Origin: Elusimicrobiota bacterium
Lineage (GTDB): Bacteria; Elusimicrobiota; Elusimicrobia; UBA1565; UBA9628
Reading direction: 5' to 3'
Assembly: GCA_026388095.1 (NCBI GenBank)
Contig: JAPLKL010000073.1
Coordinates: 1 to 57,816 of the forward strand
Length of the DNA: 57,816 nt
Part shown: positions 1 through 57,816 of the stretch, one piece after another
Position numbering within the stretch: the stretch's first letter is position 1
How the letters are laid out: each line of letters opens with the position of its first letter
The notes under the pieces: generated by a model
What the model saw: the letters and a program-made list of their open reading frames with translations, nothing else
Database searches by the model: none
What the model was told of the DNA's origin: nothing
Position numbers and translations under genes: made by a program

Positions 1-23
1 CCCCAATCATCCACACCTATTCA

Positions 24-74
24 CAGAAAGAAAAAGAAGCAAAAAGAAAGAGGACCGGCCTATGACGGTCCTCT
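24..74 (-). terminator. Rho-independent terminator for the leftward operon
   Basis: A 9-bp perfect stem (49-57 pairing with 66-74) surrounds an 8-base loop. Read on the minus strand it is followed by a T-rich run (A-rich on plus, 24-48). It lies downstream of the leftward glycosyltransferase genes and the small ORF at 99-353, so it probably ends that transcript. Confidence 0.7.
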
Positions 75-89
75 CTCTCGTCCCAACGA

Positions 90-124
90 CCGGACACTTT
101 AATAAAACGGATTACCGGACATTT
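90..124. repeat. Direct repeats CCGGACA(C)TTT, IS-end-like
   Basis: Two direct copies, CCGGACACTTT at 90-100 and CCGGACATTT at 115-124, sit in an AT-rich patch. Closely spaced copies of such a word resemble transposase binding sites at IS ends. No transposase gene is in the window, so an IS end is inference. The word CCGGACAC recurs in the hairpins at 16057-16082, 39063-39080 and 39355-39381. Confidence 0.4.
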
Positions 125-353
125 CTATTCTCTTGCAACACGGAAAAGAAGCTCCAGTTTCCGTGATATCCTGCGGGCCACGCAGTGTATCACCCCGACC
201 CCTCCCTCCAATCCAGCCCCATCCGGTCCGCAGGGCTCCGCCGCCCGTGGTCTTCCAAACGTAGCTCCCCGGCACCAGCACGGCCAGCAGGACGGTGACG
301 ATCCCAAAGAGCGCCCGCTGGCGCGTATCGTGGGACTCCAGTCTCGCAGTCAT
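99..353 (-). pseudogene. Small truncated membrane ORF (84 aa), probably a gene remnant
   Basis: The ORF begins 10 bases after the stop of the upstream glycosyltransferase, in operon position. It opens with a short polar stretch and one hydrophobic segment (about residues 13-30), as many inner-membrane proteins do. The rest is Gly/Arg-rich without recognisable features and reads straight through the CCGGACA repeats before stopping. This looks like the 5' fragment of a membrane protein gene cut by an insertion. A genuine small membrane protein is possible. I do not recognise a family. Confidence 0.3.
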
Positions 354-363
354 CCCCAAGCGC

Positions 364-2097
364 TCAAGGCCGTTGGGCCTGCTGCAGCCAGCGCGTGAGC
401 GCGAGGGTGCGTTCACGCTGGCCTTGTCTGGCCAGGATCTCAGCGACATGCAACAGAGCGTCCGGCTGTTCGGTGAAATCGTAGACGGCGAGGGAATAGC
501 CCAAGACCTTGTAGGGCGTGTAGTCTTTCAGCCAGCTCCACACCTGCTTGTCATTTATATAGGCGGCCGACAGATTGGTCCCCGACACCGCGACCAGTAT
601 CCGCCGCGACCGGAACGGCTCGACGGCGTCTCCGTCTCGGGGGAATTCGCAGAAGAACAAGAGCGGGACGTAGCGGATGCCGTAAAAGTGCGGGTCCGCG
701 GTCCCGAAGTAGCTCAGGTATATCGGGGGATTGCCTTCTTCCTTGAGGAGCCGGCCCAGGGCTTTCAACTCCTGTCCCCAATCCTGGTTCGAGTCGGTGA
801 GCAGCTTGTAGCCTTCCTTCGGCCCGCCTGCCGCCTCGTTGAAATAAGCCAGATAATGGGGCTGGATCGCGAGGGTGCCCGCGGCGTACCAAAGCAGGAG
901 CAGGCCCGTGCCCCAGCGCAGCCAGCCGATCCCCGTCTTCCAGCATTGGGCGACCGCGACTCCGCCGACCACGCAGCAGAGAGGGTTGATGGGAAGGATA
1001 TGCCGGATGCCGATCTGAAAATGCGAAAAACAGGTGGCCGTCATCCAAAGCGCGGCGGGCGCCAGGACGAAGGCGAGGAACTCGCCGCGCGCCGCGGGCT
1101 CCGTCTTTTTCGCGGCCAAGCCCAGGATGGCCGCGGCCATGAGCAGAAGATGGGGCAGGGGGGTCTTCATCAGGAACGCGACGGGGAAATAGTACCACCA
1201 CCCCCGGGCGGAGGTCTCCCCGAAAAGATAGCAGATGCGGCCGGCCCCTCCGCCGACGATGGAAAGGGTCGCGCGCAAGGCGTGCGCCCACAGCGGGATC
1301 TGGCGCGGCCCATAGACCAAGGTGACGGCGACGGCCGCCCCCAGCAGAGCGAAGAGCCACTCCGCGACCAAGCCCTTGGAGAAGACCGGCCGGCCCATGC
1401 GGTGACTGTGGATCGCTGCGCAGAAAGGCATGATGGGCAGCAGGATCACCGCGCTGTGCTTCGACGTCAAGGCCAATCCCACTAGGAACCCGGTCAGGAG
1501 GAACATCGCTCCGCGCCCGTGTTCGCGCTTGGCTGCCCTGGCCAGCGAGTAAAGGGACAGGAAGACGAAGAACGAGGCGGTGAAATCGGCGGCGATCAGA
1601 GGCGCGTTGGCGAGGATGCTGGGGCTGAAAGCATAAAGCGACAACGCCCCCAATCCGCAATAGTCGCCCCCCAGCTCCCGCGCCCAGCGGAACACGAGCC
1701 AGCCCAGCAGCGGGCTGAGGACGAGGAATATGAAGAGCCGGGAGGTGTGCAGAAGCCTCTCGGCGGGCACGCGATTCCGGTAGAGAAAAAGTTCCCCGTA
1801 GTTGTAGTGGCTCTTGCCGAGGTAGGCTTCGTCCTTGAGAAACGGGTCCGGATCCAGGAACAGCAGGGGGAAGGAAGCGATCAGAAACGGGAGAGGCGTG
1901 TTCAGGGTGTCGTCTATGGTCAATCTTCCCGACTTCCAGAACGAGTAGCCGGAGGCCATATGCACCGCCTCGTCGTAGGTCTGGGAGGCGGAGAAGATCG
2001 CGTGCGTGCCGAGCGCGATGTGCGACGACAACAATAGTCCGGCGACCAGCAAGACGACCCCGCCTGTCCCCTGCCCTGCGGCCCGCTTATAGGGCAT
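364..2097 (-). CDS. GT39/PMT-like integral membrane glycosyltransferase
   Basis: This 577-residue multi-pass protein has the architecture of GT-C (ArnT/PMT-type) enzymes, which move a sugar from a polyprenyl-phosphate donor on the periplasmic face of the inner membrane. After the first membrane helix comes an acidic loop motif, YDEAVHMASGY (about residues 41-51), the usual place of the catalytic carboxylates. About a dozen hydrophobic helices follow. The C-terminal soluble part carries a DSNQDWGQEL segment that is common in this class. The start overlaps the end of the upstream GT-C gene by 11 bases, so the two are co-transcribed. Sugar and acceptor cannot be read from sequence. Confidence 0.8.
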   Translation of the reverse strand: MPYKRAAGQGTGGVVLLVAGLLLSSHIALGTHAIFSASQTYDEAVHMASGYSFWKSGRLTIDDTLNTPLPFLIASFPLLFLDPDPFLKDEAYLGKSHYNYGELFLYRNRVPAERLLHTSRLFIFLVLSPLLGWLVFRWARELGGDYCGLGALSLYAFSPSILANAPLIAADFTASFFVFLSLYSLARAAKREHGRGAMFLLTGFLVGLALTSKHSAVILLPIMPFCAAIHSHRMGRPVFSKGLVAEWLFALLGAAVAVTLVYGPRQIPLWAHALRATLSIVGGGAGRICYLFGETSARGWWYYFPVAFLMKTPLPHLLLMAAAILGLAAKKTEPAARGEFLAFVLAPAALWMTATCFSHFQIGIRHILPINPLCCVVGGVAVAQCWKTGIGWLRWGTGLLLLWYAAGTLAIQPHYLAYFNEAAGGPKEGYKLLTDSNQDWGQELKALGRLLKEEGNPPIYLSYFGTADPHFYGIRYVPLLFFCEFPRDGDAVEPFRSRRILVAVSGTNLSAAYINDKQVWSWLKDYTPYKVLGYSLAVYDFTEQPDALLHVAEILARQGQRERTLALTRWLQQAQRP

Positions 2098-4213
2098 AGA
2101 CCTGGACCCAGGAAAGGTCGTTCGGATCGCTGTCGTGTCTGTCGTCGAAGATGAGTCGCGCGTGCTTTGCCAACAGCGCCTCGTAGGCGCTGCGCCCGCT
2201 GGAGCTCATGGACTGGATCATCTCGTAATAGCGTGGAGCGGCCCGATTGACGAGGAGGTGCGATATCCCTCCAACCTTGAGCTTCTCCAGCAGGGCCGCT
2301 CCATCGCTGGCGGAGTCAGCCCAGCCGATGATGGGATTCACGTCAAAGACAGATGCGGTGATGAATCGTCGTTCGCTGTAGAAGCCCCGTTCCTCGCCCA
2401 GGAACAGCACCTTGGAGTCAACCGGCGTGTTGGCATTGATATATTTTGTTCCGGCATAATACGGCCGCAAATAGGAATGGTGCGGATGTGATAGATAGGA
2501 ATCTCTACCGGAGAATCTGAAGGCGACGCTCCATAAGCCTTGCGCATACCATACGAAGACAGCTCCACCGAGAGTGAGGATGAGGGTGCCATAGACGGCT
2601 CCTATGGTGAAGTATCTCAGGAATCTCGGGAATTCGGGGAGGAAGACCGCTTCCGCCGAGAGGACGGCAAGGACGGGTAGCGCGGGCAGCAGGAACCTCG
2701 GCATCCGCGTATGCAGGGCCCAGGCCAGCCAGATCCCCACCATTATGAGCATCATGGACCGTCGCCTGGCGGGCTCTGGTCGCGCCAGGAATACCCAGGG
2801 CAGGAGTATCTGAAAAGCGATCCCCGCCACATTGTCCAGCGGCCATGCCGGACTCCAGATGCCCGCAAAGAAGTCCTTGACCCCAGCCAAAGTCGTGAAT
2901 GCCTGGACGAGATCCCGGGCGCCGGCGTCGGAAGCCAATCCCGCGGCGTTGACCGACAGATTGTTCCCCCATAAATGGTTCAGAAAGGGATAGATCGGAT
3001 TGCCGTAAAAGACCGCATTCTTAAGGAACCAAGGACTCGCGGTCATGAGCGCGAGTCCCAGGAATACCCCCAATTCCATGCCCAGAGCGCGCCTCGTCTG
3101 CTGCCCCCGGATGCATCGGTAGATCAGGGGGATGGGCAGCATGAACATGTAGAGTCCGGCATTATATTTCGTGCTGACGCTCAGGCCGGCAAAGATTCCG
3201 GCCAGCGTGAGGAACTGATATCTGGAGTTCCCCGCCGGCCGCTCTTGCGCCTCCAACATCGCAAAGACCGCAAGCAGAGTATAGAACGCGCAGGCCAACT
3301 CCACTTTTGCGACCCCGCTCTCAAAGCAGACCATCGGCGCGCAGTAGAATAAAAGGGCGGCCAGGATCGCCGCGGACCGGCGCATGCGGCTGCGGCACCA
3401 GCAAAAGACCGCGCCCGCGGTCGCTATGCCGAATCCGCACTGGATGAGCTTGGCCAAACGCTCGTCGGCAAGCCCCAAGCCCAGGCCATAGAGCATCTCG
3501 GTGCCGAAGGGGATCCCGGAGTAGAGCATCGTGGGCGTGGGCACGATGCGGTGAGCGAGCAGGTAGAGTTTGGGCAGGGCCAGGTGATAAACGAGGGAGT
3601 CGTAGTAGAACTCCGGACCGAGAGCGGCTGAAAGATTCACCACCAAGTAGCTGCCCAATAGTCCGCACGCGATGATATCCCAGCCGGAGAACCCCGCGAA
3701 TACTCCGCGGAGGTCCGCGCGCTGCGACCACGCCAAGATGTTCTGCCTATGCCAGATGAGTCCCGCGGCTATCGGCAATGCGACCAGCAGCTTCATCGTC
3801 ACAGGGAACCACAAGCCCGCCAAACCCAAAAACAAGAGCAGATGGGAATATATCCCCAATCCGAGGCCCAGCGCCCGGAAAAGATATCCTTCGGTCCGAT
3901 GCGCAAGCTTCAGAGCGCGCAGACCGAGGTCGCCAAGAACGAGCGCTCCGGCGAAGATGGCGAGGATCCAAAGCCCACAGCTCAGATTATCCTGTGCGGC
4001 GTTCCAAGAGACATGGCTGAGCAATTTGAACGGGACTGACAGGTTGAGGAGCTGCGGCTTGAAGCCCTTGGTATAGAACGAATATATATAGCCGTGGGAC
4101 CAGGTCAGGATCCAGCAATACCAGATCGTTATCAATGTCCCGACGATAATGGCTGATGACGGCGCCTGGGCCTGGTTTTGAGCGATCGACTGCTGCCTGG
4201 ATCTCGGCTTCAT
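2087..4213 (-). CDS. Large GT-C/ArnT-like membrane glycosyltransferase
   Basis: A 708-residue multi-pass protein with a first-loop acidic motif (EFYYDSLVYHLALPKL) and roughly 12-14 hydrophobic helices, followed by a soluble C-terminal domain of about 170 residues. This matches polyprenyl-phosphate-sugar-dependent GT-C transferases. I start at the ATG at 4213 and not the in-frame GTG at 4228, because a good extended -10 box (4229-4237) directly abuts that GTG and would place transcription start downstream of it. The gene is first in a leftward operon with the 364-2097 gene. Base composition looks more AT-rich than in the chemosensory operon, which may hint at a different history. Confidence 0.75.
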   Translation of the reverse strand: MKPRSRQQSIAQNQAQAPSSAIIVGTLITIWYCWILTWSHGYIYSFYTKGFKPQLLNLSVPFKLLSHVSWNAAQDNLSCGLWILAIFAGALVLGDLGLRALKLAHRTEGYLFRALGLGLGIYSHLLLFLGLAGLWFPVTMKLLVALPIAAGLIWHRQNILAWSQRADLRGVFAGFSGWDIIACGLLGSYLVVNLSAALGPEFYYDSLVYHLALPKLYLLAHRIVPTPTMLYSGIPFGTEMLYGLGLGLADERLAKLIQCGFGIATAGAVFCWCRSRMRRSAAILAALLFYCAPMVCFESGVAKVELACAFYTLLAVFAMLEAQERPAGNSRYQFLTLAGIFAGLSVSTKYNAGLYMFMLPIPLIYRCIRGQQTRRALGMELGVFLGLALMTASPWFLKNAVFYGNPIYPFLNHLWGNNLSVNAAGLASDAGARDLVQAFTTLAGVKDFFAGIWSPAWPLDNVAGIAFQILLPWVFLARPEPARRRSMMLIMVGIWLAWALHTRMPRFLLPALPVLAVLSAEAVFLPEFPRFLRYFTIGAVYGTLILTLGGAVFVWYAQGLWSVAFRFSGRDSYLSHPHHSYLRPYYAGTKYINANTPVDSKVLFLGEERGFYSERRFITASVFDVNPIIGWADSASDGAALLEKLKVGGISHLLVNRAAPRYYEMIQSMSSSGRSAYEALLAKHARLIFDDRHDSDPNDLSWVQVYAL

Positions 4214-4228
4214 CAGGAGTACGCACAC

Positions 4229-4237
4229 ATTGTATCA
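4229..4237 (-). promoter_or_regulatory. Extended -10 for the leftward GT-C operon
   Basis: On the minus strand this reads TGATACAAT, an extended -10 box 15 bases before the ATG at 4213. No convincing -35 is visible. It is divergent from, and close to, the rightward box at 4257-4265. Confidence 0.5.
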
Positions 4238-4256
4238 CAGCGGCCCGACGGGATTT

Positions 4257-4265
4257 TGCTATCAT
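4257..4265 (+). promoter_or_regulatory. Extended -10 for the outer-membrane protein gene
   Basis: TGCTATCAT lies about 41 bases upstream of the GTG start at 4307. The gene also has an AAGGAG ribosome-binding site at 4296-4301. Together with the opposing box at 4229-4237 this forms a compact divergent promoter. Confidence 0.45.
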
Positions 4266-4306
4266 GGCGTTTGTCAGGCGACGATAGCCCAATTTAAGGA
4301 GAACAT

Positions 4307-5578
4307 GTGCGGAATAGGTATCTTCATGCCGTTCTCATCCGCCGCGCCTGGCTGGCCGGCGCGCTGCTCGCTCTCCCCATCAGCCTGGCCGCGCAGGAGG
4401 CGGCCAAGGGCCCCTGGACCCCGGCCGCCGGCATCAGCGTCAAGGAGTATCGCGACGACAACGTCTTGCTCCAGGACCAGGGGGACCAGGCCCGCCGCAA
4501 GTCCTGGGTCACGGATGTCACCCCCAGCCTGGGCGTGACCTACCAGGATACGCGCGCGTTCAAGGCCCTCTTCTCCTATGCGCCGGAGATCGCCCGATTC
4601 CACAGCCAACCCTCCGAGAACTACGCGGCCCACCGCGGCAGCCTGAACTTGAGCGGGGCGACCGATGCCGCATCCTGGGAAGTGCTCAACAGCGCGGTCT
4701 GGATCGACGGCAGCGATCAGGGGCCTTCGTTCACGGGCGGCGGAGATGTCCCGGCCATAGGCGGCATACCCATACGCGACCGCCGCAGGGCTCTGGTCCT
4801 GCGCAACGGCTTCAAAGCGACCCGGACCCTCGGCCGCTGGTTCGTCCGTCCCTTGTTCAATTCGTACGTGCACGACTTCCGGACCCGGCAATTCAGCTCC
4901 GTGGGCGTTCACACCGGCTATGAGAACTACATATCCCGCTACGAGTTGAGCGGAGGGGCCGACCTCGGATTCGAGGCCTTCGCCCAGACCCGGCTCTTCG
5001 CGGGCTATCGCGTGGGCCGGCAGCATCAAGGCGAACTCCTGGGCGCGGCCAGCCCCTACAGCAACGACTACCACCGGGTCCTGCTCGGCGCCGAAGGCTC
5101 GCCCGCCGGCTGGCTCAAGTTCAACTTGGCGGCCGGGCCGGACTTCCGCTATTTCGCGCCCGGCACCGCCGCCAATTTCGACCGCAGGAAGACCCTCTGG
5201 TACTACGACGCGTCTTTGACCTTGACCCCGGGCCTGGCCGACGTCGTGGCCTTGGCCGCCAAGCGCTATGCCCAGCCGGCCTTCTCCAGCCAGAGCCTGT
5301 ACGAGGACGTGGTCTATGACCTCGACTGGAAGCACCGATTCTGCGATCAGCTGACGGCCGGCGCCGGGTTCAGGACCTATGCCGGCCTCTGGCTGCAGCC
5401 CGTGCAGCGCCGCGATTGGATATACACCGGAAGCCTCTCCGTGAGCTACAAGCCCCGCAAGGGCCTGGGCCTGGACCTGGCCTATTCCCACGACTCGGTC
5501 TCCAGCGCGGTGCCCAACACCAGCGGCCGCACGTTCATGCGCAACCTCGTGTCCCTCGAAGGCAGATACAGCTTCTGA
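4307..5578 (+). CDS. Outer-membrane beta-barrel protein (BBP2-like porin)
   Basis: This 423-residue protein has a Sec signal peptide (Arg-rich N-region, hydrophobic core, cleavage likely after Ala-Ala-Gln near residue 29). The rest consists of alternating polar/aromatic strands, and the last residue is Phe, as in BamA-recognised barrels. Many strands follow the pattern of putative beta-barrel porin 2 proteins, which often accompany exopolysaccharide export. The GTG start is chosen because AAGGAG at 4296-4301 lies 5 bases upstream. An ATG two bases earlier is in another frame. It stands alone, 46 bases before the chemosensory operon, which has its own -10 box. Confidence 0.7.
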   Translation: MRNRYLHAVLIRRAWLAGALLALPISLAAQEAAKGPWTPAAGISVKEYRDDNVLLQDQGDQARRKSWVTDVTPSLGVTYQDTRAFKALFSYAPEIARFHSQPSENYAAHRGSLNLSGATDAASWEVLNSAVWIDGSDQGPSFTGGGDVPAIGGIPIRDRRRALVLRNGFKATRTLGRWFVRPLFNSYVHDFRTRQFSSVGVHTGYENYISRYELSGGADLGFEAFAQTRLFAGYRVGRQHQGELLGAASPYSNDYHRVLLGAEGSPAGWLKFNLAAGPDFRYFAPGTAANFDRRKTLWYYDASLTLTPGLADVVALAAKRYAQPAFSSQSLYEDVVYDLDWKHRFCDQLTAGAGFRTYAGLWLQPVQRRDWIYTGSLSVSYKPRKGLGLDLAYSHDSVSSAVPNTSGRTFMRNLVSLEGRYSF

Positions 5579-5591
5579 GCCGCGGCGTTTT

Positions 5592-5600
5592 TGTTATCAT
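5592..5600 (+). promoter_or_regulatory. Extended -10 of the chemosensory operon
   Basis: TGTTATCAT ends 24 bases before the MCP start codon at 5625, and a CGGAGG ribosome-binding site lies at 5615-5620. It is the only AT-rich patch between the barrel gene and the MCP gene. No clear -35 is seen. Confidence 0.5.
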
Positions 5601-5624
5601 TAGCCCTATCGCACCGGAGGCCGG

Positions 5625-7322
5625 ATGAAAACGAGGACCATCAGGCGGGAGCTGCTGGGGATGGTGGCGATCCTGGTCGTCGTCCCCTTGCTGGCGACCA
5701 TGTCGCTGCTCTACCTGCAGAAGAGGCACATCCAGCAGCTGGTCAAGGACAACGAGATGGGCCACATCGTCACCGGGATCCTCGACCTCTGCCAGGCCGG
5801 CGTCAACACCCCGGACGGCCAGGCCCGGGTGCGCCAGATCCTCCTCGCCAAGAAGCTGGGCTCCGGCTACGCCTACGTGCTGGGCGGGCACGGCGACAAG
5901 CGGGGCGTCTACATCGTCTCCAAGGACGGCGTCCGGGACGGCGAGAACATCTGGGAGTCCAAGGACCTCGGCGGGAACCACTTCATCCAGGACATCGTCA
6001 ATTCGGCGCTCGAGGCGCCCCCGGGGAAGGTGATCAGGTCCCAGCGCTACCCGTGGAAGAACCCCGACGACAAGGCGATGCGCTACAAGCTGGCCTACGC
6101 CGCCTACTTCAAGCCCTGGGACTGGGTCGTGGGGCTGAGCCTCTACGAGGACGAATACGACATGGGCACGGTCAGGTCCCTCAACCAGACCGTGCTCCTG
6201 GTGCTGGTGGTGGGCGCCGTCATCGGCCTGGCGGCCATCTTCTGGGGGATGCGGGTCGCGGATTCGCTCTCGCGCCCCCTGTCCAACATCATCGCCATCG
6301 CCGGCGTCGTGGCCAAGGGCGACCTGGGCGCCGCGGACGTCCGGCTCCAGGCCGCGGCCAGGCTGCTGCCGGCCCGGGACGGCCGGGGCCCGGGCGCCGA
6401 CGGCAACGGCTCCCGCAGCGAGATCGACCAGCTGACCTACTCGGTCTATGAGATGACCAACCGCCTCAAGTCCCTCATCGGCCAGTCGCAGTCGTCCATC
6501 GTCCAACTGCTCTCCACGGCCACGGAGATCGCCGCCACCGCCAAGCAGGAGGAGGCGACCATGAACGGCCTGGGCGCCTCGACCACCGAGATCGCGGCCT
6601 CGGTCAACCAGATCTCCGCCACCGCGCAGGAGCTGGTCAACACCATGAACCAGGTGACCTCCGTCTCCGAGGAGACCGCCGGGCTGGCCACCGAGGGCGG
6701 CAGCAGCCTGGGAGTGATGGAGGCCAGCATCCGGGACCTGGCCGACGCCACCAAGTCCATCTCGGCCAAGCTGGCCGAGATCAACGACAAGGCCAGCAAC
6801 ATCACGGCGGTGATGACCACCATCACCAAGATCGCGGACCAGACCAACCTCCTCTCGCTCAACGCCGCCATCGAGGCCGAGAAGGCGGGAGAGCACGGCC
6901 TGGGCTTCGGCGTGGTGGCCCGCGAGATCCGGCGCCTGGCGGACCAGACGGCCGTCTCCACCTTGGACATCGAGCACATGATCAAGGAGATGCAGTCCTC
7001 CGCATCCTCCGGGGTCATGGAGATGGACAAGTTCTCGGAGGTGATGAAGTCCGGCATCGCGCAGATCCAGGGCCTCGGCGGCCAGATGGCCCAGATCATC
7101 TCCCGCGTGGAGCGCCTGCAGCCGCAGTTCCAGATGGTCCGCGAGGGCATGCAGTCCCAGTCCAACGGGGCCAAGCAGATCAACGAGGCCATGGGCATGC
7201 TCACCGAGACCACGCACAACACCATGGAGTCCATCAAGGAGTTCAACCAGGCCGTCGCCGCGATGCACGCCGCGATGCAGGGTCTCAAGGACGAGATCTC
7301 CAAGTTCAAGATCGCCGCATGA
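5625..7322 (+). CDS. Methyl-accepting chemotaxis protein with periplasmic Cache-type sensor
   Basis: The signal-input protein of the chemosensory operon, 565 residues. A first helix (about 11-31) and a second (about 188-207) flank a periplasmic sensor that looks like a single Cache domain; the stretch KPWDWVVGLSLYEDEYD just before helix 2 is typical. A HAMP region follows, interrupted by a Gly/Pro/Ala-rich insert near residues 238-262. The cytoplasmic coiled coil carries the conserved hairpin tip (about 407-440: NLLSLNAAIEAEKAGEHG) that contacts CheA and CheW. No C-terminal receptor-tethering pentapeptide is present. The stop overlaps the cheW start (ATGA). By position it corresponds to WspA, though the sensor differs. 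Confidence 0.9.
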   Translation: MKTRTIRRELLGMVAILVVVPLLATMSLLYLQKRHIQQLVKDNEMGHIVTGILDLCQAGVNTPDGQARVRQILLAKKLGSGYAYVLGGHGDKRGVYIVSKDGVRDGENIWESKDLGGNHFIQDIVNSALEAPPGKVIRSQRYPWKNPDDKAMRYKLAYAAYFKPWDWVVGLSLYEDEYDMGTVRSLNQTVLLVLVVGAVIGLAAIFWGMRVADSLSRPLSNIIAIAGVVAKGDLGAADVRLQAAARLLPARDGRGPGADGNGSRSEIDQLTYSVYEMTNRLKSLIGQSQSSIVQLLSTATEIAATAKQEEATMNGLGASTTEIAASVNQISATAQELVNTMNQVTSVSEETAGLATEGGSSLGVMEASIRDLADATKSISAKLAEINDKASNITAVMTTITKIADQTNLLSLNAAIEAEKAGEHGLGFGVVAREIRRLADQTAVSTLDIEHMIKEMQSSASSGVMEMDKFSEVMKSGIAQIQGLGGQMAQIISRVERLQPQFQMVREGMQSQSNGAKQINEAMGMLTETTHNTMESIKEFNQAVAAMHAAMQGLKDEISKFKIAA

Positions 7323-7780
7323 GCGAGTCCACGCTGATCGCCTTCAGCCTGGCCGGGGAGCGCTACGGCATGGCCTGCCGCGAGGTGGCGGCGGTCCTGC
7401 CCTTGGCCCGGCTGAGCCCGGCCGCAGGGGCCGACGCCGCGCTGGCCGGGACCCTCGACTTCCACGGGACCGCGGTGCCGGTCGTGGACCTCGGCCGGCT
7501 GGTGACGGGGCGGCCCTGCGCCGACCACCTCAGCACCAGGATCCTGGTCGTGGACTGCGGCCGCGCGCGCGCCGGGCTCATGGTGGAGCGGGCCGACGAG
7601 ACCTGCCGCGCCGACGTCCCGCCGGCCGCAGCGGCGGGCCCGAGGGTCTTCAAGGTGTCCCGGGACGGGAGCGGCAAGACCGCGGCCGCGGCCGTGCCGC
7701 TGGGACCGCTCCTGGACCGGGTGCTCCGGTCGCGCCTGACGGGGGCGGCGTCAGCTCATGGACCTGGCGATCTTCAATGA
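7319..7780 (+). CDS. cheW: CheW-like coupling protein (WspB position)
   Basis: A 153-residue single CheW domain that would link the MCP tip to the CheA P5 domain. The N-terminal strand (STLIAFSLAGERYGM) and the later FHGTAVPVVDLGRL and ILVVDCGRARAGLMVE segments follow the CheW fold. It overlaps the MCP gene by 4 bases and the next gene by 23 bases, a sign of tight translational coupling. It is one of two CheW modules in the operon; the second is fused to CheR. Confidence 0.85.
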   Translation: MSESTLIAFSLAGERYGMACREVAAVLPLARLSPAAGADAALAGTLDFHGTAVPVVDLGRLVTGRPCADHLSTRILVVDCGRARAGLMVERADETCRADVPPAAAAGPRVFKVSRDGSGKTAAAAVPLGPLLDRVLRSRLTGAASAHGPGDLQ

Positions 7781-9329
7781 CGTCCTGATGTCGCGGGCGG
7801 GGTTCGACCCCGACGCCATAGGCCCCGCCGTCATCCGGGCCGCGGTCGCGCGGCGGATGCTGAGCTGCGGCTGCCGCGACGAGCGCGCCTACCTCCTCAA
7901 GCTCCAGTCCGACCTCCGGGAGATGGAGGCCCTGATCCTGGCCCTCACCGTGCCGGAGACCTGGTTCTTCCGCGAGCGGGAATCCTTCGTCTGGCTCAAG
8001 ACCTACCTGGAGACCGAATGGCTCCCCAGGCGCGGGGGGCAGGCCCTGCGCATCCTGAGCCTGCCTTGCTGCACGGGCGAGGAGCCCTATTCCATCTCCA
8101 TGACCCTCCTGGACATGGGCTGGCGCGTGGACCGCTTCGTCATCGACGCCCTGGACATCAACCCGGATTTCCTGGAGAAGGCGCGCGGGCTGGAATACGA
8201 GGAGAACTCGTTCCGGGGCGAGTGCGCCGAGCTGCGCCGGAAGCACTTCATCCCCCAGGGCGCCCGCTGCCGCCTGCGCCCGGAGGTGGCGACGCCGGTC
8301 CGCTTCGAGCGGGGGAACCTCCTCGAAGCCGGACCGCTGCTGCACCAGCCCAAGTACCACATCATCTTCTGCCGCAACCTCCTCATCTACATGACCGCCC
8401 TGGCGCGCAAGCGGGCCCTGGAGACCTTGGACCGCTGCCTGGAGCCCGACGGACTGCTCTTCACCGGACACGCGGAGGCCATCTCCTCGCCCAATTACCG
8501 GCCGGTCGACCATCCCCTGGCCTTCGCCTACCGCCGCGCGCCGGCGGCCGTGAGGAAATCCGTGCGGCCGGCACCGGCGGGACCTCCGATACCGCCGGCG
8601 GCGCCGTTGCTGCCGCGCCGCTTGCGCGCCGCGAAGCCCCCGCCGCCCCGGCCGAGGCCCCTCCGGGTCCCGGCGCCGGCGGCCCGGACCTCGGCGGGCT
8701 GCTGGGGCCGCGTCGGCAGCGGCGGCGACCGCTCCTGCGCCGAGCTCAAGAAGGCCCTGCACTGCCGCAACTGCGAGACCTTCACGGCCGCGGCCAGGGC
8801 GGTCTTCGACCAGCCGCCGCCTCCGGGATACCGGGATGAGCTGGCCGGCGTCCTGGCCGCGCGGGAGGCGCCCCGCCCGGAACACGAGACCTCGATCCTG
8901 GTCTTCCGCGTCAAGGGCAGCTGGCTGGCCCTGCCTTCGCGCGGGTTCAAGGGCGTCTACGGCCCGCAGCCGGTCCACGCCGTCCCCCACCGCAAGGGCG
9001 TCCTCAAGGGGCTGGTCAACATCGAGGGCGAGCTGCACCTGCATTTCGACATGGCGGAGCTGCTGGGCCTGAGCGGGGGCGCCGCGGCCGCTCCCGCCGC
9101 GGCCCGGGTCTTCCCGCGCCTGCTGGTCTTCCGGCGCGACGGCCAGGACTGGACCTTCGCGGCCGACGAGGTCCTCCGGATCGCCAGCCTCGACAGCGCC
9201 GAAGTCCGCCCCGCCGCGGCGCCGGAAGGCCGCGCCTACGCGGCCGGCTCCTTCGCCCTCGACGGCAAAGAGGTCGTCCTGCTCGACGAGGAGCTGCTGG
9301 CCGGCAGCTTGCGCAGGGGCCTGAGATGA
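7758..9329 (+). CDS. CheR methyltransferase fused to a CheW domain (WspC-WspD-like)
   Basis: Residues 1 to about 270 form CheR, the SAM-dependent glutamate methyltransferase that tunes the MCP: ETWFFRE, CCTGEEPYS (SAM site) and IFCRNLLIYM are visible. A Pro/Ala-rich linker follows. From about residue 313 there is a CheW domain preceded by a Cys-containing stretch (GDRSCAELKKALHCRNC), like that at the front of WspD-type CheW proteins. Wsp operons normally carry WspC (CheR with TPRs) and WspD as separate genes. Here they are one 523-residue protein, and the TPRs are missing. The start overlaps cheW and the stop overlaps cheA (ATGA). Confidence 0.88.
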   Translation: MDLAIFNDVLMSRAGFDPDAIGPAVIRAAVARRMLSCGCRDERAYLLKLQSDLREMEALILALTVPETWFFRERESFVWLKTYLETEWLPRRGGQALRILSLPCCTGEEPYSISMTLLDMGWRVDRFVIDALDINPDFLEKARGLEYEENSFRGECAELRRKHFIPQGARCRLRPEVATPVRFERGNLLEAGPLLHQPKYHIIFCRNLLIYMTALARKRALETLDRCLEPDGLLFTGHAEAISSPNYRPVDHPLAFAYRRAPAAVRKSVRPAPAGPPIPPAAPLLPRRLRAAKPPPPRPRPLRVPAPAARTSAGCWGRVGSGGDRSCAELKKALHCRNCETFTAAARAVFDQPPPPGYRDELAGVLAAREAPRPEHETSILVFRVKGSWLALPSRGFKGVYGPQPVHAVPHRKGVLKGLVNIEGELHLHFDMAELLGLSGGAAAAPAAARVFPRLLVFRRDGQDWTFAADEVLRIASLDSAEVRPAAAPEGRAYAAGSFALDGKEVVLLDEELLAGSLRRGLR

Positions 9330-11569
9330 GCGAAGGCTCCGACGGCTCCTTCATGTTCGACCTCTTTTGCGCGGAGGTGGAGACCCATACCGCCACGCTG
9401 ACCGAGGGCCTGCTGAGCCTGGAGCGCGGCGGCGGCTCCGCGCAGACCTTCGAGCCGCTGATGCGCGCGGCCCACTCCCTCAAAGGCGCGGCGCGCATCA
9501 TCGGCGTGGACGCCGCGGTGAAGGTGGCCCACGCGCTGGAGGACTGCTTCGTGGCTGTGCAGGCCGGCAAGACCGCCTTGGGCCCCGCGGATGTGGACGT
9601 TCTGCTGTCGGGCGTGGACTGGCTCAAGAGGGTCCCGGCCGCGGCGGACCGGACCACCTTCGCCCTGCCGCCGGACGAGGTCCAGCGCGCGGAGCAGACG
9701 ACGGCCAATGTCCGCGCCATCGGGACCGGGGCGCAGCCCGCCCCGGCGCCCGCTCCGGCGGCCTCCGCCCCCGAGCCGGAGAAGCTCCCCGAACCCGAGC
9801 GCAAGCCGGTCCCGCCGTCCGCGCCGGAGACCCAGCGCATCGTGCGCGTCAACGCCGCCGGCCTGGAGCGGATCATGACCCTCTCCGGCGAGCTCTTCGT
9901 GCAGGCCGGCCGGCTCGAGGCGGTCTCCGCCAGCCTGGCCCGGATCAAGTCCGCCTCGGGCCGGATGGAGGCGATGCTGGAGCGCGCCTTCCAGGCGGCG
10001 GAGGCCGGCGACGGCGCCCGCGCGGTGGAGCTCATCCTCCTGGGCAAGCAGCACAACGAGCGCTGCGGCCGGGACTTGGCCGAGGCCTCCGGGGAATTCG
10101 ACGCGGTCCGGCGCCGCATGCTGGGGACCTCGGAGCGGCTCTACAACGAGGTGCGCGCCAGCAAGATGCGGCCCTTCGCGGACTGCGCCCAGGGCTTCCC
10201 GCGCATGGTGCGGGACATCTCCAGGTCCCTGGGCAAGGTCGTCAGGCTGGAGAGCGCCGGCCTCAGCACCGGCGTGGACCGCGACATCATGGAGAAGCTG
10301 GAGTCGCCGCTCACGCACTTGCTGCGCAACGCCATCGACCACGGCATCGAGTCTCCCGAGGCCCGGATCAACGCGGGCAAGCCCATGGAGGGCGTCATCG
10401 CCATGGAAGCCTGGCACGCGGCCGGGATGCTGGTCATCTCCATCGCCGACGACGGCGCCGGGGTGGACTTCGCGCGCCTCAAGCGGGCCATCGTGGACCG
10501 CAAGCTGACCACCGCCGGGCTGGTGGAGAAGATGTCGGAGGCCGAGCTCCTGGACTTCATCTTCCTGCCCGGCTTCTCGACGCGCGACTCGGTCACGGAG
10601 CTCTCCGGCCGGGGGGTGGGACTGGACATCGTCCAGAACATGCTCCAGGAGGTGGGCGGGACCCTGCGCATGGAGAGCCAGCCCGGCCGAGGCACGGCCT
10701 TCACCTTGCGCCTGCCGCTGACCCTCTCCGTCATCAAGGCCGTCCTGGCCGAGATCTCCGGGGAGCCCTACGCCTTCCCGCTCAGCCGGGCCAGCCGCTG
10801 CCTGCGCGCCCCCCGGGAGCAGGTCGTCTTGGAGGACGGGCGCCGGTACCTGGAGACGGACGAGGGCCGGGTCCGGCTGGCGCGCGCGGCGGAGATCCTC
10901 GAGCTGACGGGCTCCGCGGCCGAGCCCGGCGCGGTCTCGGCCGTAGTCATCGGAGAGGGCGCCGGCCGCTGCGCGTTCGAGGTGGACCGCCTGCTGGGGG
11001 AGCGCCGCGTCGCGGTGCGCCCCCTGGACCCGCGGCTGGGCAAGGTCCGGGACGTGAGCGCGGCCGCGGTCCTCGACGACGGCTCGCCGGTCCTGATCCT
11101 CGACGCGGAGGACCTGCTGCGCTCGGCCGATCTGGCGGGGACCCGGGGCCGGACGGGAGACGGCGGCGCCGGCGCCGCGGGCCCCCGCGCCGCCCGGCGC
11201 CTGCTGGTGGTCGACGACTCGCCCACGGTCCGGGAGGTCGAGCGGCAGCTCTTGGAGAAGCAGGGCTACGAGGTCGACATGTCCATCAACGGCATGGACG
11301 CCTGGAACGCGCTCCAGTCGCAGCGCTACGACGCGGTCATCAGCGACATCGACATGCCCCGGATGAACGGGCTGGAGCTGGTCAAGCGCATCCGCGGCGA
11401 CCAGCGTTGGCGGCGCCTGCCGGTGATCATCGTCTCCTACAAGGACGGCCCGGGGGACCGCGAGCGCGGGCTGGAGGCGGGAGCCGACCTCTACCTGTCC
11501 AAGAGCAGCTTCCAGGACGACACCTTGCTGCGCGCGGTGCGGGGATTCCTGGGCGAGGCGGACTCATGA
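9326..11569 (+). CDS. cheA: Hybrid histidine kinase CheA with C-terminal receiver (WspE-like)
   Basis: A 747-residue kinase. The HPt domain has the phosphoacceptor His50 in RAAHSLKGAAR. An Ala/Pro/Glu-rich linker follows (about 135-170), then the dimerisation region, then the HATPase domain with the N box (LLRNAIDHGIESPEAR) and G boxes (IADDGAG, GRGVGLDIV), then a CheW-like P5 domain. A receiver domain from about residue 625 has Asp674 in the usual acceptor position. This CheA-REC order is that of WspE/FrzE-type kinases. It would phosphorylate its own receiver, CheB and the downstream response regulator. Overlaps of 4 bases on both sides place it in one operon. Confidence 0.92.
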   Translation: MSEGSDGSFMFDLFCAEVETHTATLTEGLLSLERGGGSAQTFEPLMRAAHSLKGAARIIGVDAAVKVAHALEDCFVAVQAGKTALGPADVDVLLSGVDWLKRVPAAADRTTFALPPDEVQRAEQTTANVRAIGTGAQPAPAPAPAASAPEPEKLPEPERKPVPPSAPETQRIVRVNAAGLERIMTLSGELFVQAGRLEAVSASLARIKSASGRMEAMLERAFQAAEAGDGARAVELILLGKQHNERCGRDLAEASGEFDAVRRRMLGTSERLYNEVRASKMRPFADCAQGFPRMVRDISRSLGKVVRLESAGLSTGVDRDIMEKLESPLTHLLRNAIDHGIESPEARINAGKPMEGVIAMEAWHAAGMLVISIADDGAGVDFARLKRAIVDRKLTTAGLVEKMSEAELLDFIFLPGFSTRDSVTELSGRGVGLDIVQNMLQEVGGTLRMESQPGRGTAFTLRLPLTLSVIKAVLAEISGEPYAFPLSRASRCLRAPREQVVLEDGRRYLETDEGRVRLARAAEILELTGSAAEPGAVSAVVIGEGAGRCAFEVDRLLGERRVAVRPLDPRLGKVRDVSAAAVLDDGSPVLILDAEDLLRSADLAGTRGRTGDGGAGAAGPRAARRLLVVDDSPTVREVERQLLEKQGYEVDMSINGMDAWNALQSQRYDAVISDIDMPRMNGLELVKRIRGDQRWRRLPVIIVSYKDGPGDRERGLEAGADLYLSKSSFQDDTLLRAVRGFLGEADS

Positions 11570-12582
11570 GGATCGCCATCGTCAACGACCTCCCCATCGC
11601 GGTCGAGATCATCAAGCGCTGCCTCAAGCGCAAGCCCGAGTACGAGCTGGCCTGGATCGCCTACGACGGCGAGGAGGCGGTGCGCCGCTGCCTGGCGGAC
11701 CGGCCCGACGTCATCCTGATGGACCTGGTCATGCCGGTGCTCGACGGGGTGGAGTCGACCCGGCGCATCATGCGCGAGTGCCCCTGCCCCGTCATCGTGG
11801 TCACCGCGGGGATGAGCGGCAAGATGCCCAAGGTCTACGAGGCCATGAGCTGCGGCGCCCTCGACGCCGTGGACACTCCGACCGCCGCGGACGCTGGCGA
11901 GGCCCTGCTGTCCAAGATCGCGGTGGTGCGGCGGCTCATCGGCGGCCCGGCCGACGCGCCGTCCCAGGCCGTCTTCTCCGGGCCCCCGGGCCAGCCGGCC
12001 GACCACCCCTTCATGGCCGCGATCGGCGCGTCCACGGGCGGGCCCCAGGTCCTGGCCGAGATCGTCTCGGCCCTGCCGGCGGACTGCCCGGCGGCCGTGG
12101 TCATCATCCAGCACGTCGACGAGAAGTTCGCCCCGGGCCTGGCCGCCTGGCTGGGCGAGAAGACCGGGCTGGGCGTGGGCCTGGCCGTGGAGGGGGAGGC
12201 GCCCCGGGCGGGGCGCATCGCCATCGCCGCGACCAACAACCATCTGGTCATAGGTCCGGGCCGGACCTTCCACTACACCCCGGACCCGGTCAGCTGTCCC
12301 TACCGGCCCTCGGTGGACGCCTTCTTCCTCAGCCTGATCCAGAACTGGCCGGGCCGCGGCGCGGCCGCCCTGCTGACCGGCATGGGCAAGGACGGAGCCG
12401 CGGGCCTTCTGGCCCTGCGGCGCGCGGGCTGGCACACCATCGCCCAAGACCAGAAGACCTCGCTGATCTACTCGATGCCCAAGGCCGCGGCCGAGCTCGG
12501 AGCCGCCCAGGAGATCCTGCCGGCGTCGCGGATCGCCGCGGCCTTGGACGCCTCATCCCGCAAGCCGCGCCAAGGAGCCTGA
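11566..12582 (+). CDS. cheB: Chemoreceptor glutamate methylesterase CheB (WspF-like)
   Basis: This 338-residue protein opposes CheR by removing receptor methyl groups. The N-terminal receiver has Asp53 in ILMDLVMP. The C-terminal esterase has the full catalytic triad: Ser156 in IGASTGGPQ, His183 in IIQHVDEKF and Asp276 in MGKDGAAG. The start is the ATG overlapping the cheA stop; an open frame extending far upstream is only an antisense-like artefact of high GC content. The receiver is expected to be phosphorylated by the CheA encoded just before it. Confidence 0.92.
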   Translation: MRIAIVNDLPIAVEIIKRCLKRKPEYELAWIAYDGEEAVRRCLADRPDVILMDLVMPVLDGVESTRRIMRECPCPVIVVTAGMSGKMPKVYEAMSCGALDAVDTPTAADAGEALLSKIAVVRRLIGGPADAPSQAVFSGPPGQPADHPFMAAIGASTGGPQVLAEIVSALPADCPAAVVIIQHVDEKFAPGLAAWLGEKTGLGVGLAVEGEAPRAGRIAIAATNNHLVIGPGRTFHYTPDPVSCPYRPSVDAFFLSLIQNWPGRGAAALLTGMGKDGAAGLLALRRAGWHTIAQDQKTSLIYSMPKAAAELGAAQEILPASRIAAALDASSRKPRQGA

Positions 12583-12586
12583 ACCT

Positions 12587-13771
12587 GTGCCAAACCAAGA
12601 CCCCCCGCTGCTGGGCCGAGAGTATCCCGTCACCGTGCTCTTGATCGACGACCAGCCCATCGTCGGCGAGGCCGTGCGGCGCATGCTGGCCGGGGAGAAG
12701 GACATACGCTTCCACTACTGCAGCGACCCCACCAAGGCGATCGAGGCCGCCGCGGCCATCTCCCCCACCGTGATCCTGCAGGATCTCGTCATGCCGCAGA
12801 TGGACGGCCTGCTCCTGGTGAAGGTGCTGCGCGCCAATCCCGCCACCTCGGAGATCCCTTTGATCGTCTTATCCTCAAAGGAAGAGCCGCGCATCAAAGC
12901 CGAAGCCTTCGGCCTGGGCGCCAACGATTACCTGGTCAAGCTCCCCGACAAGCTGGAGGTCATAGCCCGGATACGCCATCACTCCCAAGGCTACATCAAC
13001 CTGCTGCAGCGCAACGAGGCCTTCCGCGCTCTCGCCGCCAGCCAGAAGATCATGGCCGACGATCTGGCCCGGGCCGCGGAATACGTCAAGTCGCTTCTGC
13101 CCGCGCCTCTGCAGGAGCCGCTGCGGACCTCGTGGATCTATGTGCCGAGCATGGAGCTGGGCGGGGACGCTTTCGGCTATCATTGGCTGGACCAGGAGCA
13201 TTTCGCGCTGTATCTCCTGGACGTCTGCGGGCACGGGGTCGGCGCGGCCTTGCTGTCCGTCTCGGTCATGAACATCCTGCGCGCCCAGGCCCTGCCCGGG
13301 GTCGATTTCAAGCGGCCGGAGCAGGTCATGGCCGCTTTGAACGACGCGTTCCAGATGGAGCGCCAGAACAACATGTTCTTCACCATCTGGTACGGGATCT
13401 ACAGCCTGGCCGACCAGAAGCTGGTCTGCGCCAGCGGCGGGCATCCGCCCGCGGTCCTGGTGGGCCCGGACCTGTCGGTCGCCACGCTGGAGGCGAAAGG
13501 CACGGTCATCGGGGGCTGGCCCAAGGCCAGCTACGACTGCGTGTCCGCCGACATCAAGCCCGGAAGCCGGCTGTACGTCTTCAGCGACGGGATCTACGAG
13601 GTCGAGCAGCCGGACGGGAAATTCTGGCAGATGGAGGACTTCGTCAAGCTGCTGGCCGCCGCGCCGGCCCCGGGCGAAGCCGGCACGGACCGGATCCTCA
13701 AGCACGTCCGGCGGCTGCGCGGCAAGGACGTCTTCGACGACGACATCTCGCTCGTCGAGGTCGCGTTCTAA
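12587..13771 (+). CDS. Response regulator: receiver plus PP2C (SpoIIE/RsbU-type) phosphatase
   Basis: A 394-residue output protein. Residues 14-130 are a receiver (DD at 21-22, acceptor Asp66, Lys in LVKLPDK). A short helical linker follows, then a PP2C-type serine phosphatase domain (about 165-394). It has metal-ligand motifs ELGGDAFG, DVCGHGVGAA, ASGGHPPA, FSDGIYEV and DDDISL. Such enzymes usually dephosphorylate anti-sigma-factor antagonists. The GTG start has AAGGAG at 12572-12577, 9 bases upstream. In Wsp operons this slot holds the diguanylate cyclase WspR, so the output seems to be swapped. No STAS or anti-sigma partner gene is adjacent. Confidence 0.9.
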   Translation: MPNQDPPLLGREYPVTVLLIDDQPIVGEAVRRMLAGEKDIRFHYCSDPTKAIEAAAAISPTVILQDLVMPQMDGLLLVKVLRANPATSEIPLIVLSSKEEPRIKAEAFGLGANDYLVKLPDKLEVIARIRHHSQGYINLLQRNEAFRALAASQKIMADDLARAAEYVKSLLPAPLQEPLRTSWIYVPSMELGGDAFGYHWLDQEHFALYLLDVCGHGVGAALLSVSVMNILRAQALPGVDFKRPEQVMAALNDAFQMERQNNMFFTIWYGIYSLADQKLVCASGGHPPAVLVGPDLSVATLEAKGTVIGGWPKASYDCVSADIKPGSRLYVFSDGIYEVEQPDGKFWQMEDFVKLLAAAPAPGEAGTDRILKHVRRLRGKDVFDDDISLVEVAF

Positions 13772-13801
13772 TCGCGGGCGGGTCTTGGCGTTTTCGAGCC
13801 T

Positions 13802-14713
13802 CTACCAGAGATAGGTCAGGCCGAGGGCAAAGGCTTGCTGGGTTTCCACGCCGCGGCGGCGCAGGTTGTAGCCGAACCTGGAGGTCCATGCGGGCAGAGG
13901 CTTCCACTCCAGCTGCGCCCCGTATATGAAATCCGTCCGGTCGTATAAAAGGCTGAGCCGGGTCAACCCCGCTGCCGCTTCCCATTGCCCGCCCAGCTTC
14001 TGAGCCAGTTCGAAGCCCATGTAGTTGTTCGGCCAGCCGCGTATGGCGAAGACATTGCCCGGATAGTCCACATTGTCCAAATGGACCGTACGCATGTCCG
14101 AGCGCACGGTCTTGTTGTAGAGGTGGCAGCCCGCGTGGAGCGCGAGCGCGGTGCGCTGCCGCCAAGTCTCCCTGACGTCGAACTGCACGGTGTTCTGCAC
14201 CAGGACCAAGTATTCGTCGGCCGACTCCACATGATGATTGGTGGTGGTGTAGCGGGCGCGCATCCTGGTCACCCAGGTCCGGTCCAAGGATTCCGGGGCG
14301 GGCGCGGGGCCGCTCGATTCCCATATCTGGGCGGAGAATTCGGGATGCTCCGGGCCCAGGGAAAGACCGTAGAAGGTGAGGCTGGCCTCGCCGTAGGCCA
14401 AGTGGTAGGCGGCGCTCTCGGCGTTCGGCGGCCTGGTGGCAACGCGGCCGGCGATGCTGACGTGGTAGAGCTCCCGGCGCAAGGCGGCCGCATACTCCAC
14501 GGCCGTGCCTGAGAACTCCGCGGGATATCGGGAGCTGCGCACGGAAGCGGAGAGCCGATAATATGGCCTCGCCAGCGGCGTCGAAACCTCGAAGCGGTTG
14601 CCGAAATAGCCGCCGCTCGCGCCGATGTAGGCGGTCTCATCGAAGAGGACCCCGGGGCCAGCCGCCGCGGGCGCCGCCCAGACCAAGACCGCCGCCAGGA
14701 TCAAGCCTCTCAT
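13802..14713 (-). CDS. Predicted outer-membrane beta-barrel protein
   Basis: A 303-residue protein with a signal peptide (MRGLILAAVLVWAAPAAAG). The mature part is rich in alternating aromatic/polar strands (RYTTTNHHVES, YNLRRRGVET) and ends in an aromatic residue (YLW), as expected for a BAM substrate. I do not recognise a specific family. Its ATG overlaps the stop of the FadL-like gene (ATGA), so the two outer-membrane proteins are translated as a pair. Longer upstream extensions of this frame overlap the neighbour and lack a signal peptide. Confidence 0.65.
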   Translation of the reverse strand: MRGLILAAVLVWAAPAAAGPGVLFDETAYIGASGGYFGNRFEVSTPLARPYYRLSASVRSSRYPAEFSGTAVEYAAALRRELYHVSIAGRVATRPPNAESAAYHLAYGEASLTFYGLSLGPEHPEFSAQIWESSGPAPAPESLDRTWVTRMRARYTTTNHHVESADEYLVLVQNTVQFDVRETWRQRTALALHAGCHLYNKTVRSDMRTVHLDNVDYPGNVFAIRGWPNNYMGFELAQKLGGQWEAAAGLTRLSLLYDRTDFIYGAQLEWKPLPAWTSRFGYNLRRRGVETQQAFALGLTYLW

Positions 14714-15906
14714 ACGGGGAGCTTCTTGCCGTAATGCTTGGCCACGCGCCGCGCCAGCTCGAAGATGTCGATGCCGACGCCGGCCGAGAAGTTGTTGTAG
14801 AGCGGGGCGTCGTCGACCGCGACATTGACGCTCAAGAACCAGGGGGCGAACCCCAATCCCGCCGTATTGTGATAGCGGTCGTAGCCTCCCTGCACGCCGG
14901 TGCGTTCCAGGTACCCGCCGGCCCAGAATCTGATGGTCAGGTCTGGCTCGTCGAGGGGGATGAACTCCAATCCCCAGTGGCCGTCGATGGTATCGTATCG
15001 GCCGCTCCCTAGGACGGAACCCGGAGCCGCGGGGAAGAGGCCCGAGCCCATCACCGACGAGCCGCTCATGGCCATCACGTAATCGGACGATGCGTAGAGC
15101 CCGACCTTCTTGTGGGGCAGCCAGGCTAGGCCCATGGTCAGCCGGTCCGGGATCTTGATGTTTGGGAAAGCGACCATGACGGGCTGCAGCGACTCGCCGA
15201 ACCCGATGCGGCAGCCCATCTTGTAGACCAAGGCCAGCCGCAGCCACGGCCAGGGCCGGCCCAGAAGGCCGATGTCGCCGGTGAAGGTGTCGTGCGTGGC
15301 CGAGCGGGCGTAGGAGTCGGTGCTCACGACCGCGCGGTAATTCACGTCCTGGTCCGCGCGCTGGTAGTTGAGGGCCAGTCCCACGGCCAGGCGGTTGTCG
15401 AGGAAGGACTGGGCCGCGGCCAAGGTGTAGGTCTTGAGCGTGGCCTCGAGCTCGGCCGAGTTCGGGCTGGTCACGAGGATGTTCTTGCCGTTGACCTTCC
15501 GGCGGGTATCGGTGTTGAAGATGTCGTCGATTTGAAAGGGCGTCTGGACGGCGAACCCGATGCCCCAGTCCCTCTTCGTCACATAACGGACGCCCATGTA
15601 GTCGTAGCGTATGGGATCGCTGAGCACGCGCGACTTGGGGTTGTCCGGGTCCGTCACGAAGTTTTCGCTGTAGCTCGAGTCCGAGCCGAAGTCGAGGCCG
15701 TCGCCCGAAAGGCCGGCCAGGCCGGCGGGATTGACGAAGACCGCGGAATAGTCGTCCGGGGAGGCGACCGTGGCCCCGGCCAGGCCGACCTGCCGGGTCG
15801 TGCCGGTCACTGCCGTCGCGTAGGAATCAAGAGCCATGCTGGCGAGGGCATCGGGGCCGCATAGCAGGAGCGCGGCCGTCGCGAGCAGGGGCTTGCGCAG
15901 ATTCAT
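14710..15906 (-). CDS. OMPP1/FadL-family outer-membrane transport protein
   Basis: A 398-residue barrel with a signal peptide ending near ALAS. The mature N-terminus has the FadL/TodX hatch-like region (TTRQVGLAGATVASPDDYSA followed by VFVNPAGLAGL), the classic NPAG motif. FadL-type barrels take up long-chain fatty acids or other hydrophobic compounds; the substrate here is unknown. A -10 box (TGTTATGAT on minus) ends 14 bases upstream. It heads a two-gene operon with the next barrel gene and lies next to the hairpin-array element starting at 15977. Confidence 0.8.
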   Translation of the reverse strand: MNLRKPLLATAALLLCGPDALASMALDSYATAVTGTTRQVGLAGATVASPDDYSAVFVNPAGLAGLSGDGLDFGSDSSYSENFVTDPDNPKSRVLSDPIRYDYMGVRYVTKRDWGIGFAVQTPFQIDDIFNTDTRRKVNGKNILVTSPNSAELEATLKTYTLAAAQSFLDNRLAVGLALNYQRADQDVNYRAVVSTDSYARSATHDTFTGDIGLLGRPWPWLRLALVYKMGCRIGFGESLQPVMVAFPNIKIPDRLTMGLAWLPHKKVGLYASSDYVMAMSGSSVMGSGLFPAAPGSVLGSGRYDTIDGHWGLEFIPLDEPDLTIRFWAGGYLERTGVQGGYDRYHNTAGLGFAPWFLSVNVAVDDAPLYNNFSAGVGIDIFELARRVAKHYGKKLPV

Positions 15907-15920
15907 GAGGAGCGCCGAGA

Positions 15921-15929
15921 ATCATAACA
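15921..15929 (-). promoter_or_regulatory. Extended -10 for the FadL-like operon
   Basis: Minus-strand TGTTATGAT, 14 bases before the ATG at 15906. The leader carries GCTCCTC and no strong Shine-Dalgarno. Confidence 0.5.
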
Positions 15930-15976
15930 TAGCGCCCGGTCCTCCAACGAGAAGGCCATCTGTGCCGCCAGGGCGC

Positions 15977-16213
15977 CTAGCAGGCTGCTGATAAAGTCCG
16001 TTCTGCGAGCGCCCGGCGGCCGTCAGCCGGGCGCAACCGACCCGCGAAGCGGGGCGGCAGAACCCAGCCGATAGGTTGCACGAAGGATGGCGCCTTCGGC
16101 GCGACTGGCGAGCCTTCGGCTCGCCAGTTCGGGGACGGACTGTTGCCCGCTGCCGAAAGCACTGTGTCCGGACACAGTGCTTCCCGCTGGAGGGTTTATC
16201 AGCACCCTGCTAG
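15977..16213. mobile_element. CTAG-ended hairpin-array element 1 (237 bp, MITE-like)
   Basis: The 303-base gap between genes is mostly filled by this element. Its ends are 19-bp inverted repeats, left CTAGCAGGCTGCTGATAAA (15977-15995) and right TTTATCAGCACCCTGCTAG (16195-16213), matching at 18 of 19 positions. Inside are five hairpins in a row: 16009-16034, 16041-16053, 16090-16102, 16104-16128 and a perfect 26-bp palindrome at 16057 plus 100 (16157-16182). No ORF of note is inside. The right-hand CTAG supplies the TAG stop of the gene at 16210-17067. Element 2 at 38956-39438 shares the ends and internal words. A non-autonomous transposon or REP/BIME-like repeat is the likely nature. Confidence 0.75.
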
Positions 16214-17067
16214 CGCGAGGGGTTCTTGTCCAGGGAGAGGTCTTTTATCACGCCCTGGAGGGGGGTGAGGTCCTTGCCTGCCAGCGCCACGACCCCGGTC
16301 GTCAGGTTGGGCTTCGCATCCGACAGCACCTTGGTGGTGAGGTCCACCAGCCCGGGGTCATGGGTCATGAACCGGGCGACCTCCTGGTACACCGGCGCCG
16401 GCGGCGGCTGCTTGAGAGCCTCGAGCATCATGTCAACGGCTGCGGTCCAGGCTTCGGGGCGGGCCAGGTATTTCTTGATGGTGGTGCGGACCTCGGGCAG
16501 GGCGGCCGTGTCCCGGGCCCATTTATAGAGGTCGCGATCGGCGTTGTAGCGGCGCTGGATGGCCATGTACCTGGGCAGGTTCGCGAAAGCGCTGTCCACT
16601 TCCCTCACGATGGGGCATTTCTTGTAGTAGCGCATGCCGATCTCGTTGAGGCGGCGCTGGTAGTTCCGCACGGCTCCGTCGTATTGGGCGAGGAACTGCT
16701 TCTCATTGGCCTGCTCGGAGGCCACGACGCCGGAGCCTTGGCTCGCGGCGGCCGGGCTCACGGCGGCCGGGCTCCCCGCGGCTTGACTGCCGGCGGCTTC
16801 GTCCTCGTCGCTCGCACCGAGGCCGTTGAAAATCCTGTCCTTAGGCAAGGCCGTGGGTTCCCCGTTGGGCATCGCTGGCGCCGGCTCCTCGGGGGGCTCC
16901 GGAGCGAAGGTGTCCGGGGCGGGGGGGGCGGGCGCCGGCGCGCCGCCGCGCATGAGGAAGGACGAGCCCAGGCCTAACGCGAGCACCGCGATGAGCCCGA
17001 CCAGGAACACCGGCACGATGCGGCTCCGGGCGGGAGGCTGGGATTCCGGCTGGGGCGATGGGTCCAT
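16210..17067 (-). CDS. Membrane-anchored protein of unknown function
   Basis: A 285-residue protein with a Pro-rich cytoplasmic tail, one transmembrane helix (about residues 16-38), a long Pro/Ala/Glu-rich linker with Ala-Ala-Gly-Ser repeats (to about 120), and a helical C-terminal domain of about 160 residues (YDGAVRNYQRRLNEIGMRYY...). The layout suggests a domain held in the periplasm by an N-terminal anchor. I recognise no family. It is the last gene of a leftward run of small unknown genes, and its TAG stop lies in the terminal CTAG of hairpin element 1, so the element may have altered its 3' end. Confidence 0.6.
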   Translation of the reverse strand: MDPSPQPESQPPARSRIVPVFLVGLIAVLALGLGSSFLMRGGAPAPAPPAPDTFAPEPPEEPAPAMPNGEPTALPKDRIFNGLGASDEDEAAGSQAAGSPAAVSPAAASQGSGVVASEQANEKQFLAQYDGAVRNYQRRLNEIGMRYYKKCPIVREVDSAFANLPRYMAIQRRYNADRDLYKWARDTAALPEVRTTIKKYLARPEAWTAAVDMMLEALKQPPPAPVYQEVARFMTHDPGLVDLTTKVLSDAKPNLTTGVVALAGKDLTPLQGVIKDLSLDKNPSR

Positions 17068-17145
17068 AGGGCGAGGCCCGTCAACAGATTATGGCAGGAG
17101 TCTGCCCTGCTGTCAATCCGGCGCATCGCCTCGCGTAAGCGGCGC

Positions 17146-17823
17146 CTATTGGCCCTTCTTGGTGCAGAAGTCCACGGCCTTATCGGCGGAGCCGTGGATC
17201 TGGACCGCTCCGAGGTAGCACTGCACGGGCCTGACGTCGCTGGCGCTCCGGCAGAGATTGTACGCGATATCGTCGGGGAGATGGTTCTCCTGGGCGGAAG
17301 CATAACATCTCACGCGCTCCGCGCTGCCTCCATAGCGGCAGAACTCGAAGGCCGGGGAGTAGCCGCTGAGGCTGGCCCCTCTCTCGTGCGAGATATGATG
17401 CTCCACCGCGAGCCTGTAGCACGCCACCGGCTTCGTGTCCGAGGCCCTGCGGCAGAACAGGCGCGCGGTCTCCTCGTCGAACTCGAGGCCGGTCTGGCGG
17501 GCGGCCATGTAGCACTTCAGGCGTCCGAGGGAGCCCGAATCCCGGCAGAAATCGAAGGCCGCCTGGGAGTAGCCGTCCGTCAGCTTGGCGATGGGATCGT
17601 CCTGCATGGCGCTGGCCGCCGCGTAGCAGGCCACGGGCTGCGCATCCTCGGCGTCCTTGCATAAGACCCAGGCCCGGTTCTCATGAGCGAGGTCCGGGAT
17701 GCTTTGCGCGGCCTTGAGGCATTTGACGGAGCCGTGCTCCGTATCCTCCGGGGCCGGCTGGGGCTGGGCCGCCGCGGTCCAGGCCAGCGCCGACAAGGCC
17801 ATGGCCAATGCGACCTTCTTCAT
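17146..17823 (-). CDS. Secreted protein made of six Cys-Tyr repeats
   Basis: A 225-residue protein with a signal peptide (residues 1-19). The mature part is six repeats of about 28-38 residues. Most open with PVxCY or a variant (SVKCL, PVACY, RLKCY, PVACY, RVRCY, PVQCY) and close with a second cysteine in an F/L-C-R/K context (VLCKD, DFCRD, LFCRR, EFCRY, NLCRS, DFCTK). Long and short units alternate. The two cysteines per unit suggest disulfides in the periplasm or outside the cell. I do not know this family; Sel1/TPR-like helical repeats are a loose analogy. It sits 30 bases after the neighbouring secreted protein gene. Confidence 0.7.
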   Translation of the reverse strand: MKKVALAMALSALAWTAAAQPQPAPEDTEHGSVKCLKAAQSIPDLAHENRAWVLCKDAEDAQPVACYAAASAMQDDPIAKLTDGYSQAAFDFCRDSGSLGRLKCYMAARQTGLEFDEETARLFCRRASDTKPVACYRLAVEHHISHERGASLSGYSPAFEFCRYGGSAERVRCYASAQENHLPDDIAYNLCRSASDVRPVQCYLGAVQIHGSADKAVDFCTKKGQ

Positions 17824-17853
17824 GATTCCTCCATGCGCGGCGGGACCGATGGG

Positions 17854-18552
17854 TTACTTGTCCTGGCGGAAGTCGTGGTCCCAACCGCCACCGAACTCGA
17901 TGGTCATGCCGGCGTCCTGGGCGCCGCCCCAGTACCGCTCGTACTTCCATTCGCCGTCTTCGACCCAGCGCAAGTAGCCGAGGTCCCTCTTGGCGTCGTA
18001 CTCGATCGCCACTTCCTTGGTCGCATCCTCGGCGGGGCCCCAGGCTCCCTGGCCGTCGTTCCAGCGCCGGCCGGCGAAGCGCATGGTGGCCCGGCCCGTG
18101 GCCGGGTCGCGGGTCAAGGTGATCTCCCCGGCGATATAGCCGGTGTCCACCACGATCTGCAGGCGGTAGTCCTCGTTGGCGACCACGCGGTAGGTGCCGT
18201 TGCCCTGTACGCCCGGGCCGTCGATGACGCCGGTCTTGCCCGCCGGGCCCAACGCCTTGAAGCCCGCGCCGATGGGTCTGGTGTCGTTGGCAAAGGCGCG
18301 CTTCTGCCGGGCCATGGCCAGAGCCTGCGCGCAGAGGGCGCCCCAGGGGCCGCAGCGCCCTAGCTGGACCTCTTCCGCCCGGTCGCGCGGCATCGGCCGG
18401 CTGGAGATGACCTGGGAGAGGGTCCGCATCTCGCCGACGATGGTCTGCGCCTGCTCCAGGTCCGCGGCGGCGAAGCTGCCGGCGCCCGAGGCCGGGCGCA
18501 GGGGCAGGAGGACCACCAGAGCAGTCCAGAGGCAAGCCTGACGCGGCTGCAT
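17854..18552 (-). CDS. Secreted protein of unknown function
   Basis: A 232-residue protein with a signal peptide (MQPRQACLWTALVVLLPL, cleavage near ASGAG), a helical N-terminal part with two cysteines (RCGPWGALC), and a beta-rich C-terminal half (TYRVVANEDYRLQIVVDTGY; EITLTRDPATGRATMRF). No family recognised. The ATG at 18552 is chosen because the longer GTG start at 18570 would lie inside the -10 box (18561-18569). It belongs to the leftward cluster of small exported proteins. Confidence 0.65.
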   Translation of the reverse strand: MQPRQACLWTALVVLLPLRPASGAGSFAAADLEQAQTIVGEMRTLSQVISSRPMPRDRAEEVQLGRCGPWGALCAQALAMARQKRAFANDTRPIGAGFKALGPAGKTGVIDGPGVQGNGTYRVVANEDYRLQIVVDTGYIAGEITLTRDPATGRATMRFAGRRWNDGQGAWGPAEDATKEVAIEYDAKRDLGYLRWVEDGEWKYERYWGGAQDAGMTIEFGGGWDHDFRQDK

Positions 18553-18560
18553 CGCCGAAT

Positions 18561-18569
18561 ACTCTAACA
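18561..18569 (-). promoter_or_regulatory. Extended -10 upstream of the 18552 gene
   Basis: Minus-strand TGTTAGAGT ends 8 bases before the ATG at 18552, giving a near-leaderless transcript. It would let the three distal genes of the cluster be transcribed separately from the upstream three. Confidence 0.4.
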
Positions 18570-18623
18570 CGGGCCGGAGATCCTGTCAGGGGTCGAACGG
18601 CCCAAACGGCCTTGGGCCCGGGC

Positions 18624-19361
18624 CTATGTCCCGCGGCGGGGCGCGGTGCCCAGGAAATCCCCGTACACCTGGCGGATGGATCTCATGAGGGGCGAGTCCT
18701 CGAGCCGGGGGTCGATCCGGAGGGCGCGGTCGATATCCTCCTTGGCTCCGGGGAAGTCGCCGAGCTTGAGGCGCGCCGCGGCGCGGGCCAGGTGATAGTT
18801 GCTCGCCGACTTGTTGTAGACGAGGGCCTTGGTGAAGTCGCCTTCCGCTTCCCGGAGCCTGCCGAGCTTGTCTTCCGCGAAGCCCCTCCAGAAGTAGGCG
18901 AGCTCCATGTTCCGGTCGAGGCGCAGCGCGCTGTCGGCGGAGCCGATCGCCGGCTGGAACCGGCCGTCGAGGGCCAGGCACATGGCTTTGGCCATCAGCG
19001 GGTAGGGGGCCAGAGGCGCCAGCGCGATGGCTCGGTCATAGTCCGCCTCCGCCTGTCCGTAGCGCTTGAGCAGCATCCAGGCGTCGCCGCGGGCCCAATA
19101 AAGAGCGGCGTTCGGCCGGGGGGTCATAAGGATCGCTCGGCCGTAGGCATGGACCGCCGGCAGGGCCTTGCCCTTCTTGGCCCAGGCGTCGGCCAAGCCG
19201 CGGTACCGCGCGCCGAGCGCGGATCTGGAGTATCGCGACTCCTGATATTTGACGCGGATGGAGAGGACCAGCAGGCCGACGAGCAGGGCCGCGACCAAGC
19301 CGCCCGCGATGCCGGCGGTCTTTTCAAAGGGTCCGGCCTTCGGCTCGAACAGGATCTCCAT
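18624..19361 (-). CDS. Membrane-anchored TPR protein
   Basis: A 245-residue protein with one N-terminal transmembrane helix (about 15-35) followed by about five tetratricopeptide repeats. Recognisable units include ALYWARGDAWMLLKRYGQAEADYDRAI and the next two, each with the Trp/Tyr, Gly/Ala and Pro spacing of TPRs. TPRs make protein-binding scaffolds, here probably periplasmic. It begins 7 bases after the zinc-ribbon gene ends, so the two are coupled. Partner unknown. Confidence 0.75.
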   Translation of the reverse strand: MEILFEPKAGPFEKTAGIAGGLVAALLVGLLVLSIRVKYQESRYSRSALGARYRGLADAWAKKGKALPAVHAYGRAILMTPRPNAALYWARGDAWMLLKRYGQAEADYDRAIALAPLAPYPLMAKAMCLALDGRFQPAIGSADSALRLDRNMELAYFWRGFAEDKLGRLREAEGDFTKALVYNKSASNYHLARAAARLKLGDFPGAKEDIDRALRIDPRLEDSPLMRSIRQVYGDFLGTAPRRGT

Positions 19362-19368
19362 CGAGCGA

Positions 19369-20034
19369 CTACATGCCGCCCAACAATTTGATCTTGCCGT
19401 TTATCTTGACCATGAGGCGGGTCCGGGCCGGCTCCTGCACGCAAGACTTCTTCAGGAATTCCGCGGCTTCGTGGTAGGTCCGCACCGCTTCGGAACGCGC
19501 CCCCGCCAGTTCGAGGTCCCGCGCCCTGGTCATGATCGCGTCGAGCTGGGCCTGATGATCCGCGCGCCGGACATGCAGCTCCAAGTCGATCAGGTGAGAG
19601 GGGTCATCCAACTTCTCCTTATACTCCCCCATGCGCAGCAGGAAGGTCGAATACAGCTGCCGTTTGGCCTCCACGGTCGCGGCCTGCTTGACCTTTGCCA
19701 TCATGTCCTGCAATTCCGCGTGCGCCGCGGCCAGCACGACCTCCTGCCGCTTGTGCCGGGCGTCCTTGAGCATGGCCGAAGGCGAACCTTCCACGCAGGG
19801 TATGCCGCGCTCCTCGTATTTGCGCAAAGCCTCGATGTTGTCCATGAGCATATCCAGGCTCGCGATCTTGGACTGGGGATTCAGGGTGCTGTCCACCCTA
19901 TAGGACGCGTCCTTTATGGCTTTCTGGCGCAAGCCGATCTCCAAAGAGATCATATGCTGGCAGGTGGCGCATAGGCCGCTCTTGTCGAGCCCGAAGAACA
20001 GGCCCAGGCTGCCGCAATATTTGCATCGTTCCAT
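19369..20034 (-). CDS. Zinc-ribbon protein with helical/coiled-coil body
   Basis: A 221-residue cytoplasmic protein. The N-terminus holds a treble-clef-like zinc site, Cys4-x2-Cys7 and Cys22-x2-Cys25. The rest is strongly helical with many charged residues (SKIASLDMLMDNIEALRKYEE, and AHAELQDMMAKVKQAATVEA further on) and probably forms a helical bundle or coiled coil. No family recognised. It has no signal peptide, unlike several neighbours. Its position next to a membrane TPR protein suggests a shared complex, which is inference only. Confidence 0.65.
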   Translation of the reverse strand: MERCKYCGSLGLFFGLDKSGLCATCQHMISLEIGLRQKAIKDASYRVDSTLNPQSKIASLDMLMDNIEALRKYEERGIPCVEGSPSAMLKDARHKRQEVVLAAAHAELQDMMAKVKQAATVEAKRQLYSTFLLRMGEYKEKLDDPSHLIDLELHVRRADHQAQLDAIMTRARDLELAGARSEAVRTYHEAAEFLKKSCVQEPARTRLMVKINGKIKLLGGM

Positions 20035-20075
20035 GGCCGGGCGCCGGGAATCGACTTATTCGCGCCTGACGCGCC

Positions 20076-20306
20076 CTACTGGTTGGCCACGCACTGATCG
20101 CCGACTTGGTGCGTGCCCTTGGCGCAGCTGAGCTGGGTCTGCTGGGTCTGCTGGGGCTGCTGAGTCTCGGGAGCGGAGCCTCCGCCGCAGCAGCCGGCGC
20201 CGCCGCCCGAACCCTGGGCATAGGCATTCCGGGTGGAAACGCCCAGGAACGCCAAAACGGTCAAAGACATGGTCATCACCAATGCTCTAACGATGCTCGC
20301 TTTCAT
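20076..20306 (-). CDS. Small exported Cys/Gly/Gln-rich protein (76 aa)
   Basis: It has a signal peptide of about 30 residues (basic start, core LVMTMSLTVLAFLGV, cleavage after AYA). The mature peptide of about 46 residues has a Gly-rich Cys-Cys segment (GGGAGCCGGG), a Gln/Thr-Gln stretch, and a C-terminal CAKGTHQVGDQC loop whose two cysteines could pair. A good ribosome-binding site (GGAGG on minus, 20313-20317) and a TATAAT box (20343-20348) support it as a real gene. It heads the leftward cluster. Function unknown. Confidence 0.6.
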   Translation of the reverse strand: MKASIVRALVMTMSLTVLAFLGVSTRNAYAQGSGGGAGCCGGGSAPETQQPQQTQQTQLSCAKGTHQVGDQCVANQ

Positions 20307-20342
20307 TTTTCCTCCCGAAGGCCGCCAGGACTGCTATCGAGG

Positions 20343-20348
20343 ATTATA
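20343..20348 (-). promoter_or_regulatory. TATAAT -10 for the small-protein cluster
   Basis: A perfect TATAAT on the minus strand, 37 bases upstream of the ATG at 20306 with its GGAGG site. It lies in the 143-base gap between two divergent transcription units, which also contains the palindrome at 20383-20402. Confidence 0.5.
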
Positions 20349-20382
20349 GTCCACCAAGACTTGAAGAATCAAGGACGACATC

Positions 20383-20402
20383 CCGCGCGATGCATCGCGC
20401 GG
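20383..20402. promoter_or_regulatory. Perfect 20-bp palindrome between divergent genes
   Basis: CCGCGCGATGCATCGCGCGG is fully self-complementary. It lies midway between the leftward -10 (20343) and the rightward -10 (20435). A smaller inverted repeat (CTTGA/TCAAG, 20360-20373) lies beside it. It could be a dimeric regulator site or a hairpin. Confidence 0.45.
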
Positions 20403-20434
20403 CCCGGCCCTGGTGAGCGGCCTGCAATTCTTCA

Positions 20435-20440
20435 TATCAT
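20435..20440 (+). promoter_or_regulatory. -10 box of the polysaccharide block
   Basis: TATCAT, 9 bases before the asnB ATG at 20450. No Shine-Dalgarno fits in the remaining leader, which points to a near-leaderless message. Confidence 0.4.
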
Positions 20441-20449
20441 TGCTGAAGC

Positions 20450-22351
20450 ATGTGCGGCATCTGCGGCATCGTCTATAAGGACGGCACCGCCCCGGACCGG
20501 GGGCGGCTCAAGGCGGCCAACGACCTCCTGATCCACCGCGGCCCGGACGACGAGGGCTTCTACGTCGACGGCCCGGCCGGCCTGGCCATGCGGCGCCTGG
20601 CCATCATCGACCTCAACACCGGCCATCAGCCCATCTCCAGCGCGGACGGCCGCTACACCATCGTCTTCAACGGCGAGATCTACAACTTCCTGGAGCTGCG
20701 CGCCGAGCTCGAGGCTCAAGGCTGCGCCTTCCGCACCAAGACCGACACCGAGGTCATCCTCACCCTCTACCAGAGGCTGGGCACGACCTGCGTCAGCCGC
20801 CTGCGCGGCATGTTCGCCTTCGCCATATGGGACAAGCTGGACGAGCGCCTGTTCCTCGCCCGCGACCGCATCGGCAAGAAGCCCCTGGTCTACACGGAGC
20901 AGCCAGGCTTCCTGGCCTTCGCCTCCGAGCTGCGCTCCCTCTTCGTCTGGCCCGGCATCTCGCGCGACATCGAGCCCGAAGCCATAGACCAGTTCCTCTC
21001 GCTCCAGTACATCCCGTCGCCCGGCACCATCTACCGCGCGGTCCGCAAACTGCCGCCCGGGCATTTTCTGGTGCTGCACAAGGGCCAGGTCAAGGTGGAG
21101 CGCTACTGGGACCTGCCCGTGGGCCGGCCGCCCATCACCACCGACGTGGTCGAGGCCAAGCGCATGGTCGCCGACAAGCTCCGCGAGGCCGTGCGCCTGC
21201 GCCTGATCTCCGACGTCCCGCTGGGGGCCTTCCTCTCCGGGGGCATCGACTCCTCCATCATCGTCGCGCTCATGGCCGAGATGTCCTCCCAGCCGGTCAA
21301 GACCTTCTCCATCGGCTTCGAGGAGGCCGAGTTCTCGGAGCTCCATTTCGCCAAGGAGGTCGCCCAGCGCTACGGCTGCGAGCACACCGAGTTCGTGGTC
21401 AAGCCCGAGATGGCCGACGTCCTGCCCAAGCTCGCCTGGCACTACGGCGAGCCCTACGCCGACCCCTCGGCCCTGCCCTCCTACTACGTGGCCCGCGAGA
21501 CCCGGCGCTTCGTGACCGTGGCGCTCAACGGCGACGGCGGCGACGAGAACTTCGCGGGCTACATCCGCTATTTCGCCATGAAGCTCGCGCGGCCTTTCGA
21601 CTTCATGCCCGGCCCGGCGCGCTCGGCCCTGCGCTCCGCGGCCGAGCTCCTGCCGGACTGGCACGCGCCCTACGGCTTCACCTGGCGGCTCAAGCGCTTC
21701 CTGCGCTCGGCCCTGTTCACGGACCTGCCCCGGCGGCATCTCAAGATGATCTGCTATTTCGCCGAGGAGGACAAGGACGGGTTCTACACCCCGGAATTCG
21801 AGGCCCGGCTCGGGGCACGGAAGGGCTCGGCGCAGGACTACATCGCGCGCGCCTTCGCCGCTTGCCCGGACGAGGACTTCATCAACCGGCTCCTCTACGT
21901 CGACTTCCAGACCTACCTCCCCGAATGCCTCATGACCAAGATGGACATCGCGGCCATGGCCAACTCCCTGGAGGGGCGCTCGCCCTTCCTGGACCACGAG
22001 TTCGTGGAGACCGTGTTCCGGATGCCCGGGGATTGGAAGCTCAAGGGCCTGCGCGGGCAGAAGTGGCTGCTCAAGGAGACCTTCCGCGACAAGCTGCCGC
22101 CGCTCATCTTCAACCGCGGCAAGATGGGCTTCGGCATCCCGCTGGGCGCCTGGTTCCGGGGTCCGCTCAAGTCCTTCTGGGAGGACCACGTCCTCGGCTC
22201 CCGCGCCCTGGCGCGCGGCTATTTCAGGGAATCGGCCTTGCGCCGCCTCTGGGAAGAGCACCAGAGCCGGCGGCGGGACCACGGCTACCGCCTCTGGGCC
22301 CTGCTCATGCTGGAACTCTGGCACGAGGATTGCCTGGAAAAAGGGCAATAA
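20450..22351 (+). CDS. asnB: Glutamine-hydrolysing asparagine synthetase family protein
   Basis: A 633-residue two-domain amidotransferase. The N-terminal Ntn glutaminase begins MCGICGIVYKDG with nucleophile Cys2 and has the RGPDDEGFY glutamine site. The C-terminal synthetase has the PP-loop SGGIDSS (about residue 263), which binds ATP and activates the acceptor carboxylate. Members next to exopolysaccharide genes often amidate sugar acids and do not make free asparagine. The context here (glycosyltransferases and O-antigen ligase downstream) fits that, but the substrate cannot be told from sequence. It is the first gene of the block and lies 2 bases before the TPR gene. Confidence 0.88.
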   Translation: MCGICGIVYKDGTAPDRGRLKAANDLLIHRGPDDEGFYVDGPAGLAMRRLAIIDLNTGHQPISSADGRYTIVFNGEIYNFLELRAELEAQGCAFRTKTDTEVILTLYQRLGTTCVSRLRGMFAFAIWDKLDERLFLARDRIGKKPLVYTEQPGFLAFASELRSLFVWPGISRDIEPEAIDQFLSLQYIPSPGTIYRAVRKLPPGHFLVLHKGQVKVERYWDLPVGRPPITTDVVEAKRMVADKLREAVRLRLISDVPLGAFLSGGIDSSIIVALMAEMSSQPVKTFSIGFEEAEFSELHFAKEVAQRYGCEHTEFVVKPEMADVLPKLAWHYGEPYADPSALPSYYVARETRRFVTVALNGDGGDENFAGYIRYFAMKLARPFDFMPGPARSALRSAAELLPDWHAPYGFTWRLKRFLRSALFTDLPRRHLKMICYFAEEDKDGFYTPEFEARLGARKGSAQDYIARAFAACPDEDFINRLLYVDFQTYLPECLMTKMDIAAMANSLEGRSPFLDHEFVETVFRMPGDWKLKGLRGQKWLLKETFRDKLPPLIFNRGKMGFGIPLGAWFRGPLKSFWEDHVLGSRALARGYFRESALRRLWEEHQSRRRDHGYRLWALLMLELWHEDCLEKGQ

Positions 22352-22353
22352 GC

Positions 22354-23106
22354 GTGGATTTCGAGCGGATGATGTCGGTGGCCTTCGCCATGGAGCGCAG
22401 GTCTCCGGCCAGCGAGCGGGAGCGGAGCGAAGCCCGCAGCCTCCGCGCGCGCGCGCAATGGCTTTGCGAGGCGGGGAGCCACGCCGAGGCCATGGAGATG
22501 TTCCTGGAGTCCCTGCGCATGGAGCCTTTGGAATCGGCGGCCATCGGAGGGTTGGCCTGGTGCCTCGCCGCCACGGGCGACGGCGCCAAGGCCTTGGCCC
22601 TGCTCGACAAGGCCGCCAACTTCGATATGGGCGACGCGGAGCTGGCCTTGAGCCGCGGCCGCTGTCTCAAGGAGATGGGGCGCTTGGACGAGGCCGCGGT
22701 GTCCTTCGACGAGGCGCAGAGCCTCGATCCCCAGAACCCGGTCTTCGGCTACGAGCAGGGCCTCTGTCAGGCCGGCATGGGCCGTGACGATCTGGCGCTG
22801 GCCAGTTTCGAGGCCGCCCTGCGGCGCGGCGGCCGGTACGCCCCGGCTTTGGACCAGAAGGGTGCCTGCCTGCGGCGCCTGGGCCGGCTGGAGGAGTCGC
22901 TCGCCTGCCTGGACCAGGCCGTGGCTCTGGCGCCCGATTCGCCTTCGCCTTGGTTCAACAGAGCCCAGGTCTTGGAGGCCCTGGGGCGGGGACCGGAGGC
23001 GGGCCGCTGCTACGCCAGGTTCGTGGCGCTGGCCCCGGCGCATCAGGAGGAGAAGTTGTTCCTGGCCCGGCGCAAGGCCCTGGAGGCCGGCGCCGAGTTG
23101 GCCTAG
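22354..23106 (+). CDS. TPR-repeat protein
   Basis: A soluble protein of about 250 residues made almost wholly of tetratricopeptide repeats, for example AEAMEMFLESLRMEPLESAA and RLEESLACLDQAVALAPDSP, each about 34 residues. The GTG start lies 2 bases after asnB, with AAAGGG about 9 bases upstream. ATGs at 22369 and 22372 are alternatives. TPR proteins in polysaccharide loci usually act as assembly scaffolds. It has no signal peptide or membrane helix, so it is probably cytoplasmic. Confidence 0.75.
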   Translation: MDFERMMSVAFAMERRSPASERERSEARSLRARAQWLCEAGSHAEAMEMFLESLRMEPLESAAIGGLAWCLAATGDGAKALALLDKAANFDMGDAELALSRGRCLKEMGRLDEAAVSFDEAQSLDPQNPVFGYEQGLCQAGMGRDDLALASFEAALRRGGRYAPALDQKGACLRRLGRLEESLACLDQAVALAPDSPSPWFNRAQVLEALGRGPEAGRCYARFVALAPAHQEEKLFLARRKALEAGAELA

Positions 23107-23115
23107 GGCCCAGCC

Positions 23116-25524
23116 ATGAGCGACCCTTTGGAACTGACGGTCCTGCTGCCGACCTTGGACGAGGGCGCGCACCTGGCCAAAGTGCTCGCCGATGTGAACG
23201 CCGCGGCTTCCCGGCTCACCGGCTCCTTCGAGGTGCTGGTGGTGGACGGCGGCTCCCGGGACGATACCGTGGCCGCGGCCTGCGCGGCCGGGGCGCGCGT
23301 GCTGCGCCAGAGGGGCCGGGGCTACGGCCAGGCCCTCCGGGAAGGCCTGGACGCGGCGCGCGGCGGGTGGATCCTGTCCATGGACGCGGACGGCTCGCAC
23401 CCGGTCCGCTATTTCGGCGAGCTTTGGGCGCGCCGGGAGGGCTGCGACTTGGTCATCGCCTCGCGCTTCGTGCCGGGCGGCGGGGGCCGCATGCCCTGGC
23501 ACCGCTTCGCTTTGAGCTGGCTGCTCAACTCGGTGACGCGCCGCGTCCTGGACTGGCCCATCCGGGACAGCTCGAGCGGACTGCGCCTGTACCGGCGCGA
23601 GGCCGCGGCCGGACTGCCGCTGGCGGCCGAGGATTTCTCCGTGCAGCAGGAGGCTCTGGCGCTCATCCTGGCCAAGGGCGGGCGGGTCGCCGAGCTGCCT
23701 TTCTTCTACGAGCCGCGTCTGAGCGGGGAGTCCAAGGCGGATGTGCCCCTGCTCGCGCGGCGCTACCTGGGCATGCTGGCGCGGCTGCGGCGCGCGCGCG
23801 GCGGCTGGACGGGGCCGGCCGCTCTGGCCGGGGCCTTGGCCTTGGGGCTGGCGGTCGGCCTTTGGGGCATCGGCTGGGGCTTGCCGGGCCCGCAGCGCTG
23901 GCGGGCTTTCCCAGAGGCGATGCGCTCCGATCCAGACACCGCCCGCAAGCTCAAGGAAAGCTGGCAGAGCCTCTATCAAGGCATCGAGCGGACACACCAG
24001 GAGGTGAAAGGCGAGGAGCCGGTCACCCGCGTGCAAGGCGTGGAGGAGGTCCCGCCGGGCTGGACCTGGCCGCCCGACAAGCTGGTCAACTCGTACCGGT
24101 CTTTGCTCGTGCGCTCCGAGAATCCCGACGAACAGAAGGCTTACACGGTCCTGGCGCGGATGCGGCCGTGGCGGCTGGAGCTGGAGCCCCTCTACCTCCA
24201 ATATGGCGGCAGCTTCGTCTATCCCCTCGGAGCGTTCCTGGAAGCGGCTGCTTTGCTTCGGGCGGCCCGGGTTGTACCCGACCTGGGGCACTATCTGCTG
24301 CATCCGGAAGATATGGGGCGGCTTTTCCTTTTGGGGCGCCTTTTCGTCCTGCTCTTCCAGGTCGCCAGCCTTTGGGTCCTTTTCGACCTGGGGCGCCGAC
24401 TCTCCGGTCCATGGACCGGTTTCTGCGCTGCGGCGCTCTTTTGCCTGTCTCCATTGGTCGCGAGCCAGACGCACATCGTCAAGCCCCATCCTTACGCCGC
24501 TTTTTGGGCGCTGGCAGCCATGCGCTACTGGTTCCGGGTTTACGAGGATGGGCGCCGGCCGGACGCCCTATGGGGGGGCCTCTGCCTGGGCATGGCTGCG
24601 GGAGCCAATTCCTCGCTCCTGCTCCTGTCGGTCCTGCCGTTGCTGGTCCGGTTCATGCGGCGCGGGTCCCCGGGAGCCGGCCGGCGCGAGCTATGGGACG
24701 TCTTCCTCTCTTTGTCGGCGGCCGGCGGAGTCTATGCGGCCACCAACCCCTATATTCTCCTTGCGACCAAGGATTTCCTCTGGGAGACGACGGTCTATCC
24801 GGCCCATGTGCGCGATTTCGGAGGCAACCTGGCCTCGTTGCTGGGGCCGTGGGCGGTGGGGGGACTCGGGTCAGTCTTGTATGCGGCGGCGGCCATGGCG
24901 CTTCTGATCGCGCTGGTTCGTCCAGAGCCTAGGCGCAGGATCCTGGCGCTGATGTTCGTGGTCGGGTTCGGCGTGCTGTGGCTGTTCATCGCCCGGTTCT
25001 GGGGCTTCGCAGGTCCTGGGATGGTGCGCTTCTTCTATCCGTTCTGGGGGCTGGCCTGTCTTCTGGCCGCTGACCTCATCTGCGCCGCGAAGATCCCTGG
25101 CTGGATCAGGGTCTTGCTCCTGGCCGCAGCCTTCGCGGACAGCGGGCTCAGGTCATGGGTCTACCTGCAGAACTTCCATCTCGACGCCGGCCCGTATTCC
25201 ACCCGCCTCCAGGCAGCGGACTGGATAGACGCGCATATCCCGGCTGGCGCTTCGATCGGCCTGACGCGCTATCCCCAGCCAGCTCATACCCCTCCCTTCC
25301 GCTATGACCGCTACCGCCTGGTCATCTTCGAAAGGCCGGAGTTCCTCAAGCTCGGCCAGCGTCCCGAATACCTGGTGACGGACGCGGGCAATCGTCCGGA
25401 GCTTGCCCCCCTGACCGAGTACAGAATGATCCAGGCCTTCGAGAGTTACCGACTGGCTTGGGTTGGCGTCGATGATACGAATTTTGCCAACATCAGCTTC
25501 TTCATCTACGGTCGCCGGCAATAG
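23116..25524 (+). CDS. Fusion of GT2 polyprenyl-phosphate sugar transferase and GT-C membrane transferase
   Basis: 802 residues. The first 230 or so form a GT2 glycosyltransferase of the dolichyl/polyprenyl-phosphate mannose synthase type: LTVLLPTLDEGAHLAKVL, VVDGGSRDDT and SMDADGSHP with the metal-binding DxD. From about residue 235 it becomes a multi-pass GT-C (GT39-like) protein with about ten membrane helices and a soluble tail. Enzymes of the first type make the polyprenyl-phosphate sugar and those of the second consume it, so one polypeptide may make and spend the donor. It starts 9 bases after the TPR gene. Both halves look intact. Confidence 0.8.
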   Translation: MSDPLELTVLLPTLDEGAHLAKVLADVNAAASRLTGSFEVLVVDGGSRDDTVAAACAAGARVLRQRGRGYGQALREGLDAARGGWILSMDADGSHPVRYFGELWARREGCDLVIASRFVPGGGGRMPWHRFALSWLLNSVTRRVLDWPIRDSSSGLRLYRREAAAGLPLAAEDFSVQQEALALILAKGGRVAELPFFYEPRLSGESKADVPLLARRYLGMLARLRRARGGWTGPAALAGALALGLAVGLWGIGWGLPGPQRWRAFPEAMRSDPDTARKLKESWQSLYQGIERTHQEVKGEEPVTRVQGVEEVPPGWTWPPDKLVNSYRSLLVRSENPDEQKAYTVLARMRPWRLELEPLYLQYGGSFVYPLGAFLEAAALLRAARVVPDLGHYLLHPEDMGRLFLLGRLFVLLFQVASLWVLFDLGRRLSGPWTGFCAAALFCLSPLVASQTHIVKPHPYAAFWALAAMRYWFRVYEDGRRPDALWGGLCLGMAAGANSSLLLLSVLPLLVRFMRRGSPGAGRRELWDVFLSLSAAGGVYAATNPYILLATKDFLWETTVYPAHVRDFGGNLASLLGPWAVGGLGSVLYAAAAMALLIALVRPEPRRRILALMFVVGFGVLWLFIARFWGFAGPGMVRFFYPFWGLACLLAADLICAAKIPGWIRVLLLAAAFADSGLRSWVYLQNFHLDAGPYSTRLQAADWIDAHIPAGASIGLTRYPQPAHTPPFRYDRYRLVIFERPEFLKLGQRPEYLVTDAGNRPELAPLTEYRMIQAFESYRLAWVGVDDTNFANISFFIYGRRQ

Positions 25525-25526
25525 TC

Positions 25527-25532
25527 TATAAT
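25527..25532 (+). promoter_or_regulatory. TATAAT -10 inside the polysaccharide block
   Basis: A perfect TATAAT spans the stop codon region of the upstream gene and ends 11 bases before the ATG at 25544. It suggests an internal promoter for the downstream genes. Confidence 0.45.
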
Positions 25533-25543
25533 TGACAGCGCTT

Positions 25544-26956
25544 ATGAAAGTCACCGTGCTCATGCCGGTCTATAACGAGCGCTGGACCCTGCGCGAGATC
25601 ATGCGTCGGGTCTATGAGCAGGCTGAGCTCCTGCACGAGGTGGTGGCCGTGGACGACGGCTCCACGGACGGCAGCGTCGCCCGGCTCAAGGAGCTCGAGG
25701 CCCGCTACGCTTCCCACAAGGTCCCTTTGCGCGTCGTCTACAAGGCGAAGAACGAGGGCAAGGGCGCGGCCCTCAAGGCCGGCCTGGCCGCGGTCACCGG
25801 CGACATCGTCATCATCCAGGACGCGGACCTGGAATACAACCCCAAGGACTACGCCACGCTGCTGGCCCCGCTCTCCGACGGACGGGCCGATGTGGTCTAC
25901 GGGAGCCGCTTCCTCGGCGGCGCCGCCCGCCGGGTGCTCCTTTTCTGGCACTCCGTCGCCAACCAGGTCCTCACGATCTGCTGCAATCTTTTCTCCGACC
26001 TTAACCTGACCGACGTCTGGACCTGCTACAAAGTCCTCCCCGCGGACATTCTGCGCCGCCTGGACCTGTTCTCGCGCGGCTTCGGCTTCGAGCCCGAGGT
26101 GACCATCAAGATCGCGCGGCTGGGCTGCCGCATCTACGAGGTCCCCATCGGCTATGAAGGGCGCACCCAAGAGGAGGGCAAGAAGATCGGGTTGCAGGAC
26201 GCTTTTACAGGCACTTTGGCCATGATCCGGGCCTGGCTCTCCAGCGACCAGGGCCCGCGCTCCGCCGGCGAGCAGACCTTGCGCAACATGGCACGGGCCG
26301 GGCAGTACAATCTCTTCCTGTTCGACCGGATCGAGCCTTACTTGGGCCGCGAGGTCATCGAGGTCGGGGCGGGCGTGGGCAACATCTCGCGCAAGCTTTT
26401 GGACCGCGACCGCCTGGTCTTGAGCGATGCGGACCCCGGCTACGTCGAGCTGCTGGAGCGGACTTACCAGGACTGGGCCTACGTGAAGGTCGTGGCCCTG
26501 GACCTGGCCCGCCCGCAGGCGGTCCCTGAGGAACTCGCCGAGAGCTTCGACAGCGTGGTCTGCTTCCAGGTCCTGGAGCATATCCAGGATGACGCGCTCG
26601 CTTTGGGCACCATCCGGCGGCTGCTCAAGCCCGGGGGGCGGGTGCTCCTGATGCTGCCGGCTCACCAGTCCCTCTTCGGCACGATGGACCGGGAGCTGGG
26701 CCACCTCCGTCGTTACGATGCCCCCGACTTGCGCGGCAAACTGACCGCCGCGGGCTTCGAGATCGAGGCCCTGCGCTTCTACAACCCCATCGCGGTGCCG
26801 GGCTGGTGGCTCAATGGGAAGGTGCTCCGCCGCCGGCTCATCTCGGATTTCCAGCTCTTGGTCTTCGACAAGCTCATCTTCCTGGTGCGCTGGCTGGCGC
26901 GCTGGGACATCCGCTTCGGGCTGGTGATCTTAGCGGTGGGCCGCAAGAAGGCGTGA
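25544..26956 (+). CDS. Fusion of GT2 glycosyltransferase and SAM methyltransferase
   Basis: 470 residues. Residues 1 to about 235 are a GT2 enzyme of the polyprenyl-phosphate glucose/mannose synthase type: VTVLMPVYNERWTL, VDDGSTDG, IIQDADLEYNPKDY. From about residue 250 a class I methyltransferase follows, with a GxGxG-type SAM loop (IEVGAGVGNISRKLL), the acidic ribose ligand in LSDADPG and the VCFQVLEHI motif. This suggests coupled glycosyl transfer and methylation. I use the ATG at 25544; an in-frame TTG at 25532 overlaps the -10 box. The stop overlaps the next gene (GTGA). Confidence 0.85.
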   Translation: MKVTVLMPVYNERWTLREIMRRVYEQAELLHEVVAVDDGSTDGSVARLKELEARYASHKVPLRVVYKAKNEGKGAALKAGLAAVTGDIVIIQDADLEYNPKDYATLLAPLSDGRADVVYGSRFLGGAARRVLLFWHSVANQVLTICCNLFSDLNLTDVWTCYKVLPADILRRLDLFSRGFGFEPEVTIKIARLGCRIYEVPIGYEGRTQEEGKKIGLQDAFTGTLAMIRAWLSSDQGPRSAGEQTLRNMARAGQYNLFLFDRIEPYLGREVIEVGAGVGNISRKLLDRDRLVLSDADPGYVELLERTYQDWAYVKVVALDLARPQAVPEELAESFDSVVCFQVLEHIQDDALALGTIRRLLKPGGRVLLMLPAHQSLFGTMDRELGHLRRYDAPDLRGKLTAAGFEIEALRFYNPIAVPGWWLNGKVLRRRLISDFQLLVFDKLIFLVRWLARWDIRFGLVILAVGRKKA

Positions 26957-28611
26957 CCCGCGGGCTGAGGGCGGCTTGGTGGCTTTGGGCGGCTTTGGCC
27001 GTCGCCGTGCTCCTGCGTCTGGCCGGCATACATTGGGGCCTGCCCGCCCTGTTCAACGCGGACGAGCCCCATCTCGTCAACCTGGCCGTGTCCTTCGGAG
27101 GCGGCTCTCTGCGCCCCTACGCGTTCAAGTATCCCAGCCTCTGGCCCTACCTGCTGGCCGGCGCCTACGGCGTCTATTTCCTCTGCTGGTCCGTCCTGGG
27201 CCTGCGGCACAGCGTGGCGGACTTCGTCGGATTCTACGGCTGGCATCCCGGGGGCTTCTATCTCATAGGACGCCTGCTCTCGGCGTTCTTCTCGCTGGCG
27301 GCCCTGGCCTGGCTTTGGCGCGCCGAGGAGCCGCAGCGCCGGGAGGGACGCGCCCCTTGGGCGGCCTTGCTCCTGGCTTTCGCCCCGGTGGTCAACGAGG
27401 CGGCCCATTCCTGCAAGCCCGACATGCTGATGTTCTTCTTCGCCTGCGCGGCCTGGCGCTTCGCCCTGAGGCTGTTCCTTTCGGGTGAGCGACGCGACTG
27501 CTGGCTCTGCGGCGCGCTGTTGGGTCTGGCCGCATCCTCGCAGTTCACCGCGGTGCCCGCGGCGCTCCTGCTGCCGCTGGCCTGGGGTCTGGGAGCGCGC
27601 CGCCTGCCCGCGCGCTGGCTCGGCGAGGGCCTGGCCTGCGCCGCCGCCGCCTTCTTCGCCGCCTCGCCGTTCATTTTGATCGATTGGCGGAATTTCTGGT
27701 TCTGGGCGAGCATGCGCAGCCCGGCCGCGCTCGCCGCCATGGGGGAGTGGAGCCGCGCCGCCGTGGCGCGGCAGGTGGTATCCAACCTGGCGGCTTTCTC
27801 CGGGACTTGGTCCGCGGCGAGCGCGGCGGCGCTGCTGGGACTGGCCGTCCTGCTGCGCGCTCAGCCGCGGCGCGCCGCGCTGCTCGGGCTGCCAGTCCTG
27901 GCGTATCTCCTGGTGCTCAGCGGCAACCCGGACGGGGGCTGGCCGCGCTACCTCCTGGCCGTCTTGCCGGGCTGGGCCTTCCTGGCGTCGGAAGGTCTGG
28001 CGGCGTGCACGCGCGGGCGCGCGGCCTGGACCGGCCTGCTGGCGGCCGCGCTCGCCGTGGGCCCCGGCATCATCCAATGCGCGCGGCAGGACCGCGACAT
28101 GCGCCTGCCCGACACACGCCAGTTGGCGCGGTCCTGGGTCCTCCAGCATGTCCCTGAGGGCGCGACGCTGATCCTCGACGAGCCCAACGCCTCCCCCGAT
28201 CTCGCGATGGCGCGCCAGGAGCTTGAGGAGCTCGCCCAGAGGGCCCAAGCCTCGGGCTCGCCGCGGGCCCGCCTGTTCCGGGGCATGGCGCGCGCCCATC
28301 CCGGAGGCGGCTACCGGATCTACCGGATCCAGCGCTCGGCGCGGGACCTGGGGACCTTCCACCCCAAGCAGGTCGAGCTCTCGCAAGCCGACGCGCCCAT
28401 GGTCGACCTGCGTCCAGGGCTCTCGGCCGCCCGCGCCGTCAAGGCCGGCTGGGTGGTGACCTCCAGCTTCGGGGCCGTCCCCGAGCGCTCTCCCGAGCTG
28501 GCCGCCTTCTTCACGGAGCTCTTCTCCCGGGCCCGGCTGGAGGCCTCGTTCGATCCGGTCCCAGGAGAGCTGGCCGGGCCGTCTTTTCGCATCTATCGCC
28601 TGGGACCATGA
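26953..28611 (+). CDS. GT39-like membrane glycosyltransferase
   Basis: A 552-residue multi-pass protein. The first periplasmic loop holds NADEPHLVNLAVSF with an Asp-Glu pair at about residues 37-38, the position of the catalytic carboxylate in GT-C enzymes. Another loop has CKPDMLM. About ten helices precede a soluble C-terminal domain of about 180 residues. The GTG start overlaps the previous stop codon; the same frame is open further upstream only as a shadow of the methyltransferase. Substrates unknown. Confidence 0.75.
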   Translation: MTRGLRAAWWLWAALAVAVLLRLAGIHWGLPALFNADEPHLVNLAVSFGGGSLRPYAFKYPSLWPYLLAGAYGVYFLCWSVLGLRHSVADFVGFYGWHPGGFYLIGRLLSAFFSLAALAWLWRAEEPQRREGRAPWAALLLAFAPVVNEAAHSCKPDMLMFFFACAAWRFALRLFLSGERRDCWLCGALLGLAASSQFTAVPAALLLPLAWGLGARRLPARWLGEGLACAAAAFFAASPFILIDWRNFWFWASMRSPAALAAMGEWSRAAVARQVVSNLAAFSGTWSAASAAALLGLAVLLRAQPRRAALLGLPVLAYLLVLSGNPDGGWPRYLLAVLPGWAFLASEGLAACTRGRAAWTGLLAAALAVGPGIIQCARQDRDMRLPDTRQLARSWVLQHVPEGATLILDEPNASPDLAMARQELEELAQRAQASGSPRARLFRGMARAHPGGGYRIYRIQRSARDLGTFHPKQVELSQADAPMVDLRPGLSAARAVKAGWVVTSSFGAVPERSPELAAFFTELFSRARLEASFDPVPGELAGPSFRIYRLGP

Positions 28612-28623
28612 GGATGGGGAAAT

Positions 28624-28632
28624 TGCTAGAAT
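28624..28632 (+). promoter_or_regulatory. Extended -10 for the O-antigen ligase gene
   Basis: TGCTAGAAT ends 8 bases before the ATG at 28641, so the message would be nearly leaderless. No Shine-Dalgarno is present. Confidence 0.5.
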
Positions 28633-28640
28633 GACCGCCC

Positions 28641-31256
28641 ATGGCTGAACGCAAGGCCGCCAAGGACCAGCGCAGGACTTCCGCCTCGGCGACGGCGGAG
28701 GCGTTCTCCCACAAGGCCATCATCTGGTGGCTGCCCATCCTCTATTGCCTCATCTCGTCCTTGTTCTACCTGCGCACCTACGACTCGGCCCAGGTCAAGA
28801 TCACGGTCATGCAGATGGGCGGGGCGGCGCTCTTGGCCATGTGGGCCGCGCGCCTGTTGGAAGCGGGCTGGGGGGTCTTCAACAAGGACGACCTGGTCTG
28901 CCTCTCGCCGTTCTTGGCCTACCTGGCGGTGGGCATACTCTCATTCGCTCACGCGCCCTACCACATGGCCAGCGTGGACTTCTTCCTGCGGCATTTCTTC
29001 TTCATGACCGCGGCGCTCATCGTCATCTACGAGTTCGACGCCCGGGCCATGGAGCGGCTCACCGACATCCTCGTCCTCACCGCCTGGATCGCGGTGGGCT
29101 ACGGTTTCCTGCAATGGGTCGACATCACCTGGTTCCCTAAGGGAGCGGGCAACGGCATCGACCCCTTCATCTGGCGCGGCGCCTTCGGCGACCGCATCTT
29201 CTCCACCTACGGCAACCCCAACTTCTTCGCGGACTTCCTGGTCATCGTCTTCCCGATCCTGCTGACCCAGTACCTCAAGACCCGCCGCTTCAGTCTCATC
29301 CCCCTGATGGCCATGCTGGTGGTGGACCTGCTCATGACCGGGACCAAGGGCGCGTGGCTGGGCTTCGCCTTGGTCATCTTCCTCTTCGGCGTCGTAGCCT
29401 TCATCTACTTCCCCGCCGTGGTGGCGCCGATCCGCAAGGCCGTCCTCTCCTGCGTGGTGGTCGGGATCCTGGTCTTGTTCGGTTACGTGGCCAGGGACCT
29501 GCGGGCGCGCGTCGTCTCCGTCAACTTCCGGCTCTTCACTTGGGAGTCCACCTGGGAGATGATCATGACCCACCCCTGGATCGGCACGGGCGTGGGGAGC
29601 TTCCCGCCCATCTATCCCGCCTTCCGCCGGCCGGCCATCTTCCACATCGAAGGCAAGCACAACACGGAGACCGACCATTCCGAGGACGAGTACCTCGAGG
29701 AGCTCTTCGACAACGGCATCCTGGGCTTCGGGATCTTCATCTGGCTGATCCTGAGCACGTTGGTCGTGGGCTTCCGCTCTCTGGGACAGCTCTCCACGTT
29801 CTTCTCCACCAAGGACGGCCGGGCTCCGCCGCGCGCCTACGACTTGGTCGGCTACATGATCGCCTTCATGGGAATGCTCGGCCATAACTGCTTCGACGTG
29901 AGCCTGCGCTTCGTCTCCAGCGGGGTGTACCTGGGACTCCTGTCGGGCACGATCGTCAATCTCGCCCGCGGCAAGGCCCTCTACGAGTTCCACGACCTGC
30001 GGGGCGCCGCGGCGCCCGCGGCGGCCGCGCAGGGGTCCGATCCGCCGGCCCCCGCCTCCACCTGGAAGCTGCTCTGTGAGTTCCTGATCTGGCCCGCGCG
30101 CCTGGCGGCCTGGGGCGGCCTGCTCTACGCGGCCTTCCTGCTGCTCTCCGAGTTCTCCAGCCTGCAAGGGTCCCTGGGGCGCCTGCCCATGGGCGGAGAG
30201 CTCATGCAATGGTGGCTGGCGTGGGGGGTCTTCGCCGGCTGTGTCCTGTCCTTGATCGGCCTGTTCCTGTACCTGACCTACCTCTCGCAGAACCCGGTCG
30301 TGCCCCTCGTGATCGCGGGGATGCTCTACCCCCTATACCAATTCTGGGGGTACTTCAAGGCCGACGTCAACCACAACATCGCCATCTATTTCTCCAAGGA
30401 TCGGCATTGGGATGAAGCGCTGGCCCACTACCTCAAGGTCAGGACGCTCAACCCCAACTTCGTCATGTCCATGTACTTCATGGGCAATGTCTACAACGAT
30501 CGTTTCAACATGAACAAGGTCTACAACCCGGGCTGGGGTGATGCCGGCAACGCGCCGCGCGACGATTACGAGCGGGCCCTGGATTCCTACGAGTACGTGC
30601 GCCAGTTCGCTCCCAACTACGTCCAGATGCATCATCAGGTCGGCAACCTGCATATGCGCCGGGCGGAGTGGGCCATGAGCCAGGGCCGGGTCGAGGAGTC
30701 CGACCGGTACCTCAGGAAGGCCCTCACGCGCTTCTACATGTACCAGGCCATCGACCCGGTCTTCGAGCCGAACTATTTCCGCATCGGACAGATCTACATG
30801 ATCTGGGCCCAGCGGGCCCAGCAGCAGGGCCGCAAGGACGAGGCCCGGGCCAATTTCGAGAAAGCCGTCGAGACCTACGAGATGCTCATCGACGCGCCCA
30901 AGTGCGCGGTGGACCGCAGCCTGCTGGACAAGGCCTACCTGCGCAACAGCATCCTGTCGTATCAGCCGTACGTGCAGATCGACGACGCGCCGCTGGCGCA
31001 CAAGCACGAATCCGCCGAAGCCTATACGAACTTGGCCAACGCCTATTTCATGCTGGAGCGCTGGAAGGACGCGGAGAAGGCCTACCGGCGCGCTTTGGTC
31101 ATCAACCCGGGCTTCGCGCAGGCCAGTACCAACTTGGCCGTGCTGGGCCAGAAGATGCGCGTCGAAGGCCGGCTCAAGGCCGTGACGCCGCCCCTGCCCG
31201 GCTACCAGCCCGAGAACGCGCCCCCGCGCTTCGAGATCGTTCCTTCGAAGCGCTAG
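28641..31256 (+). CDS. O-antigen ligase/polymerase-family membrane protein with TPR tail
   Basis: 871 residues. Residues about 28-560 hold around 12 membrane helices and a large loop with the Wzy_C/WaaL pattern (STYGNPNFFADFL; GTGVGSFPPIYP; HSEDEYLEELFDNG). Such proteins either polymerise O-units or ligate glycans to lipid or protein. After the last helices the C-terminal 280 residues form TPRs (YTNLANAYFMLERWKDAEKA and others), probably periplasmic, as in several pilin or S-layer O-ligases. It ends the rightward block, and its stop codon overlaps the stop of the convergent radical SAM gene within a shared CTAG. Confidence 0.85.
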   Translation: MAERKAAKDQRRTSASATAEAFSHKAIIWWLPILYCLISSLFYLRTYDSAQVKITVMQMGGAALLAMWAARLLEAGWGVFNKDDLVCLSPFLAYLAVGILSFAHAPYHMASVDFFLRHFFFMTAALIVIYEFDARAMERLTDILVLTAWIAVGYGFLQWVDITWFPKGAGNGIDPFIWRGAFGDRIFSTYGNPNFFADFLVIVFPILLTQYLKTRRFSLIPLMAMLVVDLLMTGTKGAWLGFALVIFLFGVVAFIYFPAVVAPIRKAVLSCVVVGILVLFGYVARDLRARVVSVNFRLFTWESTWEMIMTHPWIGTGVGSFPPIYPAFRRPAIFHIEGKHNTETDHSEDEYLEELFDNGILGFGIFIWLILSTLVVGFRSLGQLSTFFSTKDGRAPPRAYDLVGYMIAFMGMLGHNCFDVSLRFVSSGVYLGLLSGTIVNLARGKALYEFHDLRGAAAPAAAAQGSDPPAPASTWKLLCEFLIWPARLAAWGGLLYAAFLLLSEFSSLQGSLGRLPMGGELMQWWLAWGVFAGCVLSLIGLFLYLTYLSQNPVVPLVIAGMLYPLYQFWGYFKADVNHNIAIYFSKDRHWDEALAHYLKVRTLNPNFVMSMYFMGNVYNDRFNMNKVYNPGWGDAGNAPRDDYERALDSYEYVRQFAPNYVQMHHQVGNLHMRRAEWAMSQGRVEESDRYLRKALTRFYMYQAIDPVFEPNYFRIGQIYMIWAQRAQQQGRKDEARANFEKAVETYEMLIDAPKCAVDRSLLDKAYLRNSILSYQPYVQIDDAPLAHKHESAEAYTNLANAYFMLERWKDAEKAYRRALVINPGFAQASTNLAVLGQKMRVEGRLKAVTPPLPGYQPENAPPRFEIVPSKR

Positions 31257-32935
31257 CCGGCCAGCAGGTCCACGGAGTCGGGGAAGCGGTCCATGTGATA
31301 GGGCTTGAACCGGCGGGTGGCCGCCCGGAAAACGCGGCGGGTCAACCCTTTCTGGCCATGCCCCAGCAGCCGATAGAGATGGAACAGGAGGTGCGTGTGG
31401 TCCCGGTTCATGGCCCCGAACGGCGCCGCTTCCTGTATGGCCGCCGCCAAGGCGAGCGAAGAGCCGCGGACCTGGGCCTGTTTGCGCGGCCAGGATAGCC
31501 CGGGCTTCTCATCGAACGCCTCCGACGTCACGCCGGTCTTGCAGTCGGCGCAGGAGAACTGCCACTGCTCCTGCGCGTTGCCCCCGCGCAGCGCCAGCCC
31601 GTAGCGGCCCGCCTCCCTGAAGAACGGGGACTGGCGGTAGAGGGTGAAAGGGCTCACCGTGAACTGGTCCACCACGTCCGCCATGGCCCTGATGAAGTCC
31701 GTCGTCTCGGCCAGGTCGGCGGGAGTCTCCGTGGGCAGGCCGCCGATGAGCTCGATGTGGTTCCAGATGCCGAGGGCGTGGGACTGCCGCAGGAGGCGCT
31801 CGATGCGCTCCCGGTTGACCCCTTTCTTGATGTACCGCAGCAGGCGCGGGCTGGCGGTCTCCATCCCGAAGGTCAGGCGCACGGCGCCCGAGCGGCGCAT
31901 CTTCTCGAGCAGGGCCTCGTCGAGCTCTCGGAAATTCACGCAGTCGCTCCACTGCAGCCGCAGCCGGGCGCGGACCATCAGTTCGCAGAGGCGCTCGGCC
32001 TCGCGATAGTCGTTGTTGAAATTGGCGTTCGTGAAATAGACCCCGGTGACGCCGCGCCTCTGCAGGCGGCGCAGGTCCGCCACGACGGCCGCGCTGGCGT
32101 TGCGGTTGTCCGGGACAGAGTTGTCGTTGGCGCAGAAGGCGCAGCGGCCCTTGCAGCTGGTGTCGAAGCGGTACATGACCACGAGCTGGTCCGGCGCGCC
32201 CCGCTGCAGGCTTTGCAGCTTGGCCAGAGCCGAGCGGGCGGAGTAGCGCGCTAGCAGTTCGGCGGCGCTGACGCGATAGAGGTCCAGAGGATAGCCTCGG
32301 TAACTCATCCCGCCGCAGCGGATGGACGGGGGCTGCCCGACGTGCTCCCGGATGCCTTCCGGCGACCGGGCCAAGGTCTGGAGGAGGACCGCGCCCTGAC
32401 CGGATAGCTGCTCGACGAGCCGCAGCAGGGGGACCTCGCCCAAGGACCAGATGGCGTAGTCGAAGACGGGGTAGCGCTGCAGGATCTCCCGGTAGGCGCT
32501 GCGCGATATGCCCTGGAAGCCCAGGACCACCGGGCGGCCGAGCCTGCGCCGGATGGACTGGGCGATGAGCGCCGCCGAGTGCAGCATGAAGCGGTTGCTC
32601 ATCAGGTCCACCAGACTGATGCCGTAGAGCCCGCACGGCTCCAGGGCCAAGGATTCCCAGAACAGCCCTTGGATGCGCCTGAGCCGAGCCGCCGCGGCCC
32701 CCCGCAACCGGCCCCTCAGGAAGCGGAGCACGGACTCCTGGTCGGCCAGGATCCGGAAATCGACGCCGGGGAGCTCGCGCAGCCGCTTATGGAACAGGAT
32801 GTCGCCATCGTAGAGGCGGACCTGATGCCCGCGGCTCCTGAGGAAATCCGCCAAGGCGGCGATGGAGATGCTCGGCATGGGGAAGCATTCCTCGTGCCGC
32901 CGGTCCGCCGGGGGATAGATCAGGCCGACCGTCAT
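31253..32935 (-). CDS. Radical SAM enzyme with B12-binding-type N-terminal domain
   Basis: 560 residues. The N-terminal 190 or so look like the Rossmann domain of cobalamin-binding radical SAM proteins (GLIYPPADRRHEECFPMPSI and YDGD early on). The radical SAM core has the cluster motif CKGRCAFC (Cys-x3-Cys-x2-Cys), followed by FTNANFNN and FGMETASPRLLRYI. Such enzymes methylate or rearrange unreactive carbons; the substrate is unknown. The ATG at 32935 overlaps the stop of the FGE-like gene, and 36 extra upstream codons of open frame are rejected for that reason. It ends a leftward four-gene operon. Confidence 0.8.
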   Translation of the reverse strand: MTVGLIYPPADRRHEECFPMPSISIAALADFLRSRGHQVRLYDGDILFHKRLRELPGVDFRILADQESVLRFLRGRLRGAAAARLRRIQGLFWESLALEPCGLYGISLVDLMSNRFMLHSAALIAQSIRRRLGRPVVLGFQGISRSAYREILQRYPVFDYAIWSLGEVPLLRLVEQLSGQGAVLLQTLARSPEGIREHVGQPPSIRCGGMSYRGYPLDLYRVSAAELLARYSARSALAKLQSLQRGAPDQLVVMYRFDTSCKGRCAFCANDNSVPDNRNASAAVVADLRRLQRRGVTGVYFTNANFNNDYREAERLCELMVRARLRLQWSDCVNFRELDEALLEKMRRSGAVRLTFGMETASPRLLRYIKKGVNRERIERLLRQSHALGIWNHIELIGGLPTETPADLAETTDFIRAMADVVDQFTVSPFTLYRQSPFFREAGRYGLALRGGNAQEQWQFSCADCKTGVTSEAFDEKPGLSWPRKQAQVRGSSLALAAAIQEAAPFGAMNRDHTHLLFHLYRLLGHGQKGLTRRVFRAATRRFKPYHMDRFPDSVDLLAG

Positions 32936-33948
32936 GGACGGTCCGCTGCGGCCGCGCAGCGAAAGCCGTTCGTCTCGGCCCTGCCCTCGGGGAAGAACCA
33001 GTCCCGGCTGGCGGCGCGGCAGGCCCCCGCGGAGCTCGACCATGAGCCCCCGCGCAGCACGCGCATGGTCCCGGAGGGCGGACCGCGGGGGTTCTTGGGC
33101 TCAGTCCCGACATAGCCCTCGGCGTACCAGTCCGCGACCCATTGCGCGGCATTGCCCTGCATGTCATGGAGGCCGTAGGGGTTGGGCTTCTTCTGTCCCA
33201 CGGGATGCGTCCGGCCCTCGGAGTTGTTGGAGAACCAAGCGTGGCTGCTCAGCCGGACTTCGTTGTCGCCGAAGGAGTACCTGGCCTCGGACTGGCCCCG
33301 CGCCGCCTTCTCCCATTCCGCCTCCGTGGGCAGGCGCTTGCCCGCCCAGGCGCAATAGGCCTCGGCCTCGTTCCAGTCCACGAACACCACCGGGTGGGTG
33401 TCCTGGTTCCAGGCCGGCTGGATGGGCAGGCTGCGGCCCGTGGCCTGGACGAAAGCCCGGAACTGCGCGACGGTCACCGGGAATTTGTCGATGCTGTAGG
33501 CGTCCAGGAAGACCTGGTGGCGGGGATGCTCGTTGGGGTTGCCCTCCTCGTCGGGAGAGCCCATCCGGAACGGCCCCGCCGGGATCAGGGCCATGTCGCG
33601 CCGCGGAGCCGGGCCGCCCGCCGGCGCGGGGCGGGCCTCGACGGCCACGAGGCAATCCTCGCAGGAGAGCTCCGGGTGGTCCTTGGCCACGTCCCAGACG
33701 GCGGTCTTCTCCCCGGAGGCCGTGACCCGCCCCACGTCGCCCGTCACCGCCGTGGGGATGATGGCGAAGGTCTGCCCGCCGTCCTCGGAGACCTTGAAGC
33801 CGACCTCCAAGGCCTCGGACTTCTGGCCGTCGAGCCGGTAGCTGATCTGGACCAGCCCTTGCTCGTCCTGGGTGAAGCCGACGCCGCCGAGCGCGGCGGC
33901 CGCGGCGCGGCCGGCCAGGAGCAGCAGGGCTAGCGCTGGGGCGGGCAT
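32932..33948 (-). CDS. Exported formylglycine-generating-enzyme (SUMF1)-like protein
   Basis: 338 residues. A signal-peptide-like start (PAPALALLLLAGRAAAAALG) is followed by a beta-rich N-terminal domain (about 20-110). The FGE-sulfatase domain follows: MALIPAGPFRMGS, PVTVAQFRAFV, WNEAEAYCAWAGKRLPTEAE, GLHDMQGNAAQWVADWY and LRGGSWSS. Many such proteins are not sulfatase activators but oxygenases or ligand-binding C-type-lectin-like folds, and the true copper-binding cysteine pair is not evident. No sulfatase gene is nearby. It lies 10 bases after the AAA+ gene and overlaps the radical SAM gene. Confidence 0.85.
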   Translation of the reverse strand: MPAPALALLLLAGRAAAAALGGVGFTQDEQGLVQISYRLDGQKSEALEVGFKVSEDGGQTFAIIPTAVTGDVGRVTASGEKTAVWDVAKDHPELSCEDCLVAVEARPAPAGGPAPRRDMALIPAGPFRMGSPDEEGNPNEHPRHQVFLDAYSIDKFPVTVAQFRAFVQATGRSLPIQPAWNQDTHPVVFVDWNEAEAYCAWAGKRLPTEAEWEKAARGQSEARYSFGDNEVRLSSHAWFSNNSEGRTHPVGQKKPNPYGLHDMQGNAAQWVADWYAEGYVGTEPKNPRGPPSGTMRVLRGGSWSSSAGACRAASRDWFFPEGRAETNGFRCAAAADRP

Positions 33949-33958
33949 GGGGGTGTTC

Positions 33959-35437
33959 TCAATAGTTGGGCCTGGACCGCGAAGCGCGGGTGGCCCGGTC
34001 GAAGGCCCAGTCGCGGATGGCCTTGATCTGCTCGCTCATGGTCTTGGAGAGCGGGACCATGCTCGTGGTGTGGCGCGTGATGTCGTCAGTGCCCAGCCGC
34101 CGCTTCTCCTCGACCGCGTCTATCCGGGCCGCGATGATGGCCTGTTCGATCTCGGCCCCGCTCCAGCCCTGGGTATGGACCAGGATGCGGTCGATGTTGA
34201 TCTCCTTGGGGTCGGCCCCGTTCAAGCCCAGATGGATCCGGACGATCTCGCGGCGCTCGTCCTCGGTGGGCAGGTCGCAGAAGAAGACCTGGTCGAAGCG
34301 GCCTTTGCGGATGATCTCGGCGGGCAGCTTCTCGATGTGATTGGCCGTGGCCGCGACGAAGACCAGGGGGGGCTTCTCCTGCATCCAGGTCAGGAAGGCC
34401 GAGAACATCATGGATTGGTCCGAGGCCACGTCCTTCGGCGCGCCCAGGGCCGCCTCCATCTCGTCGATCCAGAGCACCGCGGGCGCCACGGCCTCGATGG
34501 TGCTCAGGGCCCGGTGGAACGCGGCCTCCGGCGTGCCGTAGAGGCCGGAGAAGACCAAGTTCATGTCCAGCCGGAACAGCGGCACCTTCCAGAGGCTCGC
34601 GATGGCCTTGGCCATCATGCTCTTGCCGCAGCCGCTGACGCCCATCATGAGCACGCCCCGGGGGACCGGCAGGCCGGCCCTGACCGCGTCCTGGGTGAAG
34701 AGGGATTTTCGCTTGGCGGCCCAATCCTTCACGTTCTCCAGGCCGCCGACCCGCTCGATGTCGAAAGGCACCGCGATATACTCCAGGAAGCCCGACTTCT
34801 TGGCCAGCACCTTCTTCTCGGCGAAGATCTCCGCGAGCAGGGTCTTGTCCGAGGCGTCGTCGCGGCTGAAGGCCCGGTGCATGACGTGGTCGACTTCGTT
34901 GAGGGTCAGCCCGCGCAGCGCCATGGAGACCTCCGGCTGCAGCTCCGCCGATAGCCGCGCGCGGGGGTACTGCTTCTGGACCAGCTGGGCTCTCTGCAGC
35001 AGCTCATCCGGGGCCGGCATCTCGACATCGACGAGGCAGAGCTCCTTCTCCAAGGTCGGGGGCAGGACCGCCACCGGGGAGACGATGACGAGGCAGGTCC
35101 GGCCGGAGGCCACGAAGGCGCGATAGGCGTCGCGCAGGGCCCGCACGACCCGGGCGTCGTCCATGAAAGCCGAGAGGTCCTTCATCACGATGAAGCCGCC
35201 GACGGGATGGGCGATGATGTGACGCAGCGCCGCCACGGGGTCGCGGGTGTCCACGTCCGCGGGCGCCGGCTCCAGGCCGCGCACGCAGTCCCAGGCCGCC
35301 AGCGTCCCGCCCGGGAAGAATTCCGGCAGCAGGCAGCGCAGGGCCTCGCAGGCGCGGTCCTCTTCCGGCGTGTGCAGATAGAGCAGCGGATGGCGGCCGC
35401 GCAGCGCCTCGCGGATCTGGTCGAGGAACAGCCTCAT
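33959..35437 (-). CDS. AAA+ ATPase, Ycf46-like
   Basis: 492 residues. The N-terminal half (about 1-215) is the degenerate P-loop-like domain typical of Ycf46/FtsH-related proteins (LYLHTPEEDRACEALR). The second half is a full AAA+ module: Walker A GVSGCGKSMMAKA, Walker B VLWIDEMEA, sensor 1 VAATAN and an arginine finger region (IRKGRFDQVFF). It has no protease domain and no membrane helix, so it is not FtsH. The family has a poorly defined role; plastid and cyanobacterial members affect carbon uptake. Here it sits between a membrane TPR protein and an FGE-like exported protein. Confidence 0.85.
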   Translation of the reverse strand: MRLFLDQIREALRGRHPLLYLHTPEEDRACEALRCLLPEFFPGGTLAAWDCVRGLEPAPADVDTRDPVAALRHIIAHPVGGFIVMKDLSAFMDDARVVRALRDAYRAFVASGRTCLVIVSPVAVLPPTLEKELCLVDVEMPAPDELLQRAQLVQKQYPRARLSAELQPEVSMALRGLTLNEVDHVMHRAFSRDDASDKTLLAEIFAEKKVLAKKSGFLEYIAVPFDIERVGGLENVKDWAAKRKSLFTQDAVRAGLPVPRGVLMMGVSGCGKSMMAKAIASLWKVPLFRLDMNLVFSGLYGTPEAAFHRALSTIEAVAPAVLWIDEMEAALGAPKDVASDQSMMFSAFLTWMQEKPPLVFVAATANHIEKLPAEIIRKGRFDQVFFCDLPTEDERREIVRIHLGLNGADPKEINIDRILVHTQGWSGAEIEQAIIAARIDAVEEKRRLGTDDITRHTTSMVPLSKTMSEQIKAIRDWAFDRATRASRSRPNY

Positions 35438-35461
35438 GGGATGGCCTCCGTGGTCGTCATA

Positions 35462-36865
35462 TCACCTGGTCTCGGACATGTTCCGCAGGCGCTCGGTCGC
35501 CTCCTGATGGTCGGGGAAGCGGCGGAGGATCTCGTCGTAGACGTCCCGAGCCTCCCGGCTGAGCCCCACCTCCTCGCAGACGAGGGCGTAGAGCGCGTAG
35601 AGCTCCGGCGCCTCGGCGAGGCCGACCGTCAGCTTGATGTGCTGGAAGAGCCTGCCCGCGGTCTGGATGTCCTTGCGCCGATGGCAGAGGCGCAGGGCCA
35701 GCGTCAAGTCCATCCGGCTCGGGGCTTCCAAGCGGGTCTCCAGCAGGGCCTTGAGCGCGGCCGCGTCCTCCCCGGCCTGCATCAAGGCCTCGGCCAGGGC
35801 GATCCGGTCCGCGTCCGGGACCGCGGCGAGATTGAGCTTTCCGATGCGCCCGAGCTCCTTGTGACAGGCCACGAAGAGCGGGTAGTCGGAGGCTTCCGTG
35901 GGCCGCTTCATGCCGATCAGCGCCAGCGCCGTCTCAGGGTCCTGGAGCGCGTAGAAAGCCGCGGCGTAGGCCGTGTGGAATTGCGCCTGCCTGCGGACCT
36001 TGGCCTGAGCCAGGAACTCGGGGACCTTGTCCGCGGCCCGGTAGACTCCGGCCACCAAGCGGCAGTCGCCCGCGCTGCCCGCCGCCCTCTGGGCGACCGC
36101 CGAGTTGAGCAGGGCCAGGGCGTCCTCGTGGCCGCCGAGCCGGGAGAGTTCCGCGGCCACGAGCAAAGTCTCGACGTAGACCTCGGCGGGAGGCCGCCCG
36201 CCGCGCCCGGCGATGACGGTCTGCAGGGCCTGGCCCAGCGCCTTTTCCCGTGGAGACAGGCCCTGCTTGCCGCGCAGCAGCGCGGCCGCGACTTCCCAGG
36301 CGCCGAGCTTCAGGAAGCTTTGGGCATAGCCGGCCAGGAACTCGTCGGGCCGGCCTTGGCAGCGGCTGAGGAAATCGGAGGCCTTGTTGGCCCGCAGGAC
36401 GTAATCCGCCAAGGCGTCGCGCTTGGCTTCGTCCGCCGCTCCCGCCAGCAGCGCGGCCTCGTCGTCGGGGCTGGGCGGCGGCGGGGCCGCGGCCTTGAGC
36501 CGCTCGGCTTCGGCCTTGAGCCGCTCCGCCTCGGCCTTCCGTTTCTTCATGGTCTTGTCCGCGGCCAGGGCCCCGAGCGCGAGGAGCAGGGCCGCGCCCA
36601 GCGCGGCGTAGAATCCGAGCCGGCTTTTTTGCGGCGCCGGGGCCGGGGCCGGGGCGGGGGCCGGCGCGGTCGAGACCACCACGAGGGCCTGCTGCGTGGA
36701 CTGCGCGGCCAGGGCTTGGCGGTATTTCTCGGCCGCCTGCCCGTCTATGCGCCCCGGCGGGCTGACCTCCCGCAGCGTGGCTTGGTCATCCTGGGCCGGC
36801 GCCGGGCGGCAGGGCAGGACGAGGCAAGCCGCGCCCAAGAGCCAAGACAGCCGAAAGTCCCGCAT
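35462..36865 (-). CDS. TPR-like exported/membrane protein
   Basis: 467 residues. It has a signal peptide (MRDFRLSWLLGAACLVLPC, then APAQ), a Pro/Ala repeat linker, a transmembrane helix (about 85-103), a charged Lys/Glu/Arg heptad stretch (KKRKAEAERLKAEAERLK), and then a long alpha-solenoid ending in clear TPR-like units (REARDVYDEILRRFPDHQEA). I start at the ATG at 36865. Thirty extra upstream codons would run into the divergent rfbH gene. First of a leftward four-gene operon (TPR, AAA+, FGE-like, radical SAM). Confidence 0.65.
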   Translation of the reverse strand: MRDFRLSWLLGAACLVLPCRPAPAQDDQATLREVSPPGRIDGQAAEKYRQALAAQSTQQALVVVSTAPAPAPAPAPAPQKSRLGFYAALGAALLLALGALAADKTMKKRKAEAERLKAEAERLKAAAPPPPSPDDEAALLAGAADEAKRDALADYVLRANKASDFLSRCQGRPDEFLAGYAQSFLKLGAWEVAAALLRGKQGLSPREKALGQALQTVIAGRGGRPPAEVYVETLLVAAELSRLGGHEDALALLNSAVAQRAAGSAGDCRLVAGVYRAADKVPEFLAQAKVRRQAQFHTAYAAAFYALQDPETALALIGMKRPTEASDYPLFVACHKELGRIGKLNLAAVPDADRIALAEALMQAGEDAAALKALLETRLEAPSRMDLTLALRLCHRRKDIQTAGRLFQHIKLTVGLAEAPELYALYALVCEEVGLSREARDVYDEILRRFPDHQEATERLRNMSETR

Positions 36866-36872
36866 TTGTCTT

Positions 36873-36882
36873 ATGGTATCAT
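36873..36882. promoter_or_regulatory. Shared divergent -10 (ATGGTATCAT)
   Basis: Only 25 bases separate the start codons of the leftward TPR gene (36865) and rightward rfbH (36891). Read rightward the site is TGGTATCAT (36874-36882), 8 bases before the rfbH ATG. Read leftward it is TGATACCAT (36873-36881), 7 bases before the other ATG. The surrounding TTATGGTATCATAA is nearly palindromic, so both genes appear to use overlapping, near-leaderless promoters. Confidence 0.55.
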
Positions 36883-36890
36883 AAGTCGGG

Positions 36891-38213
36891 ATGGATACGC
36901 TGGATCCCCGTAGGCGGCAGATCCTGGACTTGGTGGAGCAGTATGCCCGGGACAAGTTCGGCGCGCCGCCGTTCGCGGCGGACCGGGACTTGGTCCATTA
37001 CGCGGGCCGGGTGTTCGACGGTCAGGAGCTGCGTTGCGCGACCGAGGCGGTCCTCGATTTCTTCCTGACCGCGAACCGCTTCGCCGAGCGCTTCGAAGCG
37101 GACTTCGCCGACTTCTTCGGAGCGCCCGGAGCCTATCTGGTCAACTCGGGCTCTTCCGCCAACCTCGTGGCCCTCACCGCCTTGACCTCCCCCAAGCTGG
37201 GCGAGCGGCGCCTGCGGCCGGGAGACGAGGTCCTCACCGTGGCCGCGGGCTTCCCCACCACTCTGGCGCCGATCGTGCAGAACCGGCTCGTCCCGGTCTT
37301 CGTGGACGTGGGCATCGGCGACTACACGGCGCTGCCGGAGCGCATCGCGCAAGCCGTGGGTCCCAAGACCCGGGCCATCATGATGGCTCACACCATGGGC
37401 AACCCTTTCGACCTCGACGCCGTCAGCGCCGTGGTCAAGAAGCACGACCTCTGGCTCATCGAGGACAACTGCGACGCCCTGGGCTCCACCTATCGCGGCC
37501 GGCTGACCGGGACCTTCGGCCATCTGGCGACCTTCTCCTTCTATCCGGCGCATCACATCACCATGGGGGAAGGCGGCTGCGTCATCGCGGCCGGCCAGAG
37601 CGCGGAGGAGTTGGGCCGCATCGTGCGCTCCCTGCGCGACTGGGGCCGCGACTGCTACTGCGCGGGCGGGGAGAACAACACCTGCGGCAAGCGCTTCTCG
37701 CAGCAGTTCGGGACGCTTCCGTCCGGTTTCGACCACAAATACGTCTATTCGCATATCGGCTACAACCTCAAGCTGACGGACCTGCAGGCGGCGATCGGCT
37801 GCGCGCAATGGCAGAAGCTCCCCGGATTCATCGCCCGGCGCAAGGAGAACTTCGCGTACCTCAGGAAGGCCCTGGCCCCCTACGAGGACCGCTTGGTCCT
37901 GCCGGTCGCGACGCCCGGCTCGGACCCCGCTTGGTTCGGTTTCGTGATCACGGTCCGCGAGGGCGCGGGATTTTCGCGGACCGAATTGCAGCGGCATCTC
38001 GAGGAGCGCAGGATCGAGACGCGGGCGCTCTTCGCCGGCAACCTGCTGCGCCACCCCGCCTTCCTGGACATCCCGCATCGCGTCTGCGGCGGCTTGGCCA
38101 ACACGGACCGCATCACGGAGTCCACCTTCTTCGTCGGGGTCTACCCCGGGCTCGACGCGCCGAGGCTCGAGCACATGGCCGAGGCCTTCCGGGGCTTCCT
38201 GAAGAAGCGCTGA
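36891..38213 (+). CDS. rfbH: CDP-4-keto-6-deoxy-D-glucose 3-dehydratase (E1, RfbH/AscC)
   Basis: A 440-residue PMP-dependent dehydratase of the DegT aminotransferase fold. It removes the C3 hydroxyl during 3,6-dideoxyhexose synthesis. Diagnostic features are the catalytic His replacing the usual PLP lysine in SFYPAHHITMGEGG, and the iron-sulfur cysteines: one in EDNCDALGS, and DCYCAGGENNTC giving Cys-x1-Cys-x7-Cys as in characterised E1 enzymes. Length fits the family (about 437). The partner reductase gene follows 14 bases later. RfbF, RfbG and likely epimerase and reductase genes are at 42.4-45.5 kb on the other strand. Confidence 0.92.
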   Translation: MDTLDPRRRQILDLVEQYARDKFGAPPFAADRDLVHYAGRVFDGQELRCATEAVLDFFLTANRFAERFEADFADFFGAPGAYLVNSGSSANLVALTALTSPKLGERRLRPGDEVLTVAAGFPTTLAPIVQNRLVPVFVDVGIGDYTALPERIAQAVGPKTRAIMMAHTMGNPFDLDAVSAVVKKHDLWLIEDNCDALGSTYRGRLTGTFGHLATFSFYPAHHITMGEGGCVIAAGQSAEELGRIVRSLRDWGRDCYCAGGENNTCGKRFSQQFGTLPSGFDHKYVYSHIGYNLKLTDLQAAIGCAQWQKLPGFIARRKENFAYLRKALAPYEDRLVLPVATPGSDPAWFGFVITVREGAGFSRTELQRHLEERRIETRALFAGNLLRHPAFLDIPHRVCGGLANTDRITESTFFVGVYPGLDAPRLEHMAEAFRGFLKKR

Positions 38214-38227
38214 GGGCGCCGACCGCC

Positions 38228-38959
38228 ATGGCCACGCCCCGCAAGCTGCGCTGCACGGTGTCCGAGATCCTGGACCACGGGGACCGCGTCTATACGCTGC
38301 GCCTCAAGCCCGAGTTCCCCGCGCCGCGCTTCACGGCCGGGCAGTTCCTGCACTTGGCCATAGACCCTTACGACCCTTCCGCCTTCTGGCCGGATTCCCG
38401 GGTCTTCTCCGTGGCCAGCCCCCCTGACCAGCGGGACGGTCTGGAGATCCTCTATTCCGTGGTGGGGCGCTTCACGTCGCGCATGGAAGCGGAGCTGCGC
38501 GTCGGCAGCGAGGTCTGGGCCAAGCTGCCCTACGGGGAGTTCGTGGTGGCGGCCTTGCCGGGGACCGAGGCGGCGCTGCTCGCCGGCGGGACCGGGGTGA
38601 GCGCTTTCACGGCCTTCCTGCGGGGCTATGCCGCCTGCGGAGGCGACGACGGCTCGCGCGTCCACCTCTTCTACGGCGCCCGGCACCCGGGACTCCTGCT
38701 CTTCCGCGGGCTCCTGCAGCGACTCGCGCTGGCGCGGCCGACCCTCCGGGCGACGTTCTTCGCGGAGTCCGGAGCCGCGCCGGGACAGGGCGTGGAGCCG
38801 GGGCGGCTCTCTCTGGCCGCCGCCTGGTCCGCCCTGCAGCGGCCCGCCGCGGCCACCTACTACCTCTCCGGCCCGCCGGCCATGATCCGGGGGTTGGGCG
38901 CGGAGCTGGCCGCGCGCGGCATACCGCCGGAGCGGATCCGGGTGGACGCCTGGGACTAG
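38228..38959 (+). CDS. E3-type FAD/NAD(P)H reductase for the E1 dehydratase, lacking the ferredoxin domain
   Basis: 243 residues with ferredoxin-reductase architecture: an FAD-binding barrel (RVFSVASPP) followed by an NAD-binding domain (LLAGGTGVSAFTAF; YYLSGPPAMIRGL). It directly follows rfbH and is probably the reductase that feeds electrons to E1 (the RfbI/AscD role). Classical E3 is about 330 residues with an N-terminal plant-type [2Fe-2S] domain. That domain and its four cysteines are absent here, so another carrier may be needed. The TAG stop lies in the left CTAG of hairpin element 2. Confidence 0.8.
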   Translation: MATPRKLRCTVSEILDHGDRVYTLRLKPEFPAPRFTAGQFLHLAIDPYDPSAFWPDSRVFSVASPPDQRDGLEILYSVVGRFTSRMEAELRVGSEVWAKLPYGEFVVAALPGTEAALLAGGTGVSAFTAFLRGYAACGGDDGSRVHLFYGARHPGLLLFRGLLQRLALARPTLRATFFAESGAAPGQGVEPGRLSLAAAWSALQRPAAATYYLSGPPAMIRGLGAELAARGIPPERIRVDAWD

Positions 38960-39438
38960 CCGGCTGCTGACAGGCCCGCAAGAGCTCCGGGGCCGCATGC
39001 CGGTCCGTACCCGTATGCCAACTGGCCGGCCAGTTGATGCAAGAGGGCAGTCCTTCGAGGCCACTGTGTCCGGACACAGTATGGCCCAGGGTATGGACCA
39101 GGCGGATAGCTGACAGACCAGGCTCGGTGTCCCGCTTTGATCTCAGCCTGGCGCCTGATGCGCAGCATCAGGCGCAACCGACCCACGCATCCGCCCGTAA
39201 GGAAGTCGGGCAGGTGCCGTGCGTCCACAAGACACGGAAGCGGGTCGGCAGGACCGCTTCATCCCGACACGCCTAACGCTGTCTTCCCCGATAGCGCAAG
39301 ACCGGCAGGCCGCATTGTGCTGCTGCAAAAGACAGCAGAGCAAGAATGGTTCTGCCGCCCGGACACTTCGTGTCCGGGCGGTTGCGGGCGAGCAAAGCTC
39401 GCCCGCGAGCCAGACGGACATTCTCAGCGCCCAGCTAG
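38956..39438. mobile_element. CTAG-ended hairpin-array element 2 (483 bp)
   Basis: It fills the 475-base gap between two convergent genes. The left end CTAGCCGGCTGCTGACA (38956-38972) matches the end of element 1 at 15 of 17 positions; the right end TCAGCGCCCAGCTAG (39424-39438) matches at 13 of 15. Inside are palindromes/hairpins at 39019-39036, 39063-39080, 39151-39175, 39355-39381 and 39384-39406. Shared with element 1: ACTGTGTCCGGACACAGT, GCGCAACCGACCC after a GCGC hairpin, and GGTTCTGCCGCCC (inverted there). Both end CTAGs supply stop codons (rightward reductase, leftward methyltransferase). ORFs inside look spurious. Confidence 0.75.
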
Positions 39439-40391
39439 CGCCGCTCCGGCTCTTTGACGGCGTAGACCTCGACGGTCCCGCCCTGCCGCAGGGCGGCGTC
39501 CAGGACCGTCAGCAGCAGGGCCAGGGGCAGGAGCACCGGCAGCAGGGACAGGGCCAATAGGCAGGCCAGGGGATGACGCCGAGCCGTCCCGCTCCTGGCG
39601 CTGGGCGCCTTGAGCAGGTCGTAGAGGAGGTTCTTGGGCAATCCCAGCGCGTTGTAGGCGCTCTGCAGCCAGCCGAAGGGGTTCTGCTCCAGGCAGAAGT
39701 GGTCTCTGCGCACGACGCGGAAGGAGTGCCGCGCGAGCAGGGCCTGCAAAGAGCGGGGCCCGAAATGGAAGCAGTGGCGGGGCAGGTCGAGATGGAACCA
39801 GTGCCGGCCGAAGAGGCGCGCCTGCCAGCTGTCGTAGTTGGGCACGGCCAGGAGCAGGACCCCGGCCGGGCTCAGGAGCCGGCGCGCCCGGGCCAGGGCC
39901 TCGGCCGGGTCCGGGAGATGCTCCAGGCTGTGCCAGAAGATGACGGCCTGGTAGCGGCCCGCCTCCTCCGGCAGGTCCTGAAAGCCTCCGGTCCTCACGT
40001 CCAGGCCAAGGCGGTGGCGGGCGTGCCAGGCCGCCTCCGCGTTGAGCTCGACTCCGTGCGCCTGGTAGCCCAGCGAGCGCAGGCTGTCCAGCATGATGCC
40101 TCGGCCGCAGCCCACGTCCAGCACGGGCCCCAGGAGGGGGACCTGGCCGCTGATGCGCCGTGCGCGGCGCCAGCGGAAGAGGCGGGTCAGCAGCTCGAAG
40201 AGGCGGTTGAAGCGCACGTTCTCCCGGCCGTAGTAGGAGGGCGGGTACCAGCGGCCGAGCTCATCCGGGGGAAGGGCGGGCCAAGTGCGGCCCAGGCCGC
40301 AGCCCGGACAGCGGGGGACTTGGAAGCCGGCGTCCCCTTCGGGGACGGCGCGCCCTGGCGCGCCGCAGCAGGGACAGTCGGGCAGGGTCAT
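39435..40391 (-). CDS. SAM-dependent methyltransferase with zinc ribbon and membrane tail
   Basis: 318 residues. The N-terminus has a zinc-ribbon-like CPCCG...CPGCG pair (residues 6-9 and 30-33). A class I methyltransferase follows (VLDVGCGRGIMLDSL; FWHSLEHLPDP; LLLAVPNYDSW). Near the C-terminus is a hydrophobic hairpin (LLALSLLPVLLPLALLLTVL) that could anchor it to the membrane. Such enzymes modify sugars or lipid-linked glycans in O-antigen loci. The ATG at 40391 overlaps the stop of the GT-C gene; a longer frame upstream is a shadow. Its stop codon lies in the end of hairpin element 2. Confidence 0.82.
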   Translation of the reverse strand: MTLPDCPCCGAPGRAVPEGDAGFQVPRCPGCGLGRTWPALPPDELGRWYPPSYYGRENVRFNRLFELLTRLFRWRRARRISGQVPLLGPVLDVGCGRGIMLDSLRSLGYQAHGVELNAEAAWHARHRLGLDVRTGGFQDLPEEAGRYQAVIFWHSLEHLPDPAEALARARRLLSPAGVLLLAVPNYDSWQARLFGRHWFHLDLPRHCFHFGPRSLQALLARHSFRVVRRDHFCLEQNPFGWLQSAYNALGLPKNLLYDLLKAPSARSGTARRHPLACLLALSLLPVLLPLALLLTVLDAALRQGGTVEVYAVKEPERR

Positions 40392-41644
40392 GCGGCGGGC
40401 TCCGGCAGAGGCTTTCCGCGCAGGGCTCCCCAGAGGCGGGTGACGGACAAGCTCGCGAAGAGGATCAGCCAGGGCATGATGGGGACGCGGTAGCGCAGCA
40501 TGGTCAGGATGAGGGAGTGAGTCAGGACGATGGTGAAGACGAACAAGCCCAGGCAGAGGGCGCGCGGGACCTTGCGGGCCAGGAGCATGCCGAGCAGCCC
40601 CAGCGGGATGATCCAGCCGTTGGTCAAAAGCCCCACCCAGCGCAGGGTCCGGTAGGACTCGCCGGCCGCTTGCGGCCGCGGCCACAGCCGCCATTCATCC
40701 CAGAAGAAGCGCCAGGACACCAGCTTCAGGTAAGTCCCGGGATGGCTGCGGATCCAGTCGAGGCTCGCCGCGCGGAAATGGCGCTCGGCCTGCGCCGGGG
40801 GCATGAGCGCGGCGGCCTGGAACACGGGGTCCGCCTGACGGATGCGGCTCTCCTCCGGAGTGCCGCCCAGCTCCTGCGGCACGACCAGGTAGTTGTACAG
40901 GATGTTCCCGGCGGTCAGGGTCGTGCCGGGTATCCAGGCGCGGAAGACCAGGTAGTTGCGCAAGGGCCAGAAGGAGTAGAGGCACAGGAAGACGGCCAGA
41001 TAGGCGCCGCTCCAGCGCCAGGCGGCGGGGCCGCGGTCCCGGCAGAGGACGATCACGGCGGCGGGCGCCAGGACCAGAGCGAAGGGCAGCAAGGTGACGT
41101 TGGTCAGGCCGCAGAGCGCGGCCGCCAGCCCCGCCCACGCGAAGGCGGCGGCGCTGGGGCGACCGAGGGCCCGGATGAGGGTCCATAGGGCCGCGGAGCT
41201 CACGGCCAAGATCGCGGTCTCTCGTACGGGCAAAGCCGCGTAATATATGAAGGAGGGATAGAGTGCGCTCACCGCCGTGGCCAGCAGGGACACGGTCTCT
41301 CCGAAGAGCTCCCGGCCCACGAGGGCCAGGAAAAGGAGGGCCGCGGCGGCCAAGCCGCAGTTCGTCAGCAGGGCCACGGGGTAACTGCGGCCGAAGGCCT
41401 TGAACATGACCCCGAGCAGGACCGGGTAGGCCGGCTCGCGATAAGCGCTCGGCTGGCCGGCGCGCTTCAGCGTCCAGGACTGGGCCACGGACGTGGCGAT
41501 CTCCACGTAATCGTCCGGGTTGGCGAGGTCCTGTCCCGGCTGCTGCGGGGGGTGGCGCAGGCCGTACCCGAGGCGCACCAAGACTCCCAGCACCAGCAGG
41601 GCGGGCAGGACCCAGGATCGCGGCGCGCTGAAGAGGGTCTTCAG
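40388..41644 (-). CDS. GT-C/GT39-like membrane glycosyltransferase
   Basis: A multi-pass protein of about 418 residues with a first-loop acidic motif (ANPDDYVEIATSVAQS) and ten or so membrane helices, including YREPAYPVLLGVMFKAFG. This fits a polyprenyl-phosphate-sugar transferase. The N-terminus is uncertain. The frame is open to 41761, but that region overlaps the GT2 gene. The natural-looking start is a CTG at 41644 (reading KTLFSAPRSW next), overlapping the GT2 stop as CTGA, without a clear ribosome-binding site. An internal GTG is another option. Confidence 0.7.
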   Translation of the reverse strand: MKTLFSAPRSWVLPALLVLGVLVRLGYGLRHPPQQPGQDLANPDDYVEIATSVAQSWTLKRAGQPSAYREPAYPVLLGVMFKAFGRSYPVALLTNCGLAAAALLFLALVGRELFGETVSLLATAVSALYPSFIYYAALPVRETAILAVSSAALWTLIRALGRPSAAAFAWAGLAAALCGLTNVTLLPFALVLAPAAVIVLCRDRGPAAWRWSGAYLAVFLCLYSFWPLRNYLVFRAWIPGTTLTAGNILYNYLVVPQELGGTPEESRIRQADPVFQAAALMPPAQAERHFRAASLDWIRSHPGTYLKLVSWRFFWDEWRLWPRPQAAGESYRTLRWVGLLTNGWIIPLGLLGMLLARKVPRALCLGLFVFTIVLTHSLILTMLRYRVPIMPWLILFASLSVTRLWGALRGKPLPEPAA

Positions 41645-42411
41645 GGTTTGACCAGGCAGTCGTCGAACATGGGGATCTTCAACAGTCGCTTCGACCACAG
41701 CCAGTAGATGGCCATGGACTTGAGCACGTTGAGGCCGTAGCTGACCACGTTGACGCCGCACTTCTCCTTGCCGTAGTAGGTCGGGATGGGCATCTCCACG
41801 ATGCGCAGGCCCTTGATCTTGAACTGGATGATGATGTCCGTGTCGAAATGGTAGTCGTCGGAGCAGCGCTCGAAAGGCACCTTGGCCAGAGCCGCGCAGC
41901 GGAACACCCGGAACCCGGAATGGAACTCGGTCAATTTCATGTCCAGGATGCGGTTCTGGATGGCGCTGAGGAATTTGTTGCCGAGGAACTTGTAGAGCGG
42001 CATGCCGCCTTTCAGGGGCAGGCCCGCGATGCGGGAGCCGAAGACCATGTCCGCCTCGCCGTGCTCCAAGGGCTCCAGGAGGTAGGGGATCTTCTCAGGG
42101 GCGTACTGGGCGTCGCCGTGCAGCATGACCACGATGTCGAAGCCGTGGTCGATGGCGTAGCGGTAGGCGATCTTCTGGCTGCCGCCGTAGCCGCGGTTGC
42201 GGTCGTTGCGGAAGACCTCCAGCTTGTCGAGGCCCTTGGCCTCGCGGTAGCCGATGCCGATGAGGTGTGTGTTGTCCTCGCTGGCGTTGTCGATGACGAA
42301 GATCTCCTTGACCTTCTCCTTTATCTCCGCGGGGATGCGGTCCAGCACGACGGGCAAGGTGTAGGCGGCGTTGTAGGTGGGGATGAAGATGGCGATCTTG
42401 AGGTCAGGCAT
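41641..42411 (-). CDS. GT2 family glycosyltransferase (polyprenyl-phosphate sugar synthase type)
   Basis: 256 residues. The GT-A fold is complete: IAIFIPTYNAAYTLP, VIDNASEDNT, HGDAQYAPEK (metal-binding acidic site) and the acceptor-side FHSGFRVFR. No C-terminal membrane helices, so it probably acts at the cytoplasmic face and makes a polyprenyl-phosphate sugar for the GT-C enzyme whose gene overlaps its end. It overlaps the upstream reductase gene by 8 bases. Start is the ATG at 42411; open frame beyond that is a shadow. Confidence 0.85.
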   Translation of the reverse strand: MPDLKIAIFIPTYNAAYTLPVVLDRIPAEIKEKVKEIFVIDNASEDNTHLIGIGYREAKGLDKLEVFRNDRNRGYGGSQKIAYRYAIDHGFDIVVMLHGDAQYAPEKIPYLLEPLEHGEADMVFGSRIAGLPLKGGMPLYKFLGNKFLSAIQNRILDMKLTEFHSGFRVFRCAALAKVPFERCSDDYHFDTDIIIQFKIKGLRIVEMPIPTYYGKEKCGVNVVSYGLNVLKSMAIYWLWSKRLLKIPMFDDCLVKP

Positions 42412-43309
42412 GCCGGTCTCCCGGGTCGGCGGCGCGCGCGGCGAAGCTGCGCCGGAAGAGCTCCAAGGCCTGGGCCAAAGAGGGCGGCTCGCTGCCCAGC
42501 GCCGCGCGCAGCCGGTCGGTCTTGAGTCCCCCCTTGAGCGGCCGCGCGGCGCGCTGGCGCAGGTCGGCGGTCGGCACGGCCTGGATGAGTGCGGGGTCCA
42601 AAGACATGGCGCGGGCCAGGGCGACGGCCAGCTCGGAGCGGGCCAGCCAATCCCGGCCCACGATGTTGAACGTGCCGCGCGCATCGGAGCCGGCCAATCG
42701 GAGGCAGGCCTCGGCCAGATATCCGGCCAAGGTCGGGTTGCACCATTGGTCGTTGGGGACACGGAAGGTCTTCCCCGCGCGCAGGTTCTCGTGGACCTGC
42801 ATGGCGAAGTTCTTGGTCCCCGGGGTCCAGCTGAACACTGCGGTCGTGCGCACGACGAGGAACCCGTGGGGATAGGCTTGGACCAGCCGCTCCGCCTCGA
42901 GCTTCGCCCGTCCGTAGGCGCTGATGGGACAGGGCGGCGCCTCTTCGGGATAGGGGCCGGACTTCCCGTCGAAGACATAGTCGCTGGAGAAGAACACGAC
43001 TTTGGCGCGGCGCGGCGCGGCCGCTTCCAGGACGGCGCGGGTGCCGCCGACGATGACGGCGGCCGCCTGCTCCGGATGGTCCTCGCAGAAATCCACGCCG
43101 CCCGGGGTGTTCTGCGTCAGGAAGATGAGGTCGGGAGCCAGCGCCTCGAGGCGGCGGCGGACCGCGCCCGGGTCGCGGATGTCGAGAGCCGTGGAACCGG
43201 GCTTGGGCCGGGAGCAGTGGGTCCCCTCGGCCGGGATGCCGCGCGATTCCAACTGCGCGAGCAGGGCGGCGCCGAGCTGGCCCGAGGCGCCGATCACCAG
43301 GGCTTTCAT
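42404..43309 (-). CDS. RmlD-like NAD(P)-dependent nucleotide-sugar 4-ketoreductase
   Basis: A 301-residue extended short-chain dehydrogenase. Nucleotide site GASGQLG, serine region FFSSDYVFDG and catalytic YGRAK (Tyr-x3-Lys). The closest general type is dTDP-4-dehydrorhamnose reductase. Placed after RfbF, RfbG and an epimerase, it is a good candidate for the final 4-keto reduction of a CDP-dideoxy- or deoxyhexose (AscF role). Reduction of a dTDP sugar cannot be excluded, but no RmlA or RmlB gene is in the window. Confidence 0.8.
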   Translation of the reverse strand: MKALVIGASGQLGAALLAQLESRGIPAEGTHCSRPKPGSTALDIRDPGAVRRRLEALAPDLIFLTQNTPGGVDFCEDHPEQAAAVIVGGTRAVLEAAAPRRAKVVFFSSDYVFDGKSGPYPEEAPPCPISAYGRAKLEAERLVQAYPHGFLVVRTTAVFSWTPGTKNFAMQVHENLRAGKTFRVPNDQWCNPTLAGYLAEACLRLAGSDARGTFNIVGRDWLARSELAVALARAMSLDPALIQAVPTADLRQRAARPLKGGLKTDRLRAALGSEPPSLAQALELFRRSFAARAADPGDRHA

Positions 43310-43321
43310 CCGCGGCGCGGC

Positions 43322-43780
43322 TCAGGCGTGCTTGAGCGCCCAGTCATAAGGGATGTCTTTGCTGAAAGGGTCGATGCGCACGATCTCTTCCGGGTCATGG
43401 GGGACGGTCGCGCAGTTGGCCACTATGGAGGGCGCCGGGGCGATGCCTTTGAAGCCGTTCCATATCCCCGGCGGGACCGTGACCAGGGCGTAGCTTTCCT
43501 GGCCGGCGGATATCTCCTGCAGCTGCCCTCGGGTCGGCGACTCCGGGCGGACGTCGAAGAGCACCAGCGTGATCTGTCCGCTGACCACGGCGTAGTTGAG
43601 GGTCATTGTCTTGTGGAGGTGCCAGGCCTTGATGGCGTCCGGATTGACCACGGAGAAATAGATCTCCCCGAACTTCTCGAACCAGGGGTCGTCGCGCCGC
43701 AGCATGTGCATCACCTTGCCGCGCTCGTCCAGGATCTGGCGCAGGGGATGCACCGCGACGCCGTGGAGCATGGGGCTCAC
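43322..43780 (-). CDS. RmlC-like cupin nucleotide-sugar epimerase
   Basis: 152 residues of the dTDP-4-dehydrorhamnose 3,5-epimerase cupin family: GEIYFSVVNPDAIKAWHLHK contains the catalytic-type His region, followed by VVSGQITLVLFDVR and VTVPPGIWNGFKG. It is shorter than RmlC (about 180). In the ascarylose route an epimerase of this class (AscE) inverts C5 of the 3,6-dideoxy-4-keto sugar, which fits the neighbourhood. The ATG overlaps the rfbG stop (ATGA). Confidence 0.8.
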   Translation of the reverse strand: MSPMLHGVAVHPLRQILDERGKVMHMLRRDDPWFEKFGEIYFSVVNPDAIKAWHLHKTMTLNYAVVSGQITLVLFDVRPESPTRGQLQEISAGQESYALVTVPPGIWNGFKGIAPAPSIVANCATVPHDPEEIVRIDPFSKDIPYDWALKHA

Positions 43781-44763
43781 TCCCCGCCGGGCGTGAGGTG
43801 GCGCCGGTACCAGGCGATGGTCTCCCGCAGCCCGTCTTCCAAGGAACAGGCGGGACGCCAGCCCAGCACGCGGGCGGCCTTCTGCGCCGAGAGGTACTGG
43901 CTGAGGATCTCGCCGCGGGCGCTGTCCTGGATGTCCGGCTTGAGCCGGCTCCCCAGCAGCCGGCTGATGGCGGCGACCAAAGCCAACACGCTCAAGGGCC
44001 GGTTGGGCCCGAAATTGAAGCTCTCCCCGGCCACGCCCTTGCCTGCGAGCCTCTCCGCCAGCAGGAGGTAGGCCTGGACCACGTCCTTGACGTAGACGTA
44101 GTCGCGCTTGTGGGTGCCGTCGCTGCGCAGGATGGGCCTTTGCCCGGCGAGCAGGGAGCGGATGGTGCCGGGCACGATCCGGCTCCAGTTGAGGTCTCCG
44201 CCGCCGTAGACGTTGCCGCAGCGCGCGATGGCCACGGGCAGCCGGTAGGTGTGGAAATAGCTCTGGGTCAGGAGGTCAGCGCAGCTCTTGGAGACCTCGT
44301 ACGGCGCGCGGCCCTGCAGGGGCATGGTTTCCAGGTAGGGCAGCCGGGGCTGCTCCCCATAGGCCTTGTCGCTGGAGGCGACCACGACGCGCCGCACCAG
44401 GCCGCTGTGGAGCCGGCAGACTTCCAGGAGGTTGTAGGTCCCGCGGATGTTGGATTCGAAGGTCTCCCAGGGGGCGCGCTGCGCGGGGCCGACCAAGGTC
44501 TGGGCGCCGAGATGGAAGACGGTGTCCGTCTCCTGGACGTTGACGGCCCTTTGCAGGGCCGCCGGGTCCTCCAGGCGGCCGGTGACCACCGTGGTCTTCC
44601 GGAAATCCCCGTCCCGGAAGAACTGGGACTGCGGGTCGTCGTCCATCACCAGGGCGACCACCGCCGCGCCGCGCGCCAGGAGCTCTTTGACCAGCCAGGA
44701 GCCGATGAAGCCGGTGGCGCCTGTGACCAGGACGCGGCGCTGCGCCCAGAAGCCTTTCTTCAA
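43777..44763 (-). CDS. rfbG: CDP-glucose 4,6-dehydratase
   Basis: A 328-residue extended SDR. NAD site VTGATGFIGSWL; VVASSDKAYGEQPR matches the SDK-Y segment typical of RfbG; catalytic YEVSK; RCGNVYGGGDLNWSRIVP is characteristic of this dehydratase. It converts CDP-glucose to CDP-4-keto-6-deoxyglucose, the substrate of RfbH. The start appears to be TTG at 44763, overlapping the rfbF stop as TTGA and giving an N-terminus (KKGFWAQRRVLVTG) that aligns well with the family. An ATG at 44844 would overlap rfbF by 85 bases. Confidence 0.88.
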   Translation of the reverse strand: MKKGFWAQRRVLVTGATGFIGSWLVKELLARGAAVVALVMDDDPQSQFFRDGDFRKTTVVTGRLEDPAALQRAVNVQETDTVFHLGAQTLVGPAQRAPWETFESNIRGTYNLLEVCRLHSGLVRRVVVASSDKAYGEQPRLPYLETMPLQGRAPYEVSKSCADLLTQSYFHTYRLPVAIARCGNVYGGGDLNWSRIVPGTIRSLLAGQRPILRSDGTHKRDYVYVKDVVQAYLLLAERLAGKGVAGESFNFGPNRPLSVLALVAAISRLLGSRLKPDIQDSARGEILSQYLSAQKAARVLGWRPACSLEDGLRETIAWYRRHLTPGGE

Positions 44764-45548
44764 CGCCGCCGCACCCGCCAGGGGGCCTTGCCGCCCTGCC
44801 AGAGGTCCTCGAGGTGCCGGAGGTCGCGCACGGTGTCCATGCATTGCCAGAAATCCCCGTGCTGGTAGGCCATGAGCTGGCCTTCGGCGGCCAGCCGCTC
44901 CATGGGCTCATGCTCGAAGATGGTCTGGTCGTCGTCGATGTAGTCCAGGACCCGCGGCTCCAGGACGAAGAACCCGCCGTTGATCCAGCCCTCGCCGATC
45001 TGGGGCTTCTCCACGAAGCGCGTGACGCGGTTCTTTTCGAACTGCAGGCCGCCGAAGCGCGCCGGCGGACGCACCGCGCTCACCGTGGCGGCCTTGCCGT
45101 GGCGGCGGTGGAATTGCAGGAGCGCCTTGAGGTCCACGTTGGAGAGCCCGTCGCCGTAGGTGGCCATGATGGGCTGGCCCTTGGCATAGCGGAGCATCCT
45201 CCTGATGCGCCCTCCGGTCTGCGTGGTCTCTCCGGAGTCGAGCAGATGGACCGCCCAGTCCTCATTCGGGCGGCCCAAGCGCTCGACCTTGCCTTCCCCG
45301 AGGTGGACCACGAGGTCCTGGGCGCGGTAGTGGTAGTTGATGAAATAGTCCTTGATGACCTCGCCCTTATAGCCCAAGGCGATGATGAATTCCTTGAAGC
45401 CGAACCGGGAATAGTGGTCCATGATATGCCAGAGGATGGGCTTGCCGCCGATCTCCACCATGGGCTTGGGGATGCGGTCGGTCATCTCGGAGAGGCGAGA
45501 GCCCATGCCGCCGGCGAGTATCCCGACTTTCATGATCGTGGAGTTCAT
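44760..45548 (-). CDS. rfbF: Glucose-1-phosphate cytidylyltransferase
   Basis: A 262-residue nucleotidyltransferase that makes CDP-glucose, the entry step of the dideoxyhexose pathway. It has the NTP-sugar signature LAGGMGSRLSEMTDRIPKPM, WHIMDHYSRFG, the RfbF-typical long loop TGGRIRRMLRYAKG and NGGFFVLEPRVLDYI. Length matches RfbF (about 257). The ATG at 45548 or the in-frame ATG at 45533 could start it; the second gives the usual MKVGILAGG beginning. First gene of the leftward rfbF-rfbG-epimerase-reductase-GT2-GT-C-methyltransferase operon, all joined by overlaps or gaps of under 15 bases. Confidence 0.92.
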   Translation of the reverse strand: MNSTIMKVGILAGGMGSRLSEMTDRIPKPMVEIGGKPILWHIMDHYSRFGFKEFIIALGYKGEVIKDYFINYHYRAQDLVVHLGEGKVERLGRPNEDWAVHLLDSGETTQTGGRIRRMLRYAKGQPIMATYGDGLSNVDLKALLQFHRRHGKAATVSAVRPPARFGGLQFEKNRVTRFVEKPQIGEGWINGGFFVLEPRVLDYIDDDQTIFEHEPMERLAAEGQLMAYQHGDFWQCMDTVRDLRHLEDLWQGGKAPWRVRRR

Positions 45549-45566
45549 GTTAGCAATTCTTCGAAA

Positions 45567-46745
45567 TCAAGAGAAGGCGCGCCCCCGGGTCCGGGCCGGC
45601 AGCAGAGGCTTGAGCCAGAGGGAGTAGAGGTACTGGTCGTTGCGGCGGATGCCGCGGGCCGCTTCCAGGATGGCCTCCAGTTGGGCGGTGATGACGCGCG
45701 GCGGGGTGCCGGGCTTGACGTCCGCGCCGAGCTTCCAGGAAAAATAAGAGCGCACCCATTCCGGCACCAGGAGATAGTCGGACCACAGGCCCGGGATGTC
45801 CCGCAGTCGAGCCCGGGTCAGGGCGCGGTTGACATAGGCCCACAGCGGGGAGTTGCCGAACCGGCAGGCCGCGTCGAGGTCGGTGAGCGCTTCCCGCGAC
45901 CGTCCCAGCAGGCGCCGGGCTTCCCCGCGCCAGACCAGGGCTTCCTGGTCCTCGGGATGGCTGCGCAACTGGCTGTCGAGGTCGCGCAAGGCTTCCGGGA
46001 AATCCCCCAGTTTGACATGCGCCGCGCCGCGCCAGCATAGGGCCAGCGGAGACTGGCGCGCCACGGCCAGGTCCAAGTCGACCAGGGCTTCGCGGTATTC
46101 CCCGATCCAGAGCCGCATCTCTCCGCGCCAGCCCAGGACCGAGGTCCGGTCCGAGTCGGGGACCGTGCGCAGGAGCTCGTCCATGGTCCGCAGCGCGCCG
46201 GCGCGCTCGCCTCGGGCCAGGGCCAGTTCGGCCAGCAGGGCATGAGCCTTCCAGACCTGCGGCATGCTCTCCAGGACCGCCTGGAATTCGGCGGCGGCCG
46301 CGGCCTTGTCCCAATGGTTGTTGAGCAGCAGGAGGCCCCGGTGCCAGCGCATCCAGCCGTAGCGGCGGGGCAAGCCCACGAGCTTCTCGCTCTCGCGCAG
46401 CGCCTCCGAGGACCAGCGCAGGCGGTCCAGCAGCACGCTGGTCAACAGGATGTACCAGGGCTGGAAGCGGCCGCGGCCGGAGCCCTTGAGCGCGGCCTGC
46501 AGCAGGTCGTAGAGGCCGGAATCCGGGAACGTGGCCAAGCCCCGGTCCACGGGATACATGATGGCTTCGACGACCTCGGCCGGGGGCCGCGTGGCCATGA
46601 CGCGGTCCCCCAAGGCGAAGGCGGGCTGGAATCTCCCGGCGGCCACGAGCCCGCGTATCTTCTGGACCAGGAGCTTCAGCGCTTCGAGGCGGGCGGAGCC
46701 CGGCGGCAGGTCCCAGGGGCCGCGCCGGAGGGCGGTGGCGTTCAT
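45567..46745 (-). CDS. TPR-like cytoplasmic protein
   Basis: 392 residues without signal peptide or membrane helix. The middle two thirds are TPR-like helical hairpins, for example YREALVDLDLAVARQSPLAL, then CWRGAAHVKLGDFPEALRDL, then RSREALTDLDAACRFGNSPL. N- and C-terminal parts are helical and unassigned. It is upstream of rfbF by 18 bases and may be in the same transcript. A -10 (TATAAT on minus, 46754-46759) sits 8 bases before its ATG. Role unknown. Confidence 0.7.
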   Translation of the reverse strand: MNATALRRGPWDLPPGSARLEALKLLVQKIRGLVAAGRFQPAFALGDRVMATRPPAEVVEAIMYPVDRGLATFPDSGLYDLLQAALKGSGRGRFQPWYILLTSVLLDRLRWSSEALRESEKLVGLPRRYGWMRWHRGLLLLNNHWDKAAAAAEFQAVLESMPQVWKAHALLAELALARGERAGALRTMDELLRTVPDSDRTSVLGWRGEMRLWIGEYREALVDLDLAVARQSPLALCWRGAAHVKLGDFPEALRDLDSQLRSHPEDQEALVWRGEARRLLGRSREALTDLDAACRFGNSPLWAYVNRALTRARLRDIPGLWSDYLLVPEWVRSYFSWKLGADVKPGTPPRVITAQLEAILEAARGIRRNDQYLYSLWLKPLLPARTRGRAFS

Positions 46746-46753
46746 CGAGAGAC

Positions 46754-46761
46754 ATTATATA
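46754..46761. promoter_or_regulatory. Divergent -10 region (ATTATATA)
   Basis: The 32-base gap between divergent start codons (46745 leftward, 46778 rightward) contains a TATAAT read leftward (46754-46759) and TATATA read rightward (46756-46761). Both genes would have short leaders. Confidence 0.4.
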
Positions 46762-46777
46762 CCATGTCACCGTCGCT

Positions 46778-48475
46778 ATGACCGCCACCGCCAGCCGGGA
46801 CAATGCGCTGCGCGCCTCCGTCGCGGACCGCTTCGCTCCGCAGTACGACATCACCAGCCTGCTGACCAACGTCAACCGCGAGCACGCGGAGGAGGAGCTC
46901 GACGCCTCGGCGGTCCGCGAGCTGTGGCGGCGTCATGCGGGCGCCGACCGGAAGAAGACCTGCCGCTGCGAACTCTCCGCCTACATCCATATCCCTTTTT
47001 GCAAGCAGAAATGCGCCTATTGCTGCTACTATTCGGTCCCCTTGGAGCGGCCGGTCTGGCTGGGCCGCTACCTCGATTCTCTGGGGGCCCAGTTGGACTA
47101 CTTCGCCCCGGCTTTCGCCGGCCGCCGCTTCGAGACCCTCTATATCGGGGGCGGGACGCCGAGTCTCCTGAGTCCGCGCCAGCTGCGCAGCCTCTTCGCG
47201 AAGCTGTTCCGGCGCTACGCCTTCTGCGGCGAGGGCGAGCGGGCCTTCGAGTTCAATCCCTTCAGCGTGAGCGCGGGGAAGCTCGCGCTGCTCGAGGAGT
47301 TCGGCTTCAATCGGATCAGCATGGGCGTGCAGTCCTTCCGGCCCGCGGTCCTGCGGCGCGAGAACCGCGGCTATCAGACCACGGAGACCGTGGCCCGGGC
47401 GATGGGGCTCATCCTGGGCCGCGGCCGCTTCATGCTCAACGTGGACCTGCTCTTGGGCCTGCGCGGCGACGGCCAGGCCTCCTTCCTCAAGACCCTCGAT
47501 GCGCTCCTCGCGCTCAAGCCCAGTACGGTCACGGCCTATCCGGTCAAGCCCACGGTCGCCTACCTCTGCGACCATTACGGCGGCGACATGCGCCGCTTCG
47601 AGGCGGACTTGGCGCGGCGCTACGGCGAGGTGGGCGGCCAAGCCGCGGCCGTGGCCCGCCGGCGCGGGTATTTTCTGCGCCCGGAGCGGCCCAGCCTGCG
47701 GGACAACGACTGGCTCTTCCGGCGGGAGCCCCTGCGCCGGCTCGAGTACGTCTACGACGACATCGCGCCGCAGCCGGTCTCCATCTTCTCATTGGGGCCG
47801 ACCGCGCGTTCGCGCATCGCCGGGGAACTGGCCTATTACCAGACGGGGACCCACGAGGCGGCGTTCTCCCCCGAGGCCAAGGTCTGGCGGGGGCTCAGGA
47901 TCGACCGGCGCTGGGAGATGAGGAAGTTCGTCCTGCGGGAGCTGCTGGACCGCGGCGCGGTCTCGCCGGAGCGCTTCCGGGGCCTTTTTGGGACCGGTCT
48001 CGGCGCGGCATTCCCGGGGACATCGCGGGTCCTGCGGCCGGGGGGGGGAGGGGCCGGCTGGGAGCTTGACGACAGGACGCCGCGGCAGGTCTTCCTGGCC
48101 GCGCTGCGCTTCCTCGCCCCGGAAGAGCTCGAAGGCATGTCCGAGGTGCGTTTTTCCCTCAGCTCGGGCAAGGGCTCCTGGCGCCTGAGCCTGCACCGGC
48201 TCGCCGACGGCGAGCCCAGCATGAGCCGGGCCGGGAGCTTGGGGCTGATCCTCAAGGGTGAGCCCGCCGCGCTGATCGCGCCCCAGGTCGACGGGGCGCT
48301 GCTCAAGTTCGTGACCGCGGCTTTCCTGCGGGCGGCCGGACGCGCGCGCGCCGCGTCGCCGGTGCGCGTCGCCCCCGTGCTGTTGGCCCAACTGAGGTCC
48401 CTGGTGGCGCGCCTGGAGCGGGCGGGACGCATCCCCAGGGGCGCATTGCGCTTGACCCGGGAGGAGTCATCCTGA
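46778..48475 (+). CDS. HemN-like radical SAM enzyme
   Basis: 565 residues. The core shows YIHIPFCKQKCAYCCYY with the Cys-x3-Cys-x2-Cys cluster site, then YIGGGTPSLLSPRQL, FNRISMGVQSF and VDLLLGL, all typical of HemN/HutW-type proteins. The C-terminal 200 residues differ from HemN and are not recognised. HemN itself is coproporphyrinogen dehydrogenase, but many relatives are methyltransferases, cyclopropanases or haem-degrading enzymes, so haem synthesis should not be assumed. It leads a tight three-gene unit: the next gene overlaps by 4 bases. Confidence 0.82.
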   Translation: MTATASRDNALRASVADRFAPQYDITSLLTNVNREHAEEELDASAVRELWRRHAGADRKKTCRCELSAYIHIPFCKQKCAYCCYYSVPLERPVWLGRYLDSLGAQLDYFAPAFAGRRFETLYIGGGTPSLLSPRQLRSLFAKLFRRYAFCGEGERAFEFNPFSVSAGKLALLEEFGFNRISMGVQSFRPAVLRRENRGYQTTETVARAMGLILGRGRFMLNVDLLLGLRGDGQASFLKTLDALLALKPSTVTAYPVKPTVAYLCDHYGGDMRRFEADLARRYGEVGGQAAAVARRRGYFLRPERPSLRDNDWLFRREPLRRLEYVYDDIAPQPVSIFSLGPTARSRIAGELAYYQTGTHEAAFSPEAKVWRGLRIDRRWEMRKFVLRELLDRGAVSPERFRGLFGTGLGAAFPGTSRVLRPGGGGAGWELDDRTPRQVFLAALRFLAPEELEGMSEVRFSLSSGKGSWRLSLHRLADGEPSMSRAGSLGLILKGEPAALIAPQVDGALLKFVTAAFLRAAGRARAASPVRVAPVLLAQLRSLVARLERAGRIPRGALRLTREESS

Positions 48476-49203
48476 AGCGGTCAGGGCACGCCTTCATCCT
48501 GATCCCCTGGCATATCGGTCATTGGCAGGACATGACCTTGCGCGCCGTCGCGGAGACCAAACGCCTGCGCTGCCTCGTGACGGAAGACGCCGGCGAGGCC
48601 CGGAGGCAGTTCGCGGACCTGCGCCTGGACTGCGCCGGCAAGGAGTTCCTGGAGGTGCCGTCGCGTCCCCAGCCGGCGTTCCTGCGCCGGGTCCTGGACC
48701 GGCTGCGCGTCGAGGACGTGGGCATGGTCTCCTTGGGCGGCGTTCCTTGTTTTATGGATCCGGGCGGCTGGCTGGTGCGCGAGTTGCGGGCCAGGGGCGT
48801 GCCGGTGCGGGCCTTGGCGGGAGCATCGAGCCTGGCCGCGGTCCTATCCCTGAGCGGCTACGACTGGATCGAGACCCCGCGCTGCCGCGCGTTCAGTTTC
48901 GTCTTCTTCGACGAGCACGGAGACCAAAGCGCCTTCCGGGCGGCGGTGGGGCGCTCCGGCGAGCCGGTCGTGGTCTTCATCCGCAAGCACGCCTTCGCGC
49001 TTTGCCTGCGCGGCATGCGCGGGCTGGTCAAGTCCAGGCGGATCACGGCCTTCTTCGACCTGACCAAGAACCCGCGGGAGCAGTACCCTTACGCGGACCG
49101 GGTCCGGACCATGGACCGCGCGGGCTGGCTGCGGGAGGCGGACCGCATCCGCTGGCAGGAAGTCGCGGACGTGGCCCTGCTCATCCACCCCGATGAAGAA
49201 TAG
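48472..49203 (+). CDS. Divergent RsmI-like SAM methylase (tetrapyrrole-methylase fold)
   Basis: About 243 residues. The N-terminus (FILIPWHIGHWQDMTLRAV) mirrors the VPTPIGNLxDxTLRA start of RsmI, then CLVTEDAGEARR and MVSLGGVPCFMDPGGWLVRE correspond to the RsmI SAM-binding stretches. RsmI methylates C1402 ribose in 16S rRNA; this copy is divergent and probably acts on something else. An ATG at 48532 would remove the N-terminal strand. A CTG at 48472 has a strong site (GGAGGAG, 48459-48465) and overlaps the previous stop as CTGA, so I use it. Confidence 0.7.
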   Translation: MKRSGHAFILIPWHIGHWQDMTLRAVAETKRLRCLVTEDAGEARRQFADLRLDCAGKEFLEVPSRPQPAFLRRVLDRLRVEDVGMVSLGGVPCFMDPGGWLVRELRARGVPVRALAGASSLAAVLSLSGYDWIETPRCRAFSFVFFDEHGDQSAFRAAVGRSGEPVVVFIRKHAFALCLRGMRGLVKSRRITAFFDLTKNPREQYPYADRVRTMDRAGWLREADRIRWQEVADVALLIHPDEE

Positions 49204-50179
49204 CCCTCGGGAGCCCCGTCGCATCGAGGTGCACCTGGGCGCCCGCTGCAACAGCCGCTGCGTCTTCTGCATGGGCAGCGTCAGCCGGGACCTCAAGGAG
49301 CCGTGGGCCAGCCTCGACCGGGTCAAGGAAGAACTGAGGCACTTCTACGGCGAAGGCTGCCGCGCCGCCGGCTTCTTGGGCGGCGAGCCGACCGCCTACC
49401 CGCACATCGTCGAATGCGTGGCCTACGCCAAGAGCCTCGGCTACGGCCGGATCGTCATCTGCACCAACGGCCTGCGGCTCAGCGACGCCGCCTTCTGCCG
49501 GCGCTTGGTGCGGGCGGGGCTCACCCGGGTGACCGTCTCGGTGCACAGCCACCGGCCGGAGATAGAGGACCGTCTCATCACGCGCGTGCCGGGAGCTCTC
49601 GGGCGCAAGGTCCGGGCGGTCCGCAACCTGGTGGCGCTGAGGCAAGGGGGACTGCTGCCCGGCAACATCTCGCTCAACCCGGTCCTGTGCCGTCCCAATC
49701 TGCGCGGCATGGAGGAGTTCGTCCTTTTCTTCGGGGGGTTGGGCGTGGACGACGTGCGCTTCAACTACATCTGGCCGCACGGCGAAGTGAAGGCCGACCC
49801 GGCCTGGACCCCGGCCTTCCGTGAAGCCATGCCGGAGATCGTGCGCATCCTGCTGGCCAACGAGAAGCGCCTGCGCAGACACCTCTCTTTCGGCGGGATC
49901 CCGAAATGCGCGCTCCTTCTGGCCGGGGTCTCCGGCCGCCTCCTGGAGTACCTGGCGTCCAAGTACCTGGACGAGGCGGGCTTCGACCCGGCCAACGACG
50001 TGAGCATGGCCACCAAGCAGGGGCCCATGCGGGACCGCTTCGTCTGGCAGCAGGTCAAGCGGGACATGCTCAAGGCCATGGGCCCGGACTGCGGTAAGTG
50101 CCGGCACCAGAGCCGCTGCGAGGGAGTGTGGGAGAGCTACGCGCGGCTCTACGGCTTCTCGGAGTTGACGCCGCTCTAG
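49193..50179 (+). CDS. Radical SAM protein with C-terminal cysteine motif
   Basis: 328 residues. The cluster site is in HLGARCNSRCVFCMG (Cys-x3-Cys-x2-Cys), followed by AGFLGGEPTAYP (the GGE motif) and IVICTNGLRL. The C-terminus holds CGKCRHQSRCEG, resembling the start of a SPASM/twitch auxiliary cluster site. Enzymes of this kind often modify peptides or act in cofactor and natural-product routes. It overlaps the RsmI-like gene by 11 bases. Its stop is immediately followed by the stop of the convergent surface-protein gene (TAGCTA). Confidence 0.82.
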   Translation: MKNSPREPRRIEVHLGARCNSRCVFCMGSVSRDLKEPWASLDRVKEELRHFYGEGCRAAGFLGGEPTAYPHIVECVAYAKSLGYGRIVICTNGLRLSDAAFCRRLVRAGLTRVTVSVHSHRPEIEDRLITRVPGALGRKVRAVRNLVALRQGGLLPGNISLNPVLCRPNLRGMEEFVLFFGGLGVDDVRFNYIWPHGEVKADPAWTPAFREAMPEIVRILLANEKRLRRHLSFGGIPKCALLLAGVSGRLLEYLASKYLDEAGFDPANDVSMATKQGPMRDRFVWQQVKRDMLKAMGPDCGKCRHQSRCEGVWESYARLYGFSELTPL

Positions 50180-51088
50180 CTATTTGGCGCAGCACCATAC
50201 CGCGCCGACATGGCCGTTGGTGGCCGCTTGCAGCACGCCCGTCTGCCAGGCATAGGGGGACTGGCTGTCCTGGGCCCATACCGAGGAGGTGTGGTGGCCG
50301 CCTATGACGATGCCCACTTCCTCGCCGCGGTCCTGCCGGGTCCAGCCCTCGACGTATAGGCCCGGAGTCCAGGTGACGTAGTAATCGCTCGCCGTGCCGC
50401 AGTAGATGTTGGAATTGGGAGAAGGGGCGGGGGACGCGTATTGGCAGTGCGTATTCGTGTTGTCGATGTACAAGTACCCGTTATGGCCGGTGCCGCCGGC
50501 AAGGTGGATGCCCACGTTGGGGGTGGTGCTGCCGTTGGAAGCCGTGCCGGTCGGATCGGTGGTGCCGATGCCGACGGAGCCGTTGGCGGCGATCCTCATC
50601 CGCTCATTGTCAGCGTTGGTGGTGAAAGTAAGATAACCTCCGTTGTGGGTGTTGGAGCTGCCGCCAAAGAACTTGATAGCGCTGTTCGTAATTCCGCCAT
50701 AATGGTGTTCCAAGGAAAAAGATAAGGCGAGACTAGGGGACCAACCCTTCACTCCTAGGAAGGTTCCATCGCCAGTGGCATTGGAGTCGCTTAATCTGGC
50801 GAGGACTGTTTCTAATGTCCCGTTGCCGCTAGTTTCACCGACATCCAATGTTGCCTTCGGCGACGTCGTCCCGACGCCCACTTTGCCTCCGGTGGTGGCA
50901 AGGAAGGTGTCTTGGGTCGTGATCATCTTGCTGTAGACGCCGGACGGGGCCGGGTAATAGGTCGACAGAGTCACATTTTCAGAACCGAGTTCCGGGGTGA
51001 CGGTGACGAGCAGCGCGGCCGTCATGAGAAGAACCAAAGTCCGTGTCGGGACAGACAAATCCAAATGGACATGGATATCCTGGCGCAT
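50180..51088 (-). CDS. Exported surface protein with tail-fibre-like modules
   Basis: 302 residues. A signal peptide or anchor (VLLMTAALLVTVTPELG) is followed by STYYPAPSGVYSKMITTQDT and two GIGTT/GVGTTSP elements (VGVGTTSPKATLDVG; SVGIGTTDPTGT). These recur in Gly/Thr/Asn-rich surface proteins of several uncultured phyla and resemble phage tail-fibre repeat tips. The C-terminus ends in a Trp-Cys-Cys stretch. There is no membrane barrel. It is probably a cell-surface or extracellular structural protein. Base composition is less GC-rich than its neighbours. GGAGG (51094-51098) and TATACT (51113-51118) support the start. Confidence 0.7.
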   Translation of the reverse strand: MRQDIHVHLDLSVPTRTLVLLMTAALLVTVTPELGSENVTLSTYYPAPSGVYSKMITTQDTFLATTGGKVGVGTTSPKATLDVGETSGNGTLETVLARLSDSNATGDGTFLGVKGWSPSLALSFSLEHHYGGITNSAIKFFGGSSNTHNGGYLTFTTNADNERMRIAANGSVGIGTTDPTGTASNGSTTPNVGIHLAGGTGHNGYLYIDNTNTHCQYASPAPSPNSNIYCGTASDYYVTWTPGLYVEGWTRQDRGEEVGIVIGGHHTSSVWAQDSQSPYAWQTGVLQAATNGHVGAVWCCAK

Positions 51089-51112
51089 GACGGCCTCCGA
51101 TTACATCACGAT

Positions 51113-51118
51113 AGTATA
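51113..51118 (-). promoter_or_regulatory. -10 (TATACT) of the surface-protein gene
   Basis: Minus-strand TATACT, 24 bases before the ATG at 51088, with GGAGG between. The 159-base gap to the next rightward gene is strikingly AT-rich for this genome. Confidence 0.5.
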
Positions 51119-51231
51119 ATCGACATCCGGGAAATTTCAAGGCCTAAATTGTTACGAATCGAAGCGGCCTGGGACTTTCTTGGCTAACATGATTGTGCTT
51201 TATTTTAAATATGCTTTTTGCAAATATTATG

Positions 51232-51237
51232 TATCAT
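51232..51237 (+). promoter_or_regulatory. -10 (TATCAT) of the TMTC-like gene
   Basis: TATCAT preceded directly by TG, ending 10 bases before the ATG at 51248. It lies inside an AT-rich stretch (51185-51240). No Shine-Dalgarno is present. Confidence 0.45.
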
Positions 51238-51247
51238 TGGACCGGCT

Positions 51248-52846
51248 ATGGTCATCCCCCAGCCGAAGTCGGTGCTGGACCTGTGCCGAGGCGGCTGGCG
51301 TCCCTATCTCTGCATCGCTTCGGCCGGCTTCTTGCTCTATCTGCGCACCCTGTTCTTCGATTTTTCTTACCTTGACGACAATGTCCTCATCCTCGACAAC
51401 CAGGTCTTCCTGCGCCAGCTCTCCAACATCATCCCGGCCTTCAGGATGGATATCTTCCATATCCTGCACTCCTCAGCGGCCTACTACCGGCCGTTGCTGA
51501 CCGTTTCATTCATCCTCGACGCCCAGTGGGGGGGGAGCTCGCCCGGGGCCTATCACCTCACGAATCTGCTGATCCACCTTTGCGCCTCATGCCTGGTCTA
51601 TCGTTTCCTGATGGCTCTGGACTACGGGGAAGCCGCGGCGTTGTTCTGGGCGCTGGCCTTCACCGTCCACCCTGCGCTGACCCAGGCGGTGGCCTGGATC
51701 CCCGGCCGCAATGATTCCTTGGTGGCCCTTTTCGTGCTGGCAGCCTTCCTCTCTCTGGTCAGCTTTCTTCGGACCGGGAGTCCAAGCTCGGCCCTGGCGC
51801 ATCTCTTGTGCTTCGCTTTCGGTCTGTTGACGAAAGAGTCGGCGGTCGGCCTCGTCCCTATGGGACTCTTCTACTGGGCGGCCAGCGCCAAAGCCGGGCG
51901 CCGCTTCCGGGATGGCGCGCTCCTTTTGAGCGGCTGGGGCGTGGTCCTGGCGCTTTGGCTCGCGCTGCGTCAAGCCGCTTTGCGGAATCCTATCCACATG
52001 GCGATAGCCGACATGGCGGTGGCCGTGTGGCGCAATCTCCCCGCGGTCATCCCCTCGGTGGGCAAGATGTTCCTCCCCTTCGACCTGTCGGTATTGCCGA
52101 TCCTGCGCGATATGTCCTTCTTCTACGGGTTTGTGGCGGTCGCGGCTTTGGCCGGGGCGCTCTGGGCATCGCGGAAGAAGTCCTGGCCGCGCGTCGTATT
52201 CGGGCTGGCTTGGTTCCTCGTGTTCCTCTTGCCCTCCTTCATCCGTCCCAACCCCGCTATCGCCGCCGATTTCCTTGAGCATCGGCTCTATCTTCCCATG
52301 GTCGGCGTCATCGTCCTGCTCTGCGAGACCAGCTGGCTCAAGGCCCGCGCCGCCGGCCTGGGGGGCCTGGTCCTGGCCGCCCTCGCCCTCGGCGCCTTCG
52401 TCCACAGCCGGAACTTCGAGGACCGGATGGCGTTCTGGAAGAACGCCGCCGAGACCTCTCCGCATTCCCCCTTGGCCCACCGCAACTTGGGCGCCATGTA
52501 CTACCTGGACGGGCAGCCCAGCCTGGCGGAGCCGGAATATCGCCGGGCTCTCGAACTCAACCCGCGCGAGCTGATGGCGCACAACAACCTCGGGCTCATC
52601 TGCATGGAGCGGGGGCTCCTGCCGGAAGCCGAGAAGGAGTTCCTCCAGGAGCTGGCCGTCAATCCCTCGTATGACAACGCCTTCCTGAATCTCGGCATCC
52701 TCCGTTATCGGCAAGGGCGCGGGGCGGAGGCGGCGGCCCTCTGGAAAAGAGCCCTGGAGATCAATCCGAATCTTCTGGCCGCCCGCCGGAACCTCGCCGC
52801 CTATGAACAGGACCGCCGAGGCTTGTCGCCGCGCCGCGGACACTGA
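51248..52846 (+). CDS. TMTC-like GT-C membrane protein with C-terminal TPRs
   Basis: 532 residues. About ten membrane helices with first-loop FDFSYLDDNVLILDN, where the acidic pair sits as in GT-C enzymes, and HLTNLLIHLCASCLVYRFL. The last 130 residues are three or four TPRs (AHRNLGAMYYLDGQPSLAEP, then EYRRALELNPRELMAHNNLG). This resembles the TMTC O-mannosyltransferases and related bacterial proteins. The ATG at 51248 is preferred to the one at 51218 because the -10 box lies between them. The acceptor may be a protein, possibly a surface protein, but that is inference. Confidence 0.75.
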   Translation: MVIPQPKSVLDLCRGGWRPYLCIASAGFLLYLRTLFFDFSYLDDNVLILDNQVFLRQLSNIIPAFRMDIFHILHSSAAYYRPLLTVSFILDAQWGGSSPGAYHLTNLLIHLCASCLVYRFLMALDYGEAAALFWALAFTVHPALTQAVAWIPGRNDSLVALFVLAAFLSLVSFLRTGSPSSALAHLLCFAFGLLTKESAVGLVPMGLFYWAASAKAGRRFRDGALLLSGWGVVLALWLALRQAALRNPIHMAIADMAVAVWRNLPAVIPSVGKMFLPFDLSVLPILRDMSFFYGFVAVAALAGALWASRKKSWPRVVFGLAWFLVFLLPSFIRPNPAIAADFLEHRLYLPMVGVIVLLCETSWLKARAAGLGGLVLAALALGAFVHSRNFEDRMAFWKNAAETSPHSPLAHRNLGAMYYLDGQPSLAEPEYRRALELNPRELMAHNNLGLICMERGLLPEAEKEFLQELAVNPSYDNAFLNLGILRYRQGRGAEAAALWKRALEINPNLLAARRNLAAYEQDRRGLSPRRGH

Positions 52847-52852
52847 TAGACT
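52844..52852 (+). promoter_or_regulatory. Extended -10 for the flavoprotein gene
   Basis: TGATAGACT overlaps the stop codon of the preceding gene and ends 8 bases before the GTG at 52861. The start of the three- to four-gene unit that follows thus has a near-leaderless promoter candidate. Confidence 0.4.
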
Positions 52853-52860
52853 CTATCCCT

Positions 52861-53736
52861 GTGGCCAACGATATCGTCTGGGAGACCGCGATCGTGGGCG
52901 GGGGGCCGGCCGGCCTGGCGGCGGGCCTGCACCTGGCCCGCGCGGGCTACCGCGTCCTCTTGACGGAGCAGGGCCGCTTAGGGGGCCAGGCGAGGCGCCT
53001 CGGGCGCATCGAGAACTATCCCGGCTTCCCATCGGGGATAGACGGCCGCCGGCTGATGGACCGCTGGGTCAGGCAGGCGCGGCGCTGGGGTCTGCGGACT
53101 CGGCGCGCCGAGGTGCGCCGGGTCCGGCGCGACGGCCGCGGCTTCAGCCTGCGCCTCGATGGCGGGCGGAGCTTGACGGCTGGGACGGTGGTCTACTGCC
53201 CGGGCGCGGTTTTCCGGGGGCTGGGCCTGCCGGGTGAGAAGAGGCTCTGGGGCCGCGGTCTGTTCCATGCGGCGCTCGACCAAGCCCCGCTCTGGCGCGG
53301 CCGCACCGTGGCCGTGGCGGGAGGCGGGGAGGCCGCGGCGCATCAGGCCCTGGCTTTGGCCCGCCATGCGCGCCGCGTCTACCTCCTGTGCCGCGGCCCG
53401 AAGCTCAAGGCCCACCGCCTCCTCCTGCGGCGCCTGAGCGGTCAGCCCCGCATCGTCCGGATGCACGGGGTCAGGGTCCGCGGCTTGTCGGGAGGCCGGC
53501 GCTTGCGGGCCTTGGATCTGTCCGTTCCCCGCGGCCGCCTGCGCCTGCCCGTCGACGCGCTCTTCGTCCTGGTGGGAAAGAATCCGGCCCCCCTGCCTTT
53601 CCAGGCCCGGCGCCTGCCGCCCGGCTTCTTCGTGGCCGGCGACGCCTCCGGAGAGCCTTTCCGCCAGGTGTTGGTCGCCGGCGGCGACGGGATGAAGGCC
53701 GCCATGCGCTGCGCCGCGTTCCTGGAGCGCCGATGA
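52861..53736 (+). CDS. Thioredoxin-reductase-like flavoprotein lacking the CxxC
   Basis: 291 residues with two Rossmann folds: FAD site AIVGGGPAGLAAGLHLARAG, GGQARRLGRIENYPGFP (typical of TrxR), NADP site VAVAGGGEAAAHQAL and the late FVAGDASGEPFRQ. The redox-active CATC of thioredoxin reductase is replaced by AALD (in FHAALDQAP), so it cannot reduce thioredoxin in the usual way. TrxR-like ferredoxin/flavodoxin reductases also lack this pair, and supplying electrons to the radical SAM enzymes next door is a reasonable guess. The stop overlaps the next start (ATGA). Confidence 0.85.
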   Translation: MANDIVWETAIVGGGPAGLAAGLHLARAGYRVLLTEQGRLGGQARRLGRIENYPGFPSGIDGRRLMDRWVRQARRWGLRTRRAEVRRVRRDGRGFSLRLDGGRSLTAGTVVYCPGAVFRGLGLPGEKRLWGRGLFHAALDQAPLWRGRTVAVAGGGEAAAHQALALARHARRVYLLCRGPKLKAHRLLLRRLSGQPRIVRMHGVRVRGLSGGRRLRALDLSVPRGRLRLPVDALFVLVGKNPAPLPFQARRLPPGFFVAGDASGEPFRQVLVAGGDGMKAAMRCAAFLERR

Positions 53737-55430
53737 GGATCGTCGAGACCCGTACCGCCCGGGGCCTGGGGACCTTGTATCTGGCGGACCTGGGAACGGG
53801 GCACCGGGAGCGCCTCATCGAGTTCGTCGACACCCGCGAGCCCGGCGTGCCCAAGTCCCGCAAGTGGGTGTTCATGATCTCGACCCAGGTGGGCTGCGCC
53901 GTGGGCTGCCGCATGTGCGACGCGGGCGCGGCCGGCTACGGCGGGAACCTGTCGGCCGCGGAGATGCTGCGGCAGGTCCGCTTCGTGGCGGGCCGCAACC
54001 CGGCTTTGGACCTGCGGCGCCACCCCAAGGTGAAGATCCATTTCGCACGCATGGGCGAACCGTCCTTGAATCCCGCCGTCCTGCCCGCCCTGCGGGCCTT
54101 GGCCCGGGAGGTCCCCAATCCTGGGCTCATCGCGAGCGTCTCGACGGTGGCGCCGCGGACTCCCGTGGCGGAGTCGTGGTTCGAAGAACTGCGCCGCGTG
54201 AAGGACGACTGCTACCCGGACGGGAGGTTCCAACTGCAGTTCTCGCTGCATTCGGCCGACGAGGGCCTGCGCCGGGAGATCGTCCCGATCCGCAAATGGA
54301 GCCTGGAAGCCGTGGCCGCTTACGGCCGGCGCTGGCGGCGTCCGGGGGACCGGAAGGTGACCCTGAACTTCGCCCCCGGACCGGGGGAGGGCCTCGACGC
54401 CTCGGCCATCGCCAAGGTCTTCGACCCCGGACATTTCCTCATCAAGGTGACCCCGGTCAACCCCACGGAGACCGCGCTCCAAGGCGGGTGCGTGCGGGTC
54501 TGGCATAAGACCCCGGCCGACCTTAAGGCCGAGGCCCGGCGGCTCAAGGCCCGCGGCTTCGAGGTCGTCCTCTCGCCCAGCACCGCGGAGGAGCTCGAAG
54601 GGGAGACCTCCTGCGGCCAGCTCTGGTCGCGGCGCCTCAAGGCGGCGGCCGCCGCCGCCCTGCGCGCGCGGCGGCGCGAGGCGCGCAGTTACGTGACCGT
54701 CGACTCCATGGACCGGAAGGCCGCGGCCTGGCTGCGCGAAGCGGCCCGGGAACTGCCGCGCGGGCAGGCCTTGGTCCCGGCCCGGGCCGCCCTCCTGGTC
54801 GTGGACATGCAGGAGTTCTTCCTCGACCGCCGCTCCCCGGCGTATCTGCCGCCGGGGCGGGCGGCGCTGCGCAACACCCGGCGTCTCGTGGAGGCTTTCC
54901 GGCTCGCCGGCAGGCCGGTCCTGTTCACGCTCCACGCCCACGCAGACCCGAGCCGGGACGGCGGCTTGATGGCCGCCTGGTGGGACCATGTCTGCTTGGC
55001 CGGATCTCCCTGGGCCAGGATCGCTCCGGTCCTGGAAGCCCGGGACCGCGACGTGTACCGCAAGACCGGCTACAGCGCTTTCTCGAATCCGGCTCTGGCA
55101 AAACGGCTGCGGGGGGAGGGGATAGCGCAATTGGTTCTGGCGGGAGTCAAAACCGATCTTTGCGTCGAATCCACGGCCCGGGCCGCCTTCGATCTGGGCT
55201 GGGCCACCTTCGTCGCCGCTGATGCGACCGCGGCGCGTACCGAGGAAAGGCACCTTGCGGCCCTCAAGTCCTTGGCCCGCGGCTTCTCCGGTATCGTTTC
55301 CGCGGCCAGCCTCGCGGGGAGCGGCCTCTCCGAAATCATACCCCCCACCCTGCGTACAATTCCGCATGGGCGGAATTTGGGCCGGGGGGGTATAATCAAG
55401 AAGGCACAGACAAAAAGAGCTAAAATATAA
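53733..55430 (+). CDS. RlmN-like radical SAM domain fused to an isochorismatase-fold cysteine hydrolase
   Basis: 565 residues. Residues 1 to about 330: an RlmN/Cfr-type radical SAM core with ISTQVGCAVGCRMCDAG (Cys55, Cys59, Cys62), ARMGEPSLNP, LQFSLHSADEGLRREIVPI and ETSCGQLW, whose Cys294 is in the place of the methyl-carrying cysteine. The RlmN N-terminal domain is missing. From about residue 350: an isochorismatase-superfamily hydrolase with a complete Asp358, Lys444, Cys477 triad (LVVDMQEFF; YRKTGYSAF; KTDLCVEST). True isochorismatases lack that Cys, so an amidase-like reaction is more likely. The last 30 or so residues run through an inverted repeat (55338-55393) and the next promoter. 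Confidence 0.85.
   Translation: MRIVETRTARGLGTLYLADLGTGHRERLIEFVDTREPGVPKSRKWVFMISTQVGCAVGCRMCDAGAAGYGGNLSAAEMLRQVRFVAGRNPALDLRRHPKVKIHFARMGEPSLNPAVLPALRALAREVPNPGLIASVSTVAPRTPVAESWFEELRRVKDDCYPDGRFQLQFSLHSADEGLRREIVPIRKWSLEAVAAYGRRWRRPGDRKVTLNFAPGPGEGLDASAIAKVFDPGHFLIKVTPVNPTETALQGGCVRVWHKTPADLKAEARRLKARGFEVVLSPSTAEELEGETSCGQLWSRRLKAAAAAALRARRREARSYVTVDSMDRKAAAWLREAARELPRGQALVPARAALLVVDMQEFFLDRRSPAYLPPGRAALRNTRRLVEAFRLAGRPVLFTLHAHADPSRDGGLMAAWWDHVCLAGSPWARIAPVLEARDRDVYRKTGYSAFSNPALAKRLRGEGIAQLVLAGVKTDLCVESTARAAFDLGWATFVAADATAARTEERHLAALKSLARGFSGIVSAASLAGSGLSEIIPPTLRTIPHGRNLGRGGIIKKAQTKRAKI
55338..55393. repeat. Nested inverted repeat over a promoter
   Basis: An outer pair ATACCCCCC (55338-55346) / GGGGGGTAT (55385-55393) encloses an inner pair AATTCCGC (55358-55365) / GCGGAATT (55370-55377). 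The outer right arm overlaps a perfect TATAAT at 55391-55396. The structure lies in the 3' end of the fusion gene and could act as a hairpin, a regulator site or a small inserted palindrome. Confidence 0.55.
55391..55396 (+). promoter_or_regulatory. TATAAT -10 for the terminal radical SAM gene
   Basis: A perfect TATAAT, 36 bases before the ATG at 55433, followed by an A-rich leader with no clear Shine-Dalgarno. It overlaps the right arm of the nested inverted repeat. Confidence 0.5.
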
Positions 55431-55432
55431 AA

Positions 55433-57394
55433 ATGAAAAGACTTCTTCTGACCAGCATATGCCGGCCGTTGGGGCCCAAGCACGGCGACGGGCCGAGCGT
55501 GGGCTATGAGCTCCTCTTCGGCCAAGTCACCCGGGCCCAAGGGCTCTTCAGCCCCCGGGCGGTCCATCATCACTTCTCCCTCGAATACATCGCCGCGAAC
55601 ATCCAGGCCCCGACCGTGGTCCTGCAGTATCCTTCCCAGAACGAGCTCATCCGTGAGCTCAAGAAGGGGTATGACTACGTGGGCCTCTCCTTCATCCTCT
55701 CCACCTTCCACCGCATGAAGGAGATCGTGGCCCTCATCCGCGAGCACTCCCCGAAGAGCAAGATCATCCTGGGAGGCTACGGCACGGTCCTGGGCGAGGA
55801 GTACCTGAAGCCCTACAGCGACGCCATCTGCCGGGGCGAGGGCGTGGAGTTCATGCGCAAGCTCCTCGGCGAGGAGCACAAGCCCGGGCCGTATCACCAT
55901 CCCCTCATCGTGAGCCAGCTCAAGGTCTTCGGCCAGAAGGCGGGCAACACGGGGATGATCTTCGCCGGGCTCGGCTGCCCCAACGGCTGCGACTTCTGCT
56001 GCACCTCGCATTTCTTCAAGCGCCAGCACGTCAAGCTCCTGCCCACGGGCCGCGACATCTACAACGTGGTCGAGCGCTACCTGGACATGGACCCGCACAT
56101 GTCCTTCACGGTCATAGACGAGGACTTCCTGCTCGACAAGCAGCGCGCCATGGAGTTCCACGACCTGGTGGTCCAGTCCGGACGTCCCCTCTCCATCTTC
56201 GCTTTCGCGAGCATCAAGGCCCTCAGCCAGTACAAGATCGAGGAGCTCCTGGAGATGGGCATCGACGGGGTCTGGATCGGCTATGAGGGCACGCGTTCGG
56301 GCTACGAGAAGCGCGCGGGCCGCTCCGCCGAGGAAGTGTTCCGGGAGCTGCGCGAGCACGGCGTCACTATCCTGGCTTCCATGATCGTGGGCTTCGACTA
56401 TCAGGACGAGGCCACCGTGGCCGCGGAGCTCGATGGGCTGCTCGCCATGAAGCCGGCGCTGACCCAGTTCCTCATCTACGGCCCCACTCCGGGCACGCCG
56501 TATTGGGACCGGGTGACCGCGGAAGGCCGGCTGCGCGCGGACTTGGCCGCCGACCCCGAGCTCTATTGCCGCAACGCCTCGGGCTTCACCTCCATGGTCA
56601 AGCATCCCAGGCTCTCCGCCGCGCAGATCGAGAAGATCCAGCGCCGCTGCTTCGCGGAGGACTACCGCCGCCTGGGGCCGAGCATCTACCGCACGGTGGA
56701 CGCCTGGCTCAACGGCTACCTCAAGCTCAAGGACTCAGCCAATCCGATGCTGGCCAAGAAAGCCGGGATCTTCGCTCGGGACATCCGCAAGGCCTATCCG
56801 ATCTTCCAGGCCGGACGGGTCTTCGGGCCCAACCGCAGCGTCCGGCGCTGGATCGCCGACCTGGAGCGCCGCCTGCACGCGGTCTTGGGCGAGCCCACGC
56901 GCAGCGAGCGGCTCACGTCATGGGCCGGGGTCTGCGCCGCAGCCTGGACCGGCCTTGAGCTCAAGTTCGACCTCTTCCAGCATCCCAAACTCCGGCGCAC
57001 GGCCTACCGCCAGCCGGGCTTCTTCTGGGCCAGCCAGCAGGTCTGGGAGTCCTTGGCCGCGCGCTGGAAGGAGCGCAACTTCCGGATGCAGGTCGAGTTC
57101 CTGCACGCCCGCCGCGAGGTCTGGCTGAAGTTCGAGGGCCGGCTCAGCGGCAGCGAGGCCGAACGCATGTGGCGCGATGTGGGCCAGTCGCTGGAGCGCT
57201 GCCGCAGCCGCGTGATCCTGGACCTTCAGCGCTGCCACTGGGACGGGAAATCCCTTTCTCCCGAGTTCCGGGCCAAGCTCGCCGAATATCGCGACCGCGT
57301 CCGCATCGTGCTGCCCAAGCTCCAGCATGCGCACCCGGAACTGCTCATCCTGGCCAAGATGTTCCACGTTTATAAGGGCGGCTTCGGGCTTTAG
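55433..57394 (+). CDS. B12-binding-type radical SAM protein with extra C-terminal domain
   Basis: 653 residues. The N-terminal 150 have the cobalamin-domain-like pattern (YDYVGLSFILSTFHRMKEI; KIILGGYGTVLGEEYLKPYS). The radical SAM core has GCPNGCDFCCTS (Cys-x3-Cys-x2-Cys), followed by TVIDEDFLLDKQRA, FASIKALSQYKIEELLEMGI and VWIGYEGTRSGYEKR. A helical region (about 400-540) is followed by a C-terminal 90-residue domain (VWLKFEGRLSGSEAERMW; RVILDLQRCHWDG) that looks like a STAS-type sheet-helix fold; that last call is tentative. Substrate unknown. It begins 2 bases after the fusion gene and ends 3 bases before the mutase gene. Confidence 0.8.
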   Translation: MKRLLLTSICRPLGPKHGDGPSVGYELLFGQVTRAQGLFSPRAVHHHFSLEYIAANIQAPTVVLQYPSQNELIRELKKGYDYVGLSFILSTFHRMKEIVALIREHSPKSKIILGGYGTVLGEEYLKPYSDAICRGEGVEFMRKLLGEEHKPGPYHHPLIVSQLKVFGQKAGNTGMIFAGLGCPNGCDFCCTSHFFKRQHVKLLPTGRDIYNVVERYLDMDPHMSFTVIDEDFLLDKQRAMEFHDLVVQSGRPLSIFAFASIKALSQYKIEELLEMGIDGVWIGYEGTRSGYEKRAGRSAEEVFRELREHGVTILASMIVGFDYQDEATVAAELDGLLAMKPALTQFLIYGPTPGTPYWDRVTAEGRLRADLAADPELYCRNASGFTSMVKHPRLSAAQIEKIQRRCFAEDYRRLGPSIYRTVDAWLNGYLKLKDSANPMLAKKAGIFARDIRKAYPIFQAGRVFGPNRSVRRWIADLERRLHAVLGEPTRSERLTSWAGVCAAAWTGLELKFDLFQHPKLRRTAYRQPGFFWASQQVWESLAARWKERNFRMQVEFLHARREVWLKFEGRLSGSEAERMWRDVGQSLERCRSRVILDLQRCHWDGKSLSPEFRAKLAEYRDRVRIVLPKLQHAHPELLILAKMFHVYKGGFGL

Positions 57395-57397
57395 GCC

Positions 57398-57673
57398 GTG
57401 AAGAAGCCCGCCCCGAAAGACCGGCTCGCCGCCTTGCGACGCCGCGTCGACGCGGTCGACCGGCGGATCGTCCGTCTTCTGGCCGCGCGCCAGCGCCTCG
57501 TCGCGGCCATGACGCCGTTCAAGACGCGGCTGCGCGACCCGAGGCGGGAGGCCCAGGTGCTCGCCGACGCGGCGCGGGAGGCGCGGCGCGCCGGTCTCGA
57601 CGGGACGTTCGCGCGCTCCGTCTACAGGGACCTTCTGGGGGCGTCTCGTTCCTTCCTGAAGCGGCGGGCCTAG
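57398..57673 (+). CDS. AroQ-type chorismate mutase domain protein
   Basis: 91 residues, all helical. LRRRVDAVDRRIVRLLAARQRLV fits helix 1 of AroQ mutases with its two arginines, and FKTRLRDPRREAQVL gives the Lys, Asp-x-x-Arg-Glu pattern of the second part of the active site. It would convert chorismate to prephenate or, like PchB, act as an isochorismate-pyruvate lyase. The GTG start is 3 bases after the radical SAM gene, so it is co-transcribed with that gene. It stands away from other aromatic amino-acid genes. Confidence 0.8.
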   Translation: MKKPAPKDRLAALRRRVDAVDRRIVRLLAARQRLVAAMTPFKTRLRDPRREAQVLADAAREARRAGLDGTFARSVYRDLLGASRSFLKRRA

Positions 57674-57725
57674 ACCCAATGCCGGTCACTTAAGGTCCGC
57701 TTCCGTCGGCCGCTGCCGTTAAGAC

Positions 57726-57752
57726 CCTCGGAACCCCGTAGGGGTTCCGAGG
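57726..57752 (+). terminator. Perfect terminator-type hairpin
   Basis: A 12-bp perfect stem (CCTCGGAACCCC / GGGGTTCCGAGG) with a GTA loop, 52 bases after the chorismate mutase stop. The usual T run is missing; six bases (CCGGCG) follow and then the intron-like GTGTG begins, as expected if an intron inserted just after a terminator stem. Confidence 0.65.
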
Positions 57753-57758
57753 CCGGCG

Positions 57759-57816
57759 GTGTGCCCAGCATGAGCATGACTGGGAGGTGCAAGTCCTCTG
57801 GAGAACCTGGTCGCAG
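57759..57816 (+). mobile_element. 5' end of a group II (IIC-like) intron, cut by the window edge
   Basis: The segment opens GTGTGCCCAGCATGAGCATG and continues GGGAGGTGCAAGTCCTC. This matches the 5' end of bacterial group II introns (GUGYG start, then the GCAUG and GGUGnAAGUCC elements of domain I), especially IIC types such as the Oceanobacillus intron, as I recall that sequence. IIC introns insert after terminator hairpins, which fits the stem at 57726-57752. The ribozyme core and reverse transcriptase would lie beyond the window. Confidence 0.72.

Follow-up and report, generated by a model that had tools for sequence, protein, structure and literature searches.

We showed that the CTAG ends of two hairpin elements in an Elusimicrobia contig coincide with the stop codons of flanking genes. 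It is very probable that elements 1 and 2 belong to a MITE-like, hairpin-rich, non-autonomous transposon with IS5/IS1182-type ends, which inserts at CTAG and survives at the stops of gene ends. The window, meaning the whole stretch of DNA analysed, is contig C73 (57,816 nucleotides) of a 4.6-Mb Elusimicrobia genome in 79 contigs.

Element 2 lies between two convergent genes, a reductase and a methyltransferase whose nearest named relatives are Elusimicrobia genomes (Table 1), and the sequence across it reads ...GGGA-CTAG...CTAG-CGCC. The initial annotation had placed the stops of both genes in the terminal CTAGs of this 483-bp element, and these coordinates proved right; element 1 also ends on a stop, as it had stated. 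Compared with shuffled sequence, element 2 folds far better on both strands (z about -8).

Table 1. Positions of the elements, their ends, the flanking genes and the interior features; positions refer to the window unless a locus (L) or contig (C) is given.
Feature	Position	Strand	Description
Element 1	15977..16213		Copy of the 237-bp core type with a CTAG at either end; the minus-strand gene on its right stops in the right CTAG
Element 2	38956..39438		Diverged 483-bp hairpin element, both CTAG copies included; family TIR at the ends
Left target CTAG	38956..38959	+	TAG 38957-38959 is the reductase stop; same CTAG stop without element in same-genus G001 (L162)
Right target CTAG	39435..39438	-	TAG 39437-39435 is the methyltransferase stop; relatives stop about 5 codons earlier with other stops
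CCC-type terminal inverted repeat, element 2	38956..38974	+	CTAGCCGGCTGCTGACAGG
GTCC-type terminal inverted repeat, element 2	39420..39438	-	CTAGCTGGGCGCTGAGAAT on the minus strand
NAD-binding oxidoreductase (reductase)	38228..38959	+	PF00175 NAD_binding_1, E = 1.7e-9; ends on left CTAG; orthologues stop at the same codon
Methyltransferase, 419 aa	39435..40694	-	PF13489 Methyltransf_23, E = 8e-28; ends on right CTAG; orthologues exist
Perfect palindrome around ACTGTGTCCGGACACAGT	39061..39082		Common to nearly all copies
Two-hairpin module A	39148..39260	+	GGCGCCTGATGC-GCA-GCATCAGGCGC-AACCG ... CGGCAGGACC; further hairpin pair lodged in the loop of the second hairpin
Two-hairpin module B, opposite orientation	39350..39412	-	GCGGGCGAGCTTTGCTCGCCCGC-AACCG-CCCGGACACGAAGTGTCCGGG-CGGCAGAACC; pairing kept across four different stem sequences
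Two-hairpin module, loci	Window 39148-39260, 39350-39412; L101, L106, L110, L111, L140, L144, L145		
Nested element of roughly 440 bp, loci	L081:4046-4732, L092:4099-4796, ends of contigs C10, C16, C18, C22, C23, C32, C46		

The genome was searched with element 2 and then with its terminal repeat, which gave about 33 copies of the family, 22 two-ended and 11 one-ended, the latter mostly cut by contig breaks. The copies are 235-698 bp long with hairpin interiors and no transposase gene, as is typical of a short, multi-copy MITE. The family core is 237 bp (element 1, e44 and e79b), and both ends carry CTAGCAGGCTGCTGATAAA, which continues as GTCC on one side and as CCC on the opposite one. In the genome self-search, the partners of element 2 were 81% and 76% identical, with many shorter matches in addition; element 2 belongs to an older, diverged branch of the family (81% identity to a copy on C69).

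Longer copies contained further insertions, and several hairpin loops held an extra hairpin pair. A nested non-coding element of roughly 440 bp, with the ends CAGAGCTGTCCGGGGAAA and TTTTCCCCGGACAGGAGTG, was found in e34, e63 and at several contig ends. It is placed in the TGTCCGGACA palindrome of the hairpin element and is flanked on both sides by GTCCGGAC, an apparent 8-bp duplication. The palindrome ACTGTGTCCGGACACAGT also occurred within the nested element and, by itself, close to genes of two relatives (L129 in G005 and L269 in G002), and may be a protein-binding site or the target of the nested element. In copy e39b (L084:3991-4449), roughly 90 bp were inserted (AAGCTGTGAAAAAAT...ATTTTTTCACAGCTT), apparently with duplication of 5 bp (CTTCG). 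Ends of the type GAAGCTGTAGAAAAAT, like those of the e39b insert, flank IS1182 copies in G039 and G063 (L250, L249).

The coincidence with stop codons was counted over 441 kb around the copies, and genes were called by a home-made codon-usage score of the frames entering the ends. At least one terminal CTAG, or a stop-keeping variant (CTAA/GTAG), was the stop of a gene in 19 of the 22 two-ended copies; when the contig-cut copies were added, a stop lay on a terminal CTAG in 25/33. CTAGs elsewhere in the same regions (n = 160) were located at stops (40), between genes (56) or inside genes (64). With the 22 full copies treated as independent insertions, the difference between 19/22 and 40/160 (25%) gave a Fisher p = 3.6e-8, and against the non-CDS CTAGs only (86% vs 40/96, 42%) p = 1.2e-4. 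The copies are not random relative to stops, and the frequency of CTAG in the studied regions is about 3-fold below Markov expectation. Convergent genes stop on both ends in three copies (element 2, e44 and e77b); gene calling counted two of them as double and overlooked the methyltransferase end at element 2, although this gene is a clear ORF and has orthologues. In our tally, CTAG was lost in 6/22 of the ends serving no gene, and 3/22 of the ends serving as stops were altered, all three still spelling a stop. The stop ends showed no apparent orientation bias. In other genomes, with the copies of this genome excluded, 11/14 coding ends were at stops; the remaining three were ends of an element abundant in G016 and enter genes in non-stop frames, which fits an enzyme aiming at CTAG and a host losing the carriers of harmful insertions.

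For comparison with empty sites, the copy flanks were searched in six same-genus genomes and the junctions were then compared. None of the compared orthologous gene ends in relatives carried the element, and for at least six occupied genes the gene of an element-free relative stops at the same codon in CTAG. The cleanest case was e29: in G001 one CTAG is the common stop of two convergent genes (proteins ending ...LARAAP and ...LRLAGD), and the element lies there in our genome, where the left gene is frame shifted and now stops 18 codons inside the element. A single CTAG was thus found with both flanks at the e29 empty site, and single-flank CTAG empties were found at six further genes. Relatives with a bare CTAG at the same codon were G001 for the left gene of e44 (ending ...GTCGACTAG), G006 for e77b, G003 for e7, and G001 and G003 for e79b. 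The left gene of e67 also has a bare CTAG end in G001 and G003, shared in G003 with the convergent neighbour. In G006, a bare CTAG was likewise found at the gene end that corresponds to e12. The reductase in G001, without element, ends ...GCCTGGGACTAG followed by CGCG (...GACGCCTGGGACTAG), while in G003 and G004 the stop is at the same codon position as TGA and GTAG, respectively; orthologous stops in some relatives were TGA, TAA or GTAG.

The single CTAG at the empty sites means that CTAG is the target and is present on both sides after insertion, and as CTAG has TAG on both strands, both convergent genes keep their stops. Insertion at CTAG targets formed by stop codons, one of two mechanisms offered in the initial annotation, thus agrees with both the same-genus empty sites and the family-wide count. 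A 2-bp TA duplication inside CTAG is indistinguishable from a 4-bp CTAG duplication; IS1182 captured by transposition gave 4-bp repeats (PMC3281130), and the 4-bp form is presumed here. In most copies the element does not provide the stops, which are instead a native CTAG stop now present in duplicate.

That element 2 provides both stops, as had been proposed, does not hold for the reductase, whose stop is ancestral, and is possible for the methyltransferase, which ends ...AVKEPERR where its relatives end ...AVKD or ...AVKE, about 5 codons shorter. The two genes face each other in G001 at a distance of 5.4 kb. Since the methyltransferase stop is apparently not ancestral and the genes are that far apart in G001, element 2 does not itself demonstrate one simple insertion event between them. 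At element 2 a deletion or rearrangement is likely. Of the two stops, that of the reductase is the one shown to be ancestral; that of the methyltransferase may have been supplied by the element.

The terminal repeat CTAGCAGGCTGCTGAAAAA was present in six other genomes of the order, and a reversed control pattern gave 0 matches. In G004 it is found immediately upstream of the start of an IS1182 transposase (NF033551, E = 4e-9), and in G024 it adjoins an IS1182 C-terminus. A near-identical repeat delimits, in G001, a 626-bp element that contains an IS1182 remnant and is placed between two gene stops. A close version surrounds an intact full-length element of Thauera (ends CTAACAGGTTGTTGA and CTAGCAGGGTGTTGA), so the TIRs are common to an autonomous member; its DUF772 + DDE_Tnp_1 transposase scored above the cut-off for the NCBI IS5 model and strongly, but below the cut-off, for IS1182. 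The IS1182 on two plasmids (L238, L241) have CAGACTGCTGACAAA in common, and L241 also has the same GTCC/CCC continuation. Because their ends match IS5/IS1182-type insertion sequences, the elements are most likely non-autonomous derivatives of this type. No autonomous partner with exactly the element's ends was found in this genome. Its intact IS1182 (C46), tested as the direct parent, has CTAG ends and a different repeat, CTAGGAGCCTGTCCGAGTAAT, and other transposase pieces are at contig ends. A RAYT/REP origin was rejected: the genome has two Y1 transposases, but the two-hairpin module was not found beside them. Only three matches to the terminal repeat came from viral contigs.

The hairpin cargo includes a two-hairpin module with the layout GCG-stem-CGC, an AACCG/CACCG linker, CCG-stem-CGG and then CAGAACC, which occurs in and outside transposons. 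It is present inside both family branches (twice in element 2, in opposite orientations), alone elsewhere in the genome, and in genus relatives. Over 21 modules, 188/189 pairs of the first stem (HP1) were kept across four different stem sequences, a pattern that is suggestive, not proof, of selection on module structure, the distinct stems being few. The CCCGTAAGGAA hairpin pair sits in the loops of hairpins in several copies and is found by itself as well (L070:4151, L081:4122, L086, L093, L115:3924, window 39194), and on C46 (L277) a similar hairpin, with GGCCGTAAGGAAATCC, is about 1.3 kb away from a RAYT-like gene for a Y1 transposase. The idea of an omega-RNA or ribozyme element was dropped when the copies turned out to form a transposon family whose ends are inverted.

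We propose that a transposase supplied in trans would insert the element at the palindrome CTAG, so that a CTAG then flanks it on either side. If the site is a C-TAG stop codon, insertion would rebuild the stop of the upstream gene with the protein unchanged, and where one CTAG is common to two convergent genes, each gene would get its own copy. With CTAG scarce and in-gene insertions purged by selection, surviving copies would gather at gene ends. Such selection would explain most of the bias, but maybe not all, as the excess over non-CDS CTAGs suggests; avoidance of promoters, or a genuine preference for the 3' ends of genes, may contribute as well. A bolder reading is that the lineage has effectively come to use stop codons as its specialised safe harbour, with a preference beyond purging and perhaps active 3'-end recognition, and with a cargo that may insulate convergent transcription; we regard this as speculative and rather unlikely.

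The second mechanism of the initial annotation was selection for ends that terminate reading frames; on this view the inverted repeat would give new stops to genes whose own were lost or displaced. Read inward, two of the three frames of the repeat do contain a stop (C TAG; CTA GCA GGC TGC TGA TAA), and the longer methyltransferase of element 2 and the shifted gene of e29 would both suit such a role. Nearly all other comparable genes, however, have the same stop position in element-free relatives, and the flanking genes stop at the TAG of CTAG, not at the TGA/TAA that lies farther inside. There is thus no need for selection of stop-forming ends, since insertion at C-TAG spares the protein; the empty sites largely refute it, and we consider it very improbable.

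An unlikely alternative, though less so than the preceding one, is that the elements are host-maintained bidirectional terminators or boundary RNAs between genes and not simply parasites. Their strong conserved hairpins, with stem changes on both sides in HP1, and their position mostly at gene 3' ends, in some cases between convergent genes, would agree with this. Occupancy is nevertheless not conserved among the relatives compared, element orientation is unbiased, no T-run typical of intrinsic terminators was seen at the element ends, and in a search of 4227 Rfam families the best score was far below gathering score. The mover could also belong to the IS630 family, which targets CTAG with TA duplication; the CTAG target and palindromic ends are compatible with TA duplication inside CTAG, but in G004, G024 and Thauera it is transposases of the IS5/IS1182 type to which this terminal repeat is physically joined. 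We rate this as the least probable of the alternatives.

An IS5/IS1182-type transposon directed to CTAG would represent a simple route to a harmless mobile element: the target word is avoided inside genes and used as a stop, and its duplication rebuilds that stop. The model predicts where such elements persist and accounts for convergent genes split by hairpin DNA, and the finding suggests that enzymes of the IS5/IS1182 type are CTAG-directed transposases. Literature searches turned up no report of CTAG/stop-codon targeting.

Among known systems, the IS1182 family (e.g. ISPse1 of Paracoccus, 4-bp direct repeats, PMC3281130) resembles the element in terminal repeat sequence and 4-bp duplication, and the plasmid-borne IS1182 of L241 has the same GTCC/CCC asymmetry; the hairpin element differs from this family in having no transposase gene, a hairpin array as interior and CTAG as target. 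The ends of the IS5/IS1182-type element on plasmid pTX1 of Thauera sp. K11 (L240:2410-3801) are like those of the hairpin element, but that element is autonomous and 1392 bp long. IS1182 in L239:2383-3966 (Aminobacter plasmid) and L238:2399-3931 (Sphingobium plasmid) lie between direct duplicates of GCGCTTGCGCGC or of an entire terminator-like hairpin, which suggests that other IS1182 lineages also settle at gene 3' ends via other palindromes. When IS1272 of Staphylococcus aureus, which has been described as a member of the IS1182 family, inserts, it takes the place of an inverted repeat of 21-85 bp without duplication (PMC5678879). It shares the transposase family and a palindromic target with the element, whereas here a 4-bp palindrome is kept on both sides; stem-loop replacement of the IS1272 type was rejected, as the empty sites show only CTAG with no extended hairpin. 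Bacterial MITEs (such as MITEAba12, PMC6382973) are likewise short and non-coding, with TIRs and many copies; compared with MITEs generally, the hairpin element sits on stop codons and its interior modules also occur alone.
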